From NCBI GenBank assembly GCA_017510405.1, contig JAFWNG010000032.1, positions 1-64,000 on the forward strand: a DNA stretch of 64,000 nucleotides, given 5' to 3'. Origin of the DNA: Solobacterium sp. (GTDB taxonomy: Bacteria; Bacillota_I; Bacilli_A; Erysipelotrichales; Erysipelotrichaceae). Position numbers and translations under genes: made by a program. Below are positions 1 through 64,000 of the stretch, one piece after another. Under the pieces are notes generated by a model. It had not been told where the DNA came from, made no database searches, and saw only the letters and a list, made by a program, of their open reading frames with translations. Each line of letters opens with the position of its first letter. Position 1 is the first letter of the stretch.

Positions 1-1
1 G

Positions 2-610
2 ACAGCGGCAGGCGTGGCGAACGGATTCTTCAATTCACCGGAGCTTGCGAACCGTAAACTGTCGAACAGCGCGTTTGTAAGAGCAGCGTATCAGGCGATC
101 CTGAACCGTGTACCTTCCAATGAAGAAGTCGCAAGCTGGACGGCGTTCCTGGACAAGGGAGCCGAGCGTTCGCAGGTGCTGATCGGATTCTATCGTTCCG
201 ACGAATTTGCGAAGATCTGCCAGGCATGCGGAATGCGTGCCTACAGCAGCGCGGATTTTGATATGAGAAAAAAAGGTCCGAACTACAATCCGTTCGGCGG
301 CGGTTACGGAAACTGCACATCCGGCGCGTGGGAACTCGCATATCTGTACGGCGGCATCTGCCTGCCGAACTGGGGCTATTCCACGAACTGGTATGCCGCT
401 GCGGCGAGAGACGGCTATGATGTCGGACAGGCACCGCGCGTGAATTCCATCGCTGTATACTATGGACATGTGGCGTATGTTGCGGCTGTTTCCGCAGACG
501 GCACACAGGTGTACATCAAGGAAGGCGGATATCTCGGACATTATATGGAACGCTGGGTAAGTGTCCGGGGAACCGGCACGAAGAGCCTGGTCGGATATAT
601 TTATCTGTAA
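2..610 (+). CDS. DUF4214-CHAP surface protein, 3' part
   Basis: The reading frame is open from the window edge, so the true start lies upstream. The visible part begins with a DUF4214-like segment (motifs NSPEL, YQAILNRVP, FYRSDEFAKIC) of about 75 residues. A CHAP-type domain follows, with a putative catalytic Cys in NCTSGAW and a His in GHVAYV. CHAP domains are amidases or peptidases acting on peptidoglycan, so this is probably a secreted cell-wall hydrolase with DUF4214 modules as targeting or structural units. The same DUF4214 module recurs in the two proteins at 23.5-27.4 kb, so the strain has a family of them. The signal peptide and any further repeats are outside the window. The domain call is by motif; the substrate is inferred. 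Confidence 0.8.
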   Translation, partial: TAAGVANGFFNSPELANRKLSNSAFVRAAYQAILNRVPSNEEVASWTAFLDKGAERSQVLIGFYRSDEFAKICQACGMRAYSSADFDMRKKGPNYNPFGGGYGNCTSGAWELAYLYGGICLPNWGYSTNWYAAAARDGYDVGQAPRVNSIAVYYGHVAYVAAVSADGTQVYIKEGGYLGHYMERWVSVRGTGTKSLVGYIYL

Positions 611-626
611 TCGGAATGCATGAAGC

Positions 627-662
627 AGGTGTAATGATCAGATGGTCATTACACCTTTTTTG
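627..662 (+). terminator. Rho-independent terminator
   Basis: An 11-bp perfect stem (627-637 with 646-656) and an 8-nt loop are followed by a run of T, just after the CHAP gene stop codon. Confidence 0.9.
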
Positions 663-724
663 TTTCGGGAAGCACAAAATTCCCTGTGCCTCAGCAAATT
701 TCCATCATGCAGGTATTTCCATTG

Positions 725-746
725 TATAATACGTTAGAAAGAGAGG
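725..746 (+). promoter_or_regulatory. -10 box and RBS of the 755-7506 operon
   Basis: A perfect TATAAT lies at 725-730 and GAGAGG at 741-746, 8 bases before the ATG at 755. I see no good -35 box. The -10 lies between an in-frame upstream ATG (686) and the ATG at 755, which supports the downstream start. Confidence 0.5.
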
Positions 747-754
747 TTCGCGAG

Positions 755-1909
755 ATGGCAAAGAAGAAAATACGTAAAATACGCAGACCGTTCAGCTTTA
801 TGACGTTTTTCGGCGTCATTGCCATGTTTGCCGTTGTCACATTTCTTGCCTGGTTCTGGCTGGGAATGAATCAGGAACGGATCGCAGCGAAAAACCGTCT
901 GGTGAATGCGGAATTTGCGGCTGCGGAAGGAAGATATACAGAAAGTGTAGAACTTCTGAAACAGTCCTATGAAGTAATTCCCAATGATACTGAGGTATCC
1001 AGAGCACTGGTGCGCAGCACAGCGTATGCGGTTTACCAGGCAAATTATGAAGATGCTGTAAATATGCTGGATGAAGGACGCGCATTTCTGAAGAATTCGT
1101 CGCTCGCGGCCGAAGCGGAAGATGAACTGTACTGCACGTGGGCAGATTTCCATATCCGTCACGGCGCGTATGAAAGTGCTGTGATGGCGCTGCAGGAAGG
1201 CGCACAGAAGCTCTCCGGACGCAAATGCACGGAGATGCTGGCGACGATTACCGGTGAGCGCGATGAGGCGGAGATCGCTTCGCGTCTGCAGCTGATCGCG
1301 GAAGATGTACAGAAGTTCCTCGTACAGCGCAATTATACCGAGGCGCTCAATGCCATGGACAACCAGGATTACCGCAATCTTGTCGTCAGACTGCGCTATA
1401 CGCCGGATCCGCAGCCGGTCATCGTTGAGACCAGCGGACTGAAGGCGGGTCTGTATCTGATGCCGGGAGGCGGCGCTGTCCTGTATTACGGGGATTATGA
1501 AGGCAATGTCCGGCAGGGACACGGGATCCTGCTCGGCGTGAATCTGTATTCCAATACGACCGGACTGACATACAAGCGCTATTACGCGGACGGACAGTGG
1601 GCAGGCGACCTGCCGCAGGGAAACCAGATGGAATACTGCGCGTATACACTGGGACTGAATTCCTATTCTCTGTTCCGGGAAGGCGCGGTGGTCAACGGCC
1701 TGTGGGAAGGCATTGTCCGCACATGGCATGAAGGCAGAGAGAATGTTGTCTATGAACCGGTCTATGCCGGCGGCGTACCGGAAGTACTGCAGACATCGGC
1801 ACAGACACGGCGCGACAATGTGATCGCCAGAGGAAGCGACGGCACGACACTGGGCATTAGCGATGACATGGTCGGAAAGCGGACCGGCATCGCCGGGTTC
1901 GGTGACTGA
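755..1909 (+). CDS. Membrane-anchored protein with MORN-like repeats
   Basis: This 384-residue protein starts with a basic segment (MAKKKIRKIRRPF) and one strong transmembrane helix at about residues 15-38, so it is a single-pass protein with its body probably outside. Residues ~45-210 are helical and rich in A, E and L, resembling TPR-type repeats. Residues ~235-340 carry at least three MORN-like units (GDYEGNVRQGHG, DGQWAGDLPQG, NGLWEGIVRTWHEG). MORN repeats are beta-hairpins often found in membrane-associated proteins; no enzyme motif is seen. I chose the ATG at 755 over the in-frame ATG at 686 because of its RBS and the TATAAT upstream of it. It is the first gene of a seven-gene unit. Function unknown. 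Confidence 0.7.
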   Translation: MAKKKIRKIRRPFSFMTFFGVIAMFAVVTFLAWFWLGMNQERIAAKNRLVNAEFAAAEGRYTESVELLKQSYEVIPNDTEVSRALVRSTAYAVYQANYEDAVNMLDEGRAFLKNSSLAAEAEDELYCTWADFHIRHGAYESAVMALQEGAQKLSGRKCTEMLATITGERDEAEIASRLQLIAEDVQKFLVQRNYTEALNAMDNQDYRNLVVRLRYTPDPQPVIVETSGLKAGLYLMPGGGAVLYYGDYEGNVRQGHGILLGVNLYSNTTGLTYKRYYADGQWAGDLPQGNQMEYCAYTLGLNSYSLFREGAVVNGLWEGIVRTWHEGRENVVYEPVYAGGVPEVLQTSAQTRRDNVIARGSDGTTLGISDDMVGKRTGIAGFGD

Positions 1910-1910
1910 T

Positions 1911-2279
1911 ATGAACCTGCAGAAAATACAGACGATACTAACTGGAGCAGCGGCCGGTGTGATCCTATCGATCCCGGTCGTGCTTCTTCTGAGGATGCGT
2001 GAAGTTCCGCTTCTGTCCGTTTCGATGGCGCTGCTGTGCGTGCTTCTGGCCGCCATGATGCAGTGTCTGTCGGCGGCGGAGAAGTGGACCGGCTCCGTGT
2101 TTGCCGTGCAGCTGACCGCGGGGATCGTTTCCGTATTCATCGGTATCCTGTATGCGTATGCGGTATCGCGCAATGCGGCTGCGTTCCGGTCGATCTCACT
2201 GCCGGCCGCAGTATCACACATTCCGGGACTGCTGGTATGTGCTGCAAAGAAGATCATGAAAGACCGTAAGAAGGGGTAG
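1911..2279 (+). CDS. Small membrane protein, unknown function
   Basis: This 122-residue protein has about three hydrophobic helices (roughly residues 8-25, 31-50 and 58-82) and a basic tail (AAKKIMKDRKKG). The ATG at 1911 begins one base after the stop codon of the preceding gene, which points to translational coupling, since no clear Shine-Dalgarno is present. An upstream in-frame ATG at 1863 lies inside the previous gene and is less likely. It resembles no family I can name. Its position suggests it works with the MORN-like membrane protein before it. Confidence 0.6.
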   Translation: MNLQKIQTILTGAAAGVILSIPVVLLLRMREVPLLSVSMALLCVLLAAMMQCLSAAEKWTGSVFAVQLTAGIVSVFIGILYAYAVSRNAAAFRSISLPAAVSHIPGLLVCAAKKIMKDRKKG

Positions 2280-2282
2280 TAT

Positions 2283-4013
2283 ATGGCTTTAATGACAGAA
2301 TGGGGAGAAGCGCTGAAAAAAGAAGCACCGCTTCAGGAATATCCGCGCATGCAGCTGCAGAGGGACAGCTACACGAATCTGAACGGCGTCTGGGAATACC
2401 AGATCACGGAAGCCGGAGCTTCGCCGAAGGGCGACCGGTGGAAGAAGATCATCGTTCCGTTTGCGCTCGGTTCCGTGCTTTCCGGAACCGACGAACAGCT
2501 CAGTCCTGACCAGGCGCTGTGGTACCGGAAACAGTTTTCCTATAAACCGAGTTACCTGCGTACATGGCTGAATTTTGAAGGCGTGGATCAGGAATGCACC
2601 GTGTGGGTGAACGGGATCGAAGCGGGATCCCACAAAGGCGGGTATTCGCCGTTCTCGCTGGATATTTCCAGCATGATCAAATACCAGAACGCGCTGGTCG
2701 TACGCTGCCGGGACTACAGTGATACCGGTGTATACGCCTACGGCAAGCAGAAGATCGAACACGGAGGCATGTGGTATACTCCGTCTTCCGGCATATGGCA
2801 GACAGTATGGCTGGAAGATATTCCCGAACATGCCGTTCACGATATCAAGATCACGCCGGACTATGACAACCGGCAGGTATTCGTTGATATGGCCGGTGAT
2901 TTCTCACAGGCGCTGATCACCGTTATGGCCGGCCGGGAACTGGTGCATCAGGGACTGACGGATGAAGGCAGGTATACGATACCAGTCGAACACATCCACC
3001 CGTGGACGCCCGACGATCCGTTCCTGTATGACGTCTATGTGAAGACCGAGGATGACCTTGTACGCAGTTATTTCGGCATGCGCAAGTTTTCCCGCGGCTA
3101 TGATTCCACCGGGAAGATCCGCTTCTGTCTCAATGACCGTCCGCTCTTTCTGAACGGTCTGCTTGATCAGGGATATACGCCGGACGGTCTGATGACCTAT
3201 CCGGATGACAAGGCGATCGTATTTGAGCTGGAAAAGCTGAAGTCGCTTGGTTTCAACATGCTCAGGAAGCATGTTAAAGTGGAATGCCGCAGATGGTATT
3301 ACCACTGCGACCGGCTCGGGATCCTCGTGATGCAGGATATGCCGAACGGCGGCGGACCGTATGATTTCAACGCGACCGGTGTATTTCCGAATATCGGCTT
3401 CCGGAAGAAGAAAGACGAAGGCGGAAACAAGGCCTTCGGCCGCGTGAGCGACGAGTCTTTTAAAATGTATTACCGGGAACTGGATGATATGCTGGACAAC
3501 CTGTACAATGTCGTATCGGTGTTTGCGTGGGTGCCGTTCAATGAAGGCTGGGGTCAGTTTGACAGCAAAAAGGTGACGGATCATATCCATGCATACGATC
3601 ATACGCGGCTGATCGACAGCGCCAGCGGCTGGCATGACCAGGGAGCGGGCGATTTTGACAGCCGGCATGTGTATTTCACGGCTTTCCGGGTGCCGAAGGA
3701 AGACGGCCGCATTCCGCTGCTGAGTGAGTTCGGCGGTTACGCGTATCTTGAATACGGACACAGTCAGGCGGAGAAACTGTACGGCTATAAGAAATTCACG
3801 GATAAGCTGGCACTGGATGAAGCAGTGCACAGACTGTATGAACGGGATATCCTCGGCAATATCCGCAAAGGACTTGCGGGATGCGTTTATACGCAGGTCA
3901 GCGACGTGGAAGATGAGTGCAACGGCATCTTTACGACCGACCGGAAGATCATCAAGATCGATGAACGGAAAATGCGCAAGATGAATCTGCGCTGTATCAG
4001 GAGATTGAAATGA
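2283..4013 (+). CDS. GH2 family glycoside hydrolase, cytoplasmic
   Basis: This 576-residue protein has the GH2 order: a jelly-roll sugar-binding domain (~30-180), an immunoglobulin-like sandwich (~185-270) and a TIM barrel (~275-576). The putative acid/base is Glu421 in FNEGW and the nucleophile Glu482 in SEFGGY, both typical of GH2 beta-galactosidase, glucuronidase and mannosidase relatives. There is no signal peptide, so it should act on imported sugars. It lacks the C-terminal domains of LacZ-type enzymes. The substrate cannot be told from sequence. It starts 3 bases after the previous stop, with AAGGGG upstream, and its stop overlaps the ATG of hslO. Confidence 0.88.
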   Translation: MALMTEWGEALKKEAPLQEYPRMQLQRDSYTNLNGVWEYQITEAGASPKGDRWKKIIVPFALGSVLSGTDEQLSPDQALWYRKQFSYKPSYLRTWLNFEGVDQECTVWVNGIEAGSHKGGYSPFSLDISSMIKYQNALVVRCRDYSDTGVYAYGKQKIEHGGMWYTPSSGIWQTVWLEDIPEHAVHDIKITPDYDNRQVFVDMAGDFSQALITVMAGRELVHQGLTDEGRYTIPVEHIHPWTPDDPFLYDVYVKTEDDLVRSYFGMRKFSRGYDSTGKIRFCLNDRPLFLNGLLDQGYTPDGLMTYPDDKAIVFELEKLKSLGFNMLRKHVKVECRRWYYHCDRLGILVMQDMPNGGGPYDFNATGVFPNIGFRKKKDEGGNKAFGRVSDESFKMYYRELDDMLDNLYNVVSVFAWVPFNEGWGQFDSKKVTDHIHAYDHTRLIDSASGWHDQGAGDFDSRHVYFTAFRVPKEDGRIPLLSEFGGYAYLEYGHSQAEKLYGYKKFTDKLALDEAVHRLYERDILGNIRKGLAGCVYTQVSDVEDECNGIFTTDRKIIKIDERKMRKMNLRCIRRLK

Positions 4014-4900
4014 GAGATGAGATCGTAATCGCACAGGCTCTGAACGGGACCGTGCGCATTCATATTGCATTGACGAAAGAACTTGTGCAGCAGGCGGTGG
4101 ATCACCACCGCCTTCAGCCGACTTCGGCAGCTGCGCTCGGCAGAACGCTGACCGTGACCGCGATCATGGCAAGCGACCTGAAGAACGATGATGAAAAGAT
4201 CACTGCGATCCTGAACGGAAACGGCCCGGCCGGAACCGTGCTGGCGCAGGGATTCGGAAACGGGGACGTACGCGGCTTTATCGGAAATCCGGACATCCAT
4301 CTGGTGCGTCCGGACGGACACCTGGATGTCGGCGCGGCCGTCGGTCATGACGGTGATCTGCAGGTCATCAAGGACCTTGGTCTGAAAGAACCGTTTACCG
4401 GTGTCTCCCATCTGCAGACGGGTGAGATCGGCATCGACTTTGCCTATTACTATGCCATTTCCGAACAGACCCCGACGATCGTCAATGTCGGCGTACTGGT
4501 CGGTACGGACCGCAATATTGAAACGGCCGGCGGAATGATCGTGCAGCTGCTTCCTGGCGCGCCGGAGGAAACGATCGAATTCTGCGAGAAAGTCAGTACA
4601 GAAATGGGGGCGATGACCGAGCTGCTGCGGCAGTATGACGAACTGGAAGACATCGTACTGGCGTATTTCCCGGATGCCGAGTTCCTCGATACGCGCGGCG
4701 TGCGCTGGCACTGCCCGTGTTCCAGAGAACATTTCATGGTATCGCTCGGGACTCTGGCGGAAGCGGACCTTCTGGAAATGATCAATGACGGCGAAGGCGC
4801 GGAAGTTCGCTGCGACTACTGCAATACGTATTACCGCTACAGCACGGAAGACCTGAAGGCGATCCTGGAGGCGAAGCGTGTTCGCGATCGGAGGAGTTAA
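4010..4900 (+). CDS. hslO: Hsp33 redox-regulated chaperone
   Basis: The 296-residue length is typical of Hsp33. This cytoplasmic holdase is switched on by oxidation, when a zinc-bound cysteine cluster forms disulfides. The cluster is visible as CxC at 235/237 and CxxC at 268/271 in the C-terminal domain. The N-terminal core shows the family pattern (GNGPAGTVLAQ, GHDGDLQVIKDLG). It begins in an ATGA overlap with the GH2 stop, so it is translationally coupled. Its C-terminal end is overlapped by the next gene. Confidence 0.97.
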   Translation: MRDEIVIAQALNGTVRIHIALTKELVQQAVDHHRLQPTSAAALGRTLTVTAIMASDLKNDDEKITAILNGNGPAGTVLAQGFGNGDVRGFIGNPDIHLVRPDGHLDVGAAVGHDGDLQVIKDLGLKEPFTGVSHLQTGEIGIDFAYYYAISEQTPTIVNVGVLVGTDRNIETAGGMIVQLLPGAPEETIEFCEKVSTEMGAMTELLRQYDELEDIVLAYFPDAEFLDTRGVRWHCPCSREHFMVSLGTLAEADLLEMINDGEGAEVRCDYCNTYYRYSTEDLKAILEAKRVRDRRS

Positions 4901-5864
4901 GCTCTCCAACCGGATCATAGCGGCGCCTCTGGCAGGGTATTCCAATCCGGTCTACCGCCGGCAGTGCATGCAGTACGGGGCAGGTCTCACCGTCAGTGAG
5001 ATGATCTCGGACAAGGCACTGCACTATAAGAACTCCAAGACGCAGGATATGTGCCGGGTATTTGAAGATGAGCATCCCGTGGCGCTGCAGCTGTTCGGAA
5101 GTGATCCGGACACCCTGGCGGAAGCGGCGGAGTATCTCAGTAAGAATACGACGTGCGATATCATCGACATCAATATGGGATGTCCGGTGCCGAAAGTACT
5201 GCGTTCGAACGCCGGCAGCTGGCTCATGCACCATCCCGAAGCGGCGTACAATGCCGTAAAGGCGGTAAAAGAGCATACCGACCGTCCGGTCACGGTAAAG
5301 ATCCGGGCCGGCTGGAGCGCGGAGGAGATCAACTGCGTGGAGATCGCGCGTCTCTGTGAAGAGGCAGGCGCTTCGGCGATTGCGGTGCACGGACGTACCC
5401 GCACGCAGATGTACGAAGGAAAAGCGAACCCGGAATATATTCGCATGGTAAAGGAAGCCGTATCGGTTCCGGTCATCGCCAACGGTGATATCCGCACGGT
5501 ACAGGACGCCGACCGCATGCTGGAGATCACGAAGGCCGATGCGATCATGATCGGCAGAGGTCTGCTCGGAAGACCGTTTTTCCTGCAGGAACTCAACGCC
5601 CACTTCCGCGGGACTGACTATACGCCGCCTTCGTACGAAGAGCGTCTGGAGATCATGAAAGACTATGCGAGACAGCTCTGTGACTACGAAGGGGAGATGA
5701 TCGGAATTCGCCAGATGCGAAGTATGGCCGGCTGGTATATTGCCGGCATGCCCTATGCGGCTGCCTGCCGCGGAAAGCTTGCGCAGATGCGTACGCTGCA
5801 GGATCTGTATGACATTACCGACGCCTATGTGAAAGAACTGCGGAGGGAAGACGACAATGGATGA
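4878..5864 (+). CDS. dusB: tRNA-dihydrouridine synthase
   Basis: This 328-residue FMN enzyme reduces uridines in the D-loop of tRNA. The family core is clear: APLAGYSN near the N-terminus, NMGCPVPKV with the catalytic Cys at about 102, and the FMN-phosphate region IANGDIRT and IMIGRGLLGRP. I chose the GTG at 4878 because GGAGG lies 6-7 bases upstream and the FAIGGVKLSN start matches the usual Dus N-terminus. This makes a 23-bp overlap with hslO. Pairing of hslO and dus is a recurrent Bacillota arrangement. The DusB assignment within the Dus family is likely but was not tested by alignment. Confidence 0.93.
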   Translation: MFAIGGVKLSNRIIAAPLAGYSNPVYRRQCMQYGAGLTVSEMISDKALHYKNSKTQDMCRVFEDEHPVALQLFGSDPDTLAEAAEYLSKNTTCDIIDINMGCPVPKVLRSNAGSWLMHHPEAAYNAVKAVKEHTDRPVTVKIRAGWSAEEINCVEIARLCEEAGASAIAVHGRTRTQMYEGKANPEYIRMVKEAVSVPVIANGDIRTVQDADRMLEITKADAIMIGRGLLGRPFFLQELNAHFRGTDYTPPSYEERLEIMKDYARQLCDYEGEMIGIRQMRSMAGWYIAGMPYAAACRGKLAQMRTLQDLYDITDAYVKELRREDDNG

Positions 5865-6666
5865 GAGAAATTCGATCTGCATCACTTCGACATGCGCTGC
5901 CGTTGCGGAACTGATGGGATTTGCGCCGCCGAAAGAAGCGGACATAGCCAACCCGGCAGTCATGCGCAAGGCAGAGAAGGTATTTGCCGGCCGCCAGGCG
6001 GAGCGGATCCTGCTGTACAATCCGGACGCCATCGCCCTGTGGCTGTATCAGAAATATACCGAAAAGTTCATTCCGGTCATTGAGAACAGCGACATTGCTC
6101 TGCCGGTGCTCTCGGTCATGCCGAGCGTGACACCGGTGTGCTTTGCGTCCATGTATACCGGGCTGATGCCGGAAAAACACGGCATTCAGGCCTATGTCAA
6201 ACCGGTCCTGAAAGTGGATACGCTGTTTGACGCGGCGATCCGGGCAGGAAAGAGACCGGTGATCATTTCCACGAAAGGCGACAGCATTACCGAGATCTTC
6301 AAGGAACGCGATATGACCTATATCGAATGCGATACTCCGGATGAATGCAACGAACGTACGGAAGAGATCCTGAAACAGGATATCTATGACATCGTGGTCT
6401 GCTACAATGCCAACTTCGACAGCACGATGCACCGCTGGGGACCGGAGGCAGAGGAATCCCTGGCGCAGATCGATCACAACGCGGCGGCCTATCACCGGCT
6501 GTCTTCGCTGGCGGATGAGATCTGGAAAGACAAAGACCACGTGTGCGCGTTCCTTCCCGATCACGGCTGTCATGCCATCGACGGGGGACTGGGAAGCCAT
6601 GGTCTGGATATGCGGGAAGATATGAATATCATTCATTTCTGGTCGCTGAAGGCGCGTAAGCAGTAA
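5857..6666 (+). CDS. Alkaline phosphatase superfamily hydrolase
   Basis: The 269-residue protein shows the compact core of the type I phosphodiesterase/nucleotide pyrophosphatase branch. It has a putative Thr nucleophile in SVTPVCFASMYTG, a metal motif with Asp and His in FDSTMHRWGP, and DHGCH near the C-terminus. The first metal motif at the N-terminus is degenerate (LLYNPDAIALW). There is no signal peptide, so it acts in the cytoplasm. The substrate is unknown; phosphomonoesters, phosphodiesters or phosphonates are all possible. It overlaps the dus stop by 8 bases and is followed 9 bases later by a HAD phosphatase. Confidence 0.8.
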   Translation: MDERNSICITSTCAAVAELMGFAPPKEADIANPAVMRKAEKVFAGRQAERILLYNPDAIALWLYQKYTEKFIPVIENSDIALPVLSVMPSVTPVCFASMYTGLMPEKHGIQAYVKPVLKVDTLFDAAIRAGKRPVIISTKGDSITEIFKERDMTYIECDTPDECNERTEEILKQDIYDIVVCYNANFDSTMHRWGPEAEESLAQIDHNAAAYHRLSSLADEIWKDKDHVCAFLPDHGCHAIDGGLGSHGLDMREDMNIIHFWSLKARKQ

Positions 6667-6675
6667 GGAGTTACC

Positions 6676-7506
6676 ATGAAACAATACAGGATGTTCATCG
6701 CGGATATCGATGATACGATCCGTCCCAAAGGCGGAACAGCCGGACCGGAAACCGTCCGTGCGCTCCGTGAGATGCAGAAGCGCGGCATGATCGTTGCCAT
6801 TGCGTCGGGAAGACCGCTGTGGCAGTGGCTGAAGACACACTATACGGAATGGGGTCTGGACCGCCAGTTTGATCTCATCATCGGGATGAACGGCGGGGAG
6901 ATCTGGGACGTGCGGAAAGATACCGTGGAATACTTCCATCCGCTTTCCCAGGAAACACTGAAAGAGATCACGGAAAAGATGTACAAAGTACATCAGAATC
7001 CGTTCGTTTACCGGGACGGCTATATGCTCGCGCTGGAAAAAGACCCGTTCATGGAAATGTCCGCGAAGCGCAACAAAAATGAACTGGTCATCGCCCATGA
7101 TATCAGTGAGATGTGGGCGGAAGAGACCGGGAAGATCCTGTTCCGCACCGGCAGCGCCGAAGAGCTGGTTCCGGTGGAACAGTATGCCAAGACACTGGAC
7201 TGTGACCGGTATGTCTGCTTCAAGACCGGTAAGGAACTGCTGGAGATCCAGGATCCGCGTGTGAATAAAGGCGCCGGTCTCAGGCATTACTGCGAAGCGA
7301 ACAGTATCTCTCTGGACGAGGTGATCGCGTTCGGCGACGCGGACAATGACCGCACCATGCTGGAAGAAGCGGGCTTCAGCGTATGCCTGGCAAACGGCCA
7401 GGAAGACATCAAGGCACTCTGTGACGACGTCACGGAGTATACCTGTGCCGATGACGGTCTTGGAAAATACCTGTTTGAGACACTGCTGAAAGACGAAACG
7501 AAATGA
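6676..7506 (+). CDS. HAD family (Cof-type) phosphatase
   Basis: This 276-residue hydrolase has HAD motif I as DIDDT at residues ~10-14 (nucleophile Asp10, acid Asp12), motif II as ASGRP, a Lys in the NKGAGLRHY region and motif IV as FGDADNDRTML. The cap position and length fit the Cof/YbiV-type IIB subgroup, which dephosphorylates sugar phosphates, FMN or other metabolites. An AAGGAG site precedes the start. It is the last gene of the operon that begins at 755, and a strong terminator overlaps its stop codon. Confidence 0.9.
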   Translation: MKQYRMFIADIDDTIRPKGGTAGPETVRALREMQKRGMIVAIASGRPLWQWLKTHYTEWGLDRQFDLIIGMNGGEIWDVRKDTVEYFHPLSQETLKEITEKMYKVHQNPFVYRDGYMLALEKDPFMEMSAKRNKNELVIAHDISEMWAEETGKILFRTGSAEELVPVEQYAKTLDCDRYVCFKTGKELLEIQDPRVNKGAGLRHYCEANSISLDEVIAFGDADNDRTMLEEAGFSVCLANGQEDIKALCDDVTEYTCADDGLGKYLFETLLKDETK

Positions 7507-7530
7507 CCGCCGGAGGACCGGCGGTTTTTA
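7506..7530 (+). terminator. Rho-independent terminator
   Basis: An 8-bp GC-rich stem (7506-7513 with 7518-7525) has a 4-nt AGGA loop and a T-run. It starts at the last base of the HAD stop codon. Confidence 0.93.
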
Positions 7531-7613
7531 CGTACAGGAATTATCGTTCCGGCTGAAACGGCTGTCCCGGTGAACAGGTATTTTTTGTTTCCCGGCGTGA
7601 CAGATGTACTTTC

Positions 7614-9150
<1,537 letters not shown>

Positions 9151-9176
9151 CAGATCATCCGATATATACAGATAAG

Positions 9177-9201
9177 AGGGGCAGTCACTGACCGCCCCTT
9201 T
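9177..9201 (+). terminator. Terminator of the GH1 gene
   Basis: The stem AGGGGC/GCCCCT (9177-9182 with 9194-9199) has an internal GTC/GAC extension and is followed by TTTGATCGTTT. Confidence 0.8.
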
Positions 9202-9209
9202 GATCGTTT

Positions 9210-9240
9210 ACAGGATGTTTTATCCTGTATTTTACTTTTT
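9210..9240 (+). terminator. Second tandem hairpin with T-rich tail
   Basis: ACAGGAT (9210-9216) pairs with ATCCTGT (9222-9228), followed by ATTTTACTTTTTT. It sits just past the first terminator and at the 3' edge of the convergent gpmA, so it may serve as backup. Confidence 0.6.
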
Positions 9241-9981
9241 TGCCGCGCCCTGTTTTGCGACGGCATCCATCTTTGCCTGCAGTTCTTCTTCGCTCATGCC
9301 GAGGTAGTAATGGCGGATGACGCGGAAGTCTTCGTCGAACTCATAGACGAGAGGGGATCCGGTCGGAATGTTGACATTCAGGATCTCTTCCGGTGTCAGA
9401 CCGTCCAGGTATTTGACCAGAGCCCGCAGGGAATTGCCGTGGGCAGCGATCAGTACGCGTTTTCCTGCTTTCATGTCCGGTCTGATGACTTCTTCGAAAT
9501 ACGGGATGACGCGTTCGATCGTTGTTTCCAGGGATTCTGTCAGCGGCAGTTCATCTTTCGGGATGTCGCGGAACATTTCCTGGTTTCGCGGCGCTCTTGC
9601 ATCGTCGAGATCCAGTGCCGGCGGTTTTACGTCGAAGGAACGGCGCCAGATGCGGACCTGTTCATCGCCGTATTTCGCCGCAGTCTCCGCCTTGTTCAGA
9701 CCCTGCAGGGCACCGTAGTGGCGTTCATTGAGCTTATACGACTTGATGACCGGCAGCCATGCCCGATCCATTTCGTCCAGCACATGGTTCAGCGTGTGAA
9801 TTGCCCGCTTCAGGATCGAAGTGTAGCAGATGTCGAAGTCATAGCCTTCTGCTTTGAGCAGACGGCCTGCCGCAGCGGCTTCTTCGTGACCTTTTTCGCT
9901 CAGATCCACGTCGGTCCAGCCGGTAAAGAGATTCAGTTTGTTCCATTCACTTTCTCCGTGACGGATCAGTACAAGTTTCAT
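9232..9981 (-). CDS. gpmA: 2,3-BPG-dependent phosphoglycerate mutase
   Basis: The 249-residue glycolytic enzyme interconverts 3- and 2-phosphoglycerate through a phosphohistidine. The RHGESEWN motif puts the catalytic His at residue 8. The family signatures [22 protein letters not shown] and [10 protein letters not shown] are all present, and the length equals that of E. coli GpmA. It has an AGGAGG site and a near-consensus promoter. A 30-bp palindrome lies between promoter and RBS, so expression may be regulated at the start of the transcript. It is convergent with the GH1 gene. Confidence 0.97.
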
Positions 9982-9992
9982 CAGTATTCCTC

Positions 9993-10022
9993 CTATAGTT
10001 AGTTATATCTAACTAACTATAG
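9993..10022 (-). repeat. 30-bp perfect inverted repeat in gpmA leader
   Basis: Arms of 13 bp (9993-10005 and 10010-10022) match perfectly around a TATC centre. The element starts at the -10 box of the gpmA promoter and ends at the RBS. It is either an operator that would block initiation, or a 5' hairpin in the mRNA. Confidence 0.85.
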
Positions 10023-10049
10023 TATACACAAACCGGTTACTCCTGTCAT
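10021..10049 (-). promoter_or_regulatory. gpmA promoter
   Basis: On the minus strand, ATGACA (10044-10049) and TATACT (10021-10026) are separated by 17 bp, matching sigma-A consensus at 5/6 positions each. Confidence 0.8.
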
Positions 10050-10084
10050 GTACGTGCAACTGGTATTGTATATATGACAGATGT

Positions 10085-10118
10085 AATAAAAGCACAGAAG
10101 CGGGCGCCTCTGTGCTTT
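10085..10118 (-). terminator. treR terminator
   Basis: AAAGCACAGA (10089-10098) pairs with TCTGTGCTTT (10109-10118). On the minus strand the T-rich TTTTATTAC follows the stem. Confidence 0.85.
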
Positions 10119-10135
10119 CGGAATAATTGGTCAGA

Positions 10136-10864
10136 TCATACAGTCTTCCGCACCGCGGATTCAATAAAGCATACCTTGTCGGGACGGTGACGGGACTGCG
10201 TATATTCAAACATGACACCGCTGGAATTGAATACCTGGCCGGTGATCACAAGAAGAAAATCATATTCCTGCAGATCGAGATAGCGGTAATCGCGTTTGAC
10301 GGCTTTTTCCGCAGTCACGCGCCGCAGGCTGGTGGTGATATTCATGCCGCGGACTTCTTCCAGATACCGGTAGATCGAATGCTCGGCGATCTCGGCGGTC
10401 AGTCCCTCGGTTTCGGACTTCAGGAAGTAGTTGGTATCCAGGATGATCGCTTCGCCGTTGATCTTGCGCACGCGCTCGACAAAGAGCAGATGCTCGCCGA
10501 CGTCGAAACCGGTCTGTTCACTGAGTTTTTCATCACAGATGCGTTCTTCGAAGCGGACGACCCGGGTCTTCATGGAGACCTGGTTCCGGTCGGCAGCTTC
10601 CCGGAGACTTTCAATTCCGCCCAGAGAGAAGATATTGCGGCCTTTCTGCGGCTGCCAGATCACCTGGACGCCGCGGCCGTGGCGGGGCAGAAGAAAGCCT
10701 TCCTGCGTAAGCATCGCCAGTGCCCGGCGGATGGTATTGCGTGTACAGCCAAATCGTTTCGTATATTCATTTTCGGAAGGAAGAAGATCGCCGTGGACGT
10801 AATTGCCCGCCAGGATCTCGTCTTTGATGGTCTGGTAGATCGATTCGTACTTACTTTTCGGCAT
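10136..10864 (-). CDS. treR: Trehalose operon repressor (GntR family)
   Basis: This 242-residue protein has an N-terminal winged-helix of GntR type (LLPSENEYTKRFGCTRNTIRRAL, residues ~30-53) and a UTRA effector domain (~80-240). The gene is divergent from the trehalose PTS and phosphotrehalase, which fits TreR, a repressor released by trehalose-6-phosphate. I chose the ATG at 10864 because AGAGG lies about 9 bases upstream. The longer frame to 10897 would overlap the TATAAT at 10887-10892. One of the three palindromes in the intergenic region covers the likely -35 side of its own promoter, so autoregulation is plausible. Confidence 0.9.
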   Translation of the reverse strand: MPKSKYESIYQTIKDEILAGNYVHGDLLPSENEYTKRFGCTRNTIRRALAMLTQEGFLLPRHGRGVQVIWQPQKGRNIFSLGGIESLREAADRNQVSMKTRVVRFEERICDEKLSEQTGFDVGEHLLFVERVRKINGEAIILDTNYFLKSETEGLTAEIAEHSIYRYLEEVRGMNITTSLRRVTAEKAVKRDYRYLDLQEYDFLLVITGQVFNSSGVMFEYTQSRHRPDKVCFIESAVRKTV

Positions 10865-10886
10865 ATGAAGGACCTCTGTCATCCAT

Positions 10887-10915
10887 ATTATACACATATT
10901 CGCAGAGACACAGAA
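10887..10915 (-). promoter_or_regulatory. treR promoter
   Basis: A perfect TATAAT on the minus strand (10887-10892) has only a weak -35 (TTCTGT at 10910-10915) and lies next to palindrome O1. Confidence 0.5.
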
Positions 10916-10932
10916 ATTTGTTTAAACAAATT
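10915..10932. promoter_or_regulatory. TreR operator candidate O1
   Basis: Perfect 18-bp palindrome AATTTGTTTAAACAAATT, placed at the -35 side of the treR promoter and 13 bp before the treP -35. Confidence 0.75.
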
Positions 10933-10944
10933 CGCTGTATTGGA

Positions 10945-10973
10945 TTGACATGTTTAAACAACTTAGCTACACT
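10945..10973 (+). promoter_or_regulatory. treP promoter
   Basis: Consensus TTGACA (10945-10950), 17-bp spacer and TACACT (10968-10973). Palindrome O2 lies inside the spacer. Confidence 0.8.
10951..10960. promoter_or_regulatory. TreR operator candidate O2
   Basis: The perfect palindrome TGTTTAAACA is the core of O1 repeated directly after the treP -35 box, where a bound repressor would block RNA polymerase. Confidence 0.75.
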
Positions 10974-10984
10974 AAAGGTACATA

Positions 10985-11000
10985 ACTTGTATAAACAAGT
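10985..11000. promoter_or_regulatory. TreR operator candidate O3
   Basis: ACTTGT and ACAAGT arms flank ATAA, a variant of the O1/O2 motif, between the treP start site and its RBS. Centres of the three sites are about 32 and 37 bp apart. Confidence 0.65.
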
Positions 11001-11014
11001 AGAAAGGGAATCAC

Positions 11015-12931
11015 ATGGGAAAATTCACAGAAGATGCGACGAAACTGCTTGAATACGTAGGCGGTCCGTCAAACATCAACGCAATCACGCACTGCGTCAC
11101 TCGTATGCGCTTCGTTCTTGCTGATCCGAAGAAGGCAAACATCAAGAAGATCGAAGCTCTGCCGAGCGCCAAGGGCACATTCACTCAGGCCGGCCAGTTC
11201 CAGGTCATAATCGGAAATGAGGTCGCGGATTTCTACAAGGAATTCACAGCAATCGCCGGTATCGAAGGCGTCTCCAAAGATGCCGCAAAGAGTGCAGCGA
11301 AAGACAATCAGACACCGCTCCAGAAGATCATGTCGAATATCGCCGAGATCTTCGCACCGCTCATTCCGGCTATCATCTGCGGAGGTCTTATTCTCGGTTT
11401 CCGCAACATTCTCGAAACAGCAGTCGTTCTGCAGGACGGCACATTCCTGGCAGGTCTCGACAAGTTCCTGTGGATCATCGGTGAAGCCGTATTCCACACA
11501 GGTATCCCGGTAGGCATCTGCTGGTCCGTACAGCGCAAGATGGGCGGCACACCGATGCTCGGCGTCGTCCTCGGTCTCACACTGATCTCCGGCCAGCTCG
11601 TTAACGCATACGGCGTTGCAGGCATGGCAGCTGACGCATGGGCTCCGAACTATGTATGGAACTTCGGCTTTGCAAGCTTCCGTATGATCGGCTACCAGGC
11701 ACAGGTCATACCGGCAATTCTCGCAGCGTTCACGCTTGCATATCTGGAACGCTTCTTCAAGAAGATCGTTCCGCAGGTACTGCAGATGATCCTCGTTCCG
11801 TTCTGCTCGCTGCTTCTGGCAGTCATGGCAGCGCACTTCGTTCTCGGTCCGATCGGCTGGAAAGTCGGTGAATGGGTATCCGCATTTGTTATGGCAGGTA
11901 TCTCCGGCAAGTTCCGTGTTCTGTTCGGTGCTGTATTCGGCTTCTTCTATGCACCGCTGGTCATCACCGGTCTGCACCACATGTCCAACGCGATCGACCT
12001 GCAGCTGATCAATTCCACAGGCGGAACAATGCTCTGGCCGATGATCGCACTGTCCAATATCGCACAGGGCGCAGCAGTAGCCGGCATGTCCTATCTGCAG
12101 AAGAAAAATACAAAGGCTCAGGAAGTCAACTATCCGTCCATGATCTCCTGCTGGCTGGGTGTTACTGAACCGGCTATGTTCGGTATCAACCTGAAATACC
12201 AGTGGCCGTTCTACTGTGCAATGACCGGTTCCTGCATCGCAGCAGTCATTTCCACAGCATTCAGCGTAACTGCTGCATCCATCGGCGTCGGCGGTCTGCC
12301 GGGCATTATCTCCATCTTCCCGAAATACATGTTCATCTTCGCAATCGCCATGCTGGTCGCTCTGGTCGTTCCGTTCGTGCTCACAGTCATGATCGGCAAA
12401 AACAAGATCAACCCGGCAACAGGCAACCTTTACAGCGAAGAGGAAGAAGAGGAAGAAGAAGCTCCGGCATACACAGCTGCACAGATGACAGAAGAATTCG
12501 CTGCTCCGGTAAGCGGCACCCTGATGCCGATCACAGAAGTAGCGGACAAGGTGTTCTCCTCCAAGGCTATGGGCGACGGTATTGCCATCGATCCGACTGA
12601 AGGTAAGATCTACGCACCGTTCTCCGGCGAGATCACGGTGGCGTTCCCCACCGGTCATGCCTACGGCCTGAAGGCTGCCAACGGCAGAGAAGTCCTGATC
12701 CACATCGGTATGGATACCGTTGAACTCAATGGACAGGGCTTCAAGCCGGCAGTAAAACAGGGCGACATCGTGAAACAGGGCGACCTGCTCACAGAAGTTG
12801 ACCTGGATTACATCCGCAGCCAGGGCAAGCCTGTCGTAACACCGGTAGTATTTACAGACGGTGCTGCGGTAGAATTAAAGAAAACAGGCGCAGTTAAGGC
12901 ACTGGACAAAGACATCGTCAAGCTCGGATAA
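11015..12931 (+). CDS. treP: Trehalose PTS EIIBCA transporter
   Basis: This 638-residue PTS permease imports trehalose and phosphorylates it to trehalose-6-phosphate. The EIIB domain is N-terminal, with phospho-Cys27 in THCVTRMRF. The EIIC domain spans ~100-470 with about ten membrane helices and the GxxEP-type motif GVTEPAMFG. A run of eight glutamates leads to a C-terminal EIIA domain with His563 in LIHIGMDTVELNG. Many trehalose permeases lack EIIA and borrow it; here it is fused. Specificity is inferred from the neighbours treR and treC. Transcription starts at a TTGACA promoter controlled by three palindromes. Confidence 0.92.
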   Translation: MGKFTEDATKLLEYVGGPSNINAITHCVTRMRFVLADPKKANIKKIEALPSAKGTFTQAGQFQVIIGNEVADFYKEFTAIAGIEGVSKDAAKSAAKDNQTPLQKIMSNIAEIFAPLIPAIICGGLILGFRNILETAVVLQDGTFLAGLDKFLWIIGEAVFHTGIPVGICWSVQRKMGGTPMLGVVLGLTLISGQLVNAYGVAGMAADAWAPNYVWNFGFASFRMIGYQAQVIPAILAAFTLAYLERFFKKIVPQVLQMILVPFCSLLLAVMAAHFVLGPIGWKVGEWVSAFVMAGISGKFRVLFGAVFGFFYAPLVITGLHHMSNAIDLQLINSTGGTMLWPMIALSNIAQGAAVAGMSYLQKKNTKAQEVNYPSMISCWLGVTEPAMFGINLKYQWPFYCAMTGSCIAAVISTAFSVTAASIGVGGLPGIISIFPKYMFIFAIAMLVALVVPFVLTVMIGKNKINPATGNLYSEEEEEEEEAPAYTAAQMTEEFAAPVSGTLMPITEVADKVFSSKAMGDGIAIDPTEGKIYAPFSGEITVAFPTGHAYGLKAANGREVLIHIGMDTVELNGQGFKPAVKQGDIVKQGDLLTEVDLDYIRSQGKPVVTPVVFTDGAAVELKKTGAVKALDKDIVKLG

Positions 12932-12941
12932 GGAGGTTCGC

Positions 12942-14588
12942 ATGAGTTTCAAGGATAAAGTCGTATATCAGATCTACCCGAAGTCCTTCCAGGACTCGAA
13001 CGGAGACGGATGGGGTGATATCCGGGGCGTCATTCAGAGACTCGATTACCTGAAACAGCTCGGAATAAACTATATCTGGTTTAACCCGATGATCGTATCT
13101 CCGCAGAGAGACAATGGATATGATGTGGCAGACTACCGTACGTTTGATCCCCGGTACGGTACGATGGAAGACTTTGAAGAACTGAGCAGAGAAGCTGCGG
13201 CGCGCGGCATCGGCCTGATGTTCGACATGGTGTTCAATCACACGTCCACAGAACACGAATGGTTTAAGAAAGCACTTGCGGGCGATGAAACATACAAGAG
13301 TTACTACATCTTCCGCAAGGGCAAAGGTCCGGGTCTTCCGCCGAATAACTGGCAGTCCAAGTTCGGCGGCAGTGCCTGGGAATACGTGGAAAAGTTCGAT
13401 GAATGGTACCTGCATCTGTTTGATGTGACCCAGGCAGATCTTGACTGGACCAATCCGGCAGTGCGCAGGGAATGTGCGGACATCGTCAACTACTGGCGTT
13501 CGCACGGCGTTCACGGCTTCCGCTTCGATGTCATCAATCTCATTTCCAAGAAGAGCTATGAGGATGATCCGAATAACTATGACGGCCGCCAGTTCTATAC
13601 CGACGGACCGCGGGAACATGAGTATCTGAAGGAACTGAACAAAAACAGTTTCGGACAGGATCCGGATCATCTGACCGTCGGTGAGATGAGTTCCACGACG
13701 CTGGCAAACTGCGTGCAGTATGCCGGTGAAGAGAGCGGGGAACTGGATATGGTATTCAGCTTCCATCATCTGAAAGTCGACTACAAGAACCAGATGAAGT
13801 GGGAACTGCAGGACGTCGACTTCGCGGCGATGAAGAGACTGTTCGTCACCTGGCAGGTCGGCATGCAGGAAGCCAATGCGTGGAACGCGCTGTTCTGGAA
13901 CTGCCATGACCAGCCGCGCTCGGTATCACGCTTCGGCAATGATACAGAGTACCGCCGGGAAAGTGCGAAGATGCTGGCAACAGCGCTGCACATGATGCGC
14001 GGTGTTCCGTATGTGTACATGGGAGAAGAGATCGGCATGCCGAATGCCGGCTTCACGGATATTTCCCAGTACAGAGACGTGGAAAGCACAAATATATACA
14101 AGATCCTGCTTGACCAGGGCAAGAGTCCGGAAGAAGTGCTGCATATCCTGCGGGCACGTTCCCGTGACAACGCGCGCACGCCGATGCAGTGGTCCGCCGC
14201 GGAAAACGCCGGCTTCACCGACGGTACGCCGTGGATCGGCCCGGCTTCCCGTTACAAGGAAGTCAACGTGGAAACGGAACTGGCTGCGGAAGACAGCATC
14301 TTCCGTCACTACCAGAAGCTGATCGAAATGCGCAAGACCATGCCGCTGGTGCAGGACGGCCTGTATGTGCCGGTCATGGAAGACCATGAGTCGGTATATG
14401 CCTACAAGCGTGTTCTCGGAAACGAAGAACTGCTTGTCCTGAACAATTTCTATGCCAGACCGGCAGAAGTATCGTTCGATGCGGACGGATACTCCGTGCT
14501 GCTGTCGAATTATAAGGATACATGTCCGAAGGATTCGATGACGCTGCGTCCGTATGAGTCTGTGATCCTCTATCGGAAAAACGCGTAA
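12942..14588 (+). CDS. treC: Trehalose-6-phosphate hydrolase (GH13)
   Basis: The 548-residue cytoplasmic enzyme splits trehalose-6-phosphate into glucose and glucose-6-phosphate. GH13 motifs are clear: DMVFNHTS, the nucleophile Asp196 in FRFDVIN, acid/base Glu248 in VGEMSS, and NCHDQPR. The segment GRQFYTDGPREHEYL is close to the one I know from TreA/TreC and distinguishes them from oligo-1,6-glucosidases. It lies 10 bases after treP with an AAGGAGG site, so the two are cotranscribed. The unit ends at a strong terminator. Confidence 0.93.
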   Translation: MSFKDKVVYQIYPKSFQDSNGDGWGDIRGVIQRLDYLKQLGINYIWFNPMIVSPQRDNGYDVADYRTFDPRYGTMEDFEELSREAAARGIGLMFDMVFNHTSTEHEWFKKALAGDETYKSYYIFRKGKGPGLPPNNWQSKFGGSAWEYVEKFDEWYLHLFDVTQADLDWTNPAVRRECADIVNYWRSHGVHGFRFDVINLISKKSYEDDPNNYDGRQFYTDGPREHEYLKELNKNSFGQDPDHLTVGEMSSTTLANCVQYAGEESGELDMVFSFHHLKVDYKNQMKWELQDVDFAAMKRLFVTWQVGMQEANAWNALFWNCHDQPRSVSRFGNDTEYRRESAKMLATALHMMRGVPYVYMGEEIGMPNAGFTDISQYRDVESTNIYKILLDQGKSPEEVLHILRARSRDNARTPMQWSAAENAGFTDGTPWIGPASRYKEVNVETELAAEDSIFRHYQKLIEMRKTMPLVQDGLYVPVMEDHESVYAYKRVLGNEELLVLNNFYARPAEVSFDADGYSVLLSNYKDTCPKDSMTLRPYESVILYRKNA

Positions 14589-14634
14589 AACGTACGGATA
14601 CCGGTAAAAAACATTAAAGTTACTGATCTTCCTT

Positions 14635-14661
14635 AAGGACGGCGGAAGCCGTCCTTTTTTA
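14635..14661 (+). terminator. treP-treC terminator
   Basis: AAGGACGGC (14635-14643), GGAA loop, GCCGTCCTT (14648-14656) and a T-run. Confidence 0.93.
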
Positions 14662-14741
14662 TACTCACGGTGCTTTGCGGATACAGGATGATAAATGCCG
14701 AGCCATGCGCGGATGGTATAGTATGTACAGAAGGCATACAC

Positions 14742-15947
14742 ATGATACTGAAACAGAATCTCATGCATCGAAGGGTATTCGGCAGGCTGGTGCTTGCCGG
14801 CACCGTACGAAATCTGACACTGTCCCTGACGGGAATGATCGACTGTGCGGTCACCGGGCGGTATCTCGGCGAAGCTGGGCTTTCCGCCCTGAAACTCGCG
14901 GCGCCGCTTTTTGACAGCCTGAGTATTTTCAGCGTTGTGACGGCAGGCGGACTGTCCATCGTACTGGCCAGGGAACTGGCGCAGGGACACCAGGAGAAAG
15001 CACAGCGTCTGTTCCGCATGTCATTCACTATGCTGGCACTGCTGGCGCTGCTGTTTACGCTGACCGGCATTTTCTGTCCCGGACTGATCACGCCGCTGCT
15101 GGCGGGAAAAGCGGAACCGGCGGTGCGGAATATGACCACGGAGTATATCCGTTTTGTTCTGGCGGCGGCATTTCCGATCATGATGTACGACCTGTTCGGC
15201 AGCGCCGCGCTTCTGGAAGGGGAAAACCGCCGGCTCGTTTTGGCATCGGCGGTGATCTTTGCGGCGATGAATCAGGCTGTATGCGCATGCCTGCAGGGGA
15301 TCGGAAAGAAAAAAACAGCGGCTGCGCTGCAGGTGGTATGGGGACTGGCAATGCCGGTCTTCTGTACATTCCTTCTTGGACAGCGGTACGGCGACACCGG
15401 TGTATATCTCTCTTATTCGGTATGGCAGATCGTAAGTTTCCTGCTGATCCTCGGCTGGTACGTCATCCGTGTGCGGATGCATAAACCGCTTCTGCCCGGG
15501 ACGGCGGTCCTGGCGGAATTCCGCAGCACGGTCGCTTCTCTTTCGGAATCCGCAGCTGTATCGGAAGAGATCCATGAGTTCTGCCGAATGAATTCGGTGC
15601 CGGAACGCATGGCGGTGCATGCGGCGCTCTGTGCGCAGGAACTGGCGGACAACAGTCTTACGCACGGTTTCAATGACACGCGCAGACATCACCTGGAGGT
15701 GCGCGTCATCCTGCGGGAAACAGATCTGATCCTGCGGGTGCGGGATGACTGCAGACCGTTTGATCTGACCGAGCGTTACCGGCTGATCCATCCGGCCGAT
15801 CCTGCGGATAATATCGGCCTGCGCATGATCTATGCGGCCGCCGATGACGTCAGCTATTCCTCTGCGCTGCGGCTGAACAATGTGTGCATCCGCGTGCAGC
15901 TTCCGCCGGCAGAAAACGCATCCATAGAAAACTGCGGACATGACTGA
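14742..15947 (+). CDS. Truncated MATE-like membrane domain fused to anti-sigma-type HATPase
   Basis: Residues ~10-250 are hydrophobic and begin like a MATE exporter (GRYLGEAGLSALKLAAPL, ALLEGENRR). Only about seven helices are visible instead of twelve, with an apparent internal loss after ENRRLVLASAVI, where the sequence jumps to a late MATE segment (LQGIGKKKTAA). Residues ~265-395 form a GHKL ATPase of the RsbW/SpoIIAB type, with an N-box (CAQELADNSLTHGF), DDCRPFDL in place of the first G-box, and NIGLRMI. Such kinases phosphorylate STAS anti-anti-sigma factors. The ATG at 14742 has AGAAGG 7 bases upstream and TATAGT at 14717. Transport function is doubtful; membrane-tethered signalling is more likely, by inference. 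Confidence 0.75.
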   Translation: MILKQNLMHRRVFGRLVLAGTVRNLTLSLTGMIDCAVTGRYLGEAGLSALKLAAPLFDSLSIFSVVTAGGLSIVLARELAQGHQEKAQRLFRMSFTMLALLALLFTLTGIFCPGLITPLLAGKAEPAVRNMTTEYIRFVLAAAFPIMMYDLFGSAALLEGENRRLVLASAVIFAAMNQAVCACLQGIGKKKTAAALQVVWGLAMPVFCTFLLGQRYGDTGVYLSYSVWQIVSFLLILGWYVIRVRMHKPLLPGTAVLAEFRSTVASLSESAAVSEEIHEFCRMNSVPERMAVHAALCAQELADNSLTHGFNDTRRHHLEVRVILRETDLILRVRDDCRPFDLTERYRLIHPADPADNIGLRMIYAAADDVSYSSALRLNNVCIRVQLPPAENASIENCGHD

Positions 15948-15959
15948 GCGCATATTATA

Positions 15960-16481
15960 ATGGAACATATGATATTGAACGGACAGACGCGGCGGGATCT
16001 GTTTCAGTATTTCCCGCTTCTTCAGGATGACACCATTACTGTCAGACGGATCGGTAAAAGCGATACCGCGCAGCTGAAAGAGCTGTATGATCAGCCGCTG
16101 AACGATGCATACGCAGAACACCTGGCGGAAGAATGCCTTCGCTGGTACAAAGAGCGCAAGGAGATCGCTGCGGGCATTTTCACTGCGGACGGAACGCTGG
16201 CCGGGATCCTGGAGATCTACGATGTGAAAAAAGACTCCGTAACGATCGGGTACCGTATACGGATACCGATGCGAAGACACGGATATGCAGGGCGCGCCGT
16301 GGAGCTTCTGAAGAAACATCTGTCCGAAAATACCGATGTGCAGCGGATCGAAGCGGCGTGTGATGCATGCAATTATGCGTCGCGGGGCGTGCTGGAAAAA
16401 TGCGGATTCCGGCAAACGGGAATTCGCGGCAGTATCGTTGAATACGAGTGTCAATTGTACGGTCAAAGCATGATACAATAA
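15960..16481 (+). CDS. GNAT family N-acetyltransferase
   Basis: The 173-residue protein has the GNAT fold. RIPMRRHGYAGRAVELLKKH holds the acetyl-CoA pyrophosphate loop (R/Q-x-x-G-x-G/A), and the C-terminal segment NYASRGVLEKCGFRQTG is typical of the family. It resembles RimJ-like and unassigned acetyltransferases; the acceptor is unknown. No good Shine-Dalgarno precedes the ATG at 15960 and a second ATG lies at 15969, so the start is uncertain by three codons. It lies 12 bases after the MATE-like fusion and 19 bases before ppk, in the same direction. Confidence 0.85.
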   Translation: MEHMILNGQTRRDLFQYFPLLQDDTITVRRIGKSDTAQLKELYDQPLNDAYAEHLAEECLRWYKERKEIAAGIFTADGTLAGILEIYDVKKDSVTIGYRIRIPMRRHGYAGRAVELLKKHLSENTDVQRIEAACDACNYASRGVLEKCGFRQTGIRGSIVEYECQLYGQSMIQ

Positions 16482-16500
16482 ATAAGTTAAGGGGCGCATT

Positions 16501-18633
16501 ATGATAAAGAATCTGTATAAAGAGGGATGTACGCAGAACCGGGAACTGTCCTGGCTGCGTTTTGACGACCGCTGTCTGAACGAGGCAAAAGACAAGACCG
16601 TGCCGCTGCTGGAACGTCTGAAGTTTGTCAGTATCTATACTTCCAACCTGACGGAATTCTTCCGCGTGCGGGTGGGAAGCCTGTACGATATGAAACAGGT
16701 CAATGTGGCAAAGGTGGACAACAAGTCGGGCATGACGCCGGAACAGCAGCTCAATGAGATCTACAAAGTTGCCAAGCGTACATGCAAGAAGAGAGATGAG
16801 ATCTATCTGGACCTGAAAAAGAAACTGGCCAAAGCCGGTGTAGAGGATATTGGCGTGGAAGACTGCACGAAGGCAGAAATGAAATATCTGCGCAAGTATT
16901 TCCGCCGGGAGATCTCGCCGCTGCTGTCGCCGCAGATCGTGGATACCCATCATCCGTTCCCGAACCTGCAGAACCACATCATCTATATCGCCGCCATGAT
17001 GCGGTATAAGAATAAGAGTTCCTTCGGCCTCATTCCGGTGCCGACGGTACTGCCGGAGATCATCCTTCTGCCGGCGGAAAACAAACTGCGCTTCGTACAT
17101 ACCGAAGACCTGATCCTGAACCAGGTGCCGCAGGTATTCCCGGATGTCATCGTCGAAGAGTCGATGAAGATCGCGGTCTCGCGCAGTGCGTTCGTCGATC
17201 CGGAAGATGCGATCTTTGTACATATCAAGGACTACCGCCGCAAGATGCAGAGAGTGCTGAAAGAGCGCCGCAAGATGAATGTGACGCGTCTGGACTGCAG
17301 TAAGAAGCCAAGTACGGCGTTCCGCAAATATCTGCTTACCCATCTGAACACGACGCAGCAGATGCTGTTTGTCAACGCTGTGCCGATGTCCATGAAATAT
17401 GTCTTCTCCCTGGAGAAGTCCCTGCCGGAAGGTATCGGAGAGGATCTCGTATTCCCGAAATACGAACCGAAACTGACGCCTGCCCTCAATTATGAAGAAA
17501 ATCTGTTTGATCAGATCCGGAAGAAAGACGTCCTGCTCAGCTATCCGTATGAGTCCATGGAGCCGTTCCTGCGGCTTCTGAAGGAAAGCGCCTCCGATCC
17601 CGATGTCGTATCGATCAAGATCACGATCTACCGCCTTGCGTCCCATGCGCGTCTGGTCGAGTATCTCTGTCTGGCAGCGGAAAACGGCAAGGAAGTCGAT
17701 GTCCTCATCGAACTCAAGGCACGCTTTGACGAACAGAATAATATTGACTATTCCGAGCGTCTGGAAGATGCCGGTTGTAATGTCATCTACGGTTTTGACA
17801 ACTACAAAGTACATTCCAAGATCTGCCTCATTACCCGTATGAACGGAAAGAAGCCGGAACACTGCGCCCTGATCTCCACCGGCAACTTCAATGAAAATAC
17901 GGCGAAGCAGTATACCGACCTGGCGCTTCTGACCGCCCGTCCGGCGATCGTAAGAGACGGTCTGGAATTCTTCAAGAATATGTATATGGGCGTACTGGAC
18001 GGCGAATACCGCACTCTGCTGGTGGCGCCGGTATCACTGAAGAGCACGCTGATCTCTCTGATCGACCGCGAGATCGAAAAGAAAGAAGAAGGCCGCATCA
18101 TCTGTAAAGTCAACGCGGTGACCGACGAAGAGATCATCGCCAAGCTGATCGAAGCGTCGTGCGCCGGCGTAAAGATCACTCTGATCGTCCGCGGCATCTC
18201 GTGCATCCTGCCGGGAGTGCCGGGAAAAACAGAGAACATCGAGATCTATTCGATCGTCGGCAGATATCTGGAACATTCCCGCGTCTATCTGTTCGGCAAA
18301 GGCCTCGCCGAGCGCATGTATATTTCTTCGGCCGACTTCATGACCAGAAATACCGAACGCCGCGTTGAGATCGCGTGTCCGATCCAGGATGCCGATATCC
18401 GCAAGCGCATACGTGATTATCTGAATATCTGCCTCGCGGACACGGCCAAAGCGCGTCAGCTGATGCCGAACGGCCGTCTCCATAAGATCCAGAGCGACGA
18501 AGAACCGGTCGCTTCGCAGGACGTCCTGATGGCGGTGACGCAGGGGACTGTCCCGGTCGAACCGGCACGGCCTGCCGCTCAGCGGGAAACAACGGTGTTC
18601 CACGGCAAACGCAAAAAGGAAAAGAAAGAATGA
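16501..18633 (+). CDS. ppk1: Polyphosphate kinase 1
   Basis: This 710-residue enzyme makes inorganic polyphosphate from ATP reversibly. The N-terminal NRELSWLRFD and the catalytic histidines are clear: His438 in YKVHSKICL (autophosphorylated) and His592 in LEHSRVYLFG, nearly the same numbering as E. coli PPK1 (435 and 592). It is preceded by a weak GGGGCG site. Its stop overlaps the next ATG by 4 bases (ATGA). No exopolyphosphatase adjoins it, but a PPK2-family gene lies 3 kb downstream on the other strand, so polyphosphate made here could be used to phosphorylate nucleotides. Confidence 0.97.
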   Translation: MIKNLYKEGCTQNRELSWLRFDDRCLNEAKDKTVPLLERLKFVSIYTSNLTEFFRVRVGSLYDMKQVNVAKVDNKSGMTPEQQLNEIYKVAKRTCKKRDEIYLDLKKKLAKAGVEDIGVEDCTKAEMKYLRKYFRREISPLLSPQIVDTHHPFPNLQNHIIYIAAMMRYKNKSSFGLIPVPTVLPEIILLPAENKLRFVHTEDLILNQVPQVFPDVIVEESMKIAVSRSAFVDPEDAIFVHIKDYRRKMQRVLKERRKMNVTRLDCSKKPSTAFRKYLLTHLNTTQQMLFVNAVPMSMKYVFSLEKSLPEGIGEDLVFPKYEPKLTPALNYEENLFDQIRKKDVLLSYPYESMEPFLRLLKESASDPDVVSIKITIYRLASHARLVEYLCLAAENGKEVDVLIELKARFDEQNNIDYSERLEDAGCNVIYGFDNYKVHSKICLITRMNGKKPEHCALISTGNFNENTAKQYTDLALLTARPAIVRDGLEFFKNMYMGVLDGEYRTLLVAPVSLKSTLISLIDREIEKKEEGRIICKVNAVTDEEIIAKLIEASCAGVKITLIVRGISCILPGVPGKTENIEIYSIVGRYLEHSRVYLFGKGLAERMYISSADFMTRNTERRVEIACPIQDADIRKRIRDYLNICLADTAKARQLMPNGRLHKIQSDEEPVASQDVLMAVTQGTVPVEPARPAAQRETTVFHGKRKKEKKE

Positions 18634-20291
18634 AACTGGAACTGCACTGGTCCGACGGGACCATCCTCACAAAAGAATACAGCGATGCGGTAACGCCGGA
18701 AATGATCCTGCAGGATATCGGATACGACTGCGGACATACTGTTGTGGGATGCCGTCTGAACCGGGAACCGATCCGCATGAATGAAAACATCACGGAAGAC
18801 GGCGTGCTGGAACTGCTGGACATCCGGGATGCGTATGCGAACATGTCCTATCAGACGTCACTCATCTTCCTGTATATCCATGCCGTGCATACCGTTATCG
18901 GCAGAAATGTGCAGGTCAAAGTGGAGAACTCCCTGTCCAAGGGACTCTTTACGACCCTGCACGGCGCCCGTCCGGAAGAGCGGGCCGCCCGGAAGATCCA
19001 GGCCTACATGGAAGAACAGGTGCGTAAGTGCGTACCGATCCGGGAAACATGGCATACCCGGGAAGAGATCCTCCGTATGATCACCGAAGAAGGCGGCCGG
19101 AACCGTCTGCCGGTCTATGAGACGGCGCCGGACATCACCGGTTCCTATGTATGTGAGATCAACGGGGAAAAGGACATCTTCTATATCCACATGGTTCCTC
19201 ACTGCGGCTATCTGAAGCTGTTTGAGGTACGCCGCTACCGGGGCGGACTTCTGCTTCGCTTCCCGCATCTCAAATATCCCGACCGGGTGCCGCCGTTTGA
19301 AGAACAGAAAGTGCTCTACGGCGCGTTCTCGGAAGAAACACAGTGGCAGAAACTCATGCAGGTACGCTATGCGTGGGAGCTGAACCGGACGGTGGAGAAC
19401 GGCAAGGCGGAAGAACTGATCATGCTGTCAGAAGCGCTCCATGAGAAGAAGATCGCCAACATTGCCGAAACGATCCGCAAAAAGAAGAAACGCATCATTC
19501 TGATCGCCGGTCCGTCGTCCTCCGGCAAGACGTCCTTTGCCAGACGGCTGTGCATTCAGCTGAAAGTCCTCGGACTCGATCCGCTCTATCTCGGCACCGA
19601 TGATTATTTCGTTGACCGTGACGAGATGGTTCCGGACGAAAAGGGGGAACTGGACTTTGAAACGATCGAAGCGGTGGACATGGAACTGTTCGGCCGGCAG
19701 ATGAACGCGCTGCTGAACGGAGAAACCGTGGATATACCGGAGTTCGATTTTATCGAAGGAAAGAAAAACTACGGCAGACGCATCGTGTCGATCGCCGATG
19801 ATCAGCCGATCGTCATCGAAGGCATACACGCCCTCAATCCCCGTCTGACTTCCGGGATCAAGAATGATCAGAAATACCGTATCTATATCAGTCCGCTCAC
19901 CCAGCTGAATATCGACCGCCACCACCGGGTGCCGACGACCGACGCACGCATGCTGCGGAGGATGGTGCGCGATCACCGCACGCGCGGACGCGACGCTGCC
20001 CAGACGATCCGGGAATGGCCGTCGGTGCGCAGAGGCGAAGAAACATGGATCTTCCCGTTCAACAGCGAAGCCGACATGTTCTTCAATTCCCACTGCCTGT
20101 ATGAGCTGGCGGTGCTGAAAAAGTACGCCAAACCTCTTCTGAAGGAGATCACGCCGGATATGCCGGAATATCCCGAAGCACAGCGCATGCTGGAATTCCT
20201 GGCGTTCTTCGCGGAACTGGAAGATGATTCGGTGATCCTGAACAATTCCATTCTGCGGGAGTTCATCGGCGGCTCCATCCTTGTCAAATAA
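18630..20291 (+). CDS. Nucleoside kinase (TGS-like domain + uridine kinase domain)
   Basis: The 553-residue protein starts with a TGS-like/ubiquitin-fold segment (~1-70), has a ThrRS-like second domain (~70-240), and ends with a P-loop kinase. The Walker A is GPSSSGKT at 294-301, with TDDYFVDRDE and a PEFDF region as in uridine kinase/phosphoribulokinase enzymes. This architecture is known in Bacillota and Thermotoga nucleoside kinases that phosphorylate uridine or cytidine with ATP. The substrate is not settled by sequence. It is translationally coupled to ppk1 through an ATGA overlap. A bidirectional terminator follows. Confidence 0.88.
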   Translation: MKLELHWSDGTILTKEYSDAVTPEMILQDIGYDCGHTVVGCRLNREPIRMNENITEDGVLELLDIRDAYANMSYQTSLIFLYIHAVHTVIGRNVQVKVENSLSKGLFTTLHGARPEERAARKIQAYMEEQVRKCVPIRETWHTREEILRMITEEGGRNRLPVYETAPDITGSYVCEINGEKDIFYIHMVPHCGYLKLFEVRRYRGGLLLRFPHLKYPDRVPPFEEQKVLYGAFSEETQWQKLMQVRYAWELNRTVENGKAEELIMLSEALHEKKIANIAETIRKKKKRIILIAGPSSSGKTSFARRLCIQLKVLGLDPLYLGTDDYFVDRDEMVPDEKGELDFETIEAVDMELFGRQMNALLNGETVDIPEFDFIEGKKNYGRRIVSIADDQPIVIEGIHALNPRLTSGIKNDQKYRIYISPLTQLNIDRHHRVPTTDARMLRRMVRDHRTRGRDAAQTIREWPSVRRGEETWIFPFNSEADMFFNSHCLYELAVLKKYAKPLLKEITPDMPEYPEAQRMLEFLAFFAELEDDSVILNNSILREFIGGSILVK

Positions 20292-20298
20292 GCGAAAG

Positions 20299-20326
20299 AA
20301 AAGATCCCACGGCGGGATCTTTTTTC
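20299..20326. terminator. Bidirectional terminator
   Basis: AAGATCCC (20301-20308) pairs with GGGATCTT (20314-20321). There is a T-run to the right and an A-run to the left, so it can stop both the nucleoside kinase and the convergent esterase transcripts. Confidence 0.9.
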
Positions 20327-20335
20327 AGGTGTGGT

Positions 20336-21133
20336 TCAGACAGAACGCTTTCCCATTCTGCCGTAGGCGTCATCGCGGTCGATCCAGTCCAGGAAGCGCT
20401 CGACCTGAGCGTCCCAGAAGCGCCACTCGTGACCGAAGCCTTCCATCTCGTCCCAGGTGACGTCCGCACCGAGTTCTTTCAGCAGGTCAGCGAATTCCCT
20501 GTCAGCTTTGTACAGGCCGTCCTTCGTACCGCACGAAGCGTAGATCTTCGGGAAGCTGCGTCCGTCTTCCTTCACTTTCTTCGCAAGCAGATAAATATCG
20601 TTCTCTTCCTTCCGTTTCGCGGGCTTCCCGAACGGCGACAGGGCAAAGGAATCCGGATCGATCCCGATGCCGGCTGAGAACGTACCGATGGCGCGGAAGC
20701 GTTCCGGGTGAGCCAGTCCGTGCAGATACGCACCGTAGCCGCCCATGGAGAGACCGGCGATATAGGTCTCTTCCGGTTTATCCGAAATAGGGAAGTAATT
20801 CCTGAGAAACTTAGGGAGTTCTTCATCCAGGAAGCGCATGAAATCATCGCCGCCGACATGCGCGTAGGCTTTGTTTTCGGCGGACAGATTCACGACTGCG
20901 ATCCGGCGTTCTTCCGCATACATTTCCACGTTGGTATAGCCGGTCCACTGGGCATGATTGTTTCCGAAGCCGTGCAGCAGATACAGCACGGGGAAGCGTG
21001 CCGGCAGTTCATGTGTCGGCGGATACCCGGCCAGTCCGAGTGATTCCGGACAGGTGACCGAAGGAATCACGACGGTGATATCGACCGCGCGGTTCAGAAC
21101 ATACGAATAGAAATTGCAGACAAGTTTTGCCAT
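20336..21133 (-). CDS. Alpha/beta hydrolase, esterase D/feruloyl esterase-like
   Basis: The 265-residue enzyme has the oxyanion motif LLHGFGNNHAQW (~50-61), the nucleophile elbow GLSMGGYGA and the catalytic Asp/His regions (CGTKDGLY; GFGHEWRFW). The pattern fits the acyl esterase family that includes S-formylglutathione hydrolase, tributyrin esterase EstA and feruloyl esterases. There is no signal peptide, so it is cytoplasmic. It probably removes acetyl or other acyl groups from imported carbohydrates, by inference only. It is 15 bases downstream of the cytidylate-kinase-like gene in the same direction. Confidence 0.87.
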   Translation of the reverse strand: MAKLVCNFYSYVLNRAVDITVVIPSVTCPESLGLAGYPPTHELPARFPVLYLLHGFGNNHAQWTGYTNVEMYAEERRIAVVNLSAENKAYAHVGGDDFMRFLDEELPKFLRNYFPISDKPEETYIAGLSMGGYGAYLHGLAHPERFRAIGTFSAGIGIDPDSFALSPFGKPAKRKEENDIYLLAKKVKEDGRSFPKIYASCGTKDGLYKADREFADLLKELGADVTWDEMEGFGHEWRFWDAQVERFLDWIDRDDAYGRMGKRSV

Positions 21134-21148
21134 ACAGGAGATCCTCTG

Positions 21149-21748
21149 TTACTCTGCTGTCTTCTTCTCGTATGCTTCGGCGATCATATGCGCGCACGTC
21201 TCGATGCCGAGCGAAGAGCTGCTCAGGCACAGATCGTAGTAGTGATAGTCGCCGAATTTCTGGTCGGTGTAGAGGTCATAGTAGGCAGCCCTGCGCTTGT
21301 CATTGGCGATCAGGTGCTTCTCCGGATAGGAATCCGCTTCATGGTATTCCTCGGTAATGCGGCGGATGCGGTCTTCGTCATCCGCGTAGATGAATACACG
21401 CAGAAGGTCGTATTTATCGCGCAGTATATAGTCCGCGCAGCGTCCGACAATGACGCACGGTCCTTTCTCTGCCAGTTCATTGATGATGCGGGACTGCAGG
21501 ATCCAGATCGTATCCCGGTTGGAATAGGTGTAGAGGTCCATTCCTGTGAGACTTGCAAAGAAACCGGTCTCCGCAGTCATTTCGCTGTTCTGCTTTACGT
21601 AGTCCGCGTTGAAGCCGCTTTCCTCGGCGATCTTACTGATGATCTGACTGTCGTAGCATTCCAGTCCGAGCTGTTCTGCGACAAGGTGGCCGATCCCGCG
21701 GCCGGCGCTGCCGTACTGACGGCTGATTGTAATAATGGTGTTTTTCAT
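21149..21748 (-). CDS. Cytidylate kinase-like protein
   Basis: The 199-residue P-loop protein begins with MKNTIITISRQYGSAGRGIG, where the nucleotide-binding loop differs from the classic GxxxxGK and fits the cytidylate-kinase-2 type seen in Bacillota. ILQSRIINELAEKGPCVIVGRCADYIL and the Arg-rich RIRRITEEY lid follow. CMP kinase activity is possible, but many relatives are untested. I chose the ATG at 21748 with AAGGGA upstream. It is shorter than true Cmk (about 225 residues). The gene sits near two polyphosphate kinases and a nucleoside kinase, so nucleotide salvage is a shared theme. Confidence 0.82.
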   Translation of the reverse strand: MKNTIITISRQYGSAGRGIGHLVAEQLGLECYDSQIISKIAEESGFNADYVKQNSEMTAETGFFASLTGMDLYTYSNRDTIWILQSRIINELAEKGPCVIVGRCADYILRDKYDLLRVFIYADDEDRIRRITEEYHEADSYPEKHLIANDKRRAAYYDLYTDQKFGDYHYYDLCLSSSSLGIETCAHMIAEAYEKKTAE

Positions 21749-21863
21749 AGTTCCCTTCACAGCAGAATGACCTGCTTCGCTTTCTGTATACATTGTAAAA
21801 GATTTTTACGGAAACTGTCGGAAAATACGTCTCCGTACAGACAAATATTTATCATGGGCAAAT

Positions 21864-21887
21864 GAAAAAAGGCAGCCGGGGCTGCCT
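21864..21887 (-). terminator. Terminator after ppk2
   Basis: AGGCAG (21870-21875) pairs with CTGCCT (21882-21887); on the minus strand TTTTTTC follows the stem. Confidence 0.88.
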
Positions 21888-21897
21888 GCATGAATGC

Positions 21898-22824
21898 TCA
21901 TTCCTGAGGTTTCTTTTTCTTCTTGTTTTTCTTCTTTGCCGGTTTCGGGGAATAGCCTGCGGGAAGCTCCTTCAGCAGTTCCTCGCGGTATTTCGCGAAT
22001 GTCGCAAGACGTTCCTCGGTGACGACCGGATACTGCGGATCCATGTCCTGCAGGGTAGCCAGGATGATCTCGGAGACGACATAGCGCATATACCACTTGT
22101 GGTCAGCCGGAATGACATACCAGGGGGAATGCTTTGTGGAAGTCGCGTTGATCGCGCTTTCGAACGCTTCCTGGTAGGCGTCCCAGTAAGCTCGCTCCTC
22201 ATAGTCGCTGCCGCTGAACTTCCAGTTCTTTTCCGGTTCTTCGATGCGGGAGAGGAAGCGCTTGGCCTGTTCGTCCTTGGATACATTCAGGAACATCTTT
22301 ACGGTGCGGATGTTGTTGCGGTAGAGGTATTCCTCGAAATTGCGGATATCCTCATAGCGGTATTCGATCACCTTGTCGAGATCGATGCGCCTTGCGTTTG
22401 CCTGGGAACGGTAGAGTTCCTTGACCTTGCCGATGAGGACGTCTTCGTACTGGGAACGGTTGAAGATGGCAATCTCACCCTTGGCCGGAACCTGGGCGGC
22501 GATCCGCCACAGATAGTCGTGGGCCAGCTCGTTGGAGCTCGGCGCCTTGAAGGCTGCCTCATGCACACCGTGGGGCGACAGGCAGGAGAGGACAGCACGA
22601 ATCGTGCCGTCTTTGCCGGCCGCGTCCATGGCCTGGAACAGGAAGATCACGCCTTCCTTCTTTTCGGCGTAAAGCTTTGCCTGCAGTTCGTCGATCTGCG
22701 CGTTGTTTTCTTCCATGCGCGCTTCGGCGTCGCTGCGGTCGATGCATAAACTGGTTTCATCAGTGGATACTTTGGAGATCTGGAACGGATGCGTACCGTC
22801 ATAGCAGTATTTATCAAATAACAT
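21898..22824 (-). CDS. ppk2: Polyphosphate kinase 2 family protein
   Basis: This 308-residue protein uses polyphosphate to phosphorylate nucleoside mono- or diphosphates. The Walker A-like AMDAAGKDG (65-73) and the FNRSQYEDVL motif are typical of PPK2. The lid region SRIEEPEKNWKFS and HKWYMRYVVSEI fit the class III/class I group. The C-terminus is a lysine-rich tail (KPAKKKNKKKKKPQE) that may bind polyphosphate, by inference. AAAGGT lies upstream of the start. The class, and so the direction AMP-to-ATP or GDP-to-GTP, would need alignment. Confidence 0.92.
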   Translation of the reverse strand: MLFDKYCYDGTHPFQISKVSTDETSLCIDRSDAEARMEENNAQIDELQAKLYAEKKEGVIFLFQAMDAAGKDGTIRAVLSCLSPHGVHEAAFKAPSSNELAHDYLWRIAAQVPAKGEIAIFNRSQYEDVLIGKVKELYRSQANARRIDLDKVIEYRYEDIRNFEEYLYRNNIRTVKMFLNVSKDEQAKRFLSRIEEPEKNWKFSGSDYEERAYWDAYQEAFESAINATSTKHSPWYVIPADHKWYMRYVVSEIILATLQDMDPQYPVVTEERLATFAKYREELLKELPAGYSPKPAKKKNKKKKKPQE

Positions 22825-22873
22825 TATATTTACTACCTTTCGCTGTACTTACATCATAGCATGCAGAGTTTTC

Positions 22874-23392
22874 TTATTGGTTTCTCAATTTCAGATTCTC
22901 AATAAAATAGTGGATGAGATGCCACGCAATAATACCGATCAGAGTGCCCACGGTATTGTCAAACAGGTCGGTCACGTCCGCGATGCGCGTATAGCTCAGA
23001 AGCGGCTGGATCAGTTCGATGCACAGGGAAAACAGAAAGCCGAGCAGAAGCGTTGTGCGGTACCGGGAGCGGAAAAGCTGCTGGTGGAGAAAGCCGAACG
23101 GCACAAACAGAAGCACATTGTAAATGATCTCCATACGGTAGTCGCCGTACAGGTGTTTCCAGTCCCGGAACAGTTCCCAGTTGATCGAAGAGTGATATCC
23201 TTCCAGAAGCTGCGGCAATTGCATCGCGACCGGCATCAGCGTAAAGAAAAGAACGGTACACAGATACACATAAAAAACGGTATACAGTATCTTCTTGTAA
23301 CGCGTCTTTTTCCGGATGTTCGGAAGGATATAATAGTAATATACAAGTGCGCAGACCAGAAAGTCCGGCAGATACAGCCAGCTGAATCTCAT
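22874..23392 (-). CDS. VanZ family membrane protein
   Basis: The 172-residue protein has four to five hydrophobic helices and the VanZ hallmark SLCIELIQPLL followed by RIADVTDLFDNTVGTLIG. VanZ-like proteins occur with and without glycopeptide resistance clusters, and their molecular role is not settled. No other van genes are here, so a resistance role should not be assumed. The start at 23392 (MRFSWLYLPD) lacks a clear Shine-Dalgarno; a longer frame to 23479 exists but would overlap the divergent promoter. Confidence 0.8.
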   Translation of the reverse strand: MRFSWLYLPDFLVCALVYYYYILPNIRKKTRYKKILYTVFYVYLCTVLFFTLMPVAMQLPQLLEGYHSSINWELFRDWKHLYGDYRMEIIYNVLLFVPFGFLHQQLFRSRYRTTLLLGFLFSLCIELIQPLLSYTRIADVTDLFDNTVGTLIGIIAWHLIHYFIENLKLRNQ

Positions 23393-23462
23393 ACCACAAA
23401 GACTACCATAATACTTCGGGGATGGCAAAATAACTCCGGTATGCAAAGCGTACCGAAAGGGG

Positions 23463-23497
23463 TATAATGGCGTGTGCAATAAAGATTGCGTCAGGAG
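23463..23497 (+). promoter_or_regulatory. -10 box and RBS of the first transglutaminase gene
   Basis: A perfect TATAAT lies at 23463-23468 and AGGAG at 23493-23497, 4 bases before the ATG at 23502. The -35 (TATGCA at 23440) is weak. Confidence 0.55.
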
Positions 23498-23501
23498 AAC
23501 T

Positions 23502-25358
23502 ATGAAAGTATCTAGACTGTTAACAGCGGCGGCGCTCTCGCTGTCAATGATTTCTCAGAATATATGGATCCATGCGGAAGACGAACAGATTCCGGAAGAA
23601 ACCGGGATCACAGAAACCGCGCCGGAAGAAACAGAAGAACCGATATCCGATATTTCGGACATGGAAGATGATGCCGTACAGGCGGAGCCGGTCTTCGAGT
23701 TCAACCCGATGTACCGGGATCTTGTCACGGAAGAAGAAATTCAGCAGGAATATGAGGAAGTAAACGGGCTGTATGAGGCCGGGGAAGCAAACGCGCTTCT
23801 GAACGCCTCCCGCGTATGCGCCAGCGTGAGCGAATCCTCCTCCTGGGTGAAAGGACTGATGAAGTCCCGTGAAAACAGCTTTACGGTGACGCTGAATGTG
23901 AACAAGAGCGGTTATAAAAGCGGGGATGACGCGTTCAGTACGGTCGTACGGCAGATCATCCACGGTGCCATGAATCATACCGGGATCGGCACGGAAGGCG
24001 ATTATCTGAAGTGGCATTATTCCAGCTGGAACGCGAACGGTACCATCTGGGACTACGGTTCCTACTGGAAGATGGAATTCGATATTGCCATGAAGTACAT
24101 CTCCACGGCAGCGCAGGAAGCCAGGACGACGGCTGCCGTCAATGAACTTCTGCAGAAACTGAATATCGGTGCGGATCTGCCGGACTACGATAAGATCTAT
24201 CGGATCTACGAATGGATCACGGCAAATGTCAGGTATACGGAAGCGTCGGATTATTCCACGAACATGTACTACCATACCGCGTATTCCGCGATCGTGGATA
24301 AAAGCACGGTCTGCCAGGGATATTCCTCTCTGCTGTACCGCCTGGCGCTGAGCGTCGGTCTGGACTGCCGGGTCGTGGCCGGTGACGGTTCGACGAGCGG
24401 CAGTGCTCCGCACGGCTGGAATATCGTAAAAGTGGACGGAGCCTGGTATAATCTCGATTCGACCTGGGATGCCGGAAACAGCCCGGAAAACTGGGAATAT
24501 TTCCTGAAGGCAGCTTCTCCGTTTAAAAAAGACCACCGCAACTGGGCGGAATACACAACGGCTGACTGGAATGCCAGATACGGTGTTTCCCCGACCGATT
24601 ACAGTACGGCAAAGCTGAATAAAGTCAAAGAGTTCGTCAGCCGGCTGTATACCACGTGCCTGAACCGTACTGCGGACCCGCAGGGACTGCTGAACTGGTC
24701 CGGTCTGCTGCAGAGCAGAAAGAAAACAGCGGGGCAGGTCATCCAGGGATTCTTTGACAGTAAGGAATACAAGGGACGCAACCGCTCCGATTTCGACTTC
24801 CTGTGCGATTGTTACAGAGTTCTGATGGATCGTGAATACGATCAGCCGGGTCTGGACAGCTGGCAGGAAATACTGCGGAAAGAATATGTTTCAAGAGATT
24901 TCGTTCTGCAGGGATTTGTCGGATCGGCGGAGTTCTATACGATCTGCGGCCAGTACGGCGTAGAGCGCGGATCGGTCGTATTCACGGAAGAAAGAGACCG
25001 GAATATCGGCGTCACGCGGTTCGTGGTGCGTCTGTATCAGAACGCGCTCGGACGGAATCCGGAAGTCGGCGGACTGAACGGCTGGACCGGAAGGATCAAC
25101 AACGCTTCCAATAAGAAGAGCAAAGCGATCGAGATCGCCTCGGACGGCTTCTTCCATTCGAAGGAATTCAAAAACAGGAACACCAGCAATGAAGAGTACG
25201 TCACCATCCTGTACCGGACGTTCCTGAGCCGGGAACCGGAACCGACAAATAACTGGGTGAAGCGGCTGAATACCGGAATGAGCCGTGATGAAGTGCTGAA
25301 GGGATTTGCGTATTCCGCGGAATTCGCAAAACTGATGGCATCGTACGGGATCCGTTAA
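23502..25358 (+). CDS. Secreted transglutaminase-like protein with DUF4214 repeats
   Basis: The 618-residue protein has a signal peptide (MKVSRLLTAAALSLSMISQN, cleavage after IHA) and an acidic linker (~25-60). A region conserved in its neighbour follows (~65-235), then a transglutaminase/protease-like core with the triad Cys271 (VCQGYS), His304 (HGWN) and Asp319 (DSTWD). About three DUF4214 modules occupy the C-terminal 230 residues (motif LYTTCLNRTADPQGL and repeats). These folds cross-link or cleave peptides; DUF4214 probably attaches the enzyme to the cell surface. It lies 115 bases before a paralogue of the same architecture, so a tandem duplication is likely. The substrate is unknown. 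Confidence 0.85.
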   Translation: MKVSRLLTAAALSLSMISQNIWIHAEDEQIPEETGITETAPEETEEPISDISDMEDDAVQAEPVFEFNPMYRDLVTEEEIQQEYEEVNGLYEAGEANALLNASRVCASVSESSSWVKGLMKSRENSFTVTLNVNKSGYKSGDDAFSTVVRQIIHGAMNHTGIGTEGDYLKWHYSSWNANGTIWDYGSYWKMEFDIAMKYISTAAQEARTTAAVNELLQKLNIGADLPDYDKIYRIYEWITANVRYTEASDYSTNMYYHTAYSAIVDKSTVCQGYSSLLYRLALSVGLDCRVVAGDGSTSGSAPHGWNIVKVDGAWYNLDSTWDAGNSPENWEYFLKAASPFKKDHRNWAEYTTADWNARYGVSPTDYSTAKLNKVKEFVSRLYTTCLNRTADPQGLLNWSGLLQSRKKTAGQVIQGFFDSKEYKGRNRSDFDFLCDCYRVLMDREYDQPGLDSWQEILRKEYVSRDFVLQGFVGSAEFYTICGQYGVERGSVVFTEERDRNIGVTRFVVRLYQNALGRNPEVGGLNGWTGRINNASNKKSKAIEIASDGFFHSKEFKNRNTSNEEYVTILYRTFLSREPEPTNNWVKRLNTGMSRDEVLKGFAYSAEFAKLMASYGIR

Positions 25359-25366
25359 TACGGCAT

Positions 25367-25403
25367 GCAGGAAGCGGGAAGGCTTACCCTTCCTGCTTTT
25401 TTT
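25367..25403 (+). terminator. Terminator between the paralogues
   Basis: GCAGGAAG (25367-25374) pairs with CTTCCTGC (25389-25396), followed by seven T. Confidence 0.88.
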
Positions 25404-25473
25404 GCGGAATCGCGCCCCCTCAAAGGCTCGCTTTATCACAGCACTATACTGTAAGCACAAAGGGAGGCAGATC

Positions 25474-27399
25474 ATGAAACGTACCCACATTACGGCAAAA
25501 GCGCTTCTTGTACTCGGAATGCTGACATCCGCAGCTGTTCCGGCATATGCGGAAACAGAGGATCCACCCCAGGACACTTCGGAAACAGTCACAGAGACGG
25601 AAGAAGTGACGGAAGAGGAAGCAGCCGAGGAGATACAGGCGGAGCCGGAACCGGAAGAAAGTATTCCTGCTGAGGAAGAACCGGAAGAGACTGCAGAACC
25701 GGAAGAGACTGCAGAGCCGGAACCGGAAGAAGAAACGAATACATTTGAAGTCATTACGGATATCAATCCGATGTACACAGACTTCGTATATGAAGAAGAA
25801 CTGGCGGAACAGTATGACGAAGCGTTTGAGGCCGGTGAGACCAATGCGCTTCTGAATGCGTCCAGAACGTGTTCCAGCGTCAATGAAGCGGCGGTCTGGG
25901 TGCGCAGCCAGATGAAGTCGCGGGCAGCGGAGATGACGGTCGTGATCGATCTGAACAAAGCCGGATACAGCGATGCCAACAGTGCCTTCAGTTCCTTATT
26001 CCATCAGATCCTGGACGGCGCGTTCCAGCACACCGGGACCGCGACGGAAGGTGACTACCTGTACTGGCATTATGCCGGCGCGTCTGCCGGCGGCAGCTAC
26101 CGGACATATTCCTCGTACTGGCATATGACGATGAACCTGACGGTGCGTTTCAATTCCACGCTGGCGCAGGAAAACGCAGTCACCTCGGCGGTGTCTTCCA
26201 TAGCGGCGTCGCTTCCCGTCGATTCGTACGCGTCGGATTATGACAAGGCATATGCCATCCATGAATGGATCACGCGGAATGTGAAATATACAGACGCTTC
26301 GGATTACAGTACAAACATGTACTATCACACAGCGTACTCCGCGGCTGTGGATAAGAGCACGGTCTGTCAGGGCTACTCGCTGCTGTTCTACCGCCTGGCT
26401 CTGATGGAAGGCCTGGAATGCCGCATCGTGGCCGGAGACGGATCAACGAGCGGATCGGCGCCGCATGGCTGGAATATCGTCCGGGTGGACGGCAGGTGGT
26501 ACAATATCGATTCGACCTGGGACGCCGGCCGAAGCGCTGACCGATGGAATTATTTCCTCGCTCCGAAATATCCGTTCGGCAATGATCACCGTCCGTGGAG
26601 CACCTATACAGCAGCCTCGTTCGCAAACTCTCATGTGATCAGCACGGCGGCGTATTCGACCGTAAAGCTGGACCGTGTGAAAAACTTTGTCCGTCGTCTG
26701 TATACGAACTGCCTCGGCAGAAACGCGGATACAAAAGGCCTGAACAGCTGGAGCGGCCTTCTGCACAGTCAGAAGGGAACCGCCGCCCAGGCAGTGACCG
26801 GCTTCTTCACTTCAAAAGAATATCTGGATAAGAAACGCAGTGACCGGGATTTCATCGCCGACTGCTACAAAGTCCTGCTTGACCGGAAATATGATACGGG
26901 CGGCATGAACAGCTGGCTGAGCGTACTTTCCGATTATATGTCCCGCACATATGTGCTGAGAGGATTCGCAGGATCGTCAGAGTTTGCGGGAATCTGTTCC
27001 GAATACGGCGTCGTCCGCGGCAGTATCACGCTTACCGAGGGAAGAGACCTGAACCGGGGCATTACGAAGTTCGTTGTCCGGCTGTACCGCGAAACGCTCA
27101 GCCGCGAACCGGACATCAGCGGTCTCAACGGCTGGTGCGCCGCTCTTGCGTCAAGGAAAATGAGCGCGCAGACGGCCGCCGAAGGCTTCTTCGGTTCGAA
27201 AGAATTTGAGAGCAGGCACTATTCCAGCAGTGACTTCGTGGATAAGCTGTACCGGGTATTTCTGGACAGAGAACCGGATCCGGCCGGAAAGAACGGCTGG
27301 ATGAACCGGCTGGCACAGGGAATGAGCCGGAAGACCGTGGCGGCAGGGTTTGCCCGTTCGGCGGAATTCGCGAAGCTCATGAAGAGCTACGGACTGTAA
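25474..27399 (+). CDS. Secreted transglutaminase-like protein with DUF4214 repeats, paralogue
   Basis: The 641-residue protein matches the preceding gene domain for domain. A signal peptide (ending VPAYA) is followed by a longer, Glu/Pro-rich acidic linker (~28-95, with a repeated EPEETAEPEETAEPEP pattern). The shared middle domain comes next, then a transglutaminase core with Cys298 (VCQGYS), HGWN and DSTWD, and three DUF4214 modules ending in FARSAEFAKLMKSYGL. The linker is typical of a wall-spanning spacer. I chose the ATG at 25474 because GGGAGG lies 6 bases upstream and a TATACT box precedes it. It has its own terminator-flanked unit, so the two copies may be expressed separately. Confidence 0.85.
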   Translation: MKRTHITAKALLVLGMLTSAAVPAYAETEDPPQDTSETVTETEEVTEEEAAEEIQAEPEPEESIPAEEEPEETAEPEETAEPEPEEETNTFEVITDINPMYTDFVYEEELAEQYDEAFEAGETNALLNASRTCSSVNEAAVWVRSQMKSRAAEMTVVIDLNKAGYSDANSAFSSLFHQILDGAFQHTGTATEGDYLYWHYAGASAGGSYRTYSSYWHMTMNLTVRFNSTLAQENAVTSAVSSIAASLPVDSYASDYDKAYAIHEWITRNVKYTDASDYSTNMYYHTAYSAAVDKSTVCQGYSLLFYRLALMEGLECRIVAGDGSTSGSAPHGWNIVRVDGRWYNIDSTWDAGRSADRWNYFLAPKYPFGNDHRPWSTYTAASFANSHVISTAAYSTVKLDRVKNFVRRLYTNCLGRNADTKGLNSWSGLLHSQKGTAAQAVTGFFTSKEYLDKKRSDRDFIADCYKVLLDRKYDTGGMNSWLSVLSDYMSRTYVLRGFAGSSEFAGICSEYGVVRGSITLTEGRDLNRGITKFVVRLYRETLSREPDISGLNGWCAALASRKMSAQTAAEGFFGSKEFESRHYSSSDFVDKLYRVFLDREPDPAGKNGWMNRLAQGMSRKTVAAGFARSAEFAKLMKSYGL

Positions 27400-27414
27400 T
27401 ACGGTCGTGCTGAG

Positions 27415-27437
27415 GCAGGGGACGATGTCTCCTGCTT
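27415..27437 (+). terminator. Weak hairpin after the paralogue
   Basis: GCAGG/CCTGC with a GGAC/GTCT extension forms a hairpin, but no T-run follows it directly. It may be a stem only. Confidence 0.4.
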
Positions 27438-27474
27438 CGGCCGGCTGGACCGGAAAAAACTCTTCTAAAAATTC

Positions 27475-27506
27475 TTGTAGCATTTTTCAAATCACTGTGA
27501 TATAGT
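27475..27506 (+). promoter_or_regulatory. Promoter of tRNA-Pro
   Basis: An extended -10 (TG at 27498, TATAGT at 27501-27506) lies 12 bases before the tRNA. A TTGTAG at 27475 is a poorly spaced -35. Confidence 0.5.
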
Positions 27507-27518
27507 AATTCATGCAAT

Positions 27519-27592
<74 letters not shown>

Positions 27593-27597
27593 CTGAC

Positions 27598-27628
27598 AAG
27601 GAATACTGAGATACGGTATTCCTTTTTT
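27598..27628 (+). terminator. Terminator after tRNA-Pro
   Basis: AAGGAATAC (27598-27606) pairs with GTATTCCTT (27616-27624), followed by T. Confidence 0.9.
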
Positions 27629-27672
27629 CTGTTCCGGCAAACAGAAAATGAGAAGTATGGTAGTATGGGCGT

Positions 27673-28380
27673 ATGAAGATCACGTTTCTGACCATGTGTC
27701 CGCAGGACTACGACAGTTTTCTGAAAACACCGGTGATCCGGCGGGCAGCGGAAAAGGGTATATGCAGTTTTGAAGTGAAGGATATCCGGCCTTATGCGGG
27801 CGGCAGTTTCCGGCATATCGATGATTCGCCGTACGGCGGCGGTGCCGGCATGATCATGCGCGCGGGACCGCTTCTGGACGCGCTGGCGGAAGTGCAGCAG
27901 GCGGACAGCCATACCGTCGTACTGGCACCGGCAGGCTGCCTGTATACACAGAAAAAAGCCAGGGAATACGCGGAAAAGGACCATCTGATCCTGATTGCGG
28001 GACACTATGAGGGCATCGATGCGCGGGTATATGAAAAAGCGGATGAACTGGTGTCGGTCGGCGATTATATCGTTACCGGCGGTGAACTGCCTTCGATGCT
28101 GATCGCGGACTCGGTGGTGCGTCTGCTCGACGGTGTGCTGCGCAAGGCAAGCACGGACGATGAATCGTTTGAAAACGGACTGCTGGAATATCCCCAGTAC
28201 ACAAAGCCGCAGGAAGTGCACGGCATGAAAGTGCCGGACGTGCTGCTGTCGGGAAACCACGGTGCGATCGAAGCGTGGCGGAAAGAGCAGTCGCTCCGTC
28301 TGACGGAGAAAAACCGTCCGGATCTCTATGAAAAGTATCTGACGGCACAAAAAAACCTGACCGGTGACGGTCAGGAGTGA
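27673..28380 (+). CDS. trmD: tRNA (guanine-N1)-methyltransferase
   Basis: This 235-residue enzyme methylates G37 of tRNAs reading G-starting anticodon neighbours, including proline tRNAs, and prevents frameshifting. The trefoil-knot motifs AGHYEGIDARV and GDYIVTGGELPSMLIAD are present, and length is normal. It sits just after tRNA-Pro(CGG), a known TrmD substrate, but apart from rimM, rpsP and rplS, its usual neighbours. There is no Shine-Dalgarno; TAGTAT and TATGGG lie within 20 bases upstream, so a leaderless or very short-leader mRNA is possible. The GGGPGM motif is changed to GGGAGM, a tolerated change. Confidence 0.95.
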   Translation: MKITFLTMCPQDYDSFLKTPVIRRAAEKGICSFEVKDIRPYAGGSFRHIDDSPYGGGAGMIMRAGPLLDALAEVQQADSHTVVLAPAGCLYTQKKAREYAEKDHLILIAGHYEGIDARVYEKADELVSVGDYIVTGGELPSMLIADSVVRLLDGVLRKASTDDESFENGLLEYPQYTKPQEVHGMKVPDVLLSGNHGAIEAWRKEQSLRLTEKNRPDLYEKYLTAQKNLTGDGQE

Positions 28381-28691
28381 ACCAGGATCAGTTCCAGCAG
28401 GAATACGGTGACGCAGCATACCGCCGCGACTTCCGGCAGAGAGCGTCCCTTGAGACCGAGCACGCCGCCGGCGATGAGCGCCGCAAGACCGGCCCACGGG
28501 GACTCTGCCGCGTACAGAATGGCAGGGAACGTCATGACCGCAAGCGTCGCGTACGGCACATAGTAGAGAAACGAGCGGAACCAGGTATTGGTGATCGGTC
28601 TGCGGATGAGCGTCAGCGGCAGAACGCGGATCATATAGGAAACAAGGCCGGACAGAAGGATATACACGTAGATATTATGCGTCATGATCAT
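28371..28691 (-). CDS. azlD: Branched-chain amino acid transport protein AzlD
   Basis: The 106-residue protein has about four membrane helices and the AzlD-type start (IYVYILLSGLVSYMIRVLPL). With AzlC it forms a branched-chain amino acid exporter. The gene overlaps azlC by 17 bases, consistent with a complex of both products, and its 3' end overlaps trmD by 10 bases in the convergent sense. AzlD is usually about 105-110 residues. Confidence 0.9.
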   Translation of the reverse strand: MIMTHNIYVYILLSGLVSYMIRVLPLTLIRRPITNTWFRSFLYYVPYATLAVMTFPAILYAAESPWAGLAALIAGGVLGLKGRSLPEVAAVCCVTVFLLELILVHS

Positions 28692-29388
28692 CCTCCGTGT
28701 GCGGACGCAGCGCCGCAGCAGTACCGGCGATGAGGATCGTCAGAAGGATCGTCTTCGTGCCGGCAGTCATCGTACTGAGAAACGGAATATGTCCGGATGC
28801 CCAGCTCAGCAGGAAACCGGCGCATACAACGGCCGCAACCGCGCGGTCATTGCGGGCTGGCGGAAGGATGATCGCCAGAAACATGCCGTAGAGCGCTACG
28901 GAAAGCGCGGAAACGATGCGCACCGGCAGGATATTGCCTGCGATGATGCCGAGCGCGGTGCCGATGCACCAGCCCGGAACGGCCATGGACATGGCGCCGT
29001 AGTAATAGAACGGATCCAGGAAACCGTTCTGCCGGACCGCAATGCCGAACAGTTCATCGGTCACGGCATACGATACGAAGAAACGGTGAAAATACGGTGT
29101 TTTCTGCGAGAACTTCTGGGAAAGCGCTGTGCTCATAAGCAGATACCGCGCATTGGCCACAAGAGTCACGAGAACGATCTCAAGATACGCCGCGTCTGCC
29201 GCAATGACCTGCAGACCGGCATACTGACCGGCGGAAGCGAGGTTGACGAGCGACAGCAGAAAGCCCTGGTACCACGTCATGCCGGCAGTGCGCATGGCAA
29301 TGCCAAGCGAAAAAGACACGGCTGCGTAGCCGAGTCCGATGGGAAGACCGTCCTGTATTCCGTTACGGAAAGAAGTTTTCTGCATCAT
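28675..29388 (-). CDS. azlC: Branched-chain amino acid permease AzlC
   Basis: The 237-residue membrane protein has the AzlC pattern (GLPIGLGYAAVSFSLGIAM, NLASAGQYAGLQV, NARYLLMSTALS, VTDELFGIAV). It pairs with AzlD to export leucine-type amino acids. I chose the ATG at 29388 (MMQKTSFRNG); an alternative ATG at 29415 exists, and neither has a clear Shine-Dalgarno. The gene is divergent from the peptide deformylase gene across 60 bases that must hold both promoters. Confidence 0.88.
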   Translation of the reverse strand: MMQKTSFRNGIQDGLPIGLGYAAVSFSLGIAMRTAGMTWYQGFLLSLVNLASAGQYAGLQVIAADAAYLEIVLVTLVANARYLLMSTALSQKFSQKTPYFHRFFVSYAVTDELFGIAVRQNGFLDPFYYYGAMSMAVPGWCIGTALGIIAGNILPVRIVSALSVALYGMFLAIILPPARNDRAVAAVVCAGFLLSWASGHIPFLSTMTAGTKTILLTILIAGTAAALRPHTEDDHDA

Positions 29389-29448
29389 TACAGGTACTAT
29401 TTTCCATGCACTCATGAAAAAGTAAAGCATTAATTGTAAGGAGAACCT

Positions 29449-29859
29449 ATGATACGGCCAGTGATCAAAGATACATTTATTCTGTCCCGTCCGTCTGTAA
29501 AAGCCGGAAAAGAGGACATTCAGACAGCGATAGATCTGCGGGATACGCTTGCGGCCAACCGCGAGATCTGCGTCGGAATGGCTGCCAATATGATCGGCGT
29601 GTCCAAACGGATCATTGCCGTGGCAGTGTTCAGCTCGATCCTGATCATGTTCAATCCGGTCATCGTTTCGAAAAAAGGACCGTATTCCACGGAAGAGGGA
29701 TGCCTGTCCCTGTCCGGCATGCGGCCGACAACACGTTACAAAACCGTCACCGTACGCTTTACCGATATGACATTTACAGAGAAAACCATGGTATTCAGCG
29801 GTTCGGCTGCGCAGATCATCCAGCATGAGTGTGATCATCTGGAAGGAATCCTGATATAA
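29449..29859 (+). CDS. Peptide deformylase family protein, atypical
   Basis: The 136-residue protein has the metal ligands of peptide deformylase: Cys in EGCLS and both His in HECDH. The third motif, usually GxGxAAxQ, reads CVGMAANMIG, with Met where the conserved Gln stands and Val replacing a Gly. The Gln normally helps bind the formyl group, so activity may be altered. Such short variants are common in Bacillota beside a canonical Def, so this may be a second, specialised deformylase. A strong AAGGAG site precedes the start. It lies 37 bases before the deaminase-SLOG gene. Confidence 0.83.
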   Translation: MIRPVIKDTFILSRPSVKAGKEDIQTAIDLRDTLAANREICVGMAANMIGVSKRIIAVAVFSSILIMFNPVIVSKKGPYSTEEGCLSLSGMRPTTRYKTVTVRFTDMTFTEKTMVFSGSAAQIIQHECDHLEGILI

Positions 29860-29896
29860 TACTTAAAACCTGAACAGGGGAAAGGACGGCGCACAT

Positions 29897-32374
29897 ATGG
29901 ACTATTTCGGACATTTCTATCTGGACCTGGAAAAGGATATGATCGTGGATCTGTTTCTGGAACAGGACCGTATGTCTTATGTGCTGCGCACGCCGAACCA
30001 CAACACCGGGAATCTGATCACGAATCTTGCCCGGATGTGCGGACTTCCGCTGACATATGACGCATCCGGGAAGAAGATCATTGAGGGGACTGTGCCGTCC
30101 TACATTGATCAGTACAACCGGACGCTTTATATTTTCCGTCTCGGCAACACGAAGGTGGCGAACATCTATCCGGACGGAACGATCGAGATGAAGGCGTCGA
30201 TCCCTTCGATCTCGAAAACACTGATGAGTCAGACCAAGGAATACCGTCTGGATATCAGTAAGACGATCATCAAGACGTATATCCTGACCGAGTGCAAGTT
30301 CCGTACGGACCTGCATACGCATATGAATGCGAATTTGTCGCCGGACGTACTGATCGCCCTCGGCATTTTCCATCAGATCCGCTATCCGCTCTACTATGTG
30401 AAGAAACTGTCTCTGCACGTCAGTGATGAGCAGAAGCGCCGTCTGGAGGAACAGCGGGCGCAGACCGCCCGACAGTTCGCGAATTCCGAGCTGAAAGGAC
30501 ATTATCTGGACCGGAAGATCGATGACAATACATTTATCAACTTTGCTGATCTCATTCTGAACGATCCGGAATACATGGAGGAGAAGATCAGCCGGATCCG
30601 GACGTCACTTGCCATTCTGAAGGACGGTCAGGCCGTCTTTACAAATCTCGAAAAAGTATATCTGTACCGCTATGTATTCACAAAAGGCATCCCCTCGGAA
30701 AAGCGGATCCATCTGCACGATATCGACCGCATTCCGGACAGTGACATCGCTTCGCTTGTGCAGCAGATGATCGCGGACAGCTGGACTGAGGAATACCGGA
30801 ACAATACGCTGTTCCAGAATAAGCTGCTGTGGATCGCAAGGACCTATCAGAACCAGGGAATCCGGTATGCCGAGATCTCGGATACGACCCTGGTCAAGAA
30901 ATACGATTCCCTGCGGATGCTGAATGAAGTGCATGCGGTCATGCCGGCAGTCTACCGGGAGACCGGAGTGCGCCTTCGCTTCCTGGCAGGCATCCGTCGT
31001 ATCCCGCTGACGATCGTCAAGGACCGCGTCACGGCAGACAACTATCTGACGGATAATCTGGAGATGCTCAGAGGCATCGCCATGGATCCGTACGTGGCAG
31101 GAAGCGACATCATCGGTGAAGAGATCAACGATATCCGGGACCTGAAACAGGTCATCGGCGAACTGGTGGACATTGCCCGGGAGAATCCCGGCTTTACGAT
31201 CCGGATCCACGCCGGTGAAAATGACAGTCTGAAAGACAATGTCGCCAACAGTATCCGCTGTGTGATGGACGCTCTGAAAGAAGGAGAGAAAGCGCCGCAT
31301 ATCCGCATCGGCCACGGTCTCTATACGGCCAATCTGCGCTCCGCAAAGGGACAGGAACTGATCCGTGCGATCAAGGAACATGATGTTGTGCTGGAATTCC
31401 AGATCACTTCCAATGTCCGTCTGAACAACCTGAGTTTTCTGAAGAATCATCCGCTGAAGCAGTATCTGCGTGCCGGCATCCGGTGCGTGCAGGGAACTGA
31501 CGGTGCTGCGCTGTACGGTACCAATTCCATCGATGAACAGCTGTCGCTGGAAAAACTGCTCAATCTCAACCGGGATGAGCTCATCAGCATGCGCGCTGCC
31601 GAGGAAGCGATACGGGTGGAACAGGAACGTGTTTTCCAGCGGAAGATGGATGCCTTCCTCGCGGACGGCAGACCGCTGGAACAGATCTGCTACGAACGCA
31701 TGCAGAAAGCCGAAAGCCCGGACGTCAGCTACCGGAGCGGGCCGGCGCGTCTGGATTCCGGAATGGAACTGAAAGACCAGATCGAGGAACTGCCGTGGGA
31801 CCGCTTCCCGGTCATCCTCGCAGGCGGAAGTTTCAACAACGACCGGCGGGCAACCAGCACAACGGACCGCGGCCGCGCGCTTCTGCTGGAACTGATGGAA
31901 CAATTGGATCCCGACAAGGTATTCTTTGTGATCGGACACAGTCTGAGCGGATATGAAAAATATCTGGAAGAACACAACACGAAGGGATTTCGCATCTTTG
32001 CCATCGTTCCGTCGCTGATGACAAAAGCGCAGACCGACCGTCTGCGCCGTACCGGCGTAAGGATCCGTGTTTCCACGGAATCCGAGCCGATGGGATTATA
32101 CAAGAGTTTCAACTATGAGATCTTTGAACGCAGGCCGTCCGCTGTCATTGCCATGGACGGCAACTCGGCCGGTTCCAATCTCATTCAGGAAGCGAAGAAC
32201 GGCAAGGGAAAGAGCCGTATCTTTGTCAGCCGAAGCAGTACCTATCTGCGCCGAAAGGCACAGAGTCTGGAAGGCTATGTTACGATGATCGAGCCGTGTC
32301 CGGAAGACGCAGGAATGATCCGGGACACGGTGGAAAGCGCGCTGAACAGTGAAAAGCACCAGGAGGAATCATGA
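29897..32374 (+). CDS. Adenosine deaminase-like domain fused to SLOG-like domain
   Basis: The 825-residue protein begins with a domain I do not recognise (~1-130). An adenosine-deaminase-type metallohydrolase follows (~135-570). Its ligands look complete: His140 and His142 in DLHTHMN, AGSDIIGEE at 401-409 (compare GIDLAGDE), His438 and Glu441 in IHAGEN, His473 in GHGL and Asp535 in GTDGA. The C-terminal part (~636-780) has a Rossmann-like pattern (VILAGGSFNNDRR, STESEPMG, VIAMDGNSAGSNL) resembling SLOG/DprA nucleotide-binding domains. Together this suggests a nucleotide-sensing or nucleotide-degrading enzyme, by inference. It is translationally coupled (ATGA) to a nitroreductase. There is no signal peptide. 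Confidence 0.75.
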   Translation: MDYFGHFYLDLEKDMIVDLFLEQDRMSYVLRTPNHNTGNLITNLARMCGLPLTYDASGKKIIEGTVPSYIDQYNRTLYIFRLGNTKVANIYPDGTIEMKASIPSISKTLMSQTKEYRLDISKTIIKTYILTECKFRTDLHTHMNANLSPDVLIALGIFHQIRYPLYYVKKLSLHVSDEQKRRLEEQRAQTARQFANSELKGHYLDRKIDDNTFINFADLILNDPEYMEEKISRIRTSLAILKDGQAVFTNLEKVYLYRYVFTKGIPSEKRIHLHDIDRIPDSDIASLVQQMIADSWTEEYRNNTLFQNKLLWIARTYQNQGIRYAEISDTTLVKKYDSLRMLNEVHAVMPAVYRETGVRLRFLAGIRRIPLTIVKDRVTADNYLTDNLEMLRGIAMDPYVAGSDIIGEEINDIRDLKQVIGELVDIARENPGFTIRIHAGENDSLKDNVANSIRCVMDALKEGEKAPHIRIGHGLYTANLRSAKGQELIRAIKEHDVVLEFQITSNVRLNNLSFLKNHPLKQYLRAGIRCVQGTDGAALYGTNSIDEQLSLEKLLNLNRDELISMRAAEEAIRVEQERVFQRKMDAFLADGRPLEQICYERMQKAESPDVSYRSGPARLDSGMELKDQIEELPWDRFPVILAGGSFNNDRRATSTTDRGRALLLELMEQLDPDKVFFVIGHSLSGYEKYLEEHNTKGFRIFAIVPSLMTKAQTDRLRRTGVRIRVSTESEPMGLYKSFNYEIFERRPSAVIAMDGNSAGSNLIQEAKNGKGKSRIFVSRSSTYLRRKAQSLEGYVTMIEPCPEDAGMIRDTVESALNSEKHQEES

Positions 32375-32865
32375 ACAGTATCTTTACCCGTACAAGTATC
32401 CGCAGATATACCGACCAGCCGGTTTCGGAGGAGCAGATCGAAAAGCTTCTGCGGGCAGCGATGGCTGCGCCTTCCGCAGGCAACCAGCAGCCGTGGGAAT
32501 TTTACGCGGTGACTGACCGGGAAATGATCGGAAAACTGGCCGCATGTTCTCCATACAGCCGCTTTCTTGCGGAAGCGCCGCTGGTGATCGTGCCGGTGTA
32601 CCGTACCGAAGGCCTGCGCTTTCCGGATTACGCGCATATCGATCTGAGCGCGGCAGTCGAGAACCTGCTTCTGGAAGCCGACGCGCTTGGGCTTGGCGCC
32701 GTTTGGTGCGGCATTGCGCCGATCGCGGAACGCCAGCAGGCAGTCCGGGAAGCCCTGTCTATGCCGGACACCCTGGAAGCCTTCGCACTCGTGGGCGTCG
32801 GCGTACCGGCTGAAACGAAAAAACAGCAGGATCGCTACGATCCTGCCCGTATCCACCGTATCTGA
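32371..32865 (+). CDS. Nitroreductase family protein
   Basis: The 164-residue flavoprotein has the family start (TRTSIRRYTDQPVSEEQIEKLLRAAMAAPSAGNQQPWEF), binds FMN and uses NAD(P)H. AAVENLLLEADALGLGAVWCG is the second typical block. The substrate is unknown. The ATG overlaps the deaminase-SLOG stop codon, so the two proteins are made together and probably act in one process. AGGAGG lies 9-10 bases upstream inside the previous gene. Confidence 0.93.
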   Translation: MNSIFTRTSIRRYTDQPVSEEQIEKLLRAAMAAPSAGNQQPWEFYAVTDREMIGKLAACSPYSRFLAEAPLVIVPVYRTEGLRFPDYAHIDLSAAVENLLLEADALGLGAVWCGIAPIAERQQAVREALSMPDTLEAFALVGVGVPAETKKQQDRYDPARIHRI

Positions 32866-32890
32866 AAAAAGGCCGTTTGGCCTTTTTCAG
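32862..32890. terminator. Bidirectional terminator
   Basis: A-run, GGCC, GTTT loop, GGCC and T-run (32864-32887) end both the nitroreductase and the convergent aldo/keto reductase-like gene. Confidence 0.93.
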
Positions 32891-33657
32891 TCGGTTTTAC
32901 CGTAATCTTTCATGCTGTCAAGATACAGGGCATCCTGCTCCGACAGTTCAAAGTCGAGCGCTTCGGCCAGCTGCGTCGGCGTAAGTGCGCATTCCGGAAC
33001 GATCGGAATGGCTTTTTTATCGGCCTGATACCGCAGGCAGAGCACCAGCGGACTGACGCTGTATTTGCGGGCAAGGATATCGATCTCTTTTGATGCCAGA
33101 ACCGACAGCGCGTCTTCCGGAATGACGGCCAGCAGGTCGATATTGTGTTCGCCGGCGTAGCGGACCATGTCTTTCTGCGGATGTCCGGGATACAGAACGG
33201 TTTCTGTAAGCATGGGCGAGATCGTGCTTTCCGAAAGCAGCCGGTCGAGGTGCGCAGAAGTGCCGCAGCCGGTTCCCATTGCAAAGATCGTACCGGCTTT
33301 ATACAGATCCTCCAGGGCGCGCCAGCACTGTGTGTTGTATCCCTTGTCGCTGCTGTCAAGAAGGACGATATCTGCGTAGGACGCCGACAGTTTCTTCAGG
33401 GACTGCCGTATCCAGCGTTCTGTTTCGTCGTATGTGTGTACTTCTGCAGGCACATGCAGGATCCATGCGCAGTCGTACCGCGGGACGCCGCTGCTGGAAA
33501 GGGAATCTGCGAAAGCTTTCCGTTCGCTGTCATCCAGGGAAAGATCAAACAGCCGGTAGCCCAGTTCCGGTGCGCACAGAAAAGACGGAGCTGAACCGAT
33601 CGCGGGGATCTTCAGCCCGTTATGTAATGAACGGATGATGCTGAAAGTCTGAGTCAT
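32887..33657 (-). CDS. Aldo/keto reductase-like protein, divergent
   Basis: The 256-residue protein looks like an aldo/keto reductase barrel: LHNGLKIPAIGSAPSF near the start, GYRLFDLS for the usual YRHIDTA, and the C-terminal PIVPECALTPTQLAEALDFELSEQD, which matches the NADPH-binding segment. The catalytic Asp-Tyr-Lys-His tetrad is not clearly conserved (FDLS and DAVIPED). It may have lost oxidoreductase activity or have a changed site. The gene ends at the shared terminator. I place it in the superfamily with moderate certainty. Confidence 0.7.
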   Translation of the reverse strand: MTQTFSIIRSLHNGLKIPAIGSAPSFLCAPELGYRLFDLSLDDSERKAFADSLSSSGVPRYDCAWILHVPAEVHTYDETERWIRQSLKKLSASYADIVLLDSSDKGYNTQCWRALEDLYKAGTIFAMGTGCGTSAHLDRLLSESTISPMLTETVLYPGHPQKDMVRYAGEHNIDLLAVIPEDALSVLASKEIDILARKYSVSPLVLCLRYQADKKAIPIVPECALTPTQLAEALDFELSEQDALYLDSMKDYGKTD

Positions 33658-33784
33658 GTACTGCCTCCGCTGTAATTATAGATGAAATTGGCAGACTGAA
33701 TGTGATTTTTCGATGAAGTCCGGTCAGTGCCGCAGGATTTGAGACAGAACTGTTGAAATTTGCATCATTATTTCAAGAAAGTCA

Positions 33785-33813
33785 TTGATTTTATAAATGA
33801 GTCGTTGTATTAT
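33785..33813 (+). promoter_or_regulatory. Promoter of tRNA-Lys
   Basis: TTGATT (33785-33790), 17-bp spacer and TATTAT (33808-33813) lie about 20 bases before the tRNA. Confidence 0.75.
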
Positions 33814-33832
33814 TACTAGGCACCGAAAAAAT

Positions 33833-33908
33833 GACTTCTTAGCTCAGTTGGTAGAGCAACTGACTCTTAATCAGTGGGTCGAGGGTTCGAGTCCCTCAGA
33901 GGTCACCA
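33833..33908 (+). tRNA. tRNA-Lys (CTT)
   Basis: The 76-nt cloverleaf has acceptor GACTTCT/AGAGGTC, a standard D arm (GCTCAGTTGGTAGAGC) and an anticodon stem ACTGA/TCAGT. The loop CTCTTAA gives anticodon CTT, and the T arm is GAGGGTTCGAGTCCCTC. CCA is encoded, unlike in tRNA-Pro at 27.5 kb. Confidence 0.96.
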
Positions 33909-33913
33909 TGGAT

Positions 33914-33942
33914 AACAGCTTGTGAAAACAGGCTGTTTTTTT
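33914..33942 (+). terminator. Terminator after tRNA-Lys
   Basis: AACAGC (33914-33919) pairs with GCTGTT (33932-33937), extended by TGT/ACA, followed by a run of T. Confidence 0.9.
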
Positions 33943-34018
33943 GCGTAAAAAGGGACTCCGGTATAAGACCCGTAAGTCCCTTGATATGTTTGTGTCAGGA
34001 TCCTTCATTGACCTGGTT

Positions 34019-34582
34019 TTATTCTTTATATGTAATGCTGTTCATGACAGTTAACCATTCTTTCACATTTTTCTCTTCTTCAATGGGAAGAGAAGACACG
34101 GCCAGAATAATATTGTCTCCCTTTTTGGTGATTCGCATGATCTCAAATTCATTTTCCCGCTCACCTTCGATCGTTCTTGGAATCATGGCAAAACTGATCT
34201 CATTTTCCGAGACTGTTCTGTATTTTACGTCTTTTGAACGCAGATACATACTTTGAAGCCGTTCTTCAAACTTTTCTGCCGTCCATTCATACCAGATTGA
34301 TTCGCTGTCCTTCAGAGTATCACTGTAGATCTGGATCAGTACGAAGGCTTTATGATCTTCGTCCACATAATAATATTCATCACAATCATAGTAGGACGGA
34401 TACTGATCTGTGTATTCCTGCGGATGATCATATTCTGCTTCGCTGAATGTATATGTACCGGGATATTTGAACGAAAGATAATCATTGGAGATCGTCTTGG
34501 TTGCGACTTTGCATCCGGCAGAAATAACACAAAGAATAAGGACTGGAAGCAGTTGTTTTATATGACGATTCAATAAAGACAT
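34019..34582 (-). CDS. Small lipoprotein, unknown function
   Basis: The 187-residue protein has a lipoprotein signal with lipobox ISAGC (Cys about residue 25). The mature part is rich in Tyr, Asp and Glu and carries a stretch DYLSFKYPGTYTF, typical of small secreted proteins of the PsbP or DUF-type beta fold, but I do not name a family. It should be anchored outside the membrane. I chose the ATG at 34582 (MSLLNRHIKQ), with CAGGG upstream. It opens the AT-rich region 34.0-36.2 kb and is not clearly linked to its neighbours. Confidence 0.7.
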   Translation of the reverse strand: MSLLNRHIKQLLPVLILCVISAGCKVATKTISNDYLSFKYPGTYTFSEAEYDHPQEYTDQYPSYYDCDEYYYVDEDHKAFVLIQIYSDTLKDSESIWYEWTAEKFEERLQSMYLRSKDVKYRTVSENEISFAMIPRTIEGERENEFEIMRITKKGDNIILAVSSLPIEEEKNVKEWLTVMNSITYKE

Positions 34583-34596
34583 AGGATTACCCTGAC

Positions 34597-34788
34597 TCAA
34601 TGATAAATATAATGACATCCGTACTGCGGTGTTTCATTTGCGTAAGAATATGTATATCCATCATAATATGGAATATATTGATATCCATTATTGTCGGTGT
34701 ATTCATATGCCCATCCCCAGATATAATAGTTTCCACCGAGTATCGACGTGAGGTCTGTATAAGATGGATTGATTGTGGTAGTTGTCAT
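34597..34788 (-). CDS. Possible Tyr-rich small protein
   Basis: A 63-codon frame starts at 34788 with GGAAG 5 bases upstream. The product is very rich in Tyr, Asn and Gly and has no membrane helix. It would end 15 bases before the lipoprotein gene on the same strand, so they could share a transcript. The unusual composition could also reflect AT-rich DNA with few stops. Support is weak. Confidence 0.35.
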   Translation of the reverse strand: MTTTTINPSYTDLTSILGGNYYIWGWAYEYTDNNGYQYIPYYDGYTYSYANETPQYGCHYIYH

Positions 34789-35232
34789 AAAACTTCCATA
34801 AACAACTACACTGCTGCGCCAGTAACTTGGCAGGCATTGTAGATTGGCAAAACATAGACCCGGCCGCGAATGTCACCACCTGAATCATCAGATTTATCAG
34901 GCATAAATGATTTTGAAATGTTTAATTGGAATGATAATAACAGGCATAATAAGGTTTTCATGCTTTTCCTTTCTAATATCGATATACAGATTTAAGTAAA
35001 TGAATGGAATGACGGATGTCTTGAAAACAGGTACCTCATTTATATAGAACGTTTCGCATTGGCAAAATGTTTTCAATGATCTGTGTCTCAATGGTCGTTT
35101 TTCCAGCTTCAATGGACAAAATATGTCAGCTTCGAAAAAGATATTCCAACTCAGCCGATCAATGAAGATATATCTGCTCAATGCCGGGATCGAATGCTTT
35201 GCTTTTCCTGTTATGAACAGTATGATCCATAA
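34789..35232. other. AT-rich gap without a confident gene
   Basis: About 440 bases of low-GC sequence unlike the surroundings. Open frames of 60-95 codons exist on both strands, but none has an RBS or a recognised family. A minus-strand frame near 34.9-35.2 kb has a faint LytTR-like flavour (IFFEAD, RSLK), too weak to call. Confidence 0.6.
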
Positions 35233-35418
35233 CTATTCGATGATGAGACCTTTCCTGACATGATGCTTGTTATTCTTTTCCCCCCCTTGGTCCTGTTCGG
35301 CCTTTTTCTTCAAAGACCTGACATCCTTCTGAAAACAACTGTTTCCGGAAGTGATGTCGAGTGATGTTTCTGCAGTTCGGATCAACAGACTGCAGAAAAA
35401 TGCAAATAATGAATCCAT
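35233..35418 (-). CDS. Putative AgrD-like autoinducer peptide precursor
   Basis: The 61-residue product has a hydrophobic start (MDSLFAFFCSLL), then RTAETSLDITSGNSCFQKDV and a charged SLKKKAEQ tail. This resembles AgrD precursors, with an amphipathic leader, a short peptide with Cys or Ser near the middle and a charged recognition tail, but the classic C-x4 thiolactone ring before a Pro-rich tail is not clear. AAAGGAGG lies 7 bases before the start, the best RBS of the island. It is transcribed away from an AgrB gene 162 bases away, across a shared palindrome. AgrD usually lies beside agrB on the same strand, so the call is tentative. TTGCTT-18-TATATT is a plausible promoter. Confidence 0.5.
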   Translation of the reverse strand: MDSLFAFFCSLLIRTAETSLDITSGNSCFQKDVRSLKKKAEQDQGGEKNNKHHVRKGLIIE

Positions 35419-35483
35419 ATTGGAACCTCCTTTCTCTTATGCCCACAATATAGAAGCGGGATCCTGTAAAAAGCAAATATTCT

Positions 35484-35533
35484 GGGACGAAGTGCCGTTT
35501 TTTGGGATATCCCAAAAACAGGCAGTTTATCCC
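35484..35533. promoter_or_regulatory. 50-bp imperfect palindrome, candidate regulator site
   Basis: Arms of 25 bp (35484-35508 and 35509-35533) match at about 20 of 25 positions around the perfect core TGGGATATCCCA. It lies midway between the divergent AgrD-like and AgrB genes. It could bind a dimeric or tetrameric regulator such as a LytTR protein, or act as a hairpin. Confidence 0.7.
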
Positions 35534-35580
35534 GCGAATTTTTGCCTTGGAAGAATGGTTATGCCATAGTGCAGACAGAG

Positions 35581-36147
35581 ATGAAAGAATATATTCTGAA
35601 CAGGGCAACGCAGAAAAACGTATTCTCGGAAACGGAACTGGCATTGTTGGATCACGGAATCGATGTGTTTGTTAATGACAGCGTAAATACACTTTGTGTG
35701 CTGATCCAGTCTTTCCTGTTTCATGATCCGGTACAGGGCATTGTGTATCTGCTTGCTTTTGCCGGGCTGCGCTCTTATGCCGGCGGATGGCATGCGCGCA
35801 CAAAGACAGGATGTTTTCTTTCGTACCAGCTGATGTATATGGTTTCTCAGATCCTGCTGCGTTTTAGGATGTCCGGGCTATACCGTGTGGTCATTGCGGT
35901 GATATGTACGGTATATATGTGCGTGAGCGGTCCTGTTGAACATCTGTACAATCCGCTGTCAACCAAAGTCAGAAAAAGAAATCACCGGAAACTGATTCGA
36001 AACAGTATCATCCTGCTTGTAATATTGATTGGTCTGGTGCTGCTGCAAAATGACGTGGCACAGACGATCGCCATTGTGATGACATATAATAGGATTCTGA
36101 TGGAAGTACTGCGTCATTCGAAATATGGGAGACAATATGAGAATTAA
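35581..36147 (+). CDS. agrB: AgrB-like peptide-processing membrane endopeptidase
   Basis: The 188-residue protein has the AgrB hallmark SYAGGWHARTKTGCF, where His and Cys form the cysteine protease site that cuts AgrD and closes the ring of the autoinducer. Four to six membrane helices follow (~55-180), as is normal for AgrB. The start is uncertain: the ATG at 35581 has a poor RBS, and in-frame TTG at 35542 and GTG at 35569 are alternatives. The reading frame stops at 36147, inside the first codons of the response-regulator stump that follows. No sensor kinase is present. Confidence 0.85.
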   Translation: MKEYILNRATQKNVFSETELALLDHGIDVFVNDSVNTLCVLIQSFLFHDPVQGIVYLLAFAGLRSYAGGWHARTKTGCFLSYQLMYMVSQILLRFRMSGLYRVVIAVICTVYMCVSGPVEHLYNPLSTKVRKRNHRKLIRNSIILLVILIGLVLLQNDVAQTIAIVMTYNRILMEVLRHSKYGRQYEN

Positions 36148-36196
36148 ATGTGCAGTAATAGATGATGCAAAAACAGACAGGGTCAAAGAAGGATGA
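36137..36196 (+). pseudogene. 5' stump of a response regulator (agrA-like)
   Basis: The ATG at 36137 overlaps the agrB end and has GGGAGA upstream. The product MRIKCAVIDDAKTDRVKEG starts like a LytTR-type response regulator, with the acidic pair IDD after the first beta strand. It then meets a stop codon after 19 codons. No continuation was found in any frame before the terminator of the GH32 gene at 36211. The rest of the gene seems to be lost. Confidence 0.6.
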
Positions 36197-36210
36197 TCAG
36201 GAAAACAAAA

Positions 36211-36250
36211 AGAAAAACGATCTGCAAGTGGAGGGGTCAGATCGTTTTTC
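36211..36250. terminator. Bidirectional terminator after GH32 gene
   Basis: AAAAACGATCTG (36213-36224) pairs with CAGATCGTTTTT (36238-36249). A-runs and T-runs serve both the GH32 gene on the minus strand and the agr remnant on the plus strand. Confidence 0.9.
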
Positions 36251-36274
36251 CAGCCAGGGTATAAGAGTAGAGAA

Positions 36275-37783
36275 CTACTCTGGAAGTTTCATTGTAATGT
36301 TGCGGAAGGAAGCGCTGCTTCCGTCTGCGAAGACACCGATGTGGGCACCGTTGGTCGAGTGCGTGATGCGGGAACTGAGCGCTTTCGTATCATCCACATA
36401 CATGACTACGATCTCGTTCTCGCATACCAATTTGACATGATGTTCACCCGGACCGTTGAAATCGAATCTTGTGAACGCTTCCGGATCGTATTTGTGGAGA
36501 TCCTGGATCTCTGTGCCTTCATAGTGGATCTTGTTCTCACGGGTGTTCAGACAGAGGACTGTCCAGGACGGATCGGCTTCACTGCCGCCGAAGGCAAATC
36601 CTGCCAGACCATTCTCACCGAGGGTGACGTCGCATTCCAGCATTACCGTCGGAGCCCGTGTTCCCATATCGGCGAGCGCATAGCTTCCTTCCTTGGCGGA
36701 GACATCGATGTTGTTGTCTTTGATCTTTACCGTGCCTTCCTTCTTGACTGCCTTGAACGGTTTGTCTTCGGTGAAGTACTCAGCGAAGGTCTCCGGTTCA
36801 CGGACGCCAAGTTTTCCTTCTTCGAGCAGTACCAGCTGGTGATTGAGCATGTTTCCGGCCCACTGATAGAAACCGGAGTCGGAGGAAAGACCGGCTCTTC
36901 CCAGCCACCCGCACAGGTAGCGGACACCGTTGAATTCCGCGGTCTTTGCGGCATAGAAGATAAAGTTGTTTCCGTCGAGGACGTTGTCGGCAGGAACGCT
37001 GAACGGACCGGTCGGCGAATCACCGACAGCATAATAGGTTACACAGTCCCAGCTGTAGGTGAGGAAATACTTGTTTCCCATCTTGAAGAGATCCGGGCAT
37101 TCACACATATACTGTGCCATCGGGGCGAAGATCGGTCCCTTGAATTCCCATGTCTTCAGATCATCGGAAGTATAGCGGGCAACGACGCCGCCCTGGGTAT
37201 TTTCTCTTGCGGCAATCAACATCCACCAGCAGTTTTCTTCATCGCTCCAGAAGACTTCCGGATCGCGGAAATCATCCTTCGAATAATTATCCGGGCTGAA
37301 GAATGTGTCTTCCGGGATCTTTGTCCAGTTTTCCCGGTCAGTGCTGGTTGCGTGCATGACGCATTCCTTGCCTTTGCCGTTGTTTCCGTAGTCGTTGTGT
37401 CCGGTGTAGAAGATGTGGTAGAGACCGTCATGATCCTGCAGGACGGAGCCGGTGCCGAGGGCAATGTCCGGGTCGCCCATCTGACCGAAGTTCAATGCCA
37501 GGCCGTGGTCCTTGTACTCATACAGATTCTTTGTGGAGTATTTCCAGAACGGATGGTACGCCTGACCGTTGTGATCGGTATCGTAGAGATAATACAGTTC
37601 CAGCGTGTTGTCTTCCGTGACGAACGGCATCGTATCGCCGACATACGCATCATCCGGGATCGGATACAGGCTGTATGCGACCGGCTCGTACGGATCGTCG
37701 GGAAGACTGCCTGCCTGCTGTCCGCAGCCGGAAAGTGCCAGAGCAGCTGCGCAGAAGACGGAGAATGATAAAAAACGTTTCAT
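36275..37783 (-). CDS. GH32-like lipoprotein (fructan or sucrose hydrolase)
   Basis: The 502-residue protein has a lipoprotein signal (LALSGCG) and a five-bladed propeller of GH32 type. DFRDPEVFW is the RDP motif with its transition-state Asp, and ECPDLF holds the acid/base Glu in an EC motif. The usual NDPNG start motif is changed to DAYVGDTMPF, where Asp may act as nucleophile. A C-terminal beta-sandwich (~380-502) fits the family. It would work on the outer surface on fructans, levan, inulin or sucrose-type sugars. GAGGAGG and a -10 (TATAAT at 37838-37843 on the minus strand) precede it. It lies alone, flanked by the agr remnant and ndpA. Confidence 0.8.
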   Translation of the reverse strand: MKRFLSFSVFCAAALALSGCGQQAGSLPDDPYEPVAYSLYPIPDDAYVGDTMPFVTEDNTLELYYLYDTDHNGQAYHPFWKYSTKNLYEYKDHGLALNFGQMGDPDIALGTGSVLQDHDGLYHIFYTGHNDYGNNGKGKECVMHATSTDRENWTKIPEDTFFSPDNYSKDDFRDPEVFWSDEENCWWMLIAARENTQGGVVARYTSDDLKTWEFKGPIFAPMAQYMCECPDLFKMGNKYFLTYSWDCVTYYAVGDSPTGPFSVPADNVLDGNNFIFYAAKTAEFNGVRYLCGWLGRAGLSSDSGFYQWAGNMLNHQLVLLEEGKLGVREPETFAEYFTEDKPFKAVKKEGTVKIKDNNIDVSAKEGSYALADMGTRAPTVMLECDVTLGENGLAGFAFGGSEADPSWTVLCLNTRENKIHYEGTEIQDLHKYDPEAFTRFDFNGPGEHHVKLVCENEIVVMYVDDTKALSSRITHSTNGAHIGVFADGSSASFRNITMKLPE

Positions 37784-37958
37784 GATATGGATCCTCCTCA
37801 GCGTATATTTCTGAAAAACTTATACTATAAATTCATTATACACATAATTGTGCGTTTGCCTGTTCGCAAATCGTGCAAATGACAACCGTAATTTCCGAAC
37901 ATGGCATGAGGCGCTGTTTCATGGTACGATTCAGTCAGTCTGGAAAGGACAGAATACA

Positions 37959-38990
37959 ATGGATGAAAACAATGAGATCATAGAAGAATTTCACGGCACG
38001 GAGATACAGGCGGCAGTCCTGCATGTGCTGGACGGAAAACATCATATGACAGTCTTCTCGGAGCGCACCCTGGATCTGGAAGATCCGCAGACGGAGAAAT
38101 ACGTCAAACGGTATGTATCGCGCTGCCGGAACGATATGCGTTCCCGGGAAGGAACGTTCCGGGAAGACAGTGCGTTCGCGCGGGAAATGGACCGCTACTT
38201 TCATCATGAATGCGATCTGCCGTCTTTCAGCGCTGCGGCTCTGAGCGGACTGGCGGAGTACTTTGAACAGGAAGAAGCGCGGTCGTTCGATGTGCTGTTT
38301 GCGGACTACCGAAGCGATGACGTACCGTATATCCTCGTAGTCCTGCTGGAGGAGCAGGAGACAATGACCTGGATGACCGATACGGATCACGGATCCGTGC
38401 GCAATACGATCAGCTTCGGTCATGCCGCTCTGCCGGCAGTTTCGCGTCCTGTGGCATCCTTTGCGGCAGTGAATATGCTGAACAAAGAGATCCGCTTTAC
38501 CGATGAAGGAAAGTGGAAGAACGGCATCAGCGTGATCGCCGACCGTCTGCTTTCCGTGAACGCCGGTGTGTCGCGCAAAGAAATCGTGGAAACGGTAAAG
38601 AATATTGCCGTGGAAGTGGCAGAAGAGTTTAATGAGAATCCGACGGTGGTGCTGGGAAAGGTCAAGAACTACATTACCGAAACAGTCAGTGAAGGCATGC
38701 CGCTGCGGACGGAAACACTGGCCGAGGAAATGTTTGAGGACATACCGGACATGGCTGAAGCGTTCCGGCAGAAAGTGCGTGCGCAGACTCTGCCGGAGGA
38801 GATCGAACTGCCGAAGCAGGCAGTCACTGCGGCCATGAAGAAACAGCGGCTGAAAACAGATACCGGCATTGAGATCTCTGTGCCTGCCGAATACTGTCAG
38901 GATACGAACTACATCGAATTTCACCGTGAAGAAGACGGAACGATCCGGATCGAGATCAAGGGGATCGGCAGTATTACGAATAAAATCTGA
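37959..38990 (+). CDS. Nucleoid-associated protein (NdpA family)
   Basis: The 343-residue protein matches the NdpA/NA37 family (IEEFHGTEIQAAVLHVLDG at the N-terminus, NMLNKEIRF, FNENPTVVLGKVKNYITE and a C-terminal beta-rich EIKGIGSI). These proteins bind the nucleoid; their exact role is unclear. A GGAAAGGA site decides the ATG at 37959 over a longer frame to 37848. It stands alone between a divergent GH32 gene and the SpoIIE-type gene. Confidence 0.82.
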   Translation: MDENNEIIEEFHGTEIQAAVLHVLDGKHHMTVFSERTLDLEDPQTEKYVKRYVSRCRNDMRSREGTFREDSAFAREMDRYFHHECDLPSFSAAALSGLAEYFEQEEARSFDVLFADYRSDDVPYILVVLLEEQETMTWMTDTDHGSVRNTISFGHAALPAVSRPVASFAAVNMLNKEIRFTDEGKWKNGISVIADRLLSVNAGVSRKEIVETVKNIAVEVAEEFNENPTVVLGKVKNYITETVSEGMPLRTETLAEEMFEDIPDMAEAFRQKVRAQTLPEEIELPKQAVTAAMKKQRLKTDTGIEISVPAEYCQDTNYIEFHREEDGTIRIEIKGIGSITNKI

Positions 38991-39019
38991 ATACAGACCG
39001 AAATAATTACAGCAAAAGT

Positions 39020-39038
39020 TAAAACAGATACTGTTTTA
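39020..39038. promoter_or_regulatory. Operator-like palindrome at the SpoIIE promoter
   Basis: TAAAACAG, ATA, CTGTTTTA is a perfect 8-bp inverted repeat. It overlaps a possible -35 (TTTTAC) for a TATGAT -10 at 39056-39061, so it could be an operator or a weak ndpA terminator. Confidence 0.5.
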
Positions 39039-39118
39039 CAGGTACGATCTTTGTGTATGATAAAGGTTAGTAATGTGCTGTATATGTTCCGGTCTTCGGA
39101 ACACATGAAGGAGGCACT

Positions 39119-41281
39119 ATGCCTAAAAAATCTGTATGGGAAATGAATTTCCTGGAACGTCTTCACTACAGTATCAGCGGTAAGACCTTCCGGGCAATCC
39201 TCATGTTTTCCCTGATCATAAGCACCGCGGCCGTTGCGTTCGGCTTCACTCTGTACTCCGCTACCGTCAACCGGGAATTCCGGATCATGACATGGCGGGC
39301 GGCGGAATCCGCTGCCGAAGCGATCGATACGGAGGAAGTGATACGGGAGGCGGAGTTTGTACTGTCGATATATGACAGTTTATCGGAAGAAGAACGGCAG
39401 GATCCCGAAGATCCCGCCTACCGGTCAAAGTTCGATGAAGTGCGTACGGAAGCCTTTGAGGAATTCCGTGAACGGCTGCTTCGGCTGATGAACGGAAACC
39501 ATGCCATCGCGGCATATACCGCGGCGATCGACGAAGAGAATAACCGGATGATCTTCCTGGCGGATGCCGATCCGAAAGCGAGCTTCTGCCCGCCCGGAAC
39601 GTGGGATCCGATCACGAACGCGGAAAAGGAGGCGTATCTGTACGGAGCGCCGCCGTCTCTGCTGGATCAGCTTTACGATACGCAGGCAATGCCTGCCGCA
39701 ATCACGAATATTGCGAAGTACGGCTACCGCTGTACCGCCGGAAAGGAACTCTTCAAGACCGGCAGGTATACGGTATTCGTCTTCTTCGACAACGATATGA
39801 ACCAGGTGGCGGAAGTAAGCAGAAACTTCCTTCTGCAGTATGTAATTCTGCTGCTGATCGTGACCCTGATCGTCATGTTTTTCTCGCAGAGACAGCTGCG
39901 GAAGACCACGGTCGATCCCATTAACAAAATGGCATCGGCGGCGGCCCGGTATATCCAGGACCGCAAGAACGGCAGGACCGCGGAAAACTATTTCGGCGAC
40001 CTCGGCATCCATACCGGTGATGAGATCGAAAATCTGAGTCTTACCATGGAAGCCATGGAAAAGGATGCGGCGGCATATGTGGCGGATCTTGCCCGCATAA
40101 CGGCGGAGAAAGAACGTGTATCCGCAGAACTGACGCTGGCCAACCGCATCCAGGCGGATATGCTGCCGAATATCTTCCCGGCGTTCCCGGAACGTGAGGA
40201 ATTTGATATCTACGCGTCGATGGATCCGGCGAAGGAAGTCGGCGGCGACTTCTATGACTTCTTCCTGATCGATCCCGATCACCTGGGGATCGTCATGGCG
40301 GATGTATCCGGCAAAGGTGTGCCGGCGGCGCTGTTCATGATGGTATCCAAGATCCTGGTGCAGAACTATGCGATGACCGGACGCACGCCGAAAGAAGTGC
40401 TGGAGAAGGTCAATGAGCAGATCTGCAAGAACAACCGGGAAGAGATGTTCGTTACGGTCTGGTTCGGTATTCTTGATCTGGTGAACGGCGGGCTGACCGC
40501 GGCCAATGCCGGACATGAGTATCCGATCATCTGCCATCCGGGCGGAAAGTTCGAAGTCATCCATGACCGTCACGGCTTCGTGATCGGCGGTATGGAAGAT
40601 GTGAAATACCGCAACTATACGATGCAGCTGGAACAGGGAGCGAAACTGTTCCTGTATACAGACGGTGTTCCGGAGTCCGAGAACACCGCAAGAGAACAGT
40701 TCGGACTGGAACGCACTGTTGAAGCGCTGAACCGGAAAGCGGATGCTTCGCCGGAAGAAATACTCAAAGAAGTCGATCGTTCTGTTAAGGAGTTCGTAGG
40801 GGATGCTGATCCGTTCGACGATCTGACCATGCTATGCGTACACTATATCGGAAAGAAAGGGGCACAGATGAAAGAAATGACAACAGAAGCCAGTGTTGAC
40901 AGCCTCAGCGAGGTGCTGAAGTTTGTTGATACGGAACTGGAAACGGCAGGCTGCTCAATGAAGACGCAGATGCAGATCGATGTTGCAGTCGAAGAACTGT
41001 TTGTTAATGTGGCCAGTTACGCGTACCCGAACGGACAGGGACGGGCGGTCATCGGTGTCCGGATCGACGATGATATCGGTGAAGTGTTTATTCGTATAAT
41101 CGATACCGGCATCCCGTACAATCCGCTGGAAAAGGCGGATCCGGATGTAACGCTGGGCGCAGAAGACAGAGAGATCGGCGGACTCGGAATCTTCATGGCG
41201 AAGAAGAGTATGGATGAAATGGAATATGAACGGACCGACGGCAAGAATATCGTAACGATCCGCAAAAAAATCAGAGGCTGA
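39119..41281 (+). CDS. Membrane SpoIIE-type PP2C phosphatase with anti-sigma kinase domain
   Basis: The 720-residue protein has two membrane helices (~23-45 and ~230-255) around an extracellular sensor region, then a HAMP-like linker (~255-330) and a coiled segment. A SpoIIE/RsbU phosphatase core follows (~345-575), with Asp residues in GGDFYDFF, VMADVSGKGVPAALFM and DDLTML. The C-terminal ~130 residues are a GHKL kinase of RsbW type, with N-box VAVEELFVNVASYAYP and GIPYNP. Kinase and phosphatase for a STAS protein therefore lie in one chain. The STAS gene follows 14 bases later, so this is one partner-switching module. The sigma factor or other target is not in the window. Confidence 0.9.
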   Translation: MPKKSVWEMNFLERLHYSISGKTFRAILMFSLIISTAAVAFGFTLYSATVNREFRIMTWRAAESAAEAIDTEEVIREAEFVLSIYDSLSEEERQDPEDPAYRSKFDEVRTEAFEEFRERLLRLMNGNHAIAAYTAAIDEENNRMIFLADADPKASFCPPGTWDPITNAEKEAYLYGAPPSLLDQLYDTQAMPAAITNIAKYGYRCTAGKELFKTGRYTVFVFFDNDMNQVAEVSRNFLLQYVILLLIVTLIVMFFSQRQLRKTTVDPINKMASAAARYIQDRKNGRTAENYFGDLGIHTGDEIENLSLTMEAMEKDAAAYVADLARITAEKERVSAELTLANRIQADMLPNIFPAFPEREEFDIYASMDPAKEVGGDFYDFFLIDPDHLGIVMADVSGKGVPAALFMMVSKILVQNYAMTGRTPKEVLEKVNEQICKNNREEMFVTVWFGILDLVNGGLTAANAGHEYPIICHPGGKFEVIHDRHGFVIGGMEDVKYRNYTMQLEQGAKLFLYTDGVPESENTAREQFGLERTVEALNRKADASPEEILKEVDRSVKEFVGDADPFDDLTMLCVHYIGKKGAQMKEMTTEASVDSLSEVLKFVDTELETAGCSMKTQMQIDVAVEELFVNVASYAYPNGQGRAVIGVRIDDDIGEVFIRIIDTGIPYNPLEKADPDVTLGAEDREIGGLGIFMAKKSMDEMEYERTDGKNIVTIRKKIRG

Positions 41282-41295
41282 AAGGAGAAGGGAAA

Positions 41296-41595
41296 ATGCT
41301 GAATTGTGAAATGAACCGGGATGGAAGTGAACTGGTGATCCGTCTGGAAGGACGTCTGGACACTGTCACAGCTCCGGAACTGGAAGAAAAAATGAACGGG
41401 GCTCTGGAAGGTGTTGAGTCTCTTACAATGGACTTTGAAAAACTGGAATACATCTCTTCCGCCGGACTTCGTATCCTTCTGACAACACAGAAACTGATGA
41501 ACCGGCAGGGAAAAATGAAAGTGGTCCATGTCAACGATGTGATTCAGGAAATCTTTGAAGTCACAGGATTCGTGGATATCCTGACGATCGAGTAA
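41296..41595 (+). CDS. STAS domain anti-anti-sigma factor
   Basis: The 99-residue protein has the STAS fold, with the phosphorylatable Ser in YISSAGLRIL. It resembles SpoIIAA/RsbV. It would be phosphorylated by the GHKL domain and dephosphorylated by the PP2C domain of the preceding protein, then bind or release an anti-sigma partner. AAAGGAGAAG precedes the ATG. No anti-sigma kinase other than the fused one, and no sigma factor, lies nearby. Confidence 0.95.
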   Translation: MLNCEMNRDGSELVIRLEGRLDTVTAPELEEKMNGALEGVESLTMDFEKLEYISSAGLRILLTTQKLMNRQGKMKVVHVNDVIQEIFEVTGFVDILTIE

Positions 41596-41665
41596 ACAGA
41601 CTTCGGTGCAGAAATGCGCCGGAGTTTTCTTTCGGTTCCCTGCTCACAGGTTATACAATAGAGAT

Positions 41666-42553
41666 ATGAGAAAACGTCTGATCCTGGTGCTGTCCTTATT
41701 TACCGCAGTGATGATGCTGGCGCTGCTGGGTTTTGTGTATGTATTTCCGAAACAGCCGGAAAACCCAGTGCCGCAGACCGCGGAAGAAGCGTTCGTACTG
41801 CCGGAGTATACTGGCGAACCGTCGGCGATCATGAACGGCGGCCGGGTATATTTCGAGGAGACGCATGAGGAATCGTATACCGAACTGCAGGAGCTCGATG
41901 CGCTGGGACGCTGCCAGGAAGCGCGTTCCTGCATCGGTCCGGATACGCTGACACATGAAGAGCGCGGGGACATCGGCATGGTGAAGCCTTCGGGGTGGAA
42001 TCTGGCAAGGTACGACGATCTGATCGAAGATCATTATCTGTTCAACCGGTGCCATCTGCTCGGCTATGCCCTGACCGGTCTGCTGGCCGATGAACGCAAT
42101 CTGATCACCGGCACACGCTGTATGAATGTCATGGGGATGCTGCCGTATGAAGTGGAGATCGCCCGCTATGTGCAGCGGACGGAGAACCATGTCGAATACC
42201 ATGTGACGCCGGTGTTCGTGAATGATGAACTGGTATGCCGCGGCGTGCTGCTGCAGGCAAAGTCGGTGGAAGATCAGGGCAGCGGTCTGCAGTTCTGCGT
42301 CTTCTGCTTCAACGTGCAGCCGGGTGTGATCATTCATTATAGCGACGGAACCAGTGAGCGGGCGGAGGCTCCTTCACGTTCCATGCCCCAGCCGGAGCTT
42401 CACTATGTGATCAATCTGCGGTCTGGGAAGTTCCACTACGATGACTGCGACGGAGTAAAAACAATGTCGGAGTCGAACCGGAAAGATGTCTGGTGTACCA
42501 GGGACGATCTGATCGAAGAGGGATACAAACCGTGCGGTACCTGTAACCCGTAA
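41666..42553 (+). CDS. DNA/RNA non-specific endonuclease, secreted
   Basis: The 295-residue protein has an uncleaved or cleaved N-terminal helix (MRKRLILVLSLFTAVMMLALL). The core matches EndA/NucA-type nucleases, with NRCHLLGYALTGLLADERNLITGTRCMN corresponding to the DRGHLIGY...KNL...TR pattern; the usual DRGH is NRCH. The C-terminal ~50 residues (HYVINLRSGKFHYDDC, CTRDDLIEEGYKPCGTC) form a Cys-rich segment like the metal-binding unit often attached to secreted nucleases. It may degrade extracellular DNA or aid DNA uptake. The start at 41666 has only a weak RBS; a TATACA box lies just upstream. Confidence 0.85.
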   Translation: MRKRLILVLSLFTAVMMLALLGFVYVFPKQPENPVPQTAEEAFVLPEYTGEPSAIMNGGRVYFEETHEESYTELQELDALGRCQEARSCIGPDTLTHEERGDIGMVKPSGWNLARYDDLIEDHYLFNRCHLLGYALTGLLADERNLITGTRCMNVMGMLPYEVEIARYVQRTENHVEYHVTPVFVNDELVCRGVLLQAKSVEDQGSGLQFCVFCFNVQPGVIIHYSDGTSERAEAPSRSMPQPELHYVINLRSGKFHYDDCDGVKTMSESNRKDVWCTRDDLIEEGYKPCGTCNP

Positions 42554-42556
42554 GAA

Positions 42557-42584
42557 AAAGCCGGAACCTCAAAGTCCGGCTTTC
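42557..42584. terminator. Terminator between convergent genes
   Basis: AAAGCCGGA (42557-42565) pairs with TCCGGCTTT (42575-42583); A-rich left and T-rich right flanks suit both directions. Confidence 0.85.
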
Positions 42585-42602
42585 GTCGTTTCAATGCAGG
42601 AA

Positions 42603-44009
42603 TTATGCTTTCTTCCGGAAGATGAACTTCAGCAGGAATGCCAGAACCAGGAAGAACAGCAGGATGCCGAGTACGATCGGCACGAGGAAGATCATGGCGT
42701 ACAGCCAGCCGCTGTTATTCTTGCGGGAAGGACTGCTGACCGTGCACAGATCAAAACTCAGTTCGCCTTCAGGAAGCTTTTCAAACGATGCGCGGTGTCC
42801 GGCATCCGTCTGTTCAAAGCCGGGCTGCGAAGTTTTGAGCAGATGCAGGTCAGTGCGGATGTCAACGTCCAGCGTTCCGAATTCCTTCCAGGTAGACGCC
42901 GGGGAAAGCAGGTAAGTATAGGTATAAACAGGTTCTTTATAACCCATATTGACGTCCGGATAGACCGGTGCGGTGACACTGTTGATCAGTGTCTCGCCGG
43001 GATCTGCTTCCAGTGTATAGACATACCAGCGCATGATCTGCTCATGCCGGACCGGTTCAATGAATGAGTTTGTATAAAGACGGCTGCCTTCCAGAGAAGC
43101 GTTCAGCGAACCGACAAAGATGTTGTACCAGTCGTGGTCGCTCATATCCGGGAAGATCTTCTTCGCCGCCAGGACGCAGTCGAGGAATGTTGTCGTCTCC
43201 GTATTTTCCAGCACCATGGTTCCTTCCGCTTCTTTATCGGTTTCCGCGTCAGTGAACGTCCAGGACGGCTCTTGGGGATCCTGCGGTCCGAGAACGATCA
43301 GATGTACTTCTTCCTCCGATGCCCAGACGCTGGCTTCTGTCCGGCTTTCTTTGATCGTCAGGCCGCGGAACGGCTCCAGCATCCAGCGCACTTCCGAGGA
43401 ATCCCCGCTCAGGACAGCGGAAGCGGAAATGTGGGAGGCTTTTTCCGGCTCAGAGAGGACCGGTTTATAGGTGAATATCGTGACCGGGGTGTCCGGACGC
43501 AGGAATTCATCCGTGTGATAACTGTCTTCCAGAAGCGGAAGATCCAGGGAGGTGTCGTAATCTCTTCCATACAGCCACGTATAGCGCATCGTGACGTCTG
43601 CCGGCTGCCCGTTGATCTCGATGCGGTACTTTTCCCGCTCTTTTTCGAAGACAGTGCTGTAGTCTTCATCAGAGCGCGGATAGGCGTAATAGGGAAGCGG
43701 TCCGAACGGGAATGCCAGTCTGGCGCTCACGTGCAGATCGGAAGGATTATGAAATGTATAGGCGGCAATAACCGTGCTGCTGTAATCGCGGAATGAATCG
43801 GGATCGCCGAACGAACTGTCCGGCGTGTCTGTGATCTGAAAGGTCAGGTCTTCGTGCAGGACCGTCAGCGGACATTCCTCATCCGCAGATACAACTCCAG
43901 ACACGTCGGTGCCCTGCCAGATCATGATCGCGGAATTGGCTTTCGCCGGAAGCGGAAGAAACAGACCTGCACAGACAGCGCTGAACAGTTTTTTCCGAAT
44001 TGTCTTCAT
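42603..44009 (-). CDS. Secreted membrane-anchored protein, unknown function
   Basis: The 468-residue protein has a signal peptide (MKTIRKKLFSAVCAGLFLPLPAKAN) and one strong C-terminal membrane helix (LYAMIFLVPIVLGILLFFLVLAFLL), followed by FIFRKKA. The body is beta-rich with aromatic motifs (YTFHNPSD, FPFGPLPYYAYPRSDEDY) and no catalytic motif that I recognise. It should face the outside, anchored at its C-terminus. AGAGG lies about 9 bases before the ATG at 44009. It stands alone between the nuclease and the sensory hydrogenase. Confidence 0.65.
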   Translation of the reverse strand: MKTIRKKLFSAVCAGLFLPLPAKANSAIMIWQGTDVSGVVSADEECPLTVLHEDLTFQITDTPDSSFGDPDSFRDYSSTVIAAYTFHNPSDLHVSARLAFPFGPLPYYAYPRSDEDYSTVFEKEREKYRIEINGQPADVTMRYTWLYGRDYDTSLDLPLLEDSYHTDEFLRPDTPVTIFTYKPVLSEPEKASHISASAVLSGDSSEVRWMLEPFRGLTIKESRTEASVWASEEEVHLIVLGPQDPQEPSWTFTDAETDKEAEGTMVLENTETTTFLDCVLAAKKIFPDMSDHDWYNIFVGSLNASLEGSRLYTNSFIEPVRHEQIMRWYVYTLEADPGETLINSVTAPVYPDVNMGYKEPVYTYTYLLSPASTWKEFGTLDVDIRTDLHLLKTSQPGFEQTDAGHRASFEKLPEGELSFDLCTVSSPSRKNNSGWLYAMIFLVPIVLGILLFFLVLAFLLKFIFRKKA

Positions 44010-44104
44010 AGGCAGTACCTCTGACCACATCATAACAGATTTGGGGGGGATTACAAAAAGCATGAAGAAGACAAGGCAGTCTTCTGCAGGGACGTGTTTT
44101 CGGC

Positions 44105-44136
44105 TATAATTCCCTCAGTGAATATACATGGGGAGG
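44105..44136 (+). promoter_or_regulatory. -10 box and RBS of the hydrogenase-like gene
   Basis: A perfect TATAAT at 44105-44110 and GGGAGG at 44131-44136 place the start at the ATG at 44143 rather than at 44128. I see no clear -35. Confidence 0.55.
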
Positions 44137-44142
44137 ACCATA

Positions 44143-45825
44143 ATGCAGTATTGTCTGACAAGTAATACAAAGGACTGCCGCAACTGCTACAAATGCATCC
44201 GGCACTGTCCGATCAAGGCGATATCCTTTACGGATGACAAGGCATCGATCATAAAAGAAGACTGTATTCTGTGCGGCCAGTGCTATACCGTATGCCCGCA
44301 GGAACTGAAAGTGATCCGGAATGATATCGAGAAGGTCAAGCGTCTGCTTCGTGAAAATGACAGAGTATATGTTTCGGTGGCACCGTCGTTTATTGCCCGT
44401 TATCCGGACAGTGACATCGACTGCATGAAGCGCACGCTGAAGAAGCTCGGCTTTACAGATGTGGAAGAGACAGCTGTCGGCGCAACGATCGTCAAGAAGG
44501 CATACGATGAAATGCTGGAAGAAGACCGGGACGTGATCATTTCGTCGTGCTGCCACAGCGTGAACATGCTGATCAAGAGGCATTATCCGAACTGTCTGCC
44601 GTATCTCGCGGATGTGCTGTCCCCGATGCTCGCTCACGGGCGGGATATCAAGATGCGCTTCGGCGAAGATACCAAAGTGGTATTCCTGGGACCGTGTATT
44701 GCCAAGAAAGACGAATCGGATAAGAACTCGTCCCTTGTGGAAGCGGCGCTCACTTTTGAAGAGTTTGACGCATGGCTTGCCAAAGAGAATATCACGCTTG
44801 AAACGACGGATGAAAAAGACGGAAGAGAGCAGTCAAAAGCACGTCTGTTCCCGACCAACGGCGGCGTTCTGCGCACCATGGAACGCAGAAACGACGACTG
44901 GCAGTATCTGATCTGCGACGGCGTCGAGAACTGCGTACAGACTCTGAAGGATATCGAAGACGGGAAGCTGCATAAATGCTTTATTGAAATGTCATCCTGT
45001 CAGGGAAGCTGTGTCAACGGACCGATCATGAAAAAACAGGCACAGTCGATCCTTTACGGTACCGCAGCGGTCAACCGCTATGCCGGTCAGAAAGACTTTG
45101 AAGGCCTGAAGGCGGGATATGATGACATTAAGTGCGTCTATAAGAAAGACTATGTAAAAGACAAGACTCCGACAGAAGAACAGATCCAGGAAATGCTTGT
45201 CAAAATGGGCAAGGAAGATCCGTCTGCCCGTCTCAACTGCGGCTGCTGCGGCTATGACTCCTGTCATGCCAAGGCAATCGCGATCCTGCAGGGAAATGCG
45301 AACATTGACATGTGTCTGCCGTATCTGATGGAAAAAGCTGCTTCTCTGTCCGATCAGATCATTGAACATACGCCGAACGGACTGATGGTACTGGATGAGA
45401 ATTTCAATATTACCCTTGCCAATCAGGCGATGTGCCGCATCGTCCGCGTATCCCGTCCGGAAGAACTTGTGGGCAGACCGGTCATGGAGATCCTGGATCC
45501 GATGGATTATCTGGAAGCCCTGCAGGGAGAGCGGATCAACCGGAAGCGGGAATATCTGCAGGATTATGACCGCTATGTTGAAAATACTGTCGTCTATGAC
45601 ACAAAGCTGCAGGCACTGGTGTGCGTCATGCTGGATATCACCCGCCAGGAAAAACAGGCGCAGAAAGACCGTGAGCGTATTGAAAAGACCATGAAGATCA
45701 CCGACGCGCTGATCGATAAGAATATGCAGACGGTCCATGAGATCGCGTCTCTGCTCGGTGAGACTGCGGCGGAGACCAAGGTGGCGCTGCTGTCACTGAA
45801 GGATACGATCTATCATGAAAATTGA
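44143..45825 (+). CDS. Sensory [FeFe]-hydrogenase-like protein with PAS domain
   Basis: The 560-residue protein has two 4Fe-4S motifs near the start (CRNCYKCIRHCP and CILCGQCYTVCP). A domain like the H-cluster part of [FeFe] hydrogenase follows, with Cys136-Cys137 (SSCCHS), Cys185 (GPCIAKKDE) and Cys286/Cys290 (SSCQGSC). A further Fe-S motif (NCGCCGYDSCH) and a PAS domain come next (~415-520, HTPNGLMVLDENFNITLANQAM). There are no catalytic output domains. This matches the group of sensory hydrogenases often paired with a PP2C phosphatase, which is the overlapping next gene. It may bind H2 or another small ligand and pass the signal on; that is inference from family knowledge. Confidence 0.87.
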   Translation: MQYCLTSNTKDCRNCYKCIRHCPIKAISFTDDKASIIKEDCILCGQCYTVCPQELKVIRNDIEKVKRLLRENDRVYVSVAPSFIARYPDSDIDCMKRTLKKLGFTDVEETAVGATIVKKAYDEMLEEDRDVIISSCCHSVNMLIKRHYPNCLPYLADVLSPMLAHGRDIKMRFGEDTKVVFLGPCIAKKDESDKNSSLVEAALTFEEFDAWLAKENITLETTDEKDGREQSKARLFPTNGGVLRTMERRNDDWQYLICDGVENCVQTLKDIEDGKLHKCFIEMSSCQGSCVNGPIMKKQAQSILYGTAAVNRYAGQKDFEGLKAGYDDIKCVYKKDYVKDKTPTEEQIQEMLVKMGKEDPSARLNCGCCGYDSCHAKAIAILQGNANIDMCLPYLMEKAASLSDQIIEHTPNGLMVLDENFNITLANQAMCRIVRVSRPEELVGRPVMEILDPMDYLEALQGERINRKREYLQDYDRYVENTVVYDTKLQALVCVMLDITRQEKQAQKDRERIEKTMKITDALIDKNMQTVHEIASLLGETAAETKVALLSLKDTIYHEN

Positions 45826-46987
45826 GATGATAGCGGAATGCGGCTGGCTCTCGGTGAACCATGTGGGAGAACAGCTCTGCGGCGACAGCGTGACCGTAGT
45901 GGATCCGAATGACCACTGCCGCATTCTTGTACTTGCGGACGGTATGGGGTCCGGTGTCAAGGCGAATATCCTGTCGACCCTGACTGCGAAGATGCTTTCG
46001 GTCATGCTGGCAAATAATGTTGATTTTGATGAATGCCTGCATACGATCATTACGACCCTGCCGATCTGTAAGGAACGGAAAGTGGCGTATTCGACATTCA
46101 CGGTCATCAAAGTGGATTACGGCTACCACATTACGATCTATAACTATGACAATCCGGAACCGTTCCTGATCCGGGACGGAAAGAGCATGTGCCTGGATTA
46201 TACCGTGGCGGAGATCGAAGGCAAGAAGATCTCCATGACGTGGTTTGACGCGACTTATGACGACTGCATCGTCATGATGTCCGACGGTACGATCAATGCC
46301 GGAACCGGCGTTACATTGAACTACGGATGGCAGCTCCCGCAGATCCGGAGTTTCATGGAAGCGAACTACCGTCAGGGAATGTCTGCCAAGGCGCTTGCGA
46401 CCACGCTGGTCGACCGGTGCAATGCCCTGTACGGATATGCGCCGGGTGATGATACGACATGTGCGGTCATGCGCATCCGCGAGACGGAACAGGCGAACGT
46501 CATGTTCGGCCCGCCGATCCGTCCGGAAGACGACTTTGCCATGGCAGAGCAGTTCTTCAACCGGGAAGGAAAGCATATCGTATGCGGCGGAACGACGGCG
46601 AAAGTGGCGGCGGCGTATCTCGGCAAGGAGATCATCGCAGACAGCGTCAATATGGATGAGACGATACCGCCGATGTCGCTGATCGACGGCGTGGATCTGG
46701 TCACAGAAGGGCTGATCACCATGCAGCGGGTCGTGGAATACGGAGAAAACTACCTGGATACAAACAGTCAGTATTTCAGCTGGAACTACAGTCTGGACGG
46801 TGCTTCGCTGATCGCCAGCGCACTGTTCGAGGAAGCTACCGATATTCACTTCTCGATCGGCTGCGCAGCCAACGAAGCATACGGCGAAGAAGGAGCGGTC
46901 AGCTTCAAAAAGAAGATGGAAATGGCGGAACATCTCATGGACTGCCTGCGGAGAATGGGAAAAACCGTCGAAGCCGTTTACTGGTAA
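45815..46987 (+). CDS. PP2C (SpoIIE-type) phosphatase
   Basis: The 390-residue protein starts with a PP2C core (GDSVTVVDPND, VLADGMGSGVKANILS, MMSDGTINAG, GDDTTCAVMRI). It also has a C-terminal domain (~245-390) that is distinct from the usual enzyme and begins GPPIRPEDDFAMAEQF. It probably dephosphorylates a Ser/Thr-phosphorylated partner such as a STAS protein. It overlaps the sensory hydrogenase by 11 bases, so both are translated as a pair, and its activity is expected to respond to the hydrogenase. No STAS gene adjoins it; the nearest one is at 41.3 kb. Confidence 0.88.
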   Translation: MKIEMIAECGWLSVNHVGEQLCGDSVTVVDPNDHCRILVLADGMGSGVKANILSTLTAKMLSVMLANNVDFDECLHTIITTLPICKERKVAYSTFTVIKVDYGYHITIYNYDNPEPFLIRDGKSMCLDYTVAEIEGKKISMTWFDATYDDCIVMMSDGTINAGTGVTLNYGWQLPQIRSFMEANYRQGMSAKALATTLVDRCNALYGYAPGDDTTCAVMRIRETEQANVMFGPPIRPEDDFAMAEQFFNREGKHIVCGGTTAKVAAAYLGKEIIADSVNMDETIPPMSLIDGVDLVTEGLITMQRVVEYGENYLDTNSQYFSWNYSLDGASLIASALFEEATDIHFSIGCAANEAYGEEGAVSFKKKMEMAEHLMDCLRRMGKTVEAVYW

Positions 46988-46992
46988 GCACG

Positions 46993-47030
46993 AAAAAAAG
47001 CAATGGGTATGAAGCTCATTGCTTTTTTTA
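46993..47030. terminator. Bidirectional terminator
   Basis: AAAAAAAGCAATG pairs with CATTGCTTTTTTT around a short loop, between the PP2C gene and the convergent rpiR-type gene. Confidence 0.92.
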
Positions 47031-47033
47031 TGC

Positions 47034-47807
47034 TTATTTTCCTTTCTGCAGTGCAGCAGCGATCGCGTCCATCAGGAGCTCAATGAACACAAAGTATATT
47101 GCCTGGTCATCCAGAAATGAAATTGTACTGTCCCGGGAGATCCGCGGAAGAACAATATATTCCTCACAGCGTTTGCGGAACGTCAGTGTCTGTGACATGG
47201 TAAAGCACAGGATCTGACAGTGATTCTCTTTCATGCTGCTCACGATTCTCCGGTACCATCCCGTATTATCCTGAACGGTAAAGATGATCAGACAGTCATT
47301 CTCCTGAAGACTGATCGATACGTCACCCATCAGGGAAGTATCTGAAACAGCTTCCGCGTCAATACCAATTTTGGCGAGACGTGTACGCAGCTGCATGGCA
47401 CTGTTATACGTACGGTTCTGTCCGAATATCTTAATACGGCCTGCTTTAATCATACGGGCGGCGATCCGCTGCATATCTTCGGTGGTTACACAGTCAGAGA
47501 TCTGCAGAATATAGCGGCTGTAATTGGATACAATGGCTTTAACCGGATCGTTTAAATCCGGATCCGATCCGGCGTTCTGGCTGGTCAGAAAGCGTGACAG
47601 ATCATACTTGAGATCGGTATATCCGGTATATCCGATCCGGTTGGCAAAGCGTACAACAGCAGACTTGGAAACATGCGACAGTTTTGCCAGATGATCGATG
47701 TTGCTGCGTGCAGCTTCACGGGGATCGTCCAGTATGACGTTTGCAATGTCGAGATCTGTTTTTGTCAGATCGGCATAATAGGACTGAATTCGTTCTAACG
47801 GGTTCAT
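47034..47807 (-). CDS. RpiR/MurR family regulator
   Basis: The 257-residue regulator has an N-terminal RpiR-type helix-turn-helix (SNIDHLAKLSHVSKSAVVRFANRIGYTGY, ~35-63). A SIS sugar-phosphate-binding domain follows (~105-240, RIKIFGQNRTYNSAMQL). Such proteins sense a sugar phosphate and control an adjacent sugar operon. It is divergent from a PTS EIIC gene, TSUP and sulfatase, so these are the likely targets. The intergenic region has several inverted repeats that could be the operators. Confidence 0.92.
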   Translation of the reverse strand: MNPLERIQSYYADLTKTDLDIANVILDDPREAARSNIDHLAKLSHVSKSAVVRFANRIGYTGYTDLKYDLSRFLTSQNAGSDPDLNDPVKAIVSNYSRYILQISDCVTTEDMQRIAARMIKAGRIKIFGQNRTYNSAMQLRTRLAKIGIDAEAVSDTSLMGDVSISLQENDCLIIFTVQDNTGWYRRIVSSMKENHCQILCFTMSQTLTFRKRCEEYIVLPRISRDSTISFLDDQAIYFVFIELLMDAIAAALQKGK

Positions 47808-47841
47808 AATAATGACCTCTCTTCATTTACAGTATAGCGGA

Positions 47842-47861
47842 TTAAAACTGAGTTTTAAAAC
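47842..47861. promoter_or_regulatory. RpiR operator candidates
   Basis: TTAAAAC-TGA-GTTTTAA (47842-47858) is a perfect 7-bp inverted repeat and overlaps a second palindrome GTTTTAAAAC (47852-47861). Both lie between the divergent regulator and EIIC genes. Confidence 0.55.
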
Positions 47862-47898
47862 AATTTTAAAAAAAGGTAGAAAAAGTTTTATTAGTATA

Positions 47899-47927
47899 TT
47901 GAAACATTGTTTTATACATGCTATATT
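47899..47927 (+). promoter_or_regulatory. EIIC promoter
   Basis: TTGAAA (47899-47904), 17-bp spacer and TATATT (47922-47927) give a good sigma-A-like promoter for the EIIC gene. Confidence 0.75.
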
Positions 47928-47968
47928 TTGGCTGTGAAATAAAACAAGTTTCAGAAAGGGGTTAAAAC

Positions 47969-49288
47969 ATGGACGGTTTTATTGAAAAGCTTCAGAACGT
48001 ACTCGTTCCGTTCTCTCAGAAAGTCAACAACTCCAAGATCCTGAAAGGCATCAGCGGCGGTTTCTCCGCGATGCTGCCGGTCGTCATGGTCGGTGCGATC
48101 TTCACACTTCTCGCAAGTCTGAACATTGGTCCGTATCAGAGCTTCATCACAGCGATCGGACTGAAGCCGCTGCTGGCAATTCCGCAGGACTTCACAACAA
48201 ATATGATCTCTGTGTATGCAGTATTCCTGATCGCCAAGGCTGAGGCATCCGTCCTCGGCATGGACGAAAGAGATTCTCTGGCATCCGGCGTCATGGCACT
48301 GATGGCATTCCTCATCATGATCCCGCTGGGAGTTACCGGTACAGACGCAGAGACAGGCGTTGTCGTAAATGTCGCTGCTGCAGTCAATACAACATTCCTC
48401 GGTTCCGCAGGTCTGTTCACAGCTATGATCGTCGGCATACTGTTCCCGTACATCCATAACTTCTTCATCACAAAGAACATCGGCATCAAGATGCCTGAAT
48501 CTGTTCCGCCGATGATCTCCAAGTCCTTCTCCGCACTGATTCCGGCACTGGCAATCGCCTTCATCGCTGTGATCCTGCGCACACTGGCAGGCATGACCTC
48601 CTACGGCTCCGTAACAATGCTGATCTACGGTCTGCTTAAGGCTCCGTTAACCGCTCTTGCTGCAAGCCCGCTGACATTCATCCTGCTGCTCATCATCTGC
48701 AACATCCTGTGGTTCTTCGGTATCCACGGCGGAATGGTCGCTACATCGATCATGGCTGCTCTCTATACAGAACTGACACTGGAAAACCTGGCTGCTTACG
48801 GTGCAGGACAGGCGCTTCCGAACATCATCATCCAGCCGGCATGGTTCGCAATGGGCAACATCGGCGGCTCCGGATGTGCAATGGGTCTGTGCCTCTGCCT
48901 GGCTCTGTTCTCCAGATCTGCCCGCTACAAGGCACTGAATAAGATCTCCCTGCCGGCAGGTCTCTGCGGCATCTCTGAACCGATGGTATTCGGATTCCCG
49001 CTCGTACTGAACCCGGTCATGCTGATCCCGATGATCGTTGCTCCGATCGCAACATTCCTCCTCGGCTATGCAGCCATGGCAGTAGGTCTTGTACCTTACA
49101 TGGTCGGTGTCAACGTATCCACAGGTACACCGGTACTTCTCTCCGCATTCGCGGCATGGGCTGACTGGAGAGGAATCGTACTGCAGGCAGTTCTCGTAGC
49201 AGTATCCGTCGCAATCTACTATCCATTCTTCCGCGCATGCGACAACCAGGCTCTCAAAGAAGAGCAGGAAGCTCCGGCGGAAGCATAA
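47969..49288 (+). CDS. PTS EIIC, lactose/cellobiose family
   Basis: The 439-residue integral membrane protein has about ten helices and fits the CelB-type EIIC of the lactose/cellobiose PTS: GGFSAMLPVVMVGAIF near the N-terminus, NILWFFGIHGGMV and CGISEPMVFGFPLVLNP. It moves a beta-linked disaccharide or similar sugar through the membrane while EIIA and EIIB, missing here, phosphorylate it. An rpiR gene is divergent, with possible operators between. TSUP and a cytoplasmic sulfatase follow, so the sugar may be sulfated. It may share EIIA/EIIB with another system. Confidence 0.9.
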   Translation: MDGFIEKLQNVLVPFSQKVNNSKILKGISGGFSAMLPVVMVGAIFTLLASLNIGPYQSFITAIGLKPLLAIPQDFTTNMISVYAVFLIAKAEASVLGMDERDSLASGVMALMAFLIMIPLGVTGTDAETGVVVNVAAAVNTTFLGSAGLFTAMIVGILFPYIHNFFITKNIGIKMPESVPPMISKSFSALIPALAIAFIAVILRTLAGMTSYGSVTMLIYGLLKAPLTALAASPLTFILLLIICNILWFFGIHGGMVATSIMAALYTELTLENLAAYGAGQALPNIIIQPAWFAMGNIGGSGCAMGLCLCLALFSRSARYKALNKISLPAGLCGISEPMVFGFPLVLNPVMLIPMIVAPIATFLLGYAAMAVGLVPYMVGVNVSTGTPVLLSAFAAWADWRGIVLQAVLVAVSVAIYYPFFRACDNQALKEEQEAPAEA

Positions 49289-49334
49289 TACAACACATCA
49301 TTCTGTGAAAATTCCCTTGTAAATGAATGATGAA

Positions 49335-49384
49335 GGGCAGCTGAATCGATCTCATGCAGAACGGTCTGCTGCCCGCTTTCTTTT
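49335..49384 (+). terminator. Hairpin between EIIC and TSUP genes
   Basis: GGGCAGC (49335-49341) pairs with GCTGCCC (49368-49374) around an inner GCAGA/TCTGC stem, and CTTTCTTTTA follows. The EIIC transcript may end here partly or fully. Confidence 0.65.
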
Positions 49385-49403
49385 ATGGAAAAGATTGGTT
49401 CCA

Positions 49404-49412
49404 TGGTATGAT
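49404..49412 (+). promoter_or_regulatory. Extended -10 box before TSUP gene
   Basis: TGGTATGAT at 49404-49412 is an extended -10. With the hairpin before it, the TSUP-sulfatase pair may have its own promoter. Confidence 0.4.
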
Positions 49413-49453
49413 TACATTAGTGACTGTGATCCGCCATGGGAAAGGAGGATCAC

Positions 49454-50233
49454 ATGATTTATCTTCTCACAGCAGTAATTGCCAGTTTCCTTGGAGCAGT
49501 CTGCGGCATCGGCGGCGGAGTGCTGATCAAACCCGCACTGGATATGTTTCAGAATGACGGTGCTTCGGTAATCAATTTTCTTTCCTCCTGCACAGTGTTT
49601 TCCATGAGTGTCTATTCCATTGGAAAAGAATTCCTGCGGCCTTCCCAGAAGATCGATTACCGCAGTATGATCCCGCTGGCAGCCGGTGCGGCTGCAGGCG
49701 GAATCCTGGGCAACCGGCTGTTCCGGATGATCCGTGACGCTTCGTCACAGGCAGGGCTGGTCAGCGGGATCCAGGCATGCGCGCTCGGAATCGTCATGGT
49801 GCTGGTGCTGCTGTATACGCTGAACCGGAAGAAGATCCGCTCTGTACGCATTGAAAGCAGTGCGGCGTCCCTGCTGATCGGGCTGGCTCTCGGCACGATG
49901 TCAAGCTTCCTTGGCGTAGGCGGCGGACCGATCAATCTGGCGGTCCTGTACTACTTCTTCTCCATGAACACGAAGACCGCAGCCATAAGCAGTATCTTCA
50001 TCATACTGTTCGGACAGGCTGCCAATATCAGTGTTACGCTGATGTCCGGTGTGCCGGAGGGAGTATCCTTCGCAATACTGGCCCTGATGGTTGCCGGCGG
50101 GATCGCCGGCGGTATCATCGGCCGCGCATTTAATAAAAAGATCGATGAAACAGTCGTTGACAAAATGTTCATCGGCAGTCTGATCGTGATCATTGCACTC
50201 TGCATCATGAATGCAGTCAAATACCTGTTCTGA
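49454..50233 (+). CDS. TSUP (TauE/SafE family) anion exporter
   Basis: The 259-residue membrane protein has about seven to eight helices in two similar halves, each starting with a Gly-rich motif (FLGAVCGIGGGVLIKPAL and FLGVGGGPINLAVLYY). This is the TauE/SafE family, which exports sulfite, sulfoacetate or other organic or inorganic anions. AAAGGAGG precedes the ATG at 49454, in preference to a start 18 bases upstream. It is 39 bases before a sulfatase gene, so it is likely to remove the sulfate or sulfite-type anion released, by inference. Confidence 0.9.
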   Translation: MIYLLTAVIASFLGAVCGIGGGVLIKPALDMFQNDGASVINFLSSCTVFSMSVYSIGKEFLRPSQKIDYRSMIPLAAGAAAGGILGNRLFRMIRDASSQAGLVSGIQACALGIVMVLVLLYTLNRKKIRSVRIESSAASLLIGLALGTMSSFLGVGGGPINLAVLYYFFSMNTKTAAISSIFIILFGQAANISVTLMSGVPEGVSFAILALMVAGGIAGGIIGRAFNKKIDETVVDKMFIGSLIVIIALCIMNAVKYLF

Positions 50234-50272
50234 CCCGTTCTGGAGGGTGACCGGAAGAGAAGGAAAAAAACT

Positions 50273-51754
50273 ATGAGAAAAAAACCAAACATTATTATTA
50301 TCAATCCGGATGAAATGCGCTGGAATACGATGGGACACATGGGAAACCGCGCAGCGTCCACACCGCGCCTGGATGCTTTCGCTGAAACGGAAGCAGTATC
50401 GTTTGAGAATGCATACTGTCAGAACCCGGTCTGCGTACCGAGCCGGTGCAGCTTCTTTACCGGCCTGTATCCGCATGTTAACGGCTACCGTACGATGCAT
50501 TATCTGATCCATGACGGAAAAGATACGATGTTTGCCGAACTGCGCCGGGCAGGATACAAGGTCTGGATGAACAGCCGCAACGATTTCATTGCTGCAAATG
50601 AACCGGGAGAGATGGCTACCCAGTTCGATGAGATCTATACCTATCCCCGCAGTGCCGGAATCAACGCCTCCAGAGGACATCACGTCATTCCGGAATTCCC
50701 GTACTCGCATTATATCGGCGTGGCGGATGAGATCAAAACGGACATCGGCGATACGTTGGCTGCCTGTGAGCGCATCCGCCGCCAGAAAGACACGGACGAA
50801 CCGCTCTGCCTGTTCATCGGCTGGATGAATCCGCATGTGCCGTATGTGACCGATCCGCAGCACTATGACCGGATCGATCCGGAAAAGATGGAAGAACGCG
50901 TGAAACTGAAGGATTGTTCCGGTAAGTCCGCAATGATCCATAAACTGCATGAACTCTCCGGCATGGAGACATTCCCGGAGGAACTGTTTACAGAAATGCG
51001 CCGCGTCTATCTGGCGCAGTGCAGCTATATTGACGATCTGTTCGGCATGCTCGTCGACGCACTGAAAGAGGCAGGCATCTACGATGATTCCCTGATCGTG
51101 TTCATGTCCGATCACGGCGACTTTGCCGGTGATTTCGATCTGCCGGAGAAAGCGCAGAACAGTTTTGAGGATATCCTGACAAAGGTGCCGCTTCTGATCA
51201 AGCCGCCGAAAGGGGAGACAGTCGACGCCGGTGTTACGCCGGCGCTGACAGAACTCGTGGATTTCTATGCGACAGTCATGGACTATGCCGGTGTGGAACC
51301 GGGACATGACCAGTTCGGAAGAAGCCTGCGTCCCGTCATCGAAGACCGCACACAGGAAAACCGGAAGTACGTCTTCAGCGAAGGCGGACGCCGGGCATGT
51401 GAAAAACAGGCAGATGAATACCACAAGTACGGAGAGGAAGGTCCGAAGAAGACAAGCGACTACTGGGCAAAGATGAATGCCGAGGCAGACGATGACGCCC
51501 ATGAAAAGGGAACGATGATCTGCGACGGTACGTATAAATATGTCATGCGTCTGTCCGGAAAAGATGAGTTCTATGATCTGCAGAAAGATCCGAAAGAGAT
51601 GATCAACCGGATCGGTGAAGAAACATACGCGGCGGACATCCTGCGGCTCAAAATGGAAATGCTGCACTGGTACCAGGAGACCTGCGATACCGTGCAGAGA
51701 GAGTTTGATTCCCGCTTCCTGAGTGAGGAATCGCTTCGCCCGAAACAGAACTGA
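50273..51754 (+). CDS. Cytoplasmic sulfatase (Cys type)
   Basis: The 493-residue protein has the S1 sulfatase signature CVPSR with Cys54, which a formylglycine-generating enzyme converts to the active residue. NPDEMR near the start and FMSDHGDFAGD supply metal ligands. It has no signal peptide, so unlike most gut sulfatases it should work inside the cell. Anaerobes convert Cys with a radical SAM enzyme (anSME), which is not in this window. A 39-base gap to the TSUP gene suggests one transcript. The substrate is probably a sulfated sugar brought in by the adjacent PTS. Confidence 0.88.
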   Translation: MRKKPNIIIINPDEMRWNTMGHMGNRAASTPRLDAFAETEAVSFENAYCQNPVCVPSRCSFFTGLYPHVNGYRTMHYLIHDGKDTMFAELRRAGYKVWMNSRNDFIAANEPGEMATQFDEIYTYPRSAGINASRGHHVIPEFPYSHYIGVADEIKTDIGDTLAACERIRRQKDTDEPLCLFIGWMNPHVPYVTDPQHYDRIDPEKMEERVKLKDCSGKSAMIHKLHELSGMETFPEELFTEMRRVYLAQCSYIDDLFGMLVDALKEAGIYDDSLIVFMSDHGDFAGDFDLPEKAQNSFEDILTKVPLLIKPPKGETVDAGVTPALTELVDFYATVMDYAGVEPGHDQFGRSLRPVIEDRTQENRKYVFSEGGRRACEKQADEYHKYGEEGPKKTSDYWAKMNAEADDDAHEKGTMICDGTYKYVMRLSGKDEFYDLQKDPKEMINRIGEETYAADILRLKMEMLHWYQETCDTVQREFDSRFLSEESLRPKQN

Positions 51755-51778
51755 AAAAAAGCACTTCGGTGCTTTTTT
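51754..51778 (+). terminator. Terminator after sulfatase gene
   Basis: An A-run, GCAC, a TTCG loop, GTGC and a T-run (51769-51778) form a classic UUCG-capped hairpin. Confidence 0.95.
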
Positions 51779-51825
51779 CATAATTTTACCCCTTCGTTCG
51801 ACCGAAAAAACGGTATGCTAGTATT

Positions 51826-52064
51826 AAGAAGCGGAGGGGTAACTCTCTGTGATCAGATCATGCAAAACGAATGATGCACCGAACGGACATACTTTTAAAC
51901 AAAGAAATGTGAATTCTATGGTATGCATCAATATGGTCCGTAGATGGTTTTTGCAGGATGGATCCGGCCGTTTTCTGCCCGGCAGAACAGCGGCTGTAAT
52001 AAGATCATCGGATCCCGCGGACGGCGGGATCTTTGTGTGTATATACGTTACAGGGAGGAGTATT
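51826..52064 (+). ncRNA. Long structured leader of the TerD-domain gene
   Basis: About 240 bases separate the likely promoter region from the RBS (CAGGGAGGAG, 52051-52060). Visible pairings are ACGGACATA (51883-51891) with TATGGTCCGT (51932-51941), a TTCTGC/GCAGAA hairpin around 51973-51987, and a terminator-like stem GATCCCGC (52011-52018) with GCGGGATC (52024-52031). The last lies just before the RBS, so attenuation or a riboswitch is possible. I could not match it to a known riboswitch class. Confidence 0.5.
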
Positions 52065-54101
52065 ATGTCAGATATGGAATTTCAGAAAAATATGTTCAGT
52101 GAACTCCGCATTGTTACTGCGGATCTTTCCGCATCCGGAAAGCTCAGTGATGAGACGCTGTGCAAAGCCGTTACGATGAACGAAAATCTGCGCACGGAGT
52201 ACGGATACATGTTCAATCCCCGTGATCTCGTACGGATCGCGGACGCGGACGCAGCTGCACAGATCGCGGAACAGTTCCGGGAACTGGTTCCGGAAGTGAA
52301 GGCAAAACCGATGTATCCGGATTTTCCGTCGCAGGTCATGGAAATGAGCGAAGCGGAATTCCGCTTCCACCAGTATGTCCACTATTTTTCCACATACGGG
52401 ATGGAATGCCTGTTCGGTGTAAACGTCCAGCATGGCTGGCTGCCGGCGGAAGACGCGGACACCGGCATTACGGAAACGAAGAAAACAGAGAAAGACAAAG
52501 CGCTGTTTGACGCAAAGACAGTCGCCCTCTGCGATGAAAAAGACGCATCGCTTACTGCGTATAAAACGATTTTGTCCCGCCGGGAACGCATGACGGCGCC
52601 GGAAGCGGAGCTTGTGCGGTATGCCGTAAAACAGCTCTCTTCGGAAGAAATGAGCAGTGTAAAAGTACAGTTCAAAGAGAACATGGAATCGCTGTTCGCC
52701 ATCGTCATGCAGGAAACAGAAGGGGATGAGCGCATCTCCCGCCTCAAAGCACTGTGTGTCAACTGCGGCGACGTGCTGCGCGGCTGGAAAGCGTATCTGA
52801 ACAGCGTGCACTATAAGCCGAAAACAAGCGAAAAGCGTGCTGTCGTCCGTCTGCTCGAGACGTATAAGATCGAGGACTTCACCGGGAATCTCATGCTTTC
52901 GAAGAAGAACCGTGACGATGTTCTGACCCTGCTGCAGTACATGGATTACAATACATATTCCCGCAGCGAAGCCCACAGGAAGGCAGTTGCCAGACTGCGT
53001 GACGGCGATCTGCGTTCGTGGGAGAGCCGCCTTAAGGTACTGCTGGCGGAATCGCCAAAGAGCGCGCTGGAGTTTGCTTCACAGAGACCGGGAGAACTGG
53101 TCCGCAAAGCCAACTTCCTGGTCAAAAACGGCGCTTCGAGCGCGGCAGTAAAAGAAATACTCTGTGCGAAAGCAGATGTGCTTTCTTCGCAGACACTGAC
53201 GCGTCTCTGCCTGTATTTCAGTTCACCGAAGATGTGGAATGAATGGTGGGATGAAGCGTCCTGTGCCGTGCTGTACGATATTTTCAAAGCGGCGCTCACA
53301 GAAAAACTGTCACGGATCGATACGCCGCTGCGGGATAAGAAAGTGTTCATCGATGAGGAGAACTATTCCTTTGCGGATTCCTACATTGAGACAAATGAAA
53401 AGTCGCAGGAAGGCGGATATATCCGCTCCGGCATGGCATTCCGCATTCCGGAAGAAGCTGCCACAGTACGTTTCTTTACGTACTGGAATGATAAAGATCG
53501 GATCGATATCGATCTGCACGGTTTCAGCATTGACCGCAAAGGCATCAGATCACATGTCGGATGGAATGCGGACTACGAGAAAAACGGAATCGTCCATTCC
53601 GGCGATATTACCCACAGCAACGCCGCTGAGTTCATTGATGTGAATATCAGAACGGCACTGAAAAACCAGGTGAGTGCCATCGTCACGACTGTGCATTCGT
53701 TTACAGGAGTTCCGTTCTGTGAGATCGAGACCGTTCTTGTCGGTATGATGGCAGTCTCAAGACCCGGCATGAATGTCAACGTCCGTCTGTATGATCCGAA
53801 GAACTGCTTCTTTGCGCATGAGCTTCGTACCCGCGAGTCATATCTGAATTACTGCCGCATCGATCTGGAAAGAAGATGCCTCGTGCTGGCGGCAAGACCG
53901 ATCCGGGATGAAGACGAAGATGTCTTTGACGGGAAAGTCGGATTTACGCTTCAGGATTATCTGACCATCCTGCTGGCACAGCAGAACGCATCGGTCACGG
54001 ACAATGCGGAAGACGCGGACATCGTTCTGAAGCTCGGCAAACCGGAAGAAGAAAAAGACATCAGTCTGACCGATGTCAACTACTTCCTGGACGCAGAATG
54101 A
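52065..54101 (+). CDS. Large TerD-domain protein (MXAN_6230/SCO0854-like)
   Basis: The 678-residue protein has an all-helical N-terminal and middle part, with a segment QYMDYNTYSRSEAHRKAVARLRDGDLRSWESRL followed by RPGELVRKANFL (~295-350). I recall this from the MXAN_6230/SCO0854-type family. Residues ~465-640 look like a TerD-type beta sandwich (WNDKDRIDIDLHGFSID, IVHSGDIT, EFIDVN). TerD domains bind calcium and are tied to Ter stress and phage-defence systems, so a stress or defence role is suggested but not shown. The ATG at 52065 has CAGGGAGGAG upstream. It is a single gene with a regulated-looking leader, and no other ter genes are here. Confidence 0.7.
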   Translation: MSDMEFQKNMFSELRIVTADLSASGKLSDETLCKAVTMNENLRTEYGYMFNPRDLVRIADADAAAQIAEQFRELVPEVKAKPMYPDFPSQVMEMSEAEFRFHQYVHYFSTYGMECLFGVNVQHGWLPAEDADTGITETKKTEKDKALFDAKTVALCDEKDASLTAYKTILSRRERMTAPEAELVRYAVKQLSSEEMSSVKVQFKENMESLFAIVMQETEGDERISRLKALCVNCGDVLRGWKAYLNSVHYKPKTSEKRAVVRLLETYKIEDFTGNLMLSKKNRDDVLTLLQYMDYNTYSRSEAHRKAVARLRDGDLRSWESRLKVLLAESPKSALEFASQRPGELVRKANFLVKNGASSAAVKEILCAKADVLSSQTLTRLCLYFSSPKMWNEWWDEASCAVLYDIFKAALTEKLSRIDTPLRDKKVFIDEENYSFADSYIETNEKSQEGGYIRSGMAFRIPEEAATVRFFTYWNDKDRIDIDLHGFSIDRKGIRSHVGWNADYEKNGIVHSGDITHSNAAEFIDVNIRTALKNQVSAIVTTVHSFTGVPFCEIETVLVGMMAVSRPGMNVNVRLYDPKNCFFAHELRTRESYLNYCRIDLERRCLVLAARPIRDEDEDVFDGKVGFTLQDYLTILLAQQNASVTDNAEDADIVLKLGKPEEEKDISLTDVNYFLDAE

Positions 54102-54102
54102 C

Positions 54103-54137
54103 AGGTGTTCCCTGACAGGGGGAACCCTGTTTTTTAT
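54103..54137 (+). terminator. Terminator after TerD-domain gene
   Basis: CAGG-GTTCCC pairs with GGGAAC-CCTG with one mismatch, followed by six T. Confidence 0.88.
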
Positions 54138-54188
54138 ATGAATCATGCACGAAGGTTTGTATTCCCGGCATGGAAAGAATGTCCGTAA

Positions 54189-55667
<1,479 letters not shown>

Positions 55668-55677
55668 GCACCCGTAC

Positions 55678-55717
55678 AGGAAACGGGGCAGTTTCAGGAC
55701 TGCCCCTGTTTCCTTTA
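55678..55717 (+). terminator. Strong terminator after second GH1 gene
   Basis: Near-perfect 16-bp stem (AGGAAAC-GGGGCAGT with ACTGCCCC-GTTTCCT) around a TTCAGG loop; T-rich sequence follows. Confidence 0.93.
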
Positions 55718-55810
55718 TAAAGGACAGAACAGAAAAAAAGCGGAACTGCACAGGCTTCCGGACAGCGAAGGAAATGTCCCGGAAGAAGCAGATCCCGGAA
55801 AGGAGAATGA

Positions 55811-57553
55811 ATGATCAAAAGACTTTTGCAGGAGGTCGGGGAGTTCAAGCGTGATACGATCCTGACCCCGATCTTTACGGCTGCGGAAGTAGTCATGGAA
55901 GTACTGATTCCGTATGTGACTGCCATGATCATTGACCGCGGCATCAATGCCGGTGATATGAGCGCTGTAATAAAGTACGGAGGGCTGATGGTCATCATGG
56001 CCTTCTGCAGTCTGTTCTTCGGCTTCCAGGCAGGAAAGCATGCGGCGGCTGCGGCGACCGGCTTTGCCAGGAATCTGCGCGCGGACATGTACCGGAAGAT
56101 ACAGGAATATTCGTTCTCGAACATTGACAAGTTCTCGACTGCCGGTCTTGTAACGCGTATGACAACAGACGTGACGAACGTGCAGAATGCGTTCCAGATG
56201 ATCATCCGGATCGCAGTACGTCCGCCGCTGATGTTAACGATCTCGGTGATCATGTGCTTTGTGATCAGTCCGGACCTGAGTACGATCTTCCTTGTGGCGG
56301 TCGGTGTGCTGGCCTTTGTGCTGATCCTGATCATGGTCAACGCCATGTCGACATTCAATGTCGTATTCACGAAATATGACAAACTGAACGCAAGCGTGCA
56401 GGAGAATGTTTCGGCGATCCGCGTCGTCAAGGCATTTGTGCGCGAAGACCATGAGAACGATAAGTTCAAAGAGGCGGCAGGCACGTTGAAGAACCTGTTC
56501 GTGAAGGCGGAAAGTCTGATCGCCTTCAACAACCCGGCGATGATGCTGGTGGTTTACGGCTGTATCATTTCCCTGTCCTGGTTTGGTGCCCACCATGTCG
56601 TGGCGGGCTCGATCACGACCGGTAATCTGACATCGATGTTCTCCTATGTTATGAGTATCCTGATGTCTCTGATGATGCTTTCGATGGTCTTTGTCATGAT
56701 CACGCTGTCCGTGGCTTCCATAAAACGTATCCATGAAGTGCTGATTGAAGAACCGGATCTGAAGAATCCGGAGAACCCGGTCATGACTGTTGCGGACGGC
56801 TCGATCGACTTCGAGGATGTCAGTTTCTCCTACCGGCAGGGATCCGGCGATAATGTACTGAAACATATCGATCTGCATATTCATTCCGGTGAGACGATCG
56901 GTATTCTCGGACCGACCGGTTCCGGAAAATCGACATTCGTATCGCTGATCTCCCGGCTGTACGACGCGACCGAAGGAACGGTAAAAGTCGGCGGCCTGGA
57001 TGTGCGCAGCTATGACATGGAAGCGCTGCGCGAGAAGGTCTCCGTGGTGCTGCAGAACAACGTTCTGTTCTCCGGAACGATCCTGGATAACCTGCGCTGG
57101 GGCAATCCCGACGCAACGGAAGAACAGTGCATGGAAGCGTGCCGGCTGGCCTGCGCGGACGAGTTTATCGAGCGCATGCCTGACCGCTACAATACGTATA
57201 TCGAACAGGGCGGAACGAACGTCTCCGGCGGCCAGAGACAGCGTCTCTGTATTGCCAGAGCGCTTCTCAAAGATCCGAAGGTGCTGATCCTGGACGATTC
57301 CACCAGTGCTGTGGATACCGCTACCGATGCGTCGATCCGCAGAGCGTTCCGCGAGAAGATCCCGAATACGACAAAACTGATCATTTCCCAGCGCATCTCC
57401 AGTATTGAGGATGCGGACCGGGTGATCGTCATGTACAGAGGCGAAGTCAACGGCTTCGATACACCGGCTGAACTGCTGAAGAACAACCTCGTATACCAGC
57501 AGGTCTACCAGACACAGACGGGTACGGGCGGCGACTTCGACGCGGCAGAGTAG
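55811..57553 (+). CDS. ABC exporter, degenerate nucleotide-site subunit
   Basis: The 580-residue protein has six membrane helices (~15-305) and an ATPase domain with Walker A GPTGSGKS (~367) and signature VSGGQRQRL. The Walker B reads LILDDSTSAVD, with Asp496 where catalytic Glu should be, so this subunit probably does not hydrolyse ATP at that site. The next gene supplies a canonical site, so the two form a heterodimer like BmrCD or LmrCD, exporting drugs, peptides or lipids. Only 13 bases separate them. A leader of about 90 bases lies upstream; AGGAGAATG is the RBS and start. Confidence 0.92.
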   Translation: MIKRLLQEVGEFKRDTILTPIFTAAEVVMEVLIPYVTAMIIDRGINAGDMSAVIKYGGLMVIMAFCSLFFGFQAGKHAAAAATGFARNLRADMYRKIQEYSFSNIDKFSTAGLVTRMTTDVTNVQNAFQMIIRIAVRPPLMLTISVIMCFVISPDLSTIFLVAVGVLAFVLILIMVNAMSTFNVVFTKYDKLNASVQENVSAIRVVKAFVREDHENDKFKEAAGTLKNLFVKAESLIAFNNPAMMLVVYGCIISLSWFGAHHVVAGSITTGNLTSMFSYVMSILMSLMMLSMVFVMITLSVASIKRIHEVLIEEPDLKNPENPVMTVADGSIDFEDVSFSYRQGSGDNVLKHIDLHIHSGETIGILGPTGSGKSTFVSLISRLYDATEGTVKVGGLDVRSYDMEALREKVSVVLQNNVLFSGTILDNLRWGNPDATEEQCMEACRLACADEFIERMPDRYNTYIEQGGTNVSGGQRQRLCIARALLKDPKVLILDDSTSAVDTATDASIRRAFREKIPNTTKLIISQRISSIEDADRVIVMYRGEVNGFDTPAELLKNNLVYQQVYQTQTGTGGDFDAAE

Positions 57554-57566
57554 GAAGGAGGATGTC

Positions 57567-59450
57567 ATGAGCGAGAAACCAAAGAAGCAGGGTATGAATA
57601 CTGCTGTTCTGAAACGCATCATGGGATATGTGTTCCGCAGTTATAAGTGGCACTTCCTCATCGTTGTCGCATGCATCATCATTACCGCTGTCTGCACCCT
57701 GCAGAGTACGCTGTTTACGCGTACGCTGATCGATGACTACATCACGCCGATGATCGCCTCCGGGTCGACGGACTTCGCGCCGCTGGCCAGGCGTCTCGTA
57801 CAGCTGGCATGCATCCTGCTGGTCGGTGTTGTAACGGCTTATTCCTACAACCGGATCATGGTCAATGTGAGCCAGGGCACGATGGAGCGCCTGCGCGTGG
57901 AACTGTTCACGCACATGGAATCCCTGCCGATCAAATATTTCGATACCCATGCCCACGGCGATATCATGTCGGTCTATACGAACGATATCGATACCCTGCG
58001 GCAGCTGATCGGACAGAGCTTCCCCCAGGTGATCAATTCCAGCATTACGATCATTACGACATTTACGTCCATGGTGATCCTGAATATTCCGCTGACGATC
58101 GTCTCCGTATGCATGATCATGGTGATGTTGACGGCTTCCGGCAAGATCGGCGGACAGTCGCGGACATACTTTGTCAGCCAGCAGAGAGACCTCGGCGCCG
58201 TGAACGGATATATTGAGGAGATGCTGACGGGACAGAAAGTCGTCAAGGTGTTCAACCACGAGAAAAAAGCGGTGGAAGGCTTTGATACGCTGAACATGAA
58301 GCTGCGGGACAGTGCGAACAACGCGAATAAATTTGCCAATATCATGATGCCCGTTATGGCGAATATCGGCAATATCTCGTATGTGCTGTGCGCGGTCATC
58401 GGTGCGGCGCTGGCACTGTCCGGACACTTCGGACTGACGCTGGGAACGCTCGTATCGTTCCTGTCGCTGAACAGAAGTTTCTCCATGCCGGTAACGCAGG
58501 TATCCAACCAGATCGCGTCCGTGATCGGTGCGATGGCCGGTGCCGAGCGCGTCTTCAGCATGATGGATGAACCGTCCGAATTCGATGAGGGATACGTGGA
58601 ACTCGTCAATATCGAAGAAGACGAAGAAGGCAATATTACCGAAACGAAGAAGAATACCGGCAAGTGGGCATGGCGTCATCCGCACAAGGCGGAAGGCACG
58701 GTCACCTACCAGAAACTGCTGGGCAAGATCAACATGTACAACGTGGACTTCAGCTATGACGGCAGAAAGACGGTCCTGCATGATATAAGCATCGACGCTG
58801 AGCCCGGTCAGAAGATCGCGTTCGTCGGCTCCACCGGTGCCGGCAAGACGACGATCACGAACCTGATCAACCGTTTCTATGACATCGCGGACGGAAAGAT
58901 CCGCTACGATGACATCAACATCAACAAGATCAAGAAACCGGATCTGCGCCGCTCCCTCGGAATGGTGCTGCAGGATACGCATCTGTTTACCGGTACGGTC
59001 ATGGAGAATATCCGCTACGGCCGTCTGGACGCGACGGACGAAGAGTGCATGGAAGCCGCAATGCTTGCCCGTGCCGACAGCTTTATCCGCCGTCTGCCGA
59101 ACGGATACAATACCATGCTGAAAGGCGACGGAGGAAACCTGTCGCAGGGACAGAGACAGCTGCTTGCCATTGCCCGCTGCGCCGTGGCGAATCCGCCCGC
59201 AATGATCCTGGACGAAGCGACTTCCTCGATCGACTCCCGTACCGAGAAGATCGTTCAGGAAGGCATGGATGCGCTGATGGAAGGCCGTACGACGTTTGTC
59301 ATTGCCCACCGTCTGTCCACGGTGCGCAACAGCGACTGCATCATGGTGCTGGAACAGGGACGCATTATCGAACGCGGAAACCACGACGAACTGATTGCGA
59401 AGAAGGGCAGGTACTACCAGCTCTATACCGGCAACCAGATCACCGAGTAA
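57567..59450 (+). CDS. ABC exporter, canonical subunit
   Basis: The 627-residue protein has six membrane helices, an inserted charged segment (~340-380, EEDEEGNITETKKNTGKW) and an ATPase domain. Walker A is GSTGAGKTT, the signature LSQGQRQLL, and Walker B MILDEATSSID with catalytic Glu550. It complements the degenerate partner before it. The pair should be a heterodimeric multidrug- or peptide-type exporter; the cargo is not indicated by neighbours. GGAAGGAGG precedes the start. Confidence 0.93.
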   Translation: MSEKPKKQGMNTAVLKRIMGYVFRSYKWHFLIVVACIIITAVCTLQSTLFTRTLIDDYITPMIASGSTDFAPLARRLVQLACILLVGVVTAYSYNRIMVNVSQGTMERLRVELFTHMESLPIKYFDTHAHGDIMSVYTNDIDTLRQLIGQSFPQVINSSITIITTFTSMVILNIPLTIVSVCMIMVMLTASGKIGGQSRTYFVSQQRDLGAVNGYIEEMLTGQKVVKVFNHEKKAVEGFDTLNMKLRDSANNANKFANIMMPVMANIGNISYVLCAVIGAALALSGHFGLTLGTLVSFLSLNRSFSMPVTQVSNQIASVIGAMAGAERVFSMMDEPSEFDEGYVELVNIEEDEEGNITETKKNTGKWAWRHPHKAEGTVTYQKLLGKINMYNVDFSYDGRKTVLHDISIDAEPGQKIAFVGSTGAGKTTITNLINRFYDIADGKIRYDDININKIKKPDLRRSLGMVLQDTHLFTGTVMENIRYGRLDATDEECMEAAMLARADSFIRRLPNGYNTMLKGDGGNLSQGQRQLLAIARCAVANPPAMILDEATSSIDSRTEKIVQEGMDALMEGRTTFVIAHRLSTVRNSDCIMVLEQGRIIERGNHDELIAKKGRYYQLYTGNQITE

Positions 59451-59586
59451 ACACAGGAAGGATGCCCGGCATCCTTCTATTAAATTCTTTCCGGAGAACT
59501 CTGTATTTCTGGTATGATGATTACAGAACAAAGGTTTTCGACGAATATAATGTCAAGATTCATCTAAAGCAGTTTTGGAGGTAACT

Positions 59587-60477
59587 ATGGGTTTATTTGA
59601 CAAGAAACAGTGCAGTATCTGCGGTAAGGATATCGGATTCCTGGGAAACCGCAAACTGGAAGACGGCAATCTCTGCAAAGACTGTGCCGCAAAGCTTTCT
59701 CCGTTCTTCTCGGAAAGACGTCATTCCACAGTACAGGAGATCGCAAAGCAGCTGGAATACCGCGAAGCTAACAAGGCGGAAGTCGCCCGCCTCAGTCCCA
59801 CAGACTCAGTGGAAGGCGTGACGAAAGTATACGTTGACGGAAATGCGAAGAAGTTCATCGTTACCCGCACGACCAACTGGCGTTCGCAGAATCCGGATGT
59901 GATCCCGCTGAGCCAGGTACAGGATGTGACCTACAAGATCAATGAGTACAGATCCGAAGTCAAAAAGGAACTCGAAGACGGAACCGAGGAAAGCTACGAT
60001 CCGAAGCAGTACAAGTATGAATATACGTTCTCGGTAAAGATCCTGGTGGACAATCCGTACTTTGACGATATCGATTTTGAAGTCGTCGATACGAAGAAGG
60101 CAACGGCGAAGGACGAGATGTACAAAGAGTACTTTGACCGTGTGCAGAAGATCCGCGAACTGCTGGTTCCGGGCAGATATGAGAAGGAAACATTTGAGGT
60201 CGAAGGCGAACCGGCGGGCGATACATGGAAGTGTGAATGCGGCCATGAAGGCAACACCGGCAACTTCTGCAGCGCCTGCGGAAAACCGAAGCCGGCCGGC
60301 GGCGGCAGCGCGAATAAGTGGTTCTGCCCGAACTGCGGCACCGAGAACACAGGCAATTTCTGTTCCAAGTGCGGTACGAAGAAACCGGAGAATACGAAGT
60401 GGTTCTGCCCGAACTGCGGCACCGAGAATACAGGCAACTTCTGCGCCAAGTGCGGCACGAAGAAACCGGTCTTCTGA
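59587..60477 (+). CDS. Zinc-ribbon protein with DUF4428-like start
   Basis: The 296-residue protein starts with a CxxC zinc motif (CSICGKDIGFLGNRKLEDG and CKDCAAKLS), typical of DUF4428. A PH-like or beta-rich middle follows (~60-200). Three zinc-ribbon units lie at the end (CECGHEG...CSACGKPK, CPNCGTE...CSKCGTKKP and CPNCGTE...CAKCGTKKP). The last two are near-identical at DNA level with an 81-bp period. There is no signal or membrane helix. The role is unknown; such proteins are often small adaptors. GGAGG precedes the ATG at 59587. Confidence 0.8.
   Translation: MGLFDKKQCSICGKDIGFLGNRKLEDGNLCKDCAAKLSPFFSERRHSTVQEIAKQLEYREANKAEVARLSPTDSVEGVTKVYVDGNAKKFIVTRTTNWRSQNPDVIPLSQVQDVTYKINEYRSEVKKELEDGTEESYDPKQYKYEYTFSVKILVDNPYFDDIDFEVVDTKKATAKDEMYKEYFDRVQKIRELLVPGRYEKETFEVEGEPAGDTWKCECGHEGNTGNFCSACGKPKPAGGGSANKWFCPNCGTENTGNFCSKCGTKKPENTKWFCPNCGTENTGNFCAKCGTKKPVF
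60316..60477 (+). repeat. 81-bp tandem repeat inside the zinc-ribbon gene
   Basis: Two copies (60316-60396 and 60397-60477) encode the CPNCGTENTGNFC.KCGTKKP unit. The shared stretch is strongly conserved at the nucleotide level, which suggests a recent duplication. Confidence 0.85.
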
Positions 60478-60502
60478 TCACGGCATCATTCCAGTCATAA
60501 TG

Positions 60503-60533
60503 GACCTGACGGATCACCCGCAGGTCTTTTTTT
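60503..60533 (+). terminator. Terminator after zinc-ribbon gene
   Basis: GACCTG (60503-60508) pairs with CAGGTC (60521-60526), followed by seven T. Confidence 0.85.
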
Positions 60534-60631
60534 GCGGGAACCTTGCAAAAGTGTAAGGTACCGTAAGGGGAATCGATGGAAGTGACATAGCTGCCCTGAC
60601 TAAAATAAGGGTGCACAGGAGGAAGACCGAT

Positions 60632-61402
60632 ATGACGGAAATTCTGAATGCGGAACATGTCCGCAAAGTATATACGACAAAATTTCACGGGACGGCCGTA
60701 CAGGCACTGGACGACGTGACATTCTCCGTGGAGGAAGGCGAATATGTCGCCATCATGGGAGAAAGCGGCTCCGGCAAAACGACGCTGCTCAACATCCTGG
60801 CGGCGCTTGATAAGCCGACCGGCGGAAAGGTGCTTCTGCGGGGGAAGGATACGACGGCGATCCCGGACCGGGAGATCACAGCGTTCCGCCGGGATCACCT
60901 GGGATTTGTCTTCCAGGACTTCAACCTGCTGGATACCTTCGATGTCCGCGATAATATACTTCTTCCGCTCGTTCTGCAGCGGCGGGATGTGCGGGAGATG
61001 GAGGAGAAGCTGAATGCGGCCGCAAAGTCGCTCGGCATCACGGACATCCTGAATAAACAGGTCTATGAGATCTCCGGCGGCCAGAAACAGCGGGCGGCCA
61101 TCGCCAGAGCGCTGATCACCGATCCGGATATCCTGCTGGCGGACGAACCGACCGGTTCGCTGGATTCCCGTTCCAGCGAACAGATCCTGAAGCTGTTCGG
61201 CAATATCAACCGGAGCGGGCAGACGATCCTCATGGTGACACACAGCACCATCGCCGCAAGTCATGCCGGCAGAGTCATGTTTATCAAAGACGGAAAGATC
61301 TTCCACCAGATCTACCGGGGAAAAAGCACCGATCAGGAAATGTACGACCGGATCCAGGCGACCCTGGGAATGCTGACAAGGAGCAGCGGAACATATGCGT
61401 AA
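60632..61402 (+). CDS. ABC ATPase, BceA-type
   Basis: The 256-residue ATPase has Walker A GESGSGKTT (~43), signature ISGGQKQRAA, Walker B LLADEPTGSLD and an H-loop in VTHSTIAAS. The pattern fits the peptide-resistance ABC family (BceA/YtsC). It pairs with the large permease that overlaps it by 8 bases. An AGGAGG site 9 bases before the ATG at 60632 decides the start over an upstream in-frame ATG at 60611. Such transporters protect against bacitracin, lantibiotics or related peptides; the cargo is not known. Confidence 0.93.
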   Translation: MTEILNAEHVRKVYTTKFHGTAVQALDDVTFSVEEGEYVAIMGESGSGKTTLLNILAALDKPTGGKVLLRGKDTTAIPDREITAFRRDHLGFVFQDFNLLDTFDVRDNILLPLVLQRRDVREMEEKLNAAAKSLGITDILNKQVYEISGGQKQRAAIARALITDPDILLADEPTGSLDSRSSEQILKLFGNINRSGQTILMVTHSTIAASHAGRVMFIKDGKIFHQIYRGKSTDQEMYDRIQATLGMLTRSSGTYA

Positions 61403-63347
61403 ATCACTTCACATGAAACTGGCGGTCCACAATCTCCGTTCCAGTTACCGCCTGACCGTGCCGTATATACTGTCCGGCATCCTGGCGTACGCACTGTGCT
61501 ATATCGTACTGGCACTGGCTTCGGACGAAGGACTGGCATCGTCCTACGGCGGACGGACAGCAGGAAGCCTTCTTGGCTACGGATGCGTCATCGCCGCCCT
61601 GACGTCCTTCCTGTTTCTGTTCAGCGTCAGCCGCTATCTCATAAAACAGAGAGGCAGAGAGTTTGCGCTGTACGGCATCCTCGGCATGGATAAGAAAAAT
61701 GTCATGCTGGTCCTGTTTGCGGAAACAGTCATGACACTGGCGGCTGTGACAGCGGGAGGTCTCGCGGTAGGCGTCGTCTTCAGTAAGGGAATGCAGCTGC
61801 TTCTGCTCCGCATGATGCACATATCCGGAAATATAGAGATGCATTTCAGCATGCTTGCATTTGGGACCGTGACGGTATTGTTTGCCGCGATCTATATCCT
61901 GAGTTTCGTCTTCGGCAGTTTCCGGGTAGCTGTTTCCAGCCCGGTCACTCTGCTTCATACAAAAAATGCCGGGGATGCCGGCATTCTGCAGAACCGGTGG
62001 GTCGAGCGCGGTGCGGCGCTCTGCGGCATCGTGTGTCTGGCGCTTGGCTATCTGCTTGCCCAGCAGGCGGACAGTGTCGGGACAGCGGCGGAATTATTCA
62101 TGCCGGCAGTCATCCTGGTCATCATTGCGACACATCTGCTGTTTCTGGCCGGTTCTTCCGTACTGATGCGGGTATTGAAAGCAAATAAAAAGTATTATTA
62201 TCAGCAGGATCATTTCATCAGCCTGTCCGGCATGATGCACCGGATGCGCAGGAACGCCTCGGGACTTGCGACAGTATGCATTCTGGCGTGTATGGTCATC
62301 GTGACCGTTTCTGTGACATTTGCCGGATATTACGGCATAGAGAGGTCTCTGAACAAAATGTATCCGAGACAGATCATGCTGTACGGGACGGTATCTGAGC
62401 CGGAGCTGATCCCGCAGCTGGAAGAAGCCGTGCAGGAACAGGCTGCGCAGTTTGATGCCGAAAACTTCCAGAAACGGGAGTGGCGCGGTGTCCAGTACCG
62501 GATGAAAGACGGAAAACTGATCCCGAATGACGGCGCCGATACAGAGGTCTATGTGAATTTCTCTGAAGCGACGGAAGAGGACGGATTTGTGCTGGCGGAA
62601 GATGAGGTCGCTGTCTGCAGTGCGGAAGAGGTTCCGTTCCGCGATACGCTGGTGCTCGGTGACCGGACATACCGGATCAAAGAAGTCCGTTCCGGGGAAG
62701 AACTCGATGCCACGGCGACGCAGTACGGCGGCCGGCTCAACCTGGTCGTCTATATCCGGGATATGGACGCCGTGGACTGGACAGTGAACACACCGGACCG
62801 GTATAAGTATACGTTCGGCTTTGACATGGACGCTTCGGATGAAAAACGGCTCATGTCCGCGCTGGATGAATGTGCGGAAACGATCCGGAAGATCGAGAGC
62901 GTATATTCGATCATGGCCGTCAGCCGTAAGCTTCAGGAGACCGAGACAGCGTCCGTGTTCGGATCACTGCTGTTCCTCGGCGTGATCCTCGGAACGATGT
63001 TTCTGATCATTACCGTACTGATCATCTATTACAAGCAGATGTCCGAAGGATATGAAGATATCGAACGGTTCCGGCAGATGCAGAATGTCGGACTGTCGGA
63101 AGAAGAAGTCCGCAGAACGATCCGCAGCCAGGTGCTGAGAACGTTCTTCATACCGCTCGGCACGGCACTGATCCACGTGCTGTTCGCGTATCATCTTGTA
63201 TCGTACTTCGTACAGGGCTTCGGGACGATCGACCAGAATGTCTATATCCTGTCGCTGGCAGTGACTTCAGCGGTATTCACCATTATCTATATGCTTGTAT
63301 ACCGCGAAACATCCCGCGTATACTATCATATCGTACAGCAGGCATGA
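61395..63347 (+). CDS. ABC permease, BceB-type (FtsX fold)
   Basis: The 650-residue permease has about ten membrane helices with a large extracellular domain (~330-520) between helices 7 and 8, the hallmark of BceB proteins. Its N-terminal LHMKLAVHNLRSSYRLTVPYILSG and C-terminal FtsX-like repeats match the family, and length is typical (640-660). It overlaps the ATPase gene by 8 bases. Known BceB proteins both sense and remove peptide antibiotics together with a BceRS two-component system, whose regulator follows here. Confidence 0.92.
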   Translation: MRKSLHMKLAVHNLRSSYRLTVPYILSGILAYALCYIVLALASDEGLASSYGGRTAGSLLGYGCVIAALTSFLFLFSVSRYLIKQRGREFALYGILGMDKKNVMLVLFAETVMTLAAVTAGGLAVGVVFSKGMQLLLLRMMHISGNIEMHFSMLAFGTVTVLFAAIYILSFVFGSFRVAVSSPVTLLHTKNAGDAGILQNRWVERGAALCGIVCLALGYLLAQQADSVGTAAELFMPAVILVIIATHLLFLAGSSVLMRVLKANKKYYYQQDHFISLSGMMHRMRRNASGLATVCILACMVIVTVSVTFAGYYGIERSLNKMYPRQIMLYGTVSEPELIPQLEEAVQEQAAQFDAENFQKREWRGVQYRMKDGKLIPNDGADTEVYVNFSEATEEDGFVLAEDEVAVCSAEEVPFRDTLVLGDRTYRIKEVRSGEELDATATQYGGRLNLVVYIRDMDAVDWTVNTPDRYKYTFGFDMDASDEKRLMSALDECAETIRKIESVYSIMAVSRKLQETETASVFGSLLFLGVILGTMFLIITVLIIYYKQMSEGYEDIERFRQMQNVGLSEEEVRRTIRSQVLRTFFIPLGTALIHVLFAYHLVSYFVQGFGTIDQNVYILSLAVTSAVFTIIYMLVYRETSRVYYHIVQQA

Positions 63348-63380
63348 CACAGGCCGGGTCCTTCGCGGGATCCGGTCTGC

Positions 63381-63397
63381 TATAATAAGGGCAGGGA
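63381..63397 (+). promoter_or_regulatory. -10 box and RBS of the response regulator gene
   Basis: TATAAT at 63381-63386 and GCAGGGA (63391-63397) precede the ATG at 63404; there is no clear -35. The gene may have its own promoter, or the BceAB transcript may read through. Confidence 0.45.
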
Positions 63398-63403
63398 ATT
63401 ACT

Positions 63404-64000
63404 ATGCACAGAATATTTATTGTGGAAGATGATGAGATCATTGCGTCTCTTCTGGCAGAAAAACTGAGAGCGTGGGGATATGAGACCGGCAAGGCCGCGG
63501 ACTTTGCCCATGCGGACAGCGAAGCACTGGCATTTTCGCCGCATCTGATCCTGATGGATATCAAACTGCCGTTTTACAACGGCTTTTACTGGTGTCAGAA
63601 GATCCGGGAGAAGTCATCGGTGCCGATCATGTTCCTTTCCAGCGCTTCGGATAATATGAACATCGTCATGGCAATGAACATGGGCGGGGATGACTTCGTA
63701 GCCAAGCCGTTCGACATGGACGTGCTCATTGCCAAGATCCAGGCGATCCTGCGCCGGACGTATGATATGTCGAAGGAAACGCATGATCCGGAATACCGCG
63801 GGCTGACGCTGAAGATGGATGAGCAGACAGCGGTATACGAAGGAAATACGATCGAACTCACACGGAACGAATTCCGGATCCTGAGCATCCTCATGGCACA
63901 GCCGGGGAAAGTGATCTCCCGCGAAGTACTGATGCAGAAACTGTGGCAGACGGATGAATTCGTGGATGACAATACTCTGACGGTCAATATGACAAGACTG
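63404..64000 (+). CDS. BceR-type response regulator, 5' part
   Basis: The frame runs off the window end. The visible 199 codons start MHRIFIVEDDEIIASLLAEK, with the acidic pair at 9-10 and the phospho-acceptor Asp52 in ILMDIKLP. A Lys in FVAKPF follows (~100), and an OmpR-type winged helix begins near residue 130 (IELTRNEFRILSIL, REVLMQKLWQ). Its sensor kinase is presumably beyond the edge. In BceAB systems this regulator turns on the ABC transporter when peptide antibiotic is detected; here the transporter lies upstream of it. Confidence 0.9.
   Translation, partial: MHRIFIVEDDEIIASLLAEKLRAWGYETGKAADFAHADSEALAFSPHLILMDIKLPFYNGFYWCQKIREKSSVPIMFLSSASDNMNIVMAMNMGGDDFVAKPFDMDVLIAKIQAILRRTYDMSKETHDPEYRGLTLKMDEQTAVYEGNTIELTRNEFRILSILMAQPGKVISREVLMQKLWQTDEFVDDNTLTVNMTRL

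Follow-up and report, generated by a model that had tools for sequence, protein, structure and literature searches.

A PTS permease linked to a predicted cytosolic sulfatase in Solobacterium sp. and its probable role in the use of sulfated sugars

Results

Gene content of the locus

In the window (the whole stretch of 64,000 nucleotides that was analysed) a gene for an RpiR-family regulator diverges from one encoding a PTS EIIC, and the latter is followed by genes for a TSUP transporter and a sulfatase (Table 1). The preliminary description had placed these four genes here, and the coordinates and profile matches agree with it. The EIIC scores 303 bits with TIGR00410, above the cut-off of 236 for membership in the lactose/cellobiose family, and it matches the structure of ChbC (3qnq) at 3.9e-68. 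TSUP reaches 102.4 bits with PF01925 (TauE; cut-off 32.6), and the sulfatase, with 132 bits for PF00884, carries the motif C54-V-P-S-R58, which is of the CxPxR type. EIIA, EIIB and the sulfatase-maturing enzyme (anSME) had been reported missing from the window; they are indeed absent from the cluster, and all of them are encoded elsewhere in the genome. The 152-nt spacer between EIIC and TSUP had been said to contain a hairpin; it folds unusually stably, at -49.8 kcal/mol (z about -4.3), with the stem GGGCAGC...GCUGCCC and then a short U-rich tail.

A GH1 gene is located 2.4 kb past the sulfatase, with one unrelated gene intervening. Its product scores 758 bits with PRK09589 (cut-off 624), and its nearest structures are 3pn8 and BglA. 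The terminator that follows the sulfatase, together with the intervening gene, rules out that GH1 forms a single operon with the cluster. On the other side of the cluster, at 44128-46987, a protein that resembles [FeFe]-hydrogenases and has FeS and PAS domains is encoded by a gene overlapping one for a SpoIIE-type phosphatase, and this gene pair looks like a sensory hydrogenase pair.

Table 1. Features of the cluster and of its downstream flank, in window coordinates.
Feature	Position	Strand	Evidence
RpiR-family regulator (HTH_6 + SIS), divergent from EIIC	47034-47807	-	domain profiles
Three palindromic operator-like sites: TAAAACTGAGTTTTA (47843-47857), TGAAACATTGTTTTA (47900-47914), TAAAACAAGTTTCA (47940-47953)	47843-47953		same sites in relatives; genome-wide site count
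PTS EIIC, lactose/cellobiose (Chb) family	47969-49288	+	PTS_EIIC and TIGR00410; tree; ChbC alignment
Hairpin in the EIIC-TSUP spacer (possible attenuator or weak terminator)	49335-49374	+	folding, z -4.29
TSUP (TauE/SafE) transporter, a presumed anion exporter (for sulfate or the like)	49436-50233	+	PF01925; sulfatase-linked homologues
S1-type formylglycine sulfatase, predicted cytosolic; FGly Cys54; Arg102/Asp104	50273-51754	+	PF00884; motif; fold; upstream-frame check
Intrinsic terminator closing the unit	51755-51778	+	directly after the sulfatase
678-aa protein that weakly matches the MXAN_6230/SCO0854 RING family	52065-54101		between sulfatase and GH1
GH1 6-phospho-beta-glucosidase, outside the transcription unit	54201-55667	+	profile; structures; G043 neighbour (L059)

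Operator-like sites between RpiR and EIIC

The three palindromic sites in the spacer between RpiR and EIIC have the form TRAAAC(NN or NNN)GTTTYA. The second of them, TGAAACATTGTTTTA, overlaps the EIIC -35 element, TTGAAA at 47899. This arrangement recurs in close relatives; in less close ones the place is taken by a variant, TGAAAT...TTTTA. Judged from these sequences, RpiR is the protein that would bind the palindromes. Exact 14-bp sites occur only twice in the whole 3.27-Mb genome, once in this spacer and once between unrelated housekeeping-type genes (C43:86410). The exact-match genome search found no second copy upstream of TSUP, of GH1 or of the EIIB-EIIA pair on contig C12 that is discussed below.

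Linkage of the permease to a sulfatase

Among 273 genomes of the same family, 17 orthologs of the EIIC, defined by at least 45% identity, were found in seven genera. A sulfatase gene adjoins every one of these on the same strand, counting G248, where a contig end truncates the sulfatase gene. Sampling across the class added two testable loci, from another family of the order. Both read RpiR-EIIC-sulfatase, have an anSME gene next to these and are followed by CHR transporters. The contig of a third class-wide ortholog ends before any sulfatase is visible, and there RpiR and anSME are present. In total, an S1 sulfatase adjoins the EIIC in 19/19 checkable loci, from nine genera and two families, and a divergent RpiR gene is present in nearly all of them. 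No adjoining sulfatase was seen for the 15 EIICs examined with less than 45% identity, two of which are near contig ends; several of these adjoin GH1 or YdjC genes instead. The boundary at 45% between sulfatase-linked and unlinked EIICs is sharp. Adjacency of an EIIC and a sulfatase would be expected by chance at about 0.9% per locus, and since the loci share ancestry the resulting P value is indicative only.

These data bear on the notion that the four genes are chance neighbours with unrelated functions, as the hairpin between EIIC and TSUP and the lack of TSUP from the loci of close relatives might suggest. In view of the 19 linked loci this is scarcely credible. Chance adjacency of EIIC and sulfatase is ruled out by the linkage, a refutation that is limited to this pair and does not cover TSUP. 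Recurrence of the four-gene order had been anticipated, and this was borne out for RpiR, EIIC and the sulfatase but not for TSUP, which intervenes between EIIC and sulfatase in the window genome only. The same sulfatase is found without this EIIC in many genomes of the genus and is therefore not tied to a single importer. The linkage is so strict that a group of PTS permeases can be delimited by the sulfatase that accompanies them, and whether the PTS moves sulfated sugars thereby becomes directly testable.

Comparison of the linked permeases with ChbC, the diacetylchitobiose permease of the same EIIC family, shows that the transport histidine and glutamate of the latter (H250 and E334) are kept in the window EIIC as H253 and E337. 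Among the 19 sulfatase-linked EIICs, the position of Trp382 of ChbC is never Trp, and Trp292 is invariant. Between linked and unlinked EIICs no clear basic residue that might signal sulfate binding distinguished the two groups; Lys66 is commoner in the linked ones, yet not exclusive to them.

Two types of sulfatase beside one permease

In the EIIC tree the window protein and those of four close relatives are nested within a clade of nine (support 97/100), the remaining members of which are accompanied by a different type of sulfatase. In the sulfatase tree a long branch (1.66, support 100/100) lies between these two types. Taken together, the two trees imply one of two histories: either one sulfatase replaced another beside an RpiR-EIIC pair that remained in place, or this pair was itself relocated to the side of a different sulfatase. 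Two genomes, G025 and G070, share common surroundings with and without RpiR-EIIC. A swap of sulfatases beside the same permease suggests that it is the permease that defines the substrate class.

The sulfatase

The N-terminus of the sulfatase is MRKKPNIIIINPDE, and no start codon is in frame anywhere upstream of its ATG as far back as the end of TSUP. These two facts leave no room for a signal peptide, in agreement with the preliminary description. Gut sulfatases have been studied mostly as exported enzymes of Bacteroidetes. The CxPSR formylglycine motif is invariant in 27 relatives. An AlphaFold model built on a 27-row alignment reached a pLDDT of 85.9 (a single-sequence version, at 34, was discarded), and its fold is that of S1 sulfatases, with Z of 37-40. 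The best structural alignments were to SpAS2, PsS1_NC, the phosphonate monoester hydrolases 4uph and 2vqr, and BT1918.

Of the residues expected at the metal and sulfate site (Asp, Asp/Glu/Gln, Lys, His, His, Asp, His/Asn, Lys), the metal ligands and most of those that bind sulfate are kept, including D13, E14, H188, D280, H281 and K293. In the stretch that usually reads G-K-x-H, however, Arg102-Asn-Asp104 (50576-50584) replaces Lys-x-His, and this change is common to nearly all members of both EIIC-linked sulfatase types. With the usual Lys and His replaced by Arg and Asp, it cannot be taken for granted that the enzyme hydrolyses an ordinary sulfate ester. The enzyme could instead be a formylglycine hydrolase of another ester, of the phosphodiester or phosphonate type, with TSUP serving something else. 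In addition to the two substitutions, the phosphonate monoester hydrolases among the top fold matches speak for this, but the sulfatases SpAS2, PsS1_NC and BT1918 match equally well or better, and linkage to TSUP, CHR and anSME is recurrent. We therefore consider it very unlikely that the enzyme acts on an ester other than sulfate.

Candidate exporters

Although TSUP was not seen in this position elsewhere, and no similar TSUP was found in the close relatives G053, G025, G016 and G062, homologues are located near a sulfatase in 11/24 loci examined, as compared with about 7% expected per locus, and G114 has one near its EIIC-sulfatase cluster. In G057, G114 and G285 the cluster has pairs of genes for chromate transporters (CHR, PF02417) nearby, as does a related sulfatase in G077. 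Since CHR genes are frequent in these genomes, little can be read from their presence by itself. Because chromate is an analogue of sulfate, TSUP and CHR may be viewed as two unrelated carrier families at EIIC-sulfatase loci. That transporters of the export type would be found near such sulfatases is upheld by this recurrence, and TSUP presumably exports sulfate or a related anion. The clearest self-contained version of the system is an uninterrupted RpiR-EIIBC-sulfatase-TSUP-EIIA-anSME run with a PTS of the glucose type (G009, L198:2590-6776).

Partners encoded elsewhere

In many loci the cluster also includes anSME, EIIA/EIIB, a transporter of the TSUP or chromate type, or a 6-phospho-beta-glucosidase. 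anSME is within about 6 kb of EIIC in 9/20 loci with an EIIC ortholog, and 19 of these 20 genomes encode the enzyme. As had been expected, the window genome has it too, in two clear copies. The copy on contig C39 is 40-63% identical to the cluster-linked anSMEs, and 58-63% to those of the nearest loci, whereas the identity of the C3 copy is about 30%. On these values the C39 protein is the ortholog of the cluster-linked type and the best candidate for the maturation enzyme.

The search for EIIA and EIIB of the same PTS family elsewhere was likewise successful, with EIIA encoded on C5 and C12 and EIIB on C12 and C15. The C5 EIIA goes with a set of the lactose type that also contains tagatose-pathway-like genes and a GH1 gene. 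EIIB-EIIA genes adjoin the cluster in G139 and G254, as does GH1, and the C12 EIIB-EIIA pair is 51% and 61% identical to the pair of G139. No EIIC was seen next to the C12 genes, which are close to a contig end beyond which one may lie. The C12 pair is the best candidate to serve the window EIIC.

In G016, G062, G114, G139, G093, G193 and G254 the cluster has a GH1 gene in its vicinity. EIIC, sulfatase and GH1 also occur together in the isolate Erysipelotrichaceae bacterium NK3D112 (loci L124 and L053). In G043 a GH1 that is 96% identical to that of the window is directly downstream of the orthologous sulfatase, with no gene for the 678-aa protein between them. The window GH1 possibly belongs to the same pathway.

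Two other regions of the same genome (G000) may be recorded here. The first, L093:1764-7504 on C21, is a second PTS-sulfatase cluster, with GH1, a divergent RpiR, an EIIC (about 30% identical), a 151-aa protein without a Pfam match and a different sulfatase (motif CMPAR). The second, L074 (C15:222000-241963), is an ABC-importer counterpart, in which genes for a binding protein, a permease, two sulfatases, an esterase, a TSUP (56%) and a GH1 occur in a row.

Discussion

Relation to known systems

The idea of PTS uptake joined to desulfation and export is already known from pneumococcus. In 2012 an island of S. pneumoniae, SPH1922-SPH1930, was described that encodes a lactose-type PTS, a sulfatase, a maturation enzyme and a TauE exporter (PMC3302838, PMC3283741); uptake of sulfated sugars and export of the freed anion were proposed (PMC3302838). 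The island contributes to fitness in mice, but sulfatase activity on 4-MU-sulfate was undetectable, which weighs against the pathway proposed below as well (PMC3283741). In gene content the two loci are alike: each has a lactose-type EIIC clustered with a sulfatase, a TauE exporter and a divergent regulator. However, the regulator is of the ROK/MarR type in pneumococcus and an RpiR in the window, and the pneumococcal operon has two EIICs, EIIA, EIIB, a ComA-like gene and a linked anSME, whereas the window cluster has a single EIIC. Because its anSME and EIIA/EIIB are unlinked, though linked in several relatives, we class the window cluster as a variant of the pneumococcal kind and not as a member.

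Two further systems offer partial parallels. In the chondroitin sulfate operon of Proteus vulgaris, too, a putative sulfatase accompanies putative PTS genes (PMC9067506), but it includes chondroitin lyases and an unsaturated glucuronyl hydrolase, none of which was seen at the window locus. In Streptobacillus moniliformis, sulfated glycosaminoglycan disaccharides enter intact and the sulfatase is predicted to be cytosolic, as in the window; import there is by an ABC transporter without phosphorylation, in place of a PTS (PMC5430744). A search of the available literature found no description of the RpiR-type variant, of the strict pairing of permease and sulfatase, of the sulfatase exchange or of the two exporter families.

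A probable pathway and its substrate

As a whole, we consider it probable that the cluster is catabolic and handles a sulfated sugar or sulfated beta-glycoside by PTS uptake, cytosolic desulfation and anion export. RpiR would control the divergent EIIC promoter. EIIC, with EIIB-EIIA from elsewhere (the C12 pair being the candidate), would import the sulfated compound and phosphorylate its free O6. The sulfatase, its formylglycine matured by anSME (perhaps that of C39), would then remove the sulfate in the cytosol, GH1 would cleave the phosphorylated glycoside, and TSUP would export the freed sulfate. Against this pathway counts the fact that GH1, EIIA/EIIB and anSME are all unlinked to the cluster in the window genome. 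The preliminary description held that the sulfate must sit away from O6 if O6 is phosphorylated, and this is sound on chemical grounds: with O6 taken by the PTS, sulfate at that position is excluded. A similar argument, that a sulfate at C6 makes a sugar unsuitable for the PTS, has been published (PMC5430744).

The hints as to the substrate diverge, because deacetylases of the YdjC/ChbG type point to an amino sugar and 6-phospho-beta-glucosidases to a glucoside. One possible substrate, which we put forward tentatively, is a host-type amino-sugar disaccharide of the mucin, keratan or chondroitin type, with sulfate at O3 or O4 or on the second residue. In G025, G044, G063, G070 and G069 the orthologous sulfatase or its RpiR-EIIC pair is flanked by YdjC/ChbG-type deacetylases, and in G060 one is near the sulfatase; YdjC was not seen at the window locus. 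By sequence, the second-best solved match of the sulfatase is BT1918_S1_46 (7oz8, 1.9e-36), a GlcNAc3S,6S 3-O-sulfatase (PMC9067506), but the identity is only 24-27%. The pneumococcal island has also been ascribed to mucin sugars (PMC3302838), whereas the GH1 enzymes near the loci are of the 6-phospho-beta-glucosidase type.

A rather unlikely substrate is a sulfated beta-glucoside of plants, including glucosinolates, which are N-sulfated thioglucosides; it would be taken up by the PTS, desulfated and cleaved by the 6-phospho-beta-glucosidase. Such enzymes recur in the clusters, many relatives come from the rumen or ruminant gut according to their record titles, and the breakdown of sinigrin by E. 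coli has been linked to bglA/ascB and a PTS (PMC6767122). The YdjC links and the pneumococcal analogue, however, favour amino sugars. Moreover, to our knowledge the breakdown of glucosinolates by thioglucosidase requires no sulfatase. Extended to the whole group, the glucoside reading would make this a clade of Lac-family permeases dedicated to sulfated beta-glucosides, perhaps glucosinolates in the ruminant gut, in which O6 phosphorylation is coupled to cytosolic desulfation by Arg/Asp-site sulfatases and to export by interchangeable TSUP or CHR carriers. We regard this extension as unlikely.

Apart from the PTS-linked loci, a set of genes in Streptococcus moroccensis (L136:2728-13397) encodes a GPH-type sugar transporter, two sulfatases and an anSME, followed by phosphofructokinase-, aldolase- and PGI-like proteins, and it looks like a sulfated-sugar pathway without a PTS.
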